35,167 nucleotides of DNA from Candidatus Sumerlaeota bacterium (GTDB lineage: Bacteria > Sumerlaeota > Sumerlaeia > SLMS01). The DNA lies in assembly GCA_007132505.1 (NCBI GenBank), contig SLOM01000132.1:1-35167 (forward strand), in the 5' to 3' direction. Below, piece after piece: positions 1 through 35,167 of the stretch (position 1 is its first letter; every line of letters begins with the position of its first letter). The position numbers and the translations under genes are program-made. The notes under the pieces are model-generated. The model was not told where the DNA came from and made no database searches. It was given only the letters and a program-made list of their open reading frames with translations.

Positions 1-2693
1 AAGGGGCAGCTGTCCGCCTCGTTGGGCACGCCGTCGCCGTCGAAGTCATTGAAGGAGAAGATTCCGCGCTCGCCGGTGTTTGTGATGATGTTGACGTTGG
101 GGATGACGCTCGACCCGACGGGGATCGGGAAGGCCACCCGTGGATCGTCCGCGTATATCTCGTTGGGGAAGTTGCGCGGGAAGCCGTTCTCCACCCGCCG
201 GAGCTTCATCTGCAGCTCGTTGGCGGGCTCGCTCACCATGGCGTAACCGAGGCCCATGGAGATTTCGTGATACACTTCCTCGCCCGGAGTGGGGAGCACT
301 TCCTGCGGTTCGTACCGGACGATGACGGTCGGGGTCATCGTGACTTCGGGATCGGGGAAGTACTCCTCCCCGAGGATCTGACCGGTCGGCTCGTAACGCC
401 AGATATCGAGGTCGGGAACCTCGAAGGGATCCACCGTGATGAGGCGGTCCGGAACGGACAGTTCATCGGGGACAAGGTTGGTCAGGATGCCGGCGCGGAT
501 CAGGGGCGCGTGGGTCACATCCTCCCAGTAAACCAGGGGTGGCACGGACGGTTCGCCCGGGCCGCCGTAGCCGCGGCTGCGGGTCACGCGCTGGCCCCGG
601 ATATACAGATAGGGGTTGTACATCGCATCGCTGAAGGCCGGGTGGTGCAGGTGCGCCAGACCGAACTTCTGCGGCTGATTGGTCAGGTTGCGGTAGAGGT
701 AGGAAATCTTGACGCCCCGGTCCTCCTTCATCGGGCCGAAGAGTCCGGGTACTACCGCGTCCTCAAATTCCTTGATCTCGAAAAGCTGCACCAGCTCACC
801 AATTGTAACGCCGAAATTGTCCTGGATTGTGTGGACCATTTCGATCTCGTACTGCTGGGCCAGATGGTTCTCCGTGATGCGGACGTAATCGGCGAACTGG
901 AAGTTGAAGCCGTTGCTGCGCTCGTCCAGGTAGATCGTGCGCTCCTGGCCGGGGATTCCGGCCGCGAGTACGATCTTGGCCACCGTGTGCTGGGTCTGTG
1001 CGAAGGAGCGCGGCACGGTGAGCGTCGGGCCCTGTGCGATGCCGATGCGGAAGCCACCGGTGGGCAGGAAGGTCAGCTCGATTTCCTCGCCGTCCACTTC
1101 CACCGTGACCGGCTCGGCGAGCGCCTCGCCCTCGAGCTCGATTTCGATAAACCGGCCGGTGACCAGGTTCGGTGCGGGCTGCGCTGTCGGGTCCACGAAG
1201 ATGTCCCCGCTGCCCGGCACGGGCGCCTCGTCCGAGACGCCGCCGAACCACTCGATGGGGAAGTCGTCCACCGCCTCCACACCGGTCAGCTCGACGGTCA
1301 GCGAATCCTCGGTGCCGACCGAGACACCTTCCTCGCGCGGAGCCGCCAGCACGTACCAGTTCCCCGGCGGCAGGCCCTTGATCTCGTAAGCGCCGCTGAG
1401 GTGCTGGCGGAAAAACTCGTAGTAGAGCGACGTATCGGCACCATCGTGGATGTACTTTAGGACCTGGTTGATGCCAGTGAGGGTGTGGGCTTCGAGCCGG
1501 ATGGGCCCCACGTTGCGCTCAAGGTTTCCAAAGCGGCCGATGTTCGCCACCGTGTCCAAGTCAATGCGCCCGCCGGGGGGAAGCGGCCGGCCGACGTAGA
1601 TCGGCTGGTCCCAGATGGCGCCGCTGGGCCCGAAGGAGCCGGTGTGGCCGAATTCGTTGACCACCGCCCCGTCGAAGAGATTCCCCGAGATCCCGCCGCC
1701 CTGGGCGCCGCCGTAGACAGACCAGAGGCTGATCTTGTCGTCGAGAGCCACCTCTCCGCGCAGGTCGTAGGGGTTCGTCTGGAATTCCGAGTTGGCGTCG
1801 CCCGCGACGATGTAGGAGCGGGAGAGCGTCGCATTGTAAAGGTGGGATTCCGCCAGGCCGAGGGCCCGGCCGATGGCCTTGTGGAAGACCGCCTCGATAT
1901 CAATTGTGCCGACAACATCCTGCATTTCGAGGCCGCGATTGGCCAGGTCGCTCGGATCGGAGGGATACTGGTTCCACTCCGCCAGGCCGGCCATGACGAT
2001 ATCCACGTCAATCAGCTCACCGCCCTCGTAGGTACGAGAGGGCAGGATGAGGCGCAGTTCCTCGCTGGTGACGCCCTCGCCGGCTTCGTCCTCGCCGCGG
2101 ATCGTGATGATGTCGAGGTCTTCCCCGTCGAAATCCACGGAGATGCGCTCGGCCACGTTCACGTTGTCGCGCGTGTCGAATTCGCGCTCCACATAGGTAT
2201 AGACAGGGTTGAACAACAGGCCGTCGCCCAGCGGGTTGTCCGGGTCGCGGAAGGTGACCACGTTGAACCCGTCAATCGCGGCGCGTGTGGGGCCGAAGTC
2301 AAGGTAGGGGATACCGAAGGACGCGGCGTCCTCCGAGAACATGGGCGACCGCAGGTTGATTTTCTCCGGGCCCACGTCATCCCAGGCATCCACCGCCCGG
2401 CCGAGCGCGCGGAAGATGGCGTCGTCCGTGATCGGGTCCACCGGGTCGTTCGTTCCCGGGTCGAGAACGGTGTCGCCGTAGGAGAACGGCGGGCGGAACA
2501 GGTAGAACCGCACGCCCGAGCCCTCCGGCCATCGCAGAGTCGTCCGGATGCGCAGGTCGTCCTCGGTCCGCTCCTGGTCCATGGAGTCTATGTAGTTGAC
2601 CATGTAACCATGGCCCGCCGGGGCCGGTACGGCCAGGAGGACAAGTGCCGCCAAAGCGGCTCCGATCAAGGTGGCTGAACGGGTTATCGCCAC
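1..2693 (-). CDS. Large secreted protein with degenerate matrixin-like domain and TSP3-type repeat (C-terminus cut by window edge)
   Basis: The frame is open from a GTG at 2693 to the window edge, giving about 897 residues and then a partial codon. A GAGGAG ribosome site lies 7 bases before the GTG. Residues 1-26 form a signal peptide (hydrophobic core, then APAG), so the product is exported. Residues 272-283 read KAIGRALGLAES inside a segment otherwise built like the matrixin/metzincin helix HExGHxLGLxHS: the glycines and leucines are kept, but the three His ligands and the catalytic Glu are K, A, R and E. I infer a matrixin-like fold without zinc protease activity. The last visible residues (about 883-897) are a DxDGDGxxxxxDxCP repeat, as in thrombospondin type 3 calcium-binding repeats. 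The gene lies 60 bp after the secreted protein at 2754-3668 and is probably in one operon with it. Function unknown; a structural or binding role is possible. Confidence 0.8.
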   Translation of the reverse strand, partial: MAITRSATLIGAALAALVLLAVPAPAGHGYMVNYIDSMDQERTEDDLRIRTTLRWPEGSGVRFYLFRPPFSYGDTVLDPGTNDPVDPITDDAIFRALGRAVDAWDDVGPEKINLRSPMFSEDAASFGIPYLDFGPTRAAIDGFNVVTFRDPDNPLGDGLLFNPVYTYVEREFDTRDNVNVAERISVDFDGEDLDIITIRGEDEAGEGVTSEELRLILPSRTYEGGELIDVDIVMAGLAEWNQYPSDPSDLANRGLEMQDVVGTIDIEAVFHKAIGRALGLAESHLYNATLSRSYIVAGDANSEFQTNPYDLRGEVALDDKISLWSVYGGAQGGGISGNLFDGAVVNEFGHTGSFGPSGAIWDQPIYVGRPLPPGGRIDLDTVANIGRFGNLERNVGPIRLEAHTLTGINQVLKYIHDGADTSLYYEFFRQHLSGAYEIKGLPPGNWYVLAAPREEGVSVGTEDSLTVELTGVEAVDDFPIEWFGGVSDEAPVPGSGDIFVDPTAQPAPNLVTGRFIEIELEGEALAEPVTVEVDGEEIELTFLPTGGFRIGIAQGPTLTVPRSFAQTQHTVAKIVLAAGIPGQERTIYLDERSNGFNFQFADYVRITENHLAQQYEIEMVHTIQDNFGVTIGELVQLFEIKEFEDAVVPGLFGPMKEDRGVKISYLYRNLTNQPQKFGLAHLHHPAFSDAMYNPYLYIRGQRVTRSRGYGGPGEPSVPPLVYWEDVTHAPLIRAGILTNLVPDELSVPDRLITVDPFEVPDLDIWRYEPTGQILGEEYFPDPEVTMTPTVIVRYEPQEVLPTPGEEVYHEISMGLGYAMVSEPANELQMKLRRVENGFPRNFPNEIYADDPRVAFPIPVGSSVIPNVNIITNTGERGIFSFNDFDGDGVPNEADSCP

Positions 2694-2753
2694 GTCACTG
2701 CTCCTCGGAAGAATTGACTGAAGGAAGGTGTGCGGTCTTGAGCTGCTCACGGG

Positions 2754-3668
2754 TTAGTCGTCTCCTTGGCTTTCCTGCCCGGCCACGCCGTGCCAGCGCC
2801 TTGCGATGTCGGCCTTCTCCTCTTCGCTCAGCTCGCCGGCCTGGTGCTGTTCCACCGAGCGGCGCAGAGCGTCGAGCATCTCGTCGTCGTAGTACGCCAT
2901 TTGGGGCAGGGGGTCGAAGCCGCGCAGAACTGCCGTGCTCTTGCGTTCCGGCACGGAGAAGACGCCATAGACCCCGGGGATCTGCTTCAGCCGCGCGTTG
3001 TCGTCCGCCAGTGACTTCTGTTCGGCCGCCAGCTCATGCAGGGCGGTGCTGACCTGGGAGTAGTTGAACGCCTCGGAGGGCAGCTCGGGGGAGCGGGCCG
3101 CTGCGGAGGAGGTCACCTTGGCCGCTTCGTCCACGCCGATGCCCGAGTTCTTGTCCCAGTCCGCCGTGGCGTAACCGGGGACGCGCTCGATCCGGAGCTT
3201 GCCCTGCCGGCCGCCGACCACCTGCGGGCTGGCAACGAGGGGCGACTCGGCGTTGAAGCGCTCCTTGTCCTTCTCGGAGAGACGCTCGTAGGGCCGGCTC
3301 AGGAAGAGGATCGCCTGCTCGCCCTTGCGGAACTGGGCGATGGTGGGGACGTGCTGCACGATACCGCCGTAGCGGCCGCCCTGATGCGTGAGCGTCTCCT
3401 GCCCCGACATGGCGCCCTTGAAGTTCTCGAGCACGTCGAACCGCACGTCGGTGACGATGCGGCCGTTCCAGACCCGGGAGCGTGTTTCGACCACCTCGAC
3501 CGTGATGATGTCGTCCGCGATGGCGGTCATCTCCTCGATGCTGAGGGGGACGGCCCCTGCTTGGGCCCGCGGGGCCACAAGGGCAAAGGCGGCGAGAAGC
3601 GCCGCCACCATGAGGCCGATTCCGGCACGCGGCCGGCTGCTAGTCCTGAAAAGCGGGATTGAAAACAC
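2754..3668 (-). CDS. Secreted protein of unknown function
   Basis: About 304 residues from a GTG at 3668, which overlaps the end of the upstream pilin gene by about 29 bases; GGAGG lies 11 bases before it. This start gives a good signal peptide: an Arg-containing n-region, a hydrophobic stretch MVAALLAAFALVAP, and an AQA cleavage site near residue 37. An ATG at 3611 is an alternative but would leave no positive n-region. The mature N-terminal half (VPLS, then a strand-rich segment with a GRI-TDV pattern, GGRYGG and GEQAILFL) resembles a secreted family often found beside matrixin-like proteins in PVC and Sumerlaeota-like genomes; this is from memory, not a search. The C-terminal half is charged and helical. 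The gene sits between a pseudopilin and a degenerate matrixin protein. No catalytic motif recognised. Confidence 0.75.
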   Translation of the reverse strand: MFSIPLFRTSSRPRAGIGLMVAALLAAFALVAPRAQAGAVPLSIEEMTAIADDIITVEVVETRSRVWNGRIVTDVRFDVLENFKGAMSGQETLTHQGGRYGGIVQHVPTIAQFRKGEQAILFLSRPYERLSEKDKERFNAESPLVASPQVVGGRQGKLRIERVPGYATADWDKNSGIGVDEAAKVTSSAAARSPELPSEAFNYSQVSTALHELAAEQKSLADDNARLKQIPGVYGVFSVPERKSTAVLRGFDPLPQMAYYDDEMLDALRRSVEQHQAGELSEEEKADIARRWHGVAGQESQGDD

Positions 3669-4329
3669 GGCTGCCGTTTCCTCCAGGGTTTTCGAATCGG
3701 TAGATGTTGCCGAGACTGAGTGTCCCGTTCGTCGGGTCATACTCCTGATCGAAGTGGACAAAATTGTCCCGCTCAGGAGGATAATTCCCGAGGTTGAAGC
3801 TTCCACGGCCAAACTGGCCATCGGGGCCAACGGACATGATGGCCCACCCGTAGCGGTTGTCGTCGCGGCCCGCACGGGTAGACCTCACACGCTGCACCAT
3901 TTCCGGGGGGTAGAAATCGAGCAGATTGTTGGGGTACGCAATCCGATTCTCGAAGACGTCCTCCGGAATGGCGGAAATATAGGAGATCGGGGTGGTGAAC
4001 CGGCTCAGGTCCAGAGCGCGGGTCGTCACGTCCCCCACGCCGACGTTGGACCCCCGGGGCCATTGGTCCCGCGGGGGGTGTGTGCCGTTGTCCAGCCGGT
4101 ACTGCTCCACGGCGGTGGCGAGCACGCGCTGGTCGGACTTCACCCGGGCGACCTTCGAGCGCGTTTGCGCCTCGAGGAAGTTCGGCACCGCGATTGATGC
4201 GAGAATGGAGATGATCGCTACCACCACCAGCAGTTCGATCAAAGTGAAGCCACCTTGTCCGAGGCTCCGACCAGCGGAGCGCCCCGGACGTCCGTGGCCA
4301 AGGGGAATTGCACTGCGTCCTGCCTTCAT
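3640..4329 (-). CDS. Type II secretion / type IV pilin-like protein (pseudopilin)
   Basis: 229 residues from the ATG at 4329, preceded by AGGA. A basic leader of about 29 residues ends in G-G before FTLIELLVVVAIISILAS, the classic prepilin peptidase site and class III signal with Glu at +5. After the hydrophobic helix comes the pattern NFLEAQTRSKVARVKSD, common in GspG-like pseudopilins of PVC and neighbouring phyla, then a globular domain containing SVGPDGQFG. Expected role: inserted in the inner membrane, cleaved and methylated by prepilin peptidase, then assembled into a pilus or pseudopilus. No secretion ATPase, secretin or peptidase gene lies in the window. A longer frame reaches 4395 but lacks a better start. 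It is the first gene of the leftward operon with the two secreted proteins. Confidence 0.88.
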   Translation of the reverse strand: MKAGRSAIPLGHGRPGRSAGRSLGQGGFTLIELLVVVAIISILASIAVPNFLEAQTRSKVARVKSDQRVLATAVEQYRLDNGTHPPRDQWPRGSNVGVGDVTTRALDLSRFTTPISYISAIPEDVFENRIAYPNNLLDFYPPEMVQRVRSTRAGRDDNRYGWAIMSVGPDGQFGRGSFNLGNYPPERDNFVHFDQEYDPTNGTLSLGNIYRFENPGGNGSRVFNPAFQD

Positions 4330-4824
4330 GAGGAGTCCTGCTTTCAATTGTGTGGGGGGTACGATAGGGGGGCGAGCCCTGGGACCATGCCACAACTCCG
4401 GGTATCCTCCACTGCTCCTCCGGCGCGGTCCTGGGGGGCAGCAGGCGCGAGGGGCGCCGCCGCGGTCCGGGCTCTCTGATGGCCTGATGCCGGCCAGTTC
4501 CGGATACCTTGGAGGGCCTCCGGTTTACGTCAAGGCCAGACTGTCCCGCAGGCACGTGGCGGGTGTATCCCCCGGGCTTCGTGGGGTGACGTCCGTGACC
4601 CACTTGGCAGCGGTCCACCGAACCCTGCGAGACCTGCCCGATCTCACAGGGCCGGGTAGAGGCGAAACAACGCACCAAAACAGCGAAAACACCTGCGGAT
4701 GCAGACCCAATCGCAGGAGATTTCCGTTCTGCTGTTCGGCCGGATGGCGTGCTCCAGCCGGAAGAAATCATCCGCCGATTGCGCCGATTCACGCCGATAA
4801 GGGGCGGTTGCGTTTCATCCCAGG

Positions 4825-4920
4825 GGACCCCGCCAAGGGGTCCAAGATGGTAGCCGGTGGTTGAGCGAAGCGACACCACCGGTAACCGGCGCGCGATTGC
4901 CCCGACCCCGGGCAGGGGTC
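4825..4920. repeat. Cluster of three short hairpins (REP-like)
   Basis: Three perfect inverted repeats lie in tandem. 4825-4843 is GGACCCC-gccaa-GGGGTCC. 4854-4882 is CCGGTGGT, a 13-base loop, then ACCACCGG. 4904-4920 is GACCCC-gggca-GGGGTC. The outer two are near copies of each other and flank the central one. This resembles composite REP/BIME elements, which are often moved by RAYT transposases; no such gene is visible here. A transcription terminator is less likely because no T-run follows. Confidence 0.6.
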
Positions 4921-4948
4921 GCAGCCTTTGCCCACCGTTATGGAAGAA

Positions 4949-5035
4949 GAACTCACCGCGGAGGACCGAAGGCGCGGAGGGAACGAAAGGTTCCATCACA
5001 GGCACCGTTGTGCCGTGGCGCCGTGGCGTGAGTTC
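4949..5035. repeat. Imperfect inverted repeat with GAACTCAC arms
   Basis: GAACTCAC at 4949-4956 is mirrored by GTGAGTTC at 5028-5035. Each arm is followed inward by short C/G-rich periodic units (gcggagg-type on the left, ccgtggcg-type on the right). It is non-coding and looks like a dispersed intergenic repeat. Whether it recurs in the genome cannot be seen from this window. Confidence 0.4.
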
Positions 5036-5300
5036 CATGAGAAGGAGGAGCACGCAACGGCGTTACGACGCAACGAAGAGGGAGCGCGGTCACGGCCTCA
5101 CCAGTCATCCGCCGACGTGTCAGACCCCCTCGAAATGGCGGGATGCACCCGCACGTGGCGGGGCGAAATCGCCCCGGGGACACGATTTGCCTTTGCCGGA
5201 TCCCCTCCGCACGACAGAAGAAAGGGTGTGGATGGAGACGGGAAGGCCCCGGAAGGCCTGACCGCTATCCTGCCTCCCGCGGAGTATCCGTGATTCTCTC

Positions 5301-7652
5301 ATGCGCCTGACACCGCTGTCCCGCGAAGTCCGGAAGTTCCACCGCGTGCCGCCCGAGGAAAAACCCCGGCGCGACATCGCCCGCTGGCTGGTCCTTTTCG
5401 CTGTCTTCGCGATTACCCTCCTTCTCACGAGCCCCTTCTACTTCACCCGTCCACCTGTGGCCGAGGCCGGGGAGCGCCTGCCCGAGGCGCCGGTGCGCGC
5501 CGCAATCACCTTCGACCACGTCCTCCTGAGCACCTTGGAGGAGTGGGAGGAGGAGCGCGAGCAGCGGCACCCGCGGGTTTACGTCTATGACCCGGCGGTC
5601 CGCGACGAGGTGCTGCGCCAGTTCGAGGGGCTTCTGACGACCGTGGACGCGCTGGAGACCGAGGAGGCGGACGCTGCCGACGTGGCCGCCTCGCTCCGCC
5701 GGCGCGACGCCCGCTTCGCCTTCCTCAGTGGCACCGAGGCCCTCAACTTCGTGCGCGCCATGAAGGACCCACGCCTCCAGCAGGCACTCCGGCTGGTCAT
5801 CCGGGAGGCCTACGAGGACCGCGCCGTGGCTGAGCGGCTGATCTTCCTCCGCGCCCACCAGCAGGACGGCGTGGCCCGGATCGTCTCCCCCCGCGAGCCC
5901 GTCGTCAGTCCCCGCGACCTGGCCGAACGGGCCCTCCCCTTCCCGGTGGACTGGTACGAGTGGAATCCCCTCCTGATTGCCCGTCTGGCCGAACAGTTCG
6001 GCACGTCAACTCCTCCCGTCCAGGCGGAGCAGGCAGGCCGCACCCTGCTCACCACCATCATCCAGCCCAACATCGTCTTCGACGAGGGACTGACACGCGA
6101 GGCCTACGAGAACTATCCGCGCGGCGACCTCTCCACCACGTTCGAGCAGGGTGAGGTGCTCGTCAGCGAGCAGGCCGCCGAGAGGGAGCTGACCGAAGAG
6201 GAGGCGGACCTGATCGCCGCCCACCGCGCGACCGTCAACCGCCAGCACAACGTGCGTCTGGCAGGCCACGGGCTTTTCGTCCTGATCGTCTTCCTCATCC
6301 TTTCCTTCTACGTTCTCAAGTTCAGCCGTGACTTCCAGTTCACCACCTACAACGTGGTGCTGATTTCCCTGCCGGTTGTGCTGGCGCTGACGCTGCAGGG
6401 CTTCATCCTGCTGCTGGCAGAGGGGATCACCGACAAGGTGGGCTACCTTTTCCCCGCCGGTGCGATCGGGATGCTGGGGGTACTGCTGCTGGACGTCCGG
6501 ATGGCCCTGCTCCTGGTGACGTGGGGGTGCCTGCTCTTCGGGCTGCAGGTGGACCTGGACTACCAGTACGTCATCGTGGGCCTTTTTGGCGGATATACCG
6601 CAGTGGCGGCGATCTACAGCATCCGCCGGCGCTGGGAGGTCTTCCGCGCGAGCATCTTCATTGGCCTCGTGCAGGGTGCGGTCATCCTGGTCACCGCCTA
6701 CATCCAAAACCCGGTGCACATCCCGCTGGACTTGGCGGCGATCGGCCTGGTGGGGGGCATCGCCAGCTTCCTCGTCCTGGCCATCCTTCCGGTGTTCGAG
6801 CGGTTCGGTATCGTGACGGACATGCAGCTCCTCGAACTGACGGGCCTCCATCAGCCGCTGCTCCGCCAACTCGAGGAGGCGGCGCCTGGCACCTGGCAGC
6901 ACACGCTCAACGTGACCAAGCTGGCCGAGGCCGCCGCCACCGCCATCGGCGTGAACTACCTCCTGGTGCGTGGCGGATGCTACTACCACGACATCGGGAA
7001 GACCCGCAAACCGGAGTACTTCACCGAAAACCAGATCACCGCCGAAGACAAGATGCGCCACGCCGAGCTGAAACCCCAGATGTCCACCCTCATCATCAGG
7101 AACCACGTGAAGGAAGGCGTGGAGATGGCACGCCGGGCAGGGGTCCCGGAGCGCATCATTGACTTCATCCGCCAACACCACGGCACGAGCGTCATCAGCT
7201 ATTTCTATCACAAGGCCCTCGAATCGCAGGCTCGCGGCGAGAGCAAGGAGCCCGTCCGCATCGAGGACTACCGCTACCCGGGCCCGAAGCCCCAGACCAT
7301 CGAAGCGGCCATCGTCATGCTCGCTGACAGCGTGGAAGCCATCGCCACCGCCAAGCTCTCCTCCCGCACGGTGCGCGAGGACGATATCCAGCAGATCGTC
7401 CGCACCACCATTTTTGAAAAATTCAACGACGGACAATTCGACGAGTCCAACCTGACCCTGCGCGACCTGAACACCATCCGGGAGGTCTTCGTGAAGGTTC
7501 TGAAGTCGCGCTTCCACACCCGGATTGACTACCCGAAGCGGCCCTCGCTGAGCCGCGTGCAGCGCGAACGCCGTGATGCCGAGAAACCCCACAGCGGGTC
7601 CGGCGAGACCAACAGGACCGAGGTGGAGCGGCAGGCGGCGGCATCCGGATGA
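5301..7652 (+). CDS. 7TM-HD family phosphohydrolase (PgpH-like, predicted cyclic di-AMP phosphodiesterase)
   Basis: 783 residues. Order: short basic N-terminus; one membrane segment (about 28-46); an extracytoplasmic domain to about residue 320 (7TMR-HDED-like); several consecutive membrane helices (about 321-500); then a cytoplasmic HD domain. Metal-binding pattern visible: H534, H563-D564 in YYHDIGK, H602, H626-H627 and a later Asp near 676. This is the arrangement of Listeria PgpH and Bacillus YqfF, which hydrolyse cyclic di-AMP; that substrate is inferred from the family. In many genomes the gene sits beside phoH and ybeY, which are absent here. Its TGA overlaps the ATG of the next gene (ATGA), so the two are likely translationally coupled. 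The C-terminal tail of about 35 residues is charged and low in complexity. Confidence 0.92.
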   Translation: MRLTPLSREVRKFHRVPPEEKPRRDIARWLVLFAVFAITLLLTSPFYFTRPPVAEAGERLPEAPVRAAITFDHVLLSTLEEWEEEREQRHPRVYVYDPAVRDEVLRQFEGLLTTVDALETEEADAADVAASLRRRDARFAFLSGTEALNFVRAMKDPRLQQALRLVIREAYEDRAVAERLIFLRAHQQDGVARIVSPREPVVSPRDLAERALPFPVDWYEWNPLLIARLAEQFGTSTPPVQAEQAGRTLLTTIIQPNIVFDEGLTREAYENYPRGDLSTTFEQGEVLVSEQAAERELTEEEADLIAAHRATVNRQHNVRLAGHGLFVLIVFLILSFYVLKFSRDFQFTTYNVVLISLPVVLALTLQGFILLLAEGITDKVGYLFPAGAIGMLGVLLLDVRMALLLVTWGCLLFGLQVDLDYQYVIVGLFGGYTAVAAIYSIRRRWEVFRASIFIGLVQGAVILVTAYIQNPVHIPLDLAAIGLVGGIASFLVLAILPVFERFGIVTDMQLLELTGLHQPLLRQLEEAAPGTWQHTLNVTKLAEAAATAIGVNYLLVRGGCYYHDIGKTRKPEYFTENQITAEDKMRHAELKPQMSTLIIRNHVKEGVEMARRAGVPERIIDFIRQHHGTSVISYFYHKALESQARGESKEPVRIEDYRYPGPKPQTIEAAIVMLADSVEAIATAKLSSRTVREDDIQQIVRTTIFEKFNDGQFDESNLTLRDLNTIREVFVKVLKSRFHTRIDYPKRPSLSRVQRERRDAEKPHSGSGETNRTEVERQAAASG

Positions 7653-9568
7653 TAAGGCTGCTCCGTTCACTCGACCCGGGTTGGTTCGCCCTGCTGGGCG
7701 TCTCGATCTTCCTGCAGGTGCTTCTGCTGACGCGCTTTCCCCCGGACCTGGATCCGGGGCCGGTCTCCGCCGCGCAGGTGACTATCACGGCCGCGGAGAT
7801 CGGGCAGAGCACCGGCACCGAGCCTGCCCGCATCGGTGATTTCCGCCTTACCTCCCAGGGCGCATGGACAACGGATCCAGACGGGCGCACCGCCTCCCCC
7901 ACCGATCCTTCGGAGGTGTATCTGCTGCGTATTGAGACGCCTCCCGGCCCCTGGAACTCCGCCGCCGTGCGCATCGAGGACGCGGCCGGCCATCCGTGGT
8001 CCGTGCGCGTGGGACGGGACCACGAGAGCCAGCTCGCCCCCTCGGTCTCCTCCGGCGAGACCGCCGAGCTGAGAGGAGAGCACTTCCCGGGCGTCCAGGC
8101 CCGGTCGGAGAGCCCGCTCGAGATCGTCCTCCGCCCGCAGGAGACCGGCGAACGGGCGCCAGAGGTCAGCGGGATAACCGTCCGCCTCACCGCAGAGCCG
8201 GACGAACCGCTCCAGCCGGGCTACCCGGGTGTCATGGTGGGTGGTTTCCTGCCTCTGGCCCTGGCCTTCTTCCTCCGCTACATGGGCGGTTCGAAGCGGG
8301 GCAACGCGGTGCCCTTCGGCCTGCTGATCGGCGGGTTCGTGGTGGTGATCGTGGCCTTCAGCGAACCGCAATGGCTGCAGTACCTCTGGGCAGCGACAGC
8401 GGCGCTTTTCCTGGGCGCGGGGGCGAACAACTCGGTTCACTCGGTTCTGAATCCAAAGAGCGCGGACCCGGCCGACCTCAAGCGGCGCAAGGCGCTGGCG
8501 GTGACCGCACTGATGGCGGGACTGATCTGCGTGGCCTTGTGGATGCGGTGGGAGACGTTCGAGGAGCAGCGCGGCGCGCCCTCCGTGCTTCCGGAGAGTG
8601 CCTCTGTTGAGTTGGCACGCGAAGGCCTTCTCGGGGAGGGCATTGCGGGAGTGACAGCAGCTCTGGCGGGACCACTGGAGGAACCGGCCGGCATCCTGGG
8701 GCTGCGGCTTGCGGGATTGGCGCTCTCCGCGTTGCTCGTGGTGGCCTGCTTCGCCGCGGGGAGGCTGCTGCTTGGGCGCAAGGGCGGGCTGCTGATGGCG
8801 GCGCTTGCAGCGGCAAGCCCCTTCGCGGTGGGAAGGATGGGCATGGAGCCCGGGCTGGTGCTCATCGCCCTGTCGGGGATTCCGCCGATCATCCTTTGGT
8901 GGTGGGCGCAGAGATACCGCGAGGGCATCCCCGCCGTGATCGGCGCGGCCTCACGCCGTGGAGGATGGCCTGACAGCGCCACCGCTCCGGGATACGCCTT
9001 CATCCTGCTCGCAGTCCCGGCCATGTTGTTCCTGGTGCGTGGCCTCTCGCTCCCCTATGTGGTGCTGTTTTTCGGGTTCTTCCTGATGATGGGGGTCGGA
9101 GCGCGCTGGACAGGCGCGATCTGCGCCGCCGCTTCAGTTGTCCTGCTGATCCTTGCGCCTGAGGGCATTGGCACTTGGGTCCGGGAGGCGCTGGGTGCCC
9201 TGCCTCGTTCCGCCTTCGGCGACCAGTGGGGGCTGATCCTTCTCGCCACGGGGCTTGTTGCCTATGGTGGACGACTGCAGAGGGCGCTGTCCCGCGGGTG
9301 GGACGGCGCGTTCCTTCTAATCCTTGCGATTCTGTTTGCCATCGTTGCGGTGGCTGGTGTCACGCCGCAGGCGGCCGAACTCGCGGGACCTTCCGCCGCC
9401 GCGCGGGAACCCGTGCATCATGTCCTCCACGCGCTCTTCTTCCCCTACGTGGCGCTTGGCTGGGCGGCGGGGACGCTGGCGCTGACGGACCTGCTCCGCC
9501 GCTACGCCCGCCGGCAGATCACCGCCGCAAGGGAAGCGGCCGAAAAAGAGCGAAAGAGCCCCGAGTAG
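7649..9568 (+). CDS. Multi-pass membrane protein of unknown function
   Basis: 639 residues, coupled to the HD phosphohydrolase by an ATGA overlap. One N-terminal membrane segment (about 12-28) is followed by an extracytoplasmic, strand-rich region of about 160 residues, then roughly ten or more hydrophobic helices from about residue 191 to 620, and a basic/acidic cytoplasmic tail. The loop around RWETFEEQRGAPSVLPESASVELAREGL after an early helix recalls GT-C glycosyltransferases, which carry acidic residues in the first external loop, but I cannot identify the diagnostic motif. Alternative: an unassigned membrane scaffold for the HD protein. Not recognised; no function assigned. Confidence 0.75.
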   Translation: MIRLLRSLDPGWFALLGVSIFLQVLLLTRFPPDLDPGPVSAAQVTITAAEIGQSTGTEPARIGDFRLTSQGAWTTDPDGRTASPTDPSEVYLLRIETPPGPWNSAAVRIEDAAGHPWSVRVGRDHESQLAPSVSSGETAELRGEHFPGVQARSESPLEIVLRPQETGERAPEVSGITVRLTAEPDEPLQPGYPGVMVGGFLPLALAFFLRYMGGSKRGNAVPFGLLIGGFVVVIVAFSEPQWLQYLWAATAALFLGAGANNSVHSVLNPKSADPADLKRRKALAVTALMAGLICVALWMRWETFEEQRGAPSVLPESASVELAREGLLGEGIAGVTAALAGPLEEPAGILGLRLAGLALSALLVVACFAAGRLLLGRKGGLLMAALAAASPFAVGRMGMEPGLVLIALSGIPPIILWWWAQRYREGIPAVIGAASRRGGWPDSATAPGYAFILLAVPAMLFLVRGLSLPYVVLFFGFFLMMGVGARWTGAICAAASVVLLILAPEGIGTWVREALGALPRSAFGDQWGLILLATGLVAYGGRLQRALSRGWDGAFLLILAILFAIVAVAGVTPQAAELAGPSAAAREPVHHVLHALFFPYVALGWAAGTLALTDLLRRYARRQITAAREAAEKERKSPE

Positions 9569-9648
9569 AATCCCTCCGGCCCCTGAGACACCCCACAGGG
9601 CTTTACCCCGGAGCACCGGACTTTTTCACCAGAGGACGGCACACGGGC

Positions 9649-9676
9649 TTGACGAAGCTCGAACCCGCTCCATACT
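9649..9676 (+). promoter_or_regulatory. Possible sigma70-type promoter for the zinc-ribbon gene
   Basis: TTGACG (9649-9654), a 16-base spacer, then CATACT (9671-9676) in a short AT-richer patch, about 65 bases before the ATG at 9741. The match is five of six at -35 and four of six at -10. Sigma factor preferences of this organism are unknown. Confidence 0.35.
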
Positions 9677-9740
9677 TTTTTCGCTGGAGTGCCCACGCGC
9701 GCCCGCCGCACTCCCCGAGACCGGCGAGAGGCAGACCAAC

Positions 9741-10448
9741 ATGCCTTACAAATCCGCCAAGGAAAACTTCTCCAAGGACGAGGTCCTGGAGATACTCCGC
9801 AGGAATGTCGCCCTCTACAAGGACGAGCGCGAGTTCGTCGAGTATATCGTGGAGTTGGCCACCTACCTTATTGACAGGCATTACGGCGGCGAGCGCATTT
9901 CCTCGGGCGAGATGCCCCTGCCTCCCGGGATGCGCGGGCCGGCCAAGCGGCCGGAGACACATGACACCGGCGGATCGCTCGCCAGCAAGGACCTGCCGCC
10001 CCGTGTGTCCGACCTCAGGGGGCACGGCCGCCGGACCGAGTCCGGGTCCTTCCTGCCGCCGTCGTTCGCGCAGGACGACTCCGCGCCGGAAGCCGCGAAG
10101 GAATCCGCCGACCTGGACATGCCGGACTCGCCGCCCTCCGGGAAGGACGCACCCCGGACCCCACCCTCCCCGGCATCACAGGAGCCACAAGGCGGCAGTC
10201 TGCACTTTGTGAGGGGCGAGCACGACCCCGCAGACGCCAACCCGCCCGGGCACGAACCGGCCCCGCCTGGCAGCGAGGGCCAGAAGCCCAGAACCACGGT
10301 CAACGTCTCACGCCTTGGCCGGGCGCGCGTCTATAAGGTGGTGCGCCCCTACAAGGTCTCAACGACGGCCCAGGTGCCCTGCCCCGTCTGCGGCGTGCAG
10401 GTGCCCATGGGCGAGCCGCAGTGCCCCAACTGCGGGCACTTGCTGTGA
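9741..10448 (+). CDS. Small zinc-ribbon protein with helical N-terminus
   Basis: 235 residues; AGAGG lies 9 bases before the ATG. Residues 1-50 are predicted helical and charged. Residues about 55-185 are rich in Pro, Ser, Gly and Asp and are probably disordered. Residues about 186-210 are basic. The C-terminus holds a zinc ribbon with cysteines C214, C217, C228 and C231 (CPVCG...CPNCGHLL). Such domains bind zinc and often contact nucleic acid or protein partners. It is transcribed separately from the membrane protein upstream (172 bp gap) and converges with the radical SAM gene. Function not recognised. Confidence 0.72.
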   Translation: MPYKSAKENFSKDEVLEILRRNVALYKDEREFVEYIVELATYLIDRHYGGERISSGEMPLPPGMRGPAKRPETHDTGGSLASKDLPPRVSDLRGHGRRTESGSFLPPSFAQDDSAPEAAKESADLDMPDSPPSGKDAPRTPPSPASQEPQGGSLHFVRGEHDPADANPPGHEPAPPGSEGQKPRTTVNVSRLGRARVYKVVRPYKVSTTAQVPCPVCGVQVPMGEPQCPNCGHLL

Positions 10449-10527
10449 GAAAGGGCGGTTTGGGAAGCTGCGGGCTGGCATCCATGGCGGCATTACCGGG
10501 CAGTGTCCCGCCGGCCTCCGCGCCCGC

Positions 10528-12519
10528 TCACTTGCTCCGCCGCAAACCCTGTCCGAACTTGCCCAGGAAGCGGAATGTATAGACTGCCTCCGAAAGGGCG
10601 AGGAGTAGTGCCTTGAGGTGCCACCCGAGGCTCAACGGATTGAGCAGCCGCCATTTCTGCCGTCCGTAGAGAATCCAGAACTCATTCAGCCATTTGCGGC
10701 GCATGGGGCCACCAAACGTCCCGCGGAGCCACTCGGCAAGGGTGTGCGGCTCGCTGTCCAGCGCGGGACGATTCCCGTGCCGCAGGTGCCATTCGGTTTC
10801 CAGAATGACCTGCTGAAAGAGGTAAAACTCGCGAACGCCGCAGGCGGCGTAGCGCAAGTACCGCCATGCCTCGCTCCGGAGATAGGCCAGCCGTGAGATG
10901 GGAGCCTGACCGGGACGGCGCTCGCCCCAAGGCCGGCACCGCAGGAATCCGGCGATCATGGGGTGGGAGCGTTCAGTCAGGTGCGCCCATCGGCACCACA
11001 GGAACCCCTTGATCAGCCGCCAGCGGTGCTTGCTGTCCGGATAGTTCACGAGAATCCGGATCATGTTCCGCACGCTGTAGAAGGTCCGCACGGCGCCATC
11101 GTAGGCAGAGAGCCACTCACTCTCGCTCATGCGCTCGTGCACGCTGACGGGCCGGGTGGAGTCATAATCATTCAGGTCCGGACTGATTGGCCGGCCGGCT
11201 GCGTGGGCTTCGGCCCAGTCCTGGCTGCCCGGTATGAGTGTACTGATGAAGAACCATGCACGCGCGAGCCCCATCCTGGCGAGCTGCTCGGCACTCCGGA
11301 CAATGGACTCCGGCGTGTCGTGAGGCAGCCCCACGATGTATCCGCCTTCCGGAGCGATGCCGTGCCGCCGGCACTGGCGGAAGAACTCACTGAGGTCCTC
11401 CACCATGTTTTGCTTCTTCCCTGCCGCCCGCAGGTTTTCGGGATCCAAAGACTCTATGCCGAAAAAGAGCGCATGACCGCCGGCAGCTGCGAATTGTTCA
11501 AGGAATCCGGCGTTGGGGCCCGAATTGCAGAGCACATCCGCTTCCGCCCAAAGCGAAAAATTACACCCCTCCTCCCGCAGGGCCTTCAGCCCCGAGAGCA
11601 GTTCGCGCCAGCGAGGGTTGCGGGCAAGATTATCCGAAGCGAACAGCACCGCAACCTTGCCGCCGTGGGACTCACATTGGCGCCGGACCCAATCAACGAG
11701 GCGGTGCGGATCGCGGCAACGCATGCGCCGGCCGTGGGCTTGAATGGCCGCGCAGAACTTGCACTTGTAGGGACAGCCGCGCTCGGTGTCCACCGGGGCA
11801 ACCGGAGTCACGAAATCGTTCAGCTGATCGTTTGTGTAGATATTGCCGGGTTCGTCAAGATCCTCTGCCAGCCCGGCTTCGTAATAGTTCTTCTGTTTGC
11901 CCTCAAAGATGTCCACAAGAACCCCGTGCCAGGAGTCCTCGCAGTCTGCATCACCATGGAAGACGACGACGCCGGGAGTATCCAGCAATTGCTGGATCTC
12001 CGGTGGCATGCGATGTGGGCTCGGCACGCCCGGCCGAAACGGGTCAATGGTGCTGATTCCATAGAGGGCGGTGTTGATTCCGGCCGTGATATGGGGCCCA
12101 CCAGCGACGCAGATGGCCCCGCGAGTGCGCGCCTCCTCAATCAGGCACTGGGCGCGTGGGAACTGGTTGCTCTGCACACCGACAAGGCCCACCACCAGGA
12201 GCGTCCCCTCCTCGGGGAACCGGCGGAGGAGTTTGCGGAATGCACGCTGTTGCCGGCGGACGCTATCCTCGAAGACGTGCACCTCGGTGGGGAGGCCCGT
12301 GAAGGGCGGCCTCCGCAACGCCTCCTCCGTCAGGCTCTCCAATACCCGAAGGCTATTCGACGGGATGACCCCATAGCGGTAAGTCTGAACGAACGCGCCG
12401 ATGCCCTCCCCGCCGGTGGCATGGTCGTAGTTTGAGGGGTGGATCAGGAGGACGGCGACCCTTCTCCATTCCGAGCGTTCCGGCTGGCCCTCCGTATTCC
12501 CCGCGTTTGAAATGCTCAT
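10528..12519 (-). CDS. Radical SAM protein with B12-binding-like N-terminal domain
   Basis: 663 residues from the ATG at 12519, with GAAGGGTG just upstream; an in-frame GTG at 12534 is the alternative. The N-terminal about 230 residues resemble the cobalamin-binding Rossmann domain of B12-dependent radical SAM enzymes (LLVVGLVG, then GGPHITAG), but the usual DxHxxG cobalamin ligand motif is not evident. The radical SAM core begins with CPYKCKFC (C249, C253, C256), which binds the 4Fe-4S cluster, followed by ERGCPYK context and a GGYIVGLPHDT strand. The last about 200 residues are rich in Trp and Arg and not recognised. The substrate is unknown; relatives act on lipids, tetrapyrroles or natural products. 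The gene stands alone with a 247 bp gap upstream. Confidence 0.85.
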   Translation of the reverse strand: MSISNAGNTEGQPERSEWRRVAVLLIHPSNYDHATGGEGIGAFVQTYRYGVIPSNSLRVLESLTEEALRRPPFTGLPTEVHVFEDSVRRQQRAFRKLLRRFPEEGTLLVVGLVGVQSNQFPRAQCLIEEARTRGAICVAGGPHITAGINTALYGISTIDPFRPGVPSPHRMPPEIQQLLDTPGVVVFHGDADCEDSWHGVLVDIFEGKQKNYYEAGLAEDLDEPGNIYTNDQLNDFVTPVAPVDTERGCPYKCKFCAAIQAHGRRMRCRDPHRLVDWVRRQCESHGGKVAVLFASDNLARNPRWRELLSGLKALREEGCNFSLWAEADVLCNSGPNAGFLEQFAAAGGHALFFGIESLDPENLRAAGKKQNMVEDLSEFFRQCRRHGIAPEGGYIVGLPHDTPESIVRSAEQLARMGLARAWFFISTLIPGSQDWAEAHAAGRPISPDLNDYDSTRPVSVHERMSESEWLSAYDGAVRTFYSVRNMIRILVNYPDSKHRWRLIKGFLWCRWAHLTERSHPMIAGFLRCRPWGERRPGQAPISRLAYLRSEAWRYLRYAACGVREFYLFQQVILETEWHLRHGNRPALDSEPHTLAEWLRGTFGGPMRRKWLNEFWILYGRQKWRLLNPLSLGWHLKALLLALSEAVYTFRFLGKFGQGLRRSK

Positions 12520-12766
12520 ACGTTCACCCTTCACAGAGTCTGCTCAGGGCTGTTTCTATCCGATCTTCACGGGCCCGGCAAGAGAAAGGCTCAGCCAAAT
12601 CGTCCACCGGTCCCTGCCCGTCGGTTTTGCGGCCCGGACCCTCCGGTATTGGGGGCGGCTCCTGCGAATTGGCAGGCGGTGTGTGGCGTTCGCATGGCTC
12701 AAGAAAAGGGGCCGGACTGGAAAGCCCGGGCCCTCTGGTTTGGTGGATCGCCGCACGCGGCGCCGG
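12520..12766. other. Intergenic spacer, no gene seen
   Basis: The spacer is 247 bp between two minus-strand genes. A compact GC hairpin CGCCGC-ac-GCGGCG lies at 12749-12762, immediately after the stop of the DUF3352-like gene. It could act as a terminator, although no T-run follows on the minus strand. No clear promoter for the radical SAM gene was identified. Confidence 0.4.
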
Positions 12767-14554
12767 TCAGTCGTCCGCTGTGAGCAAGGTGTTGTGGACG
12801 CGGATCATGCCTTCGTGGAATCCGCCTGTACCGTAGCTGTCGCCAAAGTGACGCATCCAGACGTGCCCGTCCGGGATCATCGAGGCATCGAAGCCGGGGA
12901 GGAACTCGTCAAGGATGCCCATCGCGAACACGGTCTGCAACTGCCCGGCCAAGCTGTCCATGGCGGAGCTGGGTTGATAGGTGAAGGAGTGGGTGCTGGC
13001 GCGATCCACGCCGTCCAGCGCGCGGCGGAAGCCCGGGTCCTCGGAAAGCGGCTGGGAGCTTTCCCCCTTCAGGGTGCGGACGGCCTCCCGCATTTCAATG
13101 GCGTTGTTTGTGTAGATGATGGCCTGGGGGCTGAAGGCGAACTGCGGGGAAACCGGCCCTTCCTCCATGGGCATCTGGAAGTCCACGAAGGTGATGCCGT
13201 CCTCCTCGCGGTAGGAGATCATCTGGCCCATGTCGGGGTCCTGGCCGACATTGTCCAGGAGCGTCTTCAGGGCCCGCACGACGTTGTCGCCGTTCCGCAG
13301 CCCGAAGAACATCGCCTGGCTGTCCTGCATGCCCCGCATGTAGTCGGGCAGCTGCTCTTCCAGTTCGGGGTCGAGAGCGCGTGAGACATAGACGTGTTCA
13401 CCACTAATGTTGTTGAGCAGGTCGTTGACCGGATCAATTCCGTAGGCGGCGAACTGGCCGAGGATCATCATCTCGACCATGGCGGCCATCTGCGGCTCGA
13501 CGTCGGTGACGATGTCCATGATGGCGCTGTAGAGCCGGCCGACATCGAGGGAGAAGCTGGTCACGGATGTGGCGTCCGCGGAGACGTTCTGCACGAGGTC
13601 GAGCGGCGTTGGCCCGGCGGCGTAGAGCGCCTGGTGAAGGCCCCTGCGTTGGGGTGTGGTAAGGACGTACAGGTCCGAGTCGGTCTTGTCGGCGTCCACG
13701 GAGCCGGTGAGGAGCAGGCCCTCCATGTCGGCGAGGCCGCTGCGTTCGACGGCGCGCCGGATCTGCGGCTCAACGTCGCCGGAGAGCGCCGTGTTGCGCA
13801 GGATGAGGCCGATGTCGAGATAGGCGCTGTAGCGGTTCGGTGCCGTGATGGCGTCCGTGCCGAGCCGGCGGATTTCCTGCCGGCCTCCGATCGAGCCATC
13901 AAGCCGGGGGTTCTGCACCCGGTCGGCGGCCACGGCAAGCGCCCCGTCATCGTCCTGATAGGTCAGGATGAGGTGGTTTTCCGAGAAGGCATAGACGGCC
14001 TGACGTTCCTCGCCCATCTGGTCTGTTCCGGAGACCTTGTACCCTTCGAGGCCGGCGGCCTCGACGGACTCGCGGCGCACGTCCTGCCAGTCGAGTTTGT
14101 CCGGCAGCCCTTCCAGCAGCTCCTGGAAGAAGGCTTTCCCGTCCTCGTCCACCTCGATCAGGATGACGGACTGCGGCTCGGTGGTCATGTCAATGATGCC
14201 ATCGGCCGGTGACTGCAGGTAAAAGGCGACCCCACCGCTGAGTGCGGCCTTCAGGTCCTGAAGGCTTATCTCCGCTTCCTCTTCCGCAGCCTCGACCAGG
14301 CCCTCGATCTGGGAGTTGAACCACTCGCGGAGCGGCGCTGTGTCCGGGTCGTTCCAGAACTGGCCGTAGGCGCTCTCCGAGAAGCTCTGCTCGAGCGCGG
14401 GCAGGTCCTCCGCCCACACGGCGACGAAGACGTTCTCCGGGATGATGGGTCCAAAGTCGGTGGCGGCGGGCGCCCCGGCCGTCCAGACGGTCAGTCCGGC
14501 AGCCAATGCCCCCGTGACGATCATGCTCCCGGGCGTTACGTGATTCCGGCGCAT
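12767..14554 (-). CDS. Secreted DUF3352-like protein
   Basis: 595 residues from an ATG with a strong AAGGAGA ribosome site. A signal peptide is present (basic MRRNH, hydrophobic to about residue 26, APAA). The mature N-terminus, PENVFVAVWAEDLPALEQSF followed by S-YGQFWNDP, matches the pattern of DUF3352-type proteins seen in PVC and related bacteria: a first strand, then an aromatic helix with W-D-P. Later segments repeat the same strand-and-helix architecture (AFSENHLILTY, FSPQAIIYT), typical of the family. Acidic overall, likely periplasmic or surface-exposed. No enzymatic motif; role unknown. It is not coupled to its neighbours (232 bp upstream gap, 247 bp downstream). Confidence 0.78.
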   Translation of the reverse strand: MRRNHVTPGSMIVTGALAAGLTVWTAGAPAATDFGPIIPENVFVAVWAEDLPALEQSFSESAYGQFWNDPDTAPLREWFNSQIEGLVEAAEEEAEISLQDLKAALSGGVAFYLQSPADGIIDMTTEPQSVILIEVDEDGKAFFQELLEGLPDKLDWQDVRRESVEAAGLEGYKVSGTDQMGEERQAVYAFSENHLILTYQDDDGALAVAADRVQNPRLDGSIGGRQEIRRLGTDAITAPNRYSAYLDIGLILRNTALSGDVEPQIRRAVERSGLADMEGLLLTGSVDADKTDSDLYVLTTPQRRGLHQALYAAGPTPLDLVQNVSADATSVTSFSLDVGRLYSAIMDIVTDVEPQMAAMVEMMILGQFAAYGIDPVNDLLNNISGEHVYVSRALDPELEEQLPDYMRGMQDSQAMFFGLRNGDNVVRALKTLLDNVGQDPDMGQMISYREEDGITFVDFQMPMEEGPVSPQFAFSPQAIIYTNNAIEMREAVRTLKGESSQPLSEDPGFRRALDGVDRASTHSFTYQPSSAMDSLAGQLQTVFAMGILDEFLPGFDASMIPDGHVWMRHFGDSYGTGGFHEGMIRVHNTLLTADD

Positions 14555-14786
14555 TCTTATCTCCTTCCTTATTCTGGTGACGAAGACTCTGCGTTCTCAT
14601 GGTTTCGGCGCTTCCCGGCCGTCTTTCTGCCGGGCAGTCTTCGAGGTTCCGCGATTTACACGCCGGGGAAACCTGCCGCAAGGCATTATCAGCCGGCCCG
14701 CTGATATTTCGCCAAAGAGGACGCGGGGAGCGGACAACACGGGCGAGCCGCAGGACCCGGCCGGGAGGGAGGCTGCTCCGGTGTTC

Positions 14787-15068
14787 TCAGTAGGGAATGC
14801 CACGCCGGGTGGCGGCGCGGCGGCGCGCCTGCTCGTACGCGGCCTGGTACTCGCCCGTGCCGGGCGGAGGGAGGGTGCGTTGCCGCGCGAGGTGCTCCCG
14901 CGCCTCGCGGTCAATTTCCTCCTCCAATTTCTGGTCCAGGTTCAGAACCCGGGTCACCAGCAGGGCAAGGTCCGCCTCACCGCGGCTGGTCTGCACGGCC
15001 TCGGTGGCGATCAGCTTCTCGGCGATCTGACGCGACAGGTGCCGGATTCTGTTCTCACTCAGTTTCAT
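14787..15068 (-). CDS. DUF507 family protein
   Basis: 93 residues, starting MKLSENRIRHLSRQIAEKLI, the hallmark N-terminus of the DUF507 family. Mostly helical with charged residues (LDQKLEEEIDREAREHL) and a basic tail. No known activity. It starts within the stop of the upstream glycosyltransferase gene (ATGA, 15065-15068), so it is translationally coupled to it. The 232 bp after its stop hold no gene. Confidence 0.8.
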   Translation of the reverse strand: MKLSENRIRHLSRQIAEKLIATEAVQTSRGEADLALLVTRVLNLDQKLEEEIDREAREHLARQRTLPPPGTGEYQAAYEQARRRAATRRGIPY

Positions 15069-16192
15069 GGCACGCTCCGGAATTCCTCCACCACTTCCTG
15101 CCAGAGGGAAACCATCCGCGCGGCGTGCGCCTCAATCGTGAAGTGCTCCCGGACGTGCTGGCGGGCCGCCGCACCGGCCTCGCGGAGAGACGCCTCCTGC
15201 CCGGCCAGCTCCATCAGCCGGTCGGCCAGCGGCTCTGCGTCCCCCTCGGGCACCAGCCAGCCGGTCCGCCCCTCCTCGACGAGTTCCGGAATGCCGCCGA
15301 TCCGCGTGCCGATGCTGGGCCGGCCCGCCGCTCCTGCTTCTATGATCGTCCGGCCGAAGCCCTCCTCCGCGCTGATGAGCAGGTTCACGCCGACGGAATG
15401 GTAGAGCGCTGCCATGTCATCCTGAAACGGGAGCCAGAGGGTGGCGCCGCGAAGGTCCTCCCGGGCAAGGCGCTCGCGGAGGCGTTCGCCGTATGCCTTG
15501 GAGGACTTGTGCGCGTCACCGGCCAGCAGGAGCCGCACGTCGGCCCCGCGGGACCGCGCCCGGGCCACTGCCTCGGCCGCCACGAGCTGGTTCTTGCGTG
15601 CGCTGACCAAACCGAACAGTCCGGCAATAAGAGGAGGCGGGTCTTCTCCCAACCAAGTGGCCACCGCCGGGTGCGGGGGATGGGGCGCCTCGAGCCCGGC
15701 GACGCGGACACCGTTCGGAACGACCTGCGTCCGCCCGGCAGCGGGCGACCCGGCGAAGAGGCCAGCCACCGCCTCCGAGACGCAAACGATCCGCCGGCAC
15801 TCCGCCATGCCGTAGTTGTGAATCTGGCGGGTGGTGATGCTCAACCGCACGTGGGCGGTCACGGGTGACTTCTTTTCCGCCGCGCACAAAGCCTGCGGCA
15901 CGATGTGGAACTCGTTCGCGTGAAGGACATCCGGCCGGAAGTCCTTCACGACCCGCCGCAGCCGAGGTATCTGGCGCAGCAACGCCGTCAGACGGCCGCC
16001 GAGCTTCCTCCAGGCACCCTGCGGAACGACCTCCACGGGTACACCCAAGTCTCGTAATTCCAATGCTATACCGTCGTCCTGCGGGCAGACGGCGAGGGCC
16101 TCTGTCCCCTGAGGAAGGTGCCCCGCCAGCTCGACGAGCGAGCGCCTTGCGCCAAGGGGGCGAACGGAGGGTGTCAAGAGCAGAACGCGCAA
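15065..16192 (-). CDS. Family 4 glycosyltransferase (GT-B fold)
   Basis: 375 residues. N-terminal domain MRVLLLTPSVRPLGARRS with the early Gly-rich loop, PDVLHANEF, and VPNGV at the domain boundary; C-terminal domain with GLVSARKNQ, LLLAGD and the nucleotide-sugar motif EEGFGRTIIEAGAAGRPS (E-x7-E). This is a retaining GT4 enzyme, probably acting at the inner membrane on a surface polysaccharide or lipid; donor and acceptor are unknown. The start is TTG at 16192, chosen because MRVLLLTPS is the usual family N-terminus. The nearest good ribosome site (GGAGGAAGGA) is about 14 bases away, so a slightly earlier non-standard start cannot be excluded. Divergent from mraZ; coupled to DUF507. Confidence 0.87.
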   Translation of the reverse strand: MRVLLLTPSVRPLGARRSLVELAGHLPQGTEALAVCPQDDGIALELRDLGVPVEVVPQGAWRKLGGRLTALLRQIPRLRRVVKDFRPDVLHANEFHIVPQALCAAEKKSPVTAHVRLSITTRQIHNYGMAECRRIVCVSEAVAGLFAGSPAAGRTQVVPNGVRVAGLEAPHPPHPAVATWLGEDPPPLIAGLFGLVSARKNQLVAAEAVARARSRGADVRLLLAGDAHKSSKAYGERLRERLAREDLRGATLWLPFQDDMAALYHSVGVNLLISAEEGFGRTIIEAGAAGRPSIGTRIGGIPELVEEGRTGWLVPEGDAEPLADRLMELAGQEASLREAGAAARQHVREHFTIEAHAARMVSLWQEVVEEFRSVP

Positions 16193-16519
16193 GAAAACCG
16201 TCCGAATCCTTCCTCCAAAAATCGAAAAAACCGGAAACTGAACGTAACTACCGTATTTTCAATAATCCAAGACCGATCGGGATGTGGGGGAGAAGGTCTG
16301 GTGGAGCGATTTGGGAAAGGCGATTTTATGGCGAAACTGTACAATATACGAATATTCAGGGCTCGCAAAGCATCATATATAGTATATACCTCTGGACGCA
16401 GCAGGAAAAGATGAAAAGCGCGAAAACGTTCCTTGACGCGGTGGAGAGATGTCGGGACTTTTCGGCCATCAGGTGGTGAATAGTGGTAAATCGGGTGGAA
16501 ACGTGGGTAACCCGGACTG
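16193..16519. promoter_or_regulatory. AT-rich divergent control region between glycosyltransferase and mraZ
   Basis: 327 bp without genes, conspicuously richer in A/T (notably 16330-16390) than the surrounding coding DNA. TATAGT (16378-16383) with TTCAGG 17 bases before it is a possible plus-strand promoter; TTGACG at 16433-16438 has no good -10. The last 50 bases hold the GTGG repeats annotated separately. It should carry the main promoter of the dcw operon and that of the glycosyltransferase. Confidence 0.5.
16473..16507 (+). promoter_or_regulatory. Probable MraZ operator (GTGG direct repeats)
   Basis: GTGG occurs at 16473, 16483, 16495 and 16503, that is at about 10-base spacing, ending 13 bases before the mraZ start. 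MraZ proteins bind direct repeats of a GTGG/TGGG core at roughly one helical turn upstream of their own operon in E. coli and Mollicutes. The position and phasing fit autoregulation of the dcw operon by the mraZ product. Confidence 0.6.
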
Positions 16520-17038
16520 ATGGATACACGGCTGACAGGATCACATCCCCAAACGATGGACGGGAAGTCACGCGTGGCCGTGCCGGCCAAGCTGATACCC
16601 GCGTTGCGCGCGCTCGTCGGCGCCGGGGAGGAGGATAAGATCGAGGTCGTCATAACGGTCACGGCGCAGCAGCGCCTCGGCGTGTATCCTCGTCACATCT
16701 TCATGAACAAGATCAAGGCCCTTGAGCAGGCACCGCCCAGCGACCGCGAGGCCGAGGAGCTTCGCATCACGCTTTACAACAACATGGACGAGCAGTGTCT
16801 GGACAAACAGAACCGCTTCCGCATCCCGGCCGCCTACGCCCACGCCTTCAAGCTCTCCGGCGAGGTAATCGTCACCGGCAGTGGCTCCTTCCTCGAGGTG
16901 GTCAACAAGGACCAGTGGCAGGAGCAGCTCATCAGCCGGATGGCCGATCTGCCCGAGAAGGAGAAGGCCGCGGGCAAGTACCTCGACGCCAGCCGGGGCG
17001 CGGGAGCGCAGCAGGAGCAGCAGGAGGAGCAGCCATGA
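16520..17038 (+). CDS. mraZ: MraZ, transcriptional regulator of the dcw cluster
   Basis: 172 residues, slightly longer than the usual about 145-150 because of a Gln/Glu-rich tail. Two SpoVT-AbrB-like half-domains each show the DxxxR signature: D14-G-K-S-R18 followed by VAVPA, and D95-K-Q-N-R99 followed by FRIPA. MraZ forms ring oligomers and binds GTGG-type repeats upstream of its operon, which are present here. The ribosome site before the ATG is weak, so a second in-frame ATG at residue 13 is a theoretical alternative, but it would cut the first domain. First gene of the rightward operon; rsmH follows after 30 bp. Confidence 0.92.
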   Translation: MDTRLTGSHPQTMDGKSRVAVPAKLIPALRALVGAGEEDKIEVVITVTAQQRLGVYPRHIFMNKIKALEQAPPSDREAEELRITLYNNMDEQCLDKQNRFRIPAAYAHAFKLSGEVIVTGSGSFLEVVNKDQWQEQLISRMADLPEKEKAAGKYLDASRGAGAQQEQQEEQP

Positions 17039-17068
17039 GCGCCCCGCAACACTCCGCCGGAGGGTACC

Positions 17069-18037
17069 GTGCATGAGCCGGTCATGGCCCGCGAAGTCCT
17101 GGAGGTGCTCTCCCCCCGGCCCGGCACGCTGCAGGTGGACGGAACCGTCGGCGCCGGAGGACACGCCCTTCTGCTGGCAGGCAGCATCGGCCGGACCGGG
17201 CACCTTGTGGCACTGGATCGCGACCCGGAGATGCTCGAGCAGGCACGACGCAGATTGACGGAAGGATTGAACGAAGAGGAACGGCCAAAGATGACGTTCG
17301 CCGCGCAAACATACGAGCAACTGCCCCACGTCCTCCGCGAACAAGCGGACGGGCGGCCGGCGGACGGTGTGCTGCTCGACCTCGGCGTGAACAGCATGCA
17401 GCTGGACGACCCCGGGCGCGGCTTCTCCTTCCTGCGTGAAGGGCCCCTCGACGCGCGGTTCGACCGCACCGCGGGAGGACGCACGGCAGCGGACCTTCTC
17501 AACACCGCCCCGGAGAAGGACATCGAGAATTGGCTGCGGACCTATGGCGACGAGCGCCATGCCCGGCGCATTGCCCGGGCCGTCGTCCGCCGGCGCGCCG
17601 AGAAGCCGCTTCACACGACCACGGAGCTGGCGGAACTCGTCCGCGCCTGCTACCCGCCAGCGCAGCGCCACGGGCGTATAGACCCGGCGACGCGCACCTT
17701 CCAGGCAGTCCGTATAGCCGTAAACGACGAGCTCGGCACCGTCGAGCGCGGCGTGAAGGAGTGCCTCGGAGTATTGGCGCCGGGTGGGACGCTGGCAGTG
17801 CTGACGTTTCATTCGGGCGAGGACCGGATCGTGAAGCACCTTTTCCGCTCCGCCAGCACGCCGCCGGAGGAGCCGGACAACCCCTACTCGGTCCGGTCCG
17901 AGGTGGAACCGGATTTCGAGCTGGTGTCGCGCAAGCCGCTCTCCCCCACCACGGAGGAGGCGGAACGGAACCCGCGCGCGCGCAGTGCCCGGCTCAGGGC
18001 AATCCGCCGAAAGGAGGTCCGCACCGATGGCGGCTGA
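17069..18037 (+). CDS. rsmH: 16S rRNA (cytosine(1402)-N(4))-methyltransferase RsmH
   Basis: 322 residues, of usual family length. GTG start preceded by GGAGGG; it yields the expected N-terminus HEPVMAREVLEVLSPRPG. The SAM-binding loop V-D-G-T-V-G-A-G-G-H (23-32) is followed by the acidic residue in VALDRD; further family blocks are DLGVNSMQLDDPGRGFSF, PLDARFDR, FQAVRIAVNDEL and LTFHSGEDRIVK. It N4-methylates C1402 of 16S rRNA in the 30S subunit. Conserved second gene of dcw clusters. Its end overlaps the start of ftsL by 11 bases. Confidence 0.95.
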   Translation: MHEPVMAREVLEVLSPRPGTLQVDGTVGAGGHALLLAGSIGRTGHLVALDRDPEMLEQARRRLTEGLNEEERPKMTFAAQTYEQLPHVLREQADGRPADGVLLDLGVNSMQLDDPGRGFSFLREGPLDARFDRTAGGRTAADLLNTAPEKDIENWLRTYGDERHARRIARAVVRRRAEKPLHTTTELAELVRACYPPAQRHGRIDPATRTFQAVRIAVNDELGTVERGVKECLGVLAPGGTLAVLTFHSGEDRIVKHLFRSASTPPEEPDNPYSVRSEVEPDFELVSRKPLSPTTEEAERNPRARSARLRAIRRKEVRTDGG

Positions 18038-18470
18038 TCCCCTTGTTGGCGGCCAGGCTCTCCGGAAGCGCGCCCCCCGGCGTGGCAGACGGCCCGCCCA
18101 GGCAGACGTCATTCCGCCGCGCGTTGGCTGGCGGTTCCTTGGCGTGCTGGTCCTGCTGGGGATCGTGGTGATGAGTGCCGGCGTCTGGCGTGTACAGACA
18201 GTCTTCGACACCCGCGATCTGCGGATCGAGACGAGCCGGCTTCAGCAGATCGGCGAGGAGCGCCGTGACCGGGCGCGGGTGCTGGAGGCGCGGGTCTCCC
18301 ACCTGCAGCAGAGTGAGATCCTGATGGAAGCGGCGGCCCGGGAGCTGGGCATGAGCCAGCCGGAGCCGCTTGAGATGGAGACGCTGAGGGTGGCGTCCGA
18401 AGCCCGGGAGCGCTGGCGGCGCGCGCAGGAAGAGGCGCTCGGCATGCCGGACTCCGGAAAGGAGGAGTGA
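18027..18470 (+). CDS. ftsL: FtsL-like cell division protein
   Basis: 147 residues from the ATG at 18027, which has AAAGGAGG 9 bases before it; a longer frame from 17985 lacks a ribosome site. A basic, Arg-rich cytoplasmic tail (1-34), one membrane helix (about 35-54), then an Arg/Glu/Gln-rich coiled-coil region (about 60-100) with leucine heptads, a helix AARELGMSQPEP, and a charged tail. FtsL proteins are poorly conserved; the call rests on this topology and the position between rsmH and ftsI. It would form a complex with FtsQ (DivIB) and a FtsB-like protein at the septum. Confidence 0.8.
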   Translation: MAADPLVGGQALRKRAPRRGRRPAQADVIPPRVGWRFLGVLVLLGIVVMSAGVWRVQTVFDTRDLRIETSRLQQIGEERRDRARVLEARVSHLQQSEILMEAAARELGMSQPEPLEMETLRVASEARERWRRAQEEALGMPDSGKEE

Positions 18471-19005
18471 CAGCAGGTTGGCAGGGAGCCGCGAGAGGCT
18501 CCCTCCGGCGTGGCAAGGCCAGGGATGCCGGTGGCGTGGAGACGTCCGGCCTCGGGTGCGATCATGCTCCCGTTCCCGAGACGCCATCCCGCTCCGGGTT
18601 GGCAGTTGCCGATGCGAAAGCGGACTTCCCATCCGCCCGTTCCCGTTCCCGTTGTTCTGTTCCTGTGAAGGGTCCGGTTCCCGCTCTCGTTGTCCCGATC
18701 CCGTAGTTCGGCAGTTGTCCGTTCTCGTTCCCTGGTTGTGCCTCCGTGCCGTTCGTTTCGCGCTGCAGAGCGAAGGTGGAAGTTCGTGCTTGCCGGCTCT
18801 GACTTTTGTCCTTCGCACGGCGCCCTGGCCTTACCACGCCGGTAGTTCCTCCCCGCATTCGGACCGTGCCTTTCACGGAGCTGTACTCGTGGGGAACCTG
18901 CGTGGCAGGCGGGCAGATGGGCCGGTGGCCTGAACCCCGTCAAGTAGGAAATGCCGGGAGCAGAACGGGCGGGGCACGGCCCCGCGAGACCCAAGAGGAG
19001 CCGGA
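18471..19005. other. Non-coding gap inside the dcw operon
   Basis: 535 bp between ftsL and ftsI, where dcw genes normally abut. No frame here has a credible product. It begins with a hairpin GGGAGCC-gcgaga-GGCTCCC (18484-18503) and ends with a hairpin GCGGGGC-acg-GCCCCGC (18969-18985), about 20 bases before the ftsI start. Between lie a pair of 20-base inverted repeats and a tract of repeated GTTCCC units. Either hairpin could affect readthrough into ftsI. Confidence 0.6.
18505..18842. mobile_element. MITE-like element with 20-base terminal inverted repeats
   Basis: The 20 bases at 18505-18524 (CCGGCGTGGCAAGGCCAGGG) are the reverse complement of 18823-18842 with a single mismatch. They bound a 338 bp, gene-free segment that contains GTTCCCGTTCCCGTTG-type tandem units near 18640. 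Size, termini and lack of coding match a miniature inverted-repeat element or a REP-derived repeat. No clear target duplication is visible at the two ends, and no second copy is in the window. Confidence 0.45.
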
Positions 19006-21039
19006 TTGGCCGTGACCCTGAGAAAGCCCCACCGCCTGCGCGTCGTGCTGCTGGGCCTGCTGTTCGCAGGGCTTTCCCTTGCCGTGGGTGCCCGGCTATA
19101 CACGCTGCAGTACGCGAACCACGACCACTACAGGGACCGCGCCGAGCGCATGCAGAACCGCCGCGTGGTCATCCAGCCCGAGCGCGGCGACATCCTGGAC
19201 CGCACGGGCCGGCCCCTTGCCCAGAGCACCGGCCGGGTCACCGTGTCCATCAACCCGCGCGTCCTGTCGGCCAACAGGAGCGACCGGGAGATGGAGCTCA
19301 TGGCCGCACGCGTGGCGGAGCTTTCGGGCGAGCGCCAGGAAGTGCTGCTGAGCCGCCTGACCGGCGAGCGCGTGACGGGCCTCGTCCGCCGGCAGCGGCC
19401 GGAGGTCGCCCAGCGCGTGGCCAATGTGCTGGCCGAAGTGAACCCGACGGGCGAGGGCTTCTGGCTCGACCGGGAATCCATACGCCTCTACCCGCGCCAT
19501 CTGGCCGCACCGGTGATCGGCTTCTGCTCGCGCGACGCAGACGGCGACAACATCGGCCTTGCCGGCGTCGAGCTGCAATACAACGAGCAGCTCCACGGCA
19601 ACCGCATCGAGAGCCGCGTCTCACGCTCCGCGATAGGCCGCACGATGGAGCCATGGAACTCCCGGGACCTGATCGCCGCGCGGGGCAACACACTCGTCCT
19701 GACGCTCGACGCGAATGTGCAGGAGAGTGTCGAGCGCATCCTCAGTGAGGCGGTCGAGGAGCATCGGGCGGCGGGTGGCGGTGCCGTCGTCATGGACCCG
19801 CAGACGGGGGCCATCCTGGCGATGGCCAGCTATCCCTCCTTCGACAACAACCGCTTTTCCGAGGGCCCCGCGGGAAACCGCCGCAACCGCACGCTGACGG
19901 ACCCGCTCGAGACCGGCTCGGTGGCGAAGCTCTTTACCGCCGCCATGCTGTTGGACAAGGGCATCGTCGGCCCTGAGACGCTGATAGACTGTGAGGGTGG
20001 CTACGCGGTGGTGGACGGGCGCCGGCTGCGCGACGCACCCGGGCATACCCTCTACCTCGCCACCTTCCGCGAGGTCATGCGCTGGTCCTCCAACGTGGGG
20101 ATCGTGAAGGCCGCCATGCCGATGGAGAACGAGGAGTGGCACCAGTCGCTCCGGGATTTTGGCTTTGGCGCGCCCACGGGAATTGATCTTCCGGGAGAGG
20201 GCGCCGGCATCCTTTACCCGCCCCGCCGGTGGACGCGGCTCAGCCGCACCTCCCTGCCGATGGGCTACGAAATCGCCATGACGCCGATCCAGATCGCCGC
20301 GGGAATCTCCGCGCTGGTCAATGGTGGCGTGTATTACAAGCCGTACCTTGTGGCGGAGATCCGCGACCCCGAGGGCAACACGCTGCAGCAGGGCAAGCCG
20401 GAGGCGCTCCGCCGCGTCATACGCCCCACGACAAGCGCCATCCTGCGGGACCTGATGGAGGACGTGGTGGCCCATGGGACCGGCAGGCCGGCCCAGGTGG
20501 AAGGGTATCGCGTGGGCGGCAAGACGGGCACCACCCGCAAGAGCAACATCTTCGACCGCCGCGAATACATTGCCTCCTTCGCCGGCGTCTTTCCCGCCCA
20601 CCAGCCCCGGGCGGTCATCTACCTCTATATAGACGCACCTCAGGGCGAGTTCTACGCCTCGCGCGTGGCAGCGCCGGCCTTCCGGGAGATCGTCCGCGCC
20701 ACGGCCCTGCACCTCGGCATTCCGGCGACGGACCACTCCGTGGCCATGGTGCCGGACCGCGTGGGGCATCCGGCTCCCGGACGTCCCGGGTCCGCCGGGC
20801 CGCGCACTTCACCCGGCCGCATGCCGGACTTCTCCGGCCTGTCCATGTCGGAAGCACGCGAGCTGCTTCCCCCCGGCGCCGGGGAGGTTCGGTTCCTGGG
20901 CTCCGGCCATATCACCGACCAATACCCCGCCGCGGGCGAGCTGATCGGCAGGGACACGGAAATCGTCCTGCACTTCTCCCGTGGCGAGGCGGGCGGCACC
21001 GCGCTGGCGGACACAACGACCCCCGGAGGGAACCAATGA
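19006..21039 (+). CDS. ftsI: FtsI/PBP3-type septal peptidoglycan transpeptidase with PASTA domain
   Basis: 677 residues. TTG start with AGAGGAG 5 bases before it; a GTG at 19012 is the alternative. One membrane helix (about 12-32), a dimerisation/pedestal domain (RGDILDRTGRPLA), and the transpeptidase domain with the penicillin-binding motifs S305-V-A-K308, S361-S-N363 and K506-T-G508. A C-terminal PASTA-like domain begins near residue 606. PASTA on a Gram-negative-type FtsI is uncommon in Proteobacteria but known in other phyla and Firmicutes. It crosslinks septal peptidoglycan together with FtsW. The stop overlaps the murE start (ATGA). The gap upstream is unusual. Confidence 0.94.
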   Translation: MAVTLRKPHRLRVVLLGLLFAGLSLAVGARLYTLQYANHDHYRDRAERMQNRRVVIQPERGDILDRTGRPLAQSTGRVTVSINPRVLSANRSDREMELMAARVAELSGERQEVLLSRLTGERVTGLVRRQRPEVAQRVANVLAEVNPTGEGFWLDRESIRLYPRHLAAPVIGFCSRDADGDNIGLAGVELQYNEQLHGNRIESRVSRSAIGRTMEPWNSRDLIAARGNTLVLTLDANVQESVERILSEAVEEHRAAGGGAVVMDPQTGAILAMASYPSFDNNRFSEGPAGNRRNRTLTDPLETGSVAKLFTAAMLLDKGIVGPETLIDCEGGYAVVDGRRLRDAPGHTLYLATFREVMRWSSNVGIVKAAMPMENEEWHQSLRDFGFGAPTGIDLPGEGAGILYPPRRWTRLSRTSLPMGYEIAMTPIQIAAGISALVNGGVYYKPYLVAEIRDPEGNTLQQGKPEALRRVIRPTTSAILRDLMEDVVAHGTGRPAQVEGYRVGGKTGTTRKSNIFDRREYIASFAGVFPAHQPRAVIYLYIDAPQGEFYASRVAAPAFREIVRATALHLGIPATDHSVAMVPDRVGHPAPGRPGSAGPRTSPGRMPDFSGLSMSEARELLPPGAGEVRFLGSGHITDQYPAAGELIGRDTEIVLHFSRGEAGGTALADTTTPGGNQ

Positions 21040-22664
21040 ACAGCCGATGGCCGGCAGCGAACGGCAGATGGCAGAACGGCTCCACGCGCGGAGGGGACCC
21101 CCCACCGCTGGAACCCCGCCGGCCCGTCTCCCTGACCGAGCTGATAGACAGCGCACACCTGCCCGCCGTGGACATCTTCGGCAATCCCTCCGTCATGATC
21201 ACCGGGATCACCACCCATGCCCAGCGCACCGGGCGCAACGAGCTCTTCGTTGCCATCAACGGCACCCGGATAGACAGCCACATGATGCTCTCCGAGGCGG
21301 TGGAGGCCGGTGCCGCGGCGCTGCTGGTGGACCGCGAGGTGCCGCCCTACCCCGGCGTGACGCTCGTCCGCGTGCCGGACACGCGCCACGCGCTCGGACC
21401 CCTGGCGCAGGCCTTTCATGGTCACCCCACGCGCGCCATGCGGGTCTGCGGCGTTACCGGCACCAACGGCAAGACAACCGTCGCCCACCTGATCCATCAC
21501 GTGCTGATGCGCGGTGGCGCGCGTCCCGGACTGATCGGAACGCTCGGGGCGAGTTTCGCCGGGCACTACGTCGCCACGCGCACGACGACACCGGACGCCC
21601 TGGAGTTGGCGGAGATGCTACGCCGCATGGAGCGCCAGCAGATAGACACCGTCGTCATGGAATGCAGCAGCCATGGCATCCATCAGGGGCGCATCAACGG
21701 CATTCCGCTCCGCGGAGGGGCCCTGATCGGAACGAGCCAGGACCACCTGGACTATCACGGTACCTGGGAAAACTACATCGCCACCAAGAAGAGCCTCTTC
21801 TTCGACCATGTGGCAACGACGCCCGGCTCCACGGCGTGCTTCAATCTGGACGATCCGGTGGGCGAGGACCTCTCCCGCACCTACCTTGCGGACTGGATGG
21901 GTTTCACATGCGGGGGCAGCATTCCGGCAGCGGTCCGCGCCGAAGGCATCCGCCAGAGCGTGAGCGGGACCGATTTCGCCCTCGTGGTGGAGAACGCGAG
22001 CCACACTGTGCACAGCCCGCTCGTGGGCGCGTTCAACGTCACGAACATGCTGGCGGCAGCGAGCTGCTGCCATGTCCTCGGTGTGCCGGTGGAACTGATA
22101 GCGCGGGCCCTGGGTGAGGCACCACCGGTCCCCGGCCGCTTCGAGCTGATAGACGAGGGGCAACCCTTCACCGCCGTGGTGGACTACGCGCACACCCCGG
22201 ACGCGCTGGAGAGGCTGCTGCGTACGGCACGCCGGCTCTGCGCCGGAAGGCTCATCGTGGTGTTCGGCTGCGGGGGCGACCGCGACCGCGGCAAGCGCGC
22301 CATCATGGGCAAGGCCGCCGGCGATTACGCGGACTTCGCCATCGTCACCAATGACAATCCACGGACCGAGGACCCGGCCCGCATCGCCCGCCAGGTGGTC
22401 GAGGGCATCCTGCGCAGTGCGCTCAAGTCCAACCGCTATCACGTGGTGCTGGACCGGCGGCAGGCCATCGAACAGGCGGTTCACCTGGCCTGCCCCGGCG
22501 ACGTCGTCATCGTGGCCGGAAAGGGACACGAGGACTATCAGGACGTCGGCAGCACACGACTCCCCTTCGACGATCGCGCGGTGCTGCGTGAAGCCCTGGC
22601 CCAGCTTCCGGGCGCCGTCCAGCCGGGCACAGTGGTCAATCCCATGACGGAGCGGCTCGCATGA
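21036..22664 (+). CDS. murE: UDP-MurNAc-L-Ala-D-Glu--2,6-diaminopimelate ligase MurE
   Basis: 542 residues from the ATG at 21036, overlapping the ftsI stop. The ATP-binding loop G142-T-N-G-K-T-T148, the ECSSHGI segment and the C-terminal GGDRDRGKR are Mur-ligase motifs. D440-N-P-R443 in TNDNPRTEDP is the meso-diaminopimelate specificity motif, so the third stem residue is predicted to be DAP rather than lysine. The cytoplasmic enzyme adds the third residue of the stem peptide. The first about 33 residues (Arg, Asn, Trp, Pro and Gly-rich) precede the conserved VSLTELI start and look like an extension. The stop overlaps murF (ATGA). Confidence 0.95.
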   Translation: MNSRWPAANGRWQNGSTRGGDPPPLEPRRPVSLTELIDSAHLPAVDIFGNPSVMITGITTHAQRTGRNELFVAINGTRIDSHMMLSEAVEAGAAALLVDREVPPYPGVTLVRVPDTRHALGPLAQAFHGHPTRAMRVCGVTGTNGKTTVAHLIHHVLMRGGARPGLIGTLGASFAGHYVATRTTTPDALELAEMLRRMERQQIDTVVMECSSHGIHQGRINGIPLRGGALIGTSQDHLDYHGTWENYIATKKSLFFDHVATTPGSTACFNLDDPVGEDLSRTYLADWMGFTCGGSIPAAVRAEGIRQSVSGTDFALVVENASHTVHSPLVGAFNVTNMLAAASCCHVLGVPVELIARALGEAPPVPGRFELIDEGQPFTAVVDYAHTPDALERLLRTARRLCAGRLIVVFGCGGDRDRGKRAIMGKAAGDYADFAIVTNDNPRTEDPARIARQVVEGILRSALKSNRYHVVLDRRQAIEQAVHLACPGDVVIVAGKGHEDYQDVGSTRLPFDDRAVLREALAQLPGAVQPGTVVNPMTERLA

Positions 22665-24094
22665 ACCTCACTCTCACCGAACTCTGCGAGGCAGCCGGAG
22701 GGCGCCTGACACGAGGCAATCCGGAGGACCGGGCGGGCAAGCTCTGCACGGACACCCGCATCCTGCGACCGGGCGAGGTCTTCGTGGCTCTCAATGGGCC
22801 GAACTTCGTGGGCGCCCAGTTCCTCCCCGAGGCCGTGCGCAAGGGCGCCCAGGGCGCCATTTGCGCCCTCGAGGAACCGCCGGAGGACTTCCCCGCCGAC
22901 CGCTTCTTCGTCTCCGTGCCCGATGCGACCGATGCCCTTGGCGACATCGCCCGCGAATGGCGCCGCATCGTGGACCCGAGGGTCATCGCGGTCACCGGCT
23001 CCGCCGGCAAGACAACCACCAAGGAAATGCTCGCCTTCATCTGCCGCGGCGAAGTGGAGATGCTCGCCACCGAGGGGAACTTCAACAACCTCGTCGGCCT
23101 GCCACTGACGCTTCTCCGGCTGAAGGAGGAGCACGAGCTGGCGATCATCGAGACGGGAATGAGCTTCCCCGAGGAGCTGACGCGCCTCACGGAAATCTGC
23201 ATCCCGGACGCGGCCGTCCTCACCAACATCGGCAATGCGCATATCGGGAACTTCGGAAACCTGGAGGACTTGATCCGCGGCGAGGCGGAAATCTTCGAGG
23301 CCATGCACGCCGGGGGCACCGCCATCCTCAACGCAGACTGCCCGCACACCTCCATCATGACGGAGGCCTTCCCGCTCCCCGGCACGATGATCACCTACGG
23401 GCAGAACGACGCTGCGGACGTGCGCGCCACAAACGTCCGGCTGGCCAAGCCCTGGGGCTACCAATTCGACCTCCATGTGCTGGACGAAACCCACCCCGTC
23501 CACCTGAAGATGTACGGCCGGTTCCAAGTGTCGAACGCACTCGCCGCCGCGGCGGCCGCCGCCTTCGCCGGTGTCTCCCCGGGCGTAATCGCCGAGCGGC
23601 TCTCCGAATTCAACGCACCGGCCATGAGGGCCCAGGTCGAGTGGTTCGATGGCGTCCTGATTGTCAGTGATTGCTACAACGCGTCGCCCGACGCGGTGGT
23701 GCGCAGCCTCTGGTCGTTCAACGACGTGCACGGACTGCGCTCGCGCGTGGCGGTACTGGGCGAAATGAAGGAACTGGGCGGCCACGAGGAGAAATACCAC
23801 CGCCTGATCGGCGTAACCGCCGCCGAGGCGCAACTGGACGCCCTGTGCACCATCGGCGGAAGCGCCCGCTTCGCCTGCGAGGAGGCGGAACAACGCGGCG
23901 TCGCGGCACGGCATTTCGAGGACGTGGAGGAGCTGGCGGAGTTCCTCCACAGGCACCTGCGGTCCGGCGACGGACTGATGATCAAGGGCTCGCGCGCGCT
24001 CCGGCTGGAGAACGTGCTGCGCCGCTTCAGGGAAATACGCTCGGCGGTGCGCGAGGGCGACATGACGCCAACCGTGCCCACCGGGGACGGATGA
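22661..24094 (+). CDS. murF: UDP-MurNAc-tripeptide--D-alanyl-D-alanine ligase MurF
   Basis: 477 residues, normal length. ATG overlaps the murE stop. N-terminal domain with FVALNGPNFVGAQFLPEAV; ATP loop G113-S-A-G-K-T-T119; then EGNFNNLVGLPLTLL and the ETGMSFPEEL segment; C-terminal domain with DCYNASPDAV and VLGEMKELG. Attaches D-Ala-D-Ala to UDP-MurNAc-tripeptide. The D-Ala-D-Ala must come from a Ddl encoded outside this window. Confidence 0.95.
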   Translation: MNLTLTELCEAAGGRLTRGNPEDRAGKLCTDTRILRPGEVFVALNGPNFVGAQFLPEAVRKGAQGAICALEEPPEDFPADRFFVSVPDATDALGDIAREWRRIVDPRVIAVTGSAGKTTTKEMLAFICRGEVEMLATEGNFNNLVGLPLTLLRLKEEHELAIIETGMSFPEELTRLTEICIPDAAVLTNIGNAHIGNFGNLEDLIRGEAEIFEAMHAGGTAILNADCPHTSIMTEAFPLPGTMITYGQNDAADVRATNVRLAKPWGYQFDLHVLDETHPVHLKMYGRFQVSNALAAAAAAAFAGVSPGVIAERLSEFNAPAMRAQVEWFDGVLIVSDCYNASPDAVVRSLWSFNDVHGLRSRVAVLGEMKELGGHEEKYHRLIGVTAAEAQLDALCTIGGSARFACEEAEQRGVAARHFEDVEELAEFLHRHLRSGDGLMIKGSRALRLENVLRRFREIRSAVREGDMTPTVPTGDG

Positions 24095-24100
24095 GAAGGA

Positions 24101-25264
24101 ATGATAGATTGGCTGTGCTCCCTCATACCCGCGGACTCCCAGTGGTCCTTCCTGCGCGTGCTGAACTATGTGTCAGTACGCGCGGGGCTGGCGCTGGCCT
24201 TCGCGTTCCTCTTCTGCCTGGCAGTTGGGGACCGGGTGATAGCGCACCTGCGCCAGCTCCAGGCGGTGCAATACGTCCGCGTCAGTTCGGGGGAGAACGC
24301 GATCAGCCTGCACGAGATGCACTCCCACAAGGGCGGCGTGCCGACGATGGGCGGCGTGCTCATGCTGGGGGCGGTGGTGCTGGCGGCGCTGCTGTTCGGG
24401 CAGCTCGGACAGCCGGCGCTGTGGCTCTGTCTGTTGGCGACGGTGGGGTTCGCGGCCATCGGGCTGCGGGACGACTACCTCAAGGTCGTACAGCGCAACT
24501 CCAACGGGCTCTCCGCACGGGGCAAGCTTCTCGCCCAGGTGGCGCTGGCGTTGGGCTTCGCCCTGCTCTTCGTCTATCTGTTTCCTTCGATCGTCCACTA
24601 CGAGGTGTCGGGACCAGGGAACCCCGGGCCCGGAGTGAAGATGGAGGGCCCTGGCTTCCTGATCGTCCCCTTCTTCAAGTTCGTTGCGATTTCGCTCGGC
24701 GTGCTGTTCATCCCCTTTGCCGTGCTCGTCCTGACGGGGACAAGCAACGCGGTGAACCTGACGGACGGGCTGGATGGGCTCGCCACGGGCGTGACCATCT
24801 CCGCGGCACTGTGCTTTGCGGTGGTGGCCTACCTGGCCGGGCGGGTGGACGCTTCGGCCTACCTGTATATCCCGTATCTCCGCGGCGGCGGGGAACTGAC
24901 AGTCATGCTCGCGGCGCTCGTGGGCGCCTGCTTCGGCTTTCTCTGGTTCAACGCCCATCCGGCGCAGATGTTCATGGGGGACACGGGTTCGATGATGCTC
25001 GGCGGAATGCTCGGAGCCGTGGCCCTGCTGGTGAAGCACGAGTTTCTGCTGCTGATCGCCGGCGGGATCTTTGTGGCGGAGGCGCTGAGCGTCATCCTTC
25101 AGGTGGGCTCATACAAGCTGCGTGGCAAACGCATCTTCCGGATGGCGCCGCTGCACCATCACTTCGAGCGCGGCGGTCTGGCGGAGAGCAAGATCATCGC
25201 GCGCTTCTGGATCGTGTCGGCGCTGTTGGCGCTGGCGGCGGTCATGACGCTGAAAATCCGGTGA
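24101..25264 (+). CDS. mraY: Phospho-N-acetylmuramoyl-pentapeptide-transferase MraY
   Basis: 387 residues, about ten membrane helices. Family blocks: HKGGVPTMGG, catalytic D124-D125-YLK, NAVNLTDGLDG with D222 and D225, FNAHPAQMFMGD294TGS, and MAPLHHHFE near the C-terminus. It transfers phospho-MurNAc-pentapeptide to undecaprenyl phosphate to make lipid I at the inner membrane. The ATG has an AGAAGGA run almost adjacent to it, closer than ideal, but the N-terminus MIDWLCSLI fits the family. A 118 bp gap separates it from murD. Confidence 0.95.
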   Translation: MIDWLCSLIPADSQWSFLRVLNYVSVRAGLALAFAFLFCLAVGDRVIAHLRQLQAVQYVRVSSGENAISLHEMHSHKGGVPTMGGVLMLGAVVLAALLFGQLGQPALWLCLLATVGFAAIGLRDDYLKVVQRNSNGLSARGKLLAQVALALGFALLFVYLFPSIVHYEVSGPGNPGPGVKMEGPGFLIVPFFKFVAISLGVLFIPFAVLVLTGTSNAVNLTDGLDGLATGVTISAALCFAVVAYLAGRVDASAYLYIPYLRGGGELTVMLAALVGACFGFLWFNAHPAQMFMGDTGSMMLGGMLGAVALLVKHEFLLLIAGGIFVAEALSVILQVGSYKLRGKRIFRMAPLHHHFERGGLAESKIIARFWIVSALLALAAVMTLKIR

Positions 25265-25268
25265 GAGA

Positions 25269-25379
25269 GGAGGTCCCCACACAGGCACGCAACTGAATTT
25301 GTCAGGGCAAACCGCACGCAGCCAACCGCTCCCGCAGGTCTTGCCGTTCCAGTTCCCATTCTGCTGTACCGGAGGTCCC
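25269..25379. repeat. 9-base direct repeats flanking a short insertion-like segment before murD
   Basis: GGAGGTCCC occurs at 25269-25277 and again at 25371-25379; the second copy serves as the murD ribosome site, and the first sits just after the mraY stop. The 93 bases between are non-coding and include CGTTCCAGTTCCCATTCTG, similar to the GTTCCC-rich tract in the ftsL-ftsI gap. This looks like a small insertion with a target-type duplication. Confidence 0.4.
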
Positions 25380-25382
25380 AAC

Positions 25383-26762
25383 ATGACTGAAACCCGCCCG
25401 TTCCCGTTCTCGCGCGTCTGCGTTTTCGGTGCTGCCCGCTCCGGCGTTGGCGCCATGTACTTGCTTCGGCATCACCAAGTGGACGTGACGCTTGTGGACG
25501 AGCGCCCGCCCATGGAGTTCCGCTCGCTGATGCGGCGCATCAAGCGCCTGTTCGTGACAGCGCACTTCGGCCCGATCAAGGGCGACGTCCTTCGAGGCTG
25601 CCAGGCCATCGTCGTCTCACCCGGCATTCCGCTCTCCCACCCGCTCGTGCAGGAGGCGGTGGACAGGGAGCTGGCTGTGATCTCCGAGGTCGAGCTGGCA
25701 TCGTACTTCGCCAAGGCACCCATCATCGCCATCACCGGCACCAACGGAAAGACCACGAGCACGATCCTCACCGGCCAGATGGTGGCCGACGCGGGGTTCA
25801 ACGCGGTCGTGGCCGGCAACATCGGCCGCTCCTTCTCCGATGCCATCGTGTCCTCCCAGGAGGATGGCCGGCCCACCATGCTCGTAACGGAAATCTCCAG
25901 CTTCCAGCTCGAGTCCATCGAGGAGTTCCATCCCCATGTGGCCACCATCCTCAACATCAGCCGTGACCACGTGGACCGCTACCCCACCATGCGGGAGTAC
26001 ATAGACGCCAAATTCCAGATCACACTCAACCAGGACGAGGACGACTACCTCGTGCTGAACGAGGACGATCCGATCGTGATGAAGCTCGCCGAGGACACGG
26101 CCGCCGAGGTCTATACGTTCTCCCTCACCAGGGAGGTCGAGCAGGGCGCCTTCGTCGCGGACGGGCGCATCTACCTGGCGGAGGACGGCGAAATCCAGCC
26201 CCTGTGCAATATCTCGGATGTGCCGATGCCCGGGTCACACAACGTGGCAAACACCCTGGCCAGCATCGTCATGGCCCGCAGGATTGGCGTCTCCACTGAT
26301 TCGCTGCTCAAGACCCTCGCCAAGTTCAAGGGCGTGGAGCACCGCATCGAATACGTGGCCACGAGCAGCGATGGCGTCGAGTTCTACAACGACTCGAAGG
26401 CCACGAACGTGGACTCTCTCGAGAAGGCGCTGCTCAGCTTCCAGAAGCCCCTGATCCTGGTGGCCGGCGGCAAGGACAAGCAATCCGCCTATGAGCGCCT
26501 GAACTCCCTGATCAAGGAGCGGGTGAAGGGGCTCGTGCTCATCGGCGAAGCGCGCCCCCTGATCAAGAAGGCGTGGGGCGGCCTTGTGGAGACGCGCGAG
26601 GCCGGCTCCATCGAGGAGGCGGTGAAGATCGCCGCCGGAATGGCACGCGGCGGGGACGTGGTGCTGCTCTCCCCTGCCTGTGCGAGCTTCGACATGTTCA
26701 AGGACTTCGAGGACCGCGGCGATCACTTCAAACGCGCCGTGCGGGCCTACGTGGAGCACTGA
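25383..26762 (+). CDS. murD: UDP-MurNAc-L-alanine--D-glutamate ligase MurD
   Basis: 459 residues from the ATG at 25383, seven bases after GGAGG; a longer frame back to 25299 lacks a start signal and runs through the repeat. N-terminal Rossmann-like domain (VCVFGAARSGVGAMYLL), ATP loop G119-T-N-G-K-T-T125, EISSFQLESIEEFHPHVATILNIS block, SHNVANTLAS, the KGVEHRIEYV block, DSKATNVDSLEKAL and SPACASFDMFKDFEDRGDHFK. Adds D-Glu to UDP-MurNAc-L-Ala in the cytoplasm. Followed after 15 bp by ftsW. Confidence 0.95.
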   Translation: MTETRPFPFSRVCVFGAARSGVGAMYLLRHHQVDVTLVDERPPMEFRSLMRRIKRLFVTAHFGPIKGDVLRGCQAIVVSPGIPLSHPLVQEAVDRELAVISEVELASYFAKAPIIAITGTNGKTTSTILTGQMVADAGFNAVVAGNIGRSFSDAIVSSQEDGRPTMLVTEISSFQLESIEEFHPHVATILNISRDHVDRYPTMREYIDAKFQITLNQDEDDYLVLNEDDPIVMKLAEDTAAEVYTFSLTREVEQGAFVADGRIYLAEDGEIQPLCNISDVPMPGSHNVANTLASIVMARRIGVSTDSLLKTLAKFKGVEHRIEYVATSSDGVEFYNDSKATNVDSLEKALLSFQKPLILVAGGKDKQSAYERLNSLIKERVKGLVLIGEARPLIKKAWGGLVETREAGSIEEAVKIAAGMARGGDVVLLSPACASFDMFKDFEDRGDHFKRAVRAYVEH

Positions 26763-26777
26763 GCAAAGAGGACCGAC

Positions 26778-27962
26778 GTGGAACGCTTTTTCCGCTGCTT
26801 CGACAATCCTGGCGCGCTGCTCGCCCTGGTCGTCATGCTGCTCATGTCGCTTGGCACGGTCATGATGTTCAGCGCGAGCGGCGCGCGTGCCGGCCTGGAG
26901 TCCATGCGGGTCCAGGCTCAGGCGGAGTCGCGCGCGGAGGAGGACTTCCGCATTCACCACGGCGATTCCTATCTGCGCCGGCAGGTCATGTGGGGCGTTG
27001 TCGGACTGCTGGCGGCCGCGGTGGCCTTCCGGTTTCCCCTGGAAAGGCTGGAGAACCTCGCCATGCCCATCCTGGTGGTGAGCATGGTGCTGCTCGTGCT
27101 GGTCGTGGCGAGTCCGCTCGGGGTGACGGCGAAGGGTGCGACGCGATGGCTTGCCGTGGGCCCGTTCACCATCCAGCCGTCGGAATTCGCAAAGATCGGC
27201 ATGGTCATCTATATGGCCAAGTACCTTGCGGACCGGCGCGAGGAGATGCGCAGTTTCCTGCGCGGCTTCCTGCCAAGCGTGATCGTGCTCGGTATCTTCT
27301 CCATCCTGATCGTCCTTGAGAAGGACCTCGGGACCATCGTCGTCATGGGGGTTGTGGTGGCGGGGATGTGGTGCCTGGCGCGGGTAAGGGTATGGCATCT
27401 GGCCTCGCTCGTGGCGCTGGCGATGCCGGCGCTGGTGTTCCTGGTGTTCCAGCACAGCTACCGGTTGCACCGGATCCTGGCGATACTCGACCCGGAGAAG
27501 TACGCCAGCACCTACGGTCTGCAGCTCAACCAGTCGCTGATAGCAGTTGGCTCGGGTGGCCTTTTCGGCACCGGGCTTGGCCAGAGCATCCAGAAGTACC
27601 ACTTCCTGCCGGAAGCGCACACCGATTTCGTCTATGCCATCGTGTGCGAGGAGCTGGGTCTGATGGGCGGCCTTTCCGTGGCCATTCTGTTCCTTGCCTT
27701 CGTCTTTCTCGGTTTTGCGATTGCGTACCGGGCGCACGACTATTTTTCGAGTCTGATGGCCACGGGCCTGACGCTGATCATCGGCTGCGGAGCCTTCATC
27801 AACATTTTCGTGGTTCTGGGGCTGGCGCCGACGAAGGGCCTCCCCCTGCCGTTCTTCTCCTACGGCGGTTCATCGCTGGTCGCCACGCTCATCTGCGTGG
27901 GTCTTCTGATGAATATCGCGAACGATTCGCTGGCGCGGCGCGGCAGCCGGGAGGAGTTCTGA
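26778..27962 (+). CDS. ftsW: FtsW, SEDS-family septal peptidoglycan polymerase
   Basis: 394 residues, about ten membrane helices. GTG start with AGAGGA before it. SEDS motifs: GATRWLAVGPFTIQPSEFAK, EKDLGT, the long extracytoplasmic loop with PEAHTDFVYAIVCEELG, and LPFFSYGGSSL near the C-terminus. The essential Asp of SEDS polymerases lies in the PEAHTDF segment region. It polymerises lipid II glycans at the septum in partnership with FtsI. murG starts 3 bases after its stop. Confidence 0.94.
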   Translation: MERFFRCFDNPGALLALVVMLLMSLGTVMMFSASGARAGLESMRVQAQAESRAEEDFRIHHGDSYLRRQVMWGVVGLLAAAVAFRFPLERLENLAMPILVVSMVLLVLVVASPLGVTAKGATRWLAVGPFTIQPSEFAKIGMVIYMAKYLADRREEMRSFLRGFLPSVIVLGIFSILIVLEKDLGTIVVMGVVVAGMWCLARVRVWHLASLVALAMPALVFLVFQHSYRLHRILAILDPEKYASTYGLQLNQSLIAVGSGGLFGTGLGQSIQKYHFLPEAHTDFVYAIVCEELGLMGGLSVAILFLAFVFLGFAIAYRAHDYFSSLMATGLTLIIGCGAFINIFVVLGLAPTKGLPLPFFSYGGSSLVATLICVGLLMNIANDSLARRGSREEF

Positions 27963-27965
27963 GCC

Positions 27966-29081
27966 ATGAACACCGGCGGATTCCATCTCGCCATCGCGGC
28001 CGGAGGCACGGGAGGGCACATCCTGCCCGGGATCGAGACGGGCCGGGCGCTGCTGGCATCCGTGCAGGACAGCCGGGTCACCTGGCTGAGTGGCGGCCGG
28101 GACATCGAAGAGCATATCTATACAAGCCGCGGCATCCAGCCCCTGCGGCTGCGGTCAGGCGCCTATCGAGGCGCTGGAAAGGCCCTTGTCTCAAAAGCGG
28201 AGATGGTGGCGGACACCGGAGCGGCGCTGCGCCATTTTCGCCGTGACTGCCCGGATGCCGTGCTGGCCTTCGGAGGCGGCGCCAGCGCACCGGTGCTTGT
28301 CGCAGCGAACCTGCTCCGCATCCCCATCTTCCTGCACGAATCGAACGCCGTCGCAGGAAGGACCACGCGAAAGTTCTCCCGTCACGCCCGGCGTGTTTTC
28401 CTCGGGATGGCGGATTGCCAGGGTCAGACCGGGCTCCTGACAGGCACACCCACCCAGCTGCCGGAGACTCCCCTCCTGCCGCCAGCGGAGCGTGATCTGG
28501 TGCTCTGCATGGGGGGGAGCCAGGGCGCCTCGGGGCTGAATGAGCTCTTCCTCGGAGCGCTGGCAGACCCACGCCTGACCGGCATGCCGGTGCAGTTTCA
28601 TCTGGTGACCGGACCCGGGAAGGACACGCTCCCCCTGCCCGGCAACGCAACGCGTGCGAAGCTGACCATCTCCGAATATGAGCCAGACATGCGCCGGCTG
28701 TTGAGCCGGGCACGGCTTGCCGTCTCGCGTGCGGGCGCCGGGACGTTGGCGGACCTTGCCGTCCATGGCGTGCCTGCCCTGCTGGTGCCGTATCCACATG
28801 CGATGGACGACCATCAGGCCGCCAACGCCATGTATTACGCCGGACGGGGTGCCGCGGAGATGGTCCGCCAGGAGGAGCTGCGCCCGGAGGACCTGGCCGG
28901 CCGGCTGGCCGGACTGCTGGGCAGTGAGAATCGCCTGAGCGCCATGTCCGCTGCCATGTCCGGTCTCTCGCACCAGGACGCGGCGCACCGTGTGATCGGA
29001 ACAATCCTTTCGGAGCTTGGAGTGGCCTGCGCCGCCGGAGGCTCCCCCATGACGGAACGAACCACAGGAGCCACCGGATGA
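27966..29081 (+). CDS. murG: UDP-GlcNAc--lipid I N-acetylglucosaminyltransferase MurG
   Basis: 371 residues. GT-B fold: N-terminal AAGGTGGHILPG, AFGGGASAP, HESNAVAG; C-terminal GGSQGASGLN, SRAGAGTLADLAVHGVPALLVPYP and DDHQAANA. These are the MurG signatures. In the SRAGxxT-x-E block the usual Glu that contacts the UDP-GlcNAc ribose is Asp here (LADL), a conservative change. It converts lipid I to lipid II on the cytoplasmic face of the inner membrane. The stop overlaps murC (ATGA). Confidence 0.93.
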   Translation: MNTGGFHLAIAAGGTGGHILPGIETGRALLASVQDSRVTWLSGGRDIEEHIYTSRGIQPLRLRSGAYRGAGKALVSKAEMVADTGAALRHFRRDCPDAVLAFGGGASAPVLVAANLLRIPIFLHESNAVAGRTTRKFSRHARRVFLGMADCQGQTGLLTGTPTQLPETPLLPPAERDLVLCMGGSQGASGLNELFLGALADPRLTGMPVQFHLVTGPGKDTLPLPGNATRAKLTISEYEPDMRRLLSRARLAVSRAGAGTLADLAVHGVPALLVPYPHAMDDHQAANAMYYAGRGAAEMVRQEELRPEDLAGRLAGLLGSENRLSAMSAAMSGLSHQDAAHRVIGTILSELGVACAAGGSPMTERTTGATG

Positions 29082-30523
29082 GCCACCTGAACGGAAACGG
29101 CCGCGCACAGGCCTTCCCCGAACCGCTGCGGTCCGTGCACTTCCTGGGCATTTGTGGCTCCGGCATGAAGCCGCTCGCCCAAGCGCTGCTGGCTCACGGC
29201 CTGAGCGTGAGCGGCAGCGACCCGGACGAGTGCAAAGCCGCCGCGCTGCGCGAAGTGGGAGCAACCGTCTACACCCGCCACAGCCCTGCGAACGTGGGGA
29301 CCCCGGATGCGGTCGTCTATTCGTCCGCCATCGCACCGGACAATCCGGAGCTGGTTGCGGCGGCCGCCGCCCACATCCCCGTGTTTCACCGGAGTGAACT
29401 GCTCGCGTGGTTCCTGGGGCGCTATGAGTCCGCCGTCGTGGCGGGCACACACGGGAAGACGACCACTAGCGCCATGCTGGCGCTGCTGACCGAGCGCGCC
29501 GGCCTCGACCCCTGGGCCTTCATCGGCGGGCATGTGCCGCAGTTCGGAGGGAACTTCCGCCAGGGCGGAACACGCCTGGCCGTGGCGGAAGCGGACGAGA
29601 GCGACGGCAGTTTCCTCCGCCTCCCCCGCCATCATGCAATCGTCACCAACGTCGAGCCGGAGCACCTGAATTACTGGGGCAGCGAGGCGGCGATGGAACG
29701 CGGCTACGATCAGTTCGTGGATGGAGTCCCGGCGCAGGGCAGCCTGGTCGTCTGTCTTGACGATCCGGGTGCACACCGGTTGCTGGAGCGCCGGCCCCGC
29801 GCCCACACGGGCTACGGAGTCGAGGCTCCCGAGGCGGAGTTCCGGGCCACGGAGGTGCGCCTGGCCGGCCTTGAGGCCTCCTTCGGCCTTGTGCGCCGGG
29901 GCGAAACGCTCGGCCGTGTACGCCTTGGCGTGCCCGGCATGCAGAACGTCATGAATGCACTGGGCGCCTTCGCCATGGCCGACCGGCTCGGGGCGGACGT
30001 CGCGGAGCTGCTCGGCGCGCTCGCCGATTTCCAGGGCGTGGACCGGCGCTTCACACGGCGCACCGCCACCGACGGCTACCTGGTTATAGACGATTACGCG
30101 CACCACCCGACGGAAATCCGCGCCACGGTCAGCGCTGCCCGCCTGCTGGCGGAGGAGCGCGGAGGCCGCCTCATCGCCGTCTTCCAGCCACATCGCTATA
30201 CACGCACCGCAGCCTGCTTTGCCGCCTTCGGACCCGCTCTGGCCCAGGCGGACATGGTCCTCCTGACGGAAATTCACGCCGCAGGGGAACCGCCCATCGA
30301 GGGCATCACGGGTGAGCAGTTGGCCATCGAGATCCGCCGCGCGCACCACTCCGCCGTGCCATTCCTCTCCACGCTGGAAAGCGTGAGAAATTTCCTGACC
30401 GGAGCAGCGAAAGAGGATGACACTGTTCTGCTGCTTGGTGCAGGTTCGATTACAAAGCTCGCAGCCCTCCTGTCCGTTGCTGCCGAAGAACCCGTTCCCG
30501 TTGATGGAGGATCAGTGCGATGA
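29078..30523 (+). CDS. murC: UDP-N-acetylmuramate--L-alanine ligase MurC
   Basis: 481 residues. N-terminal nucleotide-binding start FLGICGSGMKPLAQALLAHG and SGSD; YSSAIAPDNPEL; ATP loop G123-T-H-G-K-T-T129; EADESDGSFLRL; TNVEPEHLNYWG; C-terminal GVDRRFTRR and DDYAHHPTEIRATV, then FQPHRYTRT. Adds L-Ala as the first stem residue. ATG overlaps the murG stop and its own stop overlaps murB. Confidence 0.95.
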   Translation: MSHLNGNGRAQAFPEPLRSVHFLGICGSGMKPLAQALLAHGLSVSGSDPDECKAAALREVGATVYTRHSPANVGTPDAVVYSSAIAPDNPELVAAAAAHIPVFHRSELLAWFLGRYESAVVAGTHGKTTTSAMLALLTERAGLDPWAFIGGHVPQFGGNFRQGGTRLAVAEADESDGSFLRLPRHHAIVTNVEPEHLNYWGSEAAMERGYDQFVDGVPAQGSLVVCLDDPGAHRLLERRPRAHTGYGVEAPEAEFRATEVRLAGLEASFGLVRRGETLGRVRLGVPGMQNVMNALGAFAMADRLGADVAELLGALADFQGVDRRFTRRTATDGYLVIDDYAHHPTEIRATVSAARLLAEERGGRLIAVFQPHRYTRTAACFAAFGPALAQADMVLLTEIHAAGEPPIEGITGEQLAIEIRRAHHSAVPFLSTLESVRNFLTGAAKEDDTVLLLGAGSITKLAALLSVAAEEPVPVDGGSVR

Positions 30524-31470
30524 TTCAGCGCACGCAGTTTGACTCGCTGCTCCGGCTGGCCGGACCCGGATTGACCATCCAGACGGCCGCCGACCTCACC
30601 CCCCACACGTCCATGCGCATGCACACACGAGCCGCCGTGCACGCCCGCGCCACTTCCCCGAGCGGCCTGATGCGTCTCATGCGCGAGGCAAACCGCCTTG
30701 AGACGCCCGCCTTCCTGCTCGGCGGCGGATGTAATACGCTCTTCGCCACAAGCTTCTTCGACGGGATCGTCTTCAGCCTCGGCGGCGACTTCAATCGGCT
30801 GGAGTATGCCGGAGGAACCATCATTCGCGCCGGCGCCGGGGCCAAGCTGCCAAAGCTGATCCGCTTCGCACGCGACTGCGGCCTGATGGGGCTGGAGTTC
30901 CTCACCATGGTGCCCGGCACCGTCGGAGGGGCGCTGGCGGGCAACGCGGGAGCGGGCAACTGGGGCCTTTGCGATTTCGTGGAGAACGTGTTCCTCATGA
31001 CGCGCGAGGGCTTCATCGCGCGCGTCAACCGCAACCAGTTCCGCTACGGCTACCGCCACTCCGACCTGCGCGAGGCCATCCTGCTGGAGGCGGAGTTCCG
31101 CCTTGAGCCACTCGACGAGATGGAGCGCCGGCGCCGTGTCGAGGAATACACCGCGAAAAAGACAAACCAGCCCTACAACGAGCCCACCTCCGGCTGCATC
31201 TTCAAGAATCCGCGCGACCCGGAAACAGGCGGTCTGGTCAGCGCCGGCAAGCTCATAGATGACTGCGGCCTCAAGGGCTACACCATACGGTCCGCCCGCG
31301 TCTCCGAGCGGCATGCCAACTTCATCGTGAACAACGGCGATTCCTGCGGCGAGGATTTCCTGGCACTGATCTCACTCGTCCGCGACATCGTCCAGGCAAA
31401 GACGGGAATCGAGCTCGAACTTGAGGTGCAGATAGTGGGCGGCCCGATGAGCAGCGCGATCCTGAACTGA
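30520..31470 (+). CDS. murB: UDP-N-acetylenolpyruvoylglucosamine reductase MurB
   Basis: 316 residues. FAD-binding LLGGGCNTLFA, PGTVGGALAGNAGAGNWGL, FRYGYRHS (Y178-R179 and S181), the SGC226IFKNP block and a C-terminal Glu in LELEVQIVGG. MurB reduces enolpyruvyl-UDP-GlcNAc to UDP-MurNAc with NADPH. The proton-donating Ser of E. coli MurB (GS-FKNP, Ser229) corresponds to Cys226 here; Cys variants exist in some phyla as far as I recall, so activity is still expected. ATG overlaps the murC stop. Confidence 0.94.
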   Translation: MIQRTQFDSLLRLAGPGLTIQTAADLTPHTSMRMHTRAAVHARATSPSGLMRLMREANRLETPAFLLGGGCNTLFATSFFDGIVFSLGGDFNRLEYAGGTIIRAGAGAKLPKLIRFARDCGLMGLEFLTMVPGTVGGALAGNAGAGNWGLCDFVENVFLMTREGFIARVNRNQFRYGYRHSDLREAILLEAEFRLEPLDEMERRRRVEEYTAKKTNQPYNEPTSGCIFKNPRDPETGGLVSAGKLIDDCGLKGYTIRSARVSERHANFIVNNGDSCGEDFLALISLVRDIVQAKTGIELELEVQIVGGPMSSAILN

Positions 31471-31483
31471 AGGAGCGGAACGA

Positions 31484-32383
31484 ATGAAAGCGGCCAGCGT
31501 CTCCTCCACTGCGGCGGTCCCGCGTGCCACACCACGCGAGCCTGTACCCCGCATGCTTCCCGCCCGCGTCGGGTACCACGTGCGCCGGCTGCCGCGCTTT
31601 CCACTGGTCCTGGTGGCGCTCGGCCTCCTCGCCGCGGGGCTGGTCGCCTTCAATCAGTACCTTGAGGAGACGGAGACCTTCCACCTGCGCGAAGTGCTGC
31701 TGATCGGTGGCGACCGCGTGACCAAGGAGCAGATCGTCCGCCACCTGGCCAGCGAGGGCTACGCGCCCGGAGAGGTGAGCCTCCTTCACATTTCCCCCCG
31801 GCACGTTGAGAAGATTCTGAGCACGATGCCGGAACTCAAGACCGTCGCGGTGGAGAGGCTCTGGCCCGGCCACCTTGTCGTTGAGATCAGCGAGAGGCAG
31901 CCGGCCGGCATCTATGTGTCCGACACGGGAAGCTACGTCTACACGGAGGACGGCTTCCTGTTCGCCCGCGCCGACGGAAGGGATTTCAGCCGGCTGCAGG
32001 ATCCCTTCATCTCCGGCATGCGGGAGGAACCGCTCAAGCCCGGCACCGTCCTGCCACGGGAAGCCTTCGAACGGGTCCGCGCCTACATGCAGACCTTCCG
32101 CGCAGCCTCCCCCACGCTGCATAGCTCACTCAGCGAGCTGCACTGGGAGGACAGGGACGGCCTGACACTGGTCTTCCGGGGTGGGGAACGGATTCGCTGT
32201 GGCAAGCTCTCCCCCTCCGAGGCCGGACCCATGGTGGAGGCACTCCTCCAGCGGCGCGAGACCGTGCCGCCCTTCGCCACCGCAAGCCTCCTGTCCCCCG
32301 AGCACCTTGTGCTCATCCCCCCCGTCAAGCGCAGCGAGGAAGAGACCGCAGGGCAGACGCAACTGGCAAGCAGCGGACAATGA
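31484..32383 (+). CDS. ftsQ: FtsQ/DivIB-type cell division protein with POTRA domain
   Basis: 299 residues; AAGGAG precedes the ATG. A basic cytoplasmic N-terminus (1-38), one membrane helix (about 39-56), a POTRA domain (about 65-140: FHLREVLLIGGDRVTKEQIV, then WPGHLVVEISERQPAG), then the FtsQ beta domain and a charged tail after about residue 280. It links the early and late divisome proteins through FtsL. No ddl gene lies between murB and this gene, unlike E. coli. A 55 bp spacer separates it from ftsA. Confidence 0.88.
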   Translation: MKAASVSSTAAVPRATPREPVPRMLPARVGYHVRRLPRFPLVLVALGLLAAGLVAFNQYLEETETFHLREVLLIGGDRVTKEQIVRHLASEGYAPGEVSLLHISPRHVEKILSTMPELKTVAVERLWPGHLVVEISERQPAGIYVSDTGSYVYTEDGFLFARADGRDFSRLQDPFISGMREEPLKPGTVLPREAFERVRAYMQTFRAASPTLHSSLSELHWEDRDGLTLVFRGGERIRCGKLSPSEAGPMVEALLQRRETVPPFATASLLSPEHLVLIPPVKRSEEETAGQTQLASSGQ

Positions 32384-32438
32384 GCGGCGGCAGGCCGCCA
32401 CTCGGCACCACCGTGTAATACAAGAGAGGACGAGAATC

Positions 32439-33776
32439 ATGGCGATTGCGGACTTGATGGAACGGCTGAAGCGCCCCGGCGCATTGGACGCACCGGAGGA
32501 CGAAGGTCTCCAGGCAGGCTCGCTCGCCGCCGGGCGTGCGCGCCTCAAGCTCCCCGCACGCAAGACGATGTTCACCGGCCTGGACATCGGAACCACGAAA
32601 ATCTGCGCCATCATTGGCGAGATAGACCCACTCGGACAGGTCACCATCCTGGGCCTCGCCTCCACTCCGAGCCAGGGGCTCCGCCGCGGCGTCGTCATCA
32701 ACCTCGACGAGACGATTGATTCCATCCGCACCGCCATCCGCAAGGCGGAGGACATCGCGCAGGTCTACGTGCGGGACGTGTTCGTCGGCATCGCCGGCGG
32801 CCACATCCAATGCCACCAGCTGCGCGCCACCGTGGACGTGGCGAACCCCGAGCGCGGCGTCACCCGCTCGGACATCCGCCGGGTGCTCCACCGCGCCACG
32901 GAAAACCAGGTCCCCCCCGAGCGCGAAATCCTCCACCAGATCCCCCAGCGCTTCGTGATAGACGATGGACCTATCCTCGACCCCACCGGCTTCAGCTCCC
33001 GCAAGCTCACCGTGGAAGTCCTGCTCGTCACCGCGGCTGTCACCTCCGCGCAGAACATCATCCGTGCCGTCAGCCAGGGGGGATTCCGGGTGGCCGGCAT
33101 CTACCTTGAGCCGCTTGCCAGTTCGCTCGCCATCCTGACCGAACAGGAGAAGGAACTCGGCGTCGTGATGGTGGACATCGGCGGAGGAACCAGCGACATC
33201 GCCATCTGGGCGGACGGAGCCGTGCGCTATACCGGCGTGGTGCCGTTCGGCGGCGACGCCGTCACGGAGGACATCTCCAAGGGACTCAAGATCAGCCGCT
33301 ACGACGCGGAAAACCTCAAGAAGCGCTTCGGCCATTGCCTCGCCCACGAGATAGATCCCGAGGAACAGGTGCAGGTCCCCGCCGCCATGACCGGCCAGAC
33401 CCTCACCGAAAGCCGGCGCTTCCTGGCGCAGATCATCGAGTGCCGCATGGAGGAAATGCTGGAAATGGTGAAGGAGAAGATCGAGCGCCACCCGGCCTAC
33501 CATCAGGCTTACGGAGGACTGGTGCTAACCGGCGGCGGCTCGCTCCAGAAGGGGCTCTGTCCGCTCGGCGAGAGGGTCTTCGGCAAGCAGTGCAAGCTTG
33601 GCTCACCGTCGGGGCTCTCCGGCCTGTCCGGCATCGTTTCCAGCCCGATCTACTCAACCGGTGTCGGCCTCGTGATATACGGCCTGGAGCACGAGCGCGA
33701 AAGGCAGTTCCTGGACGGCAACGCCTTCCAGCGCATCGTCGGCAGGCTCAAGAGCGTCATTGACTGGTACGGGTAG
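32439..33776 (+). CDS. ftsA: FtsA, actin-like membrane tether of the divisome
   Basis: 445 residues from the ATG at 32439 with AGAGAGGA before it; an earlier frame is only overlap with ftsQ. Actin-fold phosphate loops D49-I-G-T-T-K54 and, near 246, DIGGGTSD; SHS2-type 1C region VRDVFVGIAGGHI; GGVLTGGGS-type block (LVLTGGGSLQKG) late in the protein. The C-terminus (NAFQRIVGRLKSVIDWYG) is an amphipathic membrane-targeting helix. A 44-residue N-terminal extension before MFTGLDIG, starting MAIADLMERLKRP, is longer than usual. FtsZ, its partner, is not next to it here; the gene after it is convergent, 8 bp away. Confidence 0.93.
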   Translation: MAIADLMERLKRPGALDAPEDEGLQAGSLAAGRARLKLPARKTMFTGLDIGTTKICAIIGEIDPLGQVTILGLASTPSQGLRRGVVINLDETIDSIRTAIRKAEDIAQVYVRDVFVGIAGGHIQCHQLRATVDVANPERGVTRSDIRRVLHRATENQVPPEREILHQIPQRFVIDDGPILDPTGFSSRKLTVEVLLVTAAVTSAQNIIRAVSQGGFRVAGIYLEPLASSLAILTEQEKELGVVMVDIGGGTSDIAIWADGAVRYTGVVPFGGDAVTEDISKGLKISRYDAENLKKRFGHCLAHEIDPEEQVQVPAAMTGQTLTESRRFLAQIIECRMEEMLEMVKEKIERHPAYHQAYGGLVLTGGGSLQKGLCPLGERVFGKQCKLGSPSGLSGLSGIVSSPIYSTGVGLVIYGLEHERERQFLDGNAFQRIVGRLKSVIDWYG

Positions 33777-33784
33777 CCCCGCCC

Positions 33785-35167
33785 TCAGATCACCCGCCGC
33801 TTCCAGCCGGGTGCACGAAACTTGGTCATCAGGATGAGCGCCAGCACCGCCAGCTGCACGGCGAACGCCCAGATCGCCCCGTAGGCTCCGAGCCCCATCG
33901 GCAACGCCAGCACCCACGCCACCGGCAGGAAAATCAGCCACTGCGTGGAAACCGCCGCCGTCATGACGAACACCGTCTCACCGGCTCCCTGCAGCGCCTT
34001 GCCGATGATCGTGCTGACGGATTCGAGCACCTGGTAGATGCCGACCACGATCAGCAGCAGCGCCGCCAACTCCGCCACGGCGGTGGGGTCCGCAGCCCCC
34101 GCCTCCGTGCCCTCCGTGCCGCTGAACCGCAGGAAAAGACCCACGAGCTGGTGCCGGAAGATAATGAACAGCACGCCCGCCGCCGCCATCAGAGACGCAC
34201 CGATCATCCAGCACGTCAGCGCCCCCATCGCGGCACGGCGGGGCTGGCGCGCGCCGAGGAACTGCCCGACGAGCGTGGCCGCCGCGATTCCGAATCCGAT
34301 GCTCGGCAGATACGCCAGATAGCCGATCTGACGCGCAATGGTGCTCGCCGAGAGCGAAATACCGCCGTCCGGCACCGCCGCATTGATCAGCACGAACAGG
34401 AACATCCCGAAGTTCCCGAGAAATTGCTGGACGAAGATCGGACCCGAGAGCCGCAGCACCTGCCTCTGCACGCCGAAGGAAAAGTGCCGCGCGAAGCGCA
34501 GCACCCGGAACTCCCGGCGGTAGTATTGGCGGGTCAGCACCGTCAGGAAGATCACCAGCCCGACCCCCGTGGAGAGCGTATGGGCCAGGCCGGCGCCCCT
34601 CAGTCCCATCTCCGGCAGCCCGCCACGCCCCCCGACCAGCAGGAAACAGAGCAGCGCGTTCAGCGACAGGATCACCGCATAGACCGCCATGGGTATCTGG
34701 GGGCGGCCAATGGCGTTGAAGAAGCCAATGAGCACGAGCACCACCACGATCATCGGCAAGGAGGGCAGCCGCCAGCGGAAGTACTCGAACGCCAGCACGC
34801 GGATCTGCCGGTCCTCCGCAGCGGAGAAGATTTCGGGCCCGAGGAAGTAGAGCCCCACCGTCACCGGAACACCGATGACCACCGCCAGGAATATGGCGTT
34901 GTCCAGGTAGAGCCCCGCCGCCTTGAAGGCACCTTCCCCGTAGCGCCGCGCGACGAGCGCCTGCGTTCCCAGCTCCAGCGCATGGCAGGACAGGACGAGC
35001 AGCAGTGCCAGGGTCCCCGCAAGCCCGATGGCGGCAATCCCGGGTCCACCAAGCACGTTCCCCACGATGAGGAACTCCGCCAACAGCCCGAGCACGACGA
35101 CCAGATAGGCGCCCGAGACCGGCAGGGCCAGTTTCAGGGCGCGGGGCACGAGCGCTTGGGAAAGGCG
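33785..35167 (-). CDS. MATE family multidrug/metabolite exporter (5' end probably beyond window)
   Basis: The frame is open from the right window edge to the stop at 33785. A GTG at 35149 would give 454 residues, a normal MATE length, but no ribosome site precedes it, so the start may lie outside. About twelve membrane helices in two related halves; segments such as LRGAGLAHTLSTGVGLVIF and GFGIAAATLVGQFLGARQPRRA match the family. MATE proteins export cations or lipids by Na+ or H+ antiport; the substrate is unknown. It converges on ftsA with only 8 bp between the stops, at the position where ftsZ would usually be. Confidence 0.85.
   Translation of the reverse strand, partial: RLSQALVPRALKLALPVSGAYLVVVLGLLAEFLIVGNVLGGPGIAAIGLAGTLALLLVLSCHALELGTQALVARRYGEGAFKAAGLYLDNAIFLAVVIGVPVTVGLYFLGPEIFSAAEDRQIRVLAFEYFRWRLPSLPMIVVVLVLIGFFNAIGRPQIPMAVYAVILSLNALLCFLLVGGRGGLPEMGLRGAGLAHTLSTGVGLVIFLTVLTRQYYRREFRVLRFARHFSFGVQRQVLRLSGPIFVQQFLGNFGMFLFVLINAAVPDGGISLSASTIARQIGYLAYLPSIGFGIAAATLVGQFLGARQPRRAAMGALTCWMIGASLMAAAGVLFIIFRHQLVGLFLRFSGTEGTEAGAADPTAVAELAALLLIVVGIYQVLESVSTIIGKALQGAGETVFVMTAAVSTQWLIFLPVAWVLALPMGLGAYGAIWAFAVQLAVLALILMTKFRAPGWKRRVI

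Follow-up and report, generated by a model that had tools for sequence, protein, structure and literature searches.

A putative matrixin-type pseudoprotease in Sumerlaeota: recurrent loss of the zinc site in a domain kept beside a conserved neighbour gene

Background

The window analysed here, a stretch of 35,167 nucleotides from a Candidatus Sumerlaeota bacterium, carries on its minus strand the beginning of a giant gene. In its product the original prediction, made from the sequence alone, recognized a matrixin-like helix with all three zinc-binding His and the catalytic Glu replaced, and proposed that a dead protease fold has been kept for some new purpose, binding or structural. The locus raises the question whether a genuine protease domain has lost its zinc site, whether the loss is confined to this genome or extends over a clade and, if so, what such a domain is kept for.

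Results

Organization of the gene and its product

The window is the whole contig (positions 1-35167); the gene extends past its end, which leaves about 917 residues of the frame for comparison (Table 1). Going by its relatives, the protein would have some 1,500 or more further residues; in these relatives uncut frames measure 2,504-2,610 aa within the window's order and apparently uncut frames about 2,000-2,600 aa overall. An RBS-like GAGGAG is located just upstream of the GTG at 2693. The sole Pfam match of the window protein is the sub-threshold TSP3 fragment listed in Table 1; PF02412 matches the relative from the same genus with an E of 1.9e-46, TSP3 and FG-GAP repeats have been found in all three relatives scanned and PF09099 near the end of two of the three, a C-terminal part which we take to be IPT/TIG-like. 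The parts of the relatives of about 2,500 residues apparently follow the order: signal-peptide-like start, pseudoprotease, beta domain (presumably carboxypeptidase-regulatory-like), TSP3 repeats, FG-GAP repeats and IPT/TIG-like end. Judged by eye from its signal-peptide-like start, the giant protein is apparently exported.

Table 1 Features of the window discussed in the text (all on the minus strand)
Feature	Position	Strand	Remarks
Giant protein, N-terminal ~897 residues of probably ~2,500 aa	3..2693	-	Start at GTG 2693, or else GTG 2750; not closed within the contig
TSP3 repeats, first part (contig-cut)	3..50	-	PF02412, E 0.0025, below its cut-off, residues 901-916
Beta domain after the pseudoprotease	1338..1703	-	By eye; no Pfam match
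Metzincin-derived pseudoprotease domain	1704..2567	-	Profile-profile homology to motif-bearing orthologues
Leu290, Met-turn position	1824..1826	-	Met in 22/31 members, Leu in 9/31 (alignment)
His284	1842..1844	-	In 10/11 dead members of the order, 1/9 intact members
Former zinc-binding helix KAIGRALGLAES	1845..1880	-	First His to Lys272, Glu to Ala273, second His to Arg276, third His to Glu282
nb1, conserved gene directly upstream	2754..3611	-	Signal-peptide-like start (by eye); upstream in 30/31 genomes
T2SS-G-like prepilin upstream of nb1	3640..4395	-	PF07963 1.2e-7, PF08334 3e-4; found upstream in 26/31 genomes

Thirteen of 22 frame ends in the family finish in W-x-[LM]-[YFL] near the last residue (DWSLYQ, SWKLYE, GWTLYN), after the IPT/TIG-like stretch (L031, L033, L035, L038-L041, L043-L045, L047, L048 and L051), and the other nine may include contig edges; this ending is possibly a sorting or secretion tag. 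Elsewhere in the window, on the plus strand (5301-7652), a membrane protein of 783 aa with an HD-like domain at its end is encoded, which we assume to resemble the 7TM-HD (PgpH-like) family.

The former zinc site

The minus-strand translation of 1846-1883, where the helix had originally been placed, reads HKAIGRALGLAE, and the 12 residues KAIGRALGLAES correspond to 1880-1845; the motif is present as predicted, with its ends displaced by three bases and one base. The numbering of its Lys as residue 272 is correct with the GTG start at 2693 and becomes 291 if counted from the GTG at 2750. In the alignment of 31 domains KAIGRALGLAES occupies exactly the HExxHxxGxxH position of the orthologues, with K272, A273, R276 and E282 in register with H, E, H and H of the intact ones. 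The zinc site of peptidase M10 and the metzincins is replaced in the window by K/A/R/E, and the loss of the catalytic residues is thereby shown.

A true HExxH elsewhere in the protein had been named beforehand as evidence against the prediction. The window frame contains none, nor do the 18 further frames that have lost the motif, of which several are cut by contig ends, so within the sequence seen the motif has not moved. The register of the Met-turn is also kept: the window has Leu at this position, Leu is found in five of the six members of the window's family (f1), and Met in all five members of the sister family f2.

Descent from a metzincin

The resemblance might be due to chance, as the window protein by itself matches no metzincin family and its domain has no match in Pfam (PF00413 included) or NCBIfam. 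Comparisons of dead members, i.e. those that have lost the motif, with known metzincins are weak: PF00413 finds one of the 11 members of the window's order (E 0.0077), the dead-only profile reaches a best E of 0.95 in the PDB and a P of 0.006 (probability 6) by hhalign against nine other matrixins, and, of the 19 lost members, a matrixin HMM places five ahead of the top-scoring one among 93 shuffled sequences and 14 level with it or below. The case for homology therefore rests on the orthologues bearing HELGH or HEMGH as a bridge, namely five members with the full motif and G015, with Asn as the third ligand. When these six were compared by hhalign with the 11 dead members of the window's order, a probability of 100 and an E of 3e-56 were obtained over 272 columns with the motif in register, and an HMM of the same six detected the window domain at E 2e-44 and none of 93 shuffled domains at E<=10. 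The six align in turn, over 71 columns and with an E of 7e-8, with nine further matrixins from Sumerlaeota; the 22-member profile matches karilysin and MMP-16 in the PDB (E 1.8e-4, chiefly in the helix and Met-turn), and nine of these 22 are matched by PF00413 at E<=1, with 9.7e-7 as the best value.

Since the E of 3e-56 is accompanied by a motif in register, the metzincin origin is secure, and the region 1704-2567 is shown by profile homology, which includes the window domain itself, to descend from an HExxHxxGxxH domain. The prediction of a metzincin-derived domain devoid of zinc ligands and catalytic Glu in a TSP3-repeat protein is borne out by these orthologues. Chance resemblance would demand that orthologues of the HELGHxxGLxHS type, which align along the whole domain, had been misread, and is barely credible. 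AlphaFold models were unusable for the window alone (410 aa, pLDDT 34.4) and for the 288-aa domain with one relative (L029, pLDDT 28.6).

Distribution and repeated loss of the motif

Searching with the window protein gave matches in 23 of 61 genomes. With the 22-member domain profile the family was found in 31 of 40 Sumerlaeota genomes, the window's own included, as one gene per genome at E<=0.001 (the two matches in G038 lie within one frame, and those at two contig edges in G026 were counted as one gene). The alignment of the 31 domains revealed 10 intact, two partial and 19 lost motifs. The partial members have Asn for the third His (G015) or for the Glu (G038). The lost ones comprise all members found in f1 (six), f2 (five), f3 (three) and f13 (three) together with G029 (f6) and G039, the last of which retains the Glu and none of the His. 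Within the window's order 11 members were found, and every one is without the three His and the Glu. The alignment of homologues that had been proposed for distinguishing clade-wide from local loss thus gives a loss that is order-wide and recurrent across the phylum. A separate M10 gene with HEHGHNLGLDH (L096, G000:C161) is also present in the window's genome, which is thus not without an intact matrixin motif.

A tree of 30 rows and 777 columns, from which the motif columns were left out, includes nine intact members, G026 being the tenth. It needs five changes between 'lost' and 'two or more His', four of them forced by well-supported branches, and a single clade of the 19 lost rows is rejected (AU p 1e-9). 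The positions of G039 and G020, which have long branches, and of G004, which fills only 42% of the columns, are less sure. We read the state changes as losses because regaining four catalytic residues is unlikely; on this reading of the tree it is well supported that the zinc site was lost several separate times in the same gene.

Constraint on the dead domain

Substitution rates were estimated by NG86 between the window and its relative from the same genus, up to residue 917. The pseudoprotease domain gave a dN of 0.108 (dS 1.127) and the helix with the Met-turn a dN of 0.022 (dS 1.864); the corresponding values were 0.267 (1.178) for the 210 residues after the domain, 0.213 (0.926) for frame residues 561-917 and 0.281 (0.789) for residues 20-62. 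The dN/dS ratios (near 0.1 for the domain, near 0.01 for the helix with the Met-turn) are rough, since dS is near saturation (above 1). Among the 11 dead members of the order pairwise identity is 51% in the helix, 52% in the Met-turn strip, 37% in the rest of the domain and 34% in the sequence after it; the helix window ranks 11th of 269 for conservation, and the top three windows overlap the helix. The domain is the most constrained part of the ~917 residues, above all in its former active-site helix, and strong purifying selection on the dead domain is shown. The catalytic residues are gone and the domain is retained under selection, as in a pseudoprotease.

Several separate losses, and replacements such as N, Q, Y and L in f3 and G029, each one base from His, might be taken for signs of a relic decaying after the need for a protease had been lost. 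The low dN/dS ratios, rough as they are with dS above 1, and the long open frames throughout an order argue against such decay, to which we give a very slight chance.

Five columns are fixed in the window's order and not in the intact members, two of them flanking the former site and three elsewhere. The two beside the site are His284 (Table 1) and Tyr294; each of them is shared by 10 of the order's 11 dead members and by one of nine intact members.

Residues at the former ligand positions

In the lost set of 19, Arg (nine members) and Lys (six) take the place of the first His, Ala (13; Ala or Gly in 15) that of the catalytic Glu, and Glu (eight) and Arg (six) that of the second His; an Arg codon lies one base from a His codon. 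Basic and acidic residues occur together at the ligand triplet in four of the six dead groups (f1, f2, f13 and G039); the pattern is absent from f3 and G029. Taken one by one, six representatives carry both charges in 4-9% of their equally spaced triplets, and among 281 aligned triplets of this spacing one other scores above the ligand triplet and none equals it, in a test that is post hoc and in which f1 and f2 share one loss. Opposite charges at this triplet suggest that a salt bridge, K/R/E or R/E, stands in for zinc in several lineages, where it would hold the helix instead of the metal.

The same new charged residues, fixed by family, and His284 could instead belong to a site rebuilt for another chemistry or another metal. 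The prevalence of His284 in the dead order agrees with this, but it is just one new conserved His, and the Lys or Arg at the first ligand position and the Ala or Gly at the general base, each in 15 of the 19 lost members, speak against rebuilding, which we regard as highly unlikely.

The neighbour gene nb1

The gene directly upstream, nb1, has no convincing Pfam or NCBIfam family and adjoins dead and intact versions of the metzincin alike. It is present in 33 of 40 genomes; when the two pieces of G026 are taken as separate rows, the upstream counts are 30/32 for nb1 and 26/32 for the prepilin. G027 has the metzincin and no nb1 in the whole assembly, with 501 bases upstream of the gene available. 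Thirteen further nb1-like places were detected, nine of them beside or within another metzincin gene (six directly upstream, one downstream and two in one frame), two ending at a contig edge and two without a metzincin in the stretch examined. The nine are not all independent, as G014 contributes two similar loci and G020 and G026 belong to one genus, and the metzincin genes of G004 and G026 had also entered the matrixin profile. The fusions and the gene neighbourhood point to a functional connection between nb1 and metzincins, and from both we infer that nb1 may bind the metzincin domain directly.

In the single-frame fusions, L161 (G004:C61, 586 aa) and L160 (G018:C684, 1,214 aa), the nb1-like part comes first, in a prodomain-like position. 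The metzincin-like genes behind nb1 in G014 (L158 and L159) have HETGHSLVLLDLY, apparently with Asp replacing the third His. The aligned part of nb1 measures 213-230 aa in the dead order (11 rows; window 2754-3875 and relatives), longer than in most of the other 19 rows (153-214 aa). A TIMP/NTR-like inhibitor, considered for nb1 on the ground of a resemblance, was not adopted, as the nb1 profile found no TIMP match in the PDB or Pfam.

The conserved neighbourhood could also be accounted for if the pseudoprotease domain were a module for folding, secretion or spacing that lacks a specific ligand, and if nb1 assisted the giant protein as its chaperone or in its export. The domain is the first after the signal-peptide-like start, and nb1 and, mostly, the T2SS-G-like prepilin are kept beside intact and dead versions alike, as such a module would allow; a spacer, however, needs neither a former active-site helix that is among the most constrained parts nor the order-specific His284 and Tyr294 adjoining the former site. 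We consider this account unlikely.

Discussion

With moderate confidence we favour the view that the region 1704-2567 is a zinc-free matrixin-type pseudoprotease whose role is binding, with nb1 as the probable ligand, and that several lineages have put salt bridges in place of the zinc. The dead domain would neither bind a catalytic zinc nor cut; its task would be to bind a protein or to assist assembly, nb1 being the likeliest partner, and nb1 in turn would serve the metzincins of Sumerlaeota in the manner of a prodomain, inhibitor or chaperone encoded by a gene of its own. Retention for a new binding or structural role, as originally proposed, fits the selection and the neighbour-gene evidence, and the role itself is what we infer from them. 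A bolder version can be put forward only tentatively: the zinc site would have been lost about five times and replaced several times by a salt bridge at the ligand positions, with the domain tied to nb1 throughout; the matrixin-nb1 pair would then have served for binding from the beginning, and cleavage would have been dispensable.

Pseudoproteases are often studied as inactive paralogues alongside active ones. Here the Sumerlaeota orthologues, one per genome, make up a graded series in which the site is intact, partial (HELGH...N, HNLGH...H) or entirely gone; several losses look independent of one another, and the gene neighbourhood is conserved. Such a series lets one ask what a metalloprotease does after cutting stops, and nb1 adds a family with no Pfam or NCBIfam name here that is tied to metzincins in Sumerlaeota. 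The series also bears on why Arg and Lys so often replace the zinc His, left open in the part of PMC3650047 available to us.

The window domain shares with the M10/matrixin family (PF00413; karilysin, MMP-16) the helix spacing, the GxxxGL pattern, the Met-turn region and a Trp-bearing first helix in register, and differs from it in having no zinc ligands, no catalytic Glu, long insertions and a giant TSP3/FG-GAP protein around it. The NCBIfam entry NF041938 (RSIGE_not_HEIGH, a MYXO-CTERM-anchored inactivated metalloprotease) has by its name His to Arg and His to Glu at the same two ligand positions as f2 and two of three f13 members. It was found in none of the 40 genomes at E<=0.001, nor in any control genome; at E<=1 it picks up two members of the 22-member set, with 0.019 as the lowest E, and G004 alone (E 0.16) among the 10 dead ones that were scanned one at a time, with 11.2 bits against a cut-off of 375. 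The entry NF041905 (MXAN_2677/MXAN_2678 metalloprotease) reaches E<=1 in 15 of the 22 members, with 6.5e-10 as its best value, and covers the motif region in six of the 10 singly scanned dead members (of 19): G010 (1.2e-4), G007 (5.7e-4), G012 (1.5e-3), G008 (1.9e-3), G004 (0.0096) and G039 (0.044). The dead members reach 12.8 to 21.2 bits, far below its cut-off of 250, and the window domain has no match. No paper mentioning MXAN_2677 was found, and among the matches listed for pseudoprotease metzincins, inactive bacterial matrixins, bacterial metallopeptidase pseudoenzymes that have lost zinc, Sumerlaeota and myxosortase, titles and the starts of abstracts contained no report of the Sumerlaeota family.

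Among better known systems, the ADAM pseudoproteases (ADAM11, ADAM22, ADAM23 and others) are described in the accessible part of PMC11266112 as inactive metzincin domains retained for protein-protein contacts; they are eukaryotic, belong to M12 and have another architecture. CLCA and other zincins with a substituted HExxH, of another zincin family, share with the lost members the bias from His to Arg or Lys, which occurs above expectation and whose role is stated as not clear in the portion of PMC3650047 at hand. In the mtz-tim pair of Listeria, as far as the excerpt of PMC8235301 goes, a metzincin gene is co-encoded with an exported TIMP-like partner; that metzincin is active, and the likeness to the nb1 pair is one of gene arrangement. 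Inactivated metalloproteases are thus already known from the ADAMs, CLCA and, in bacteria, NF041938, and what goes beyond the earlier sequence-only reading of this locus is that the loss is recurrent and order-wide.
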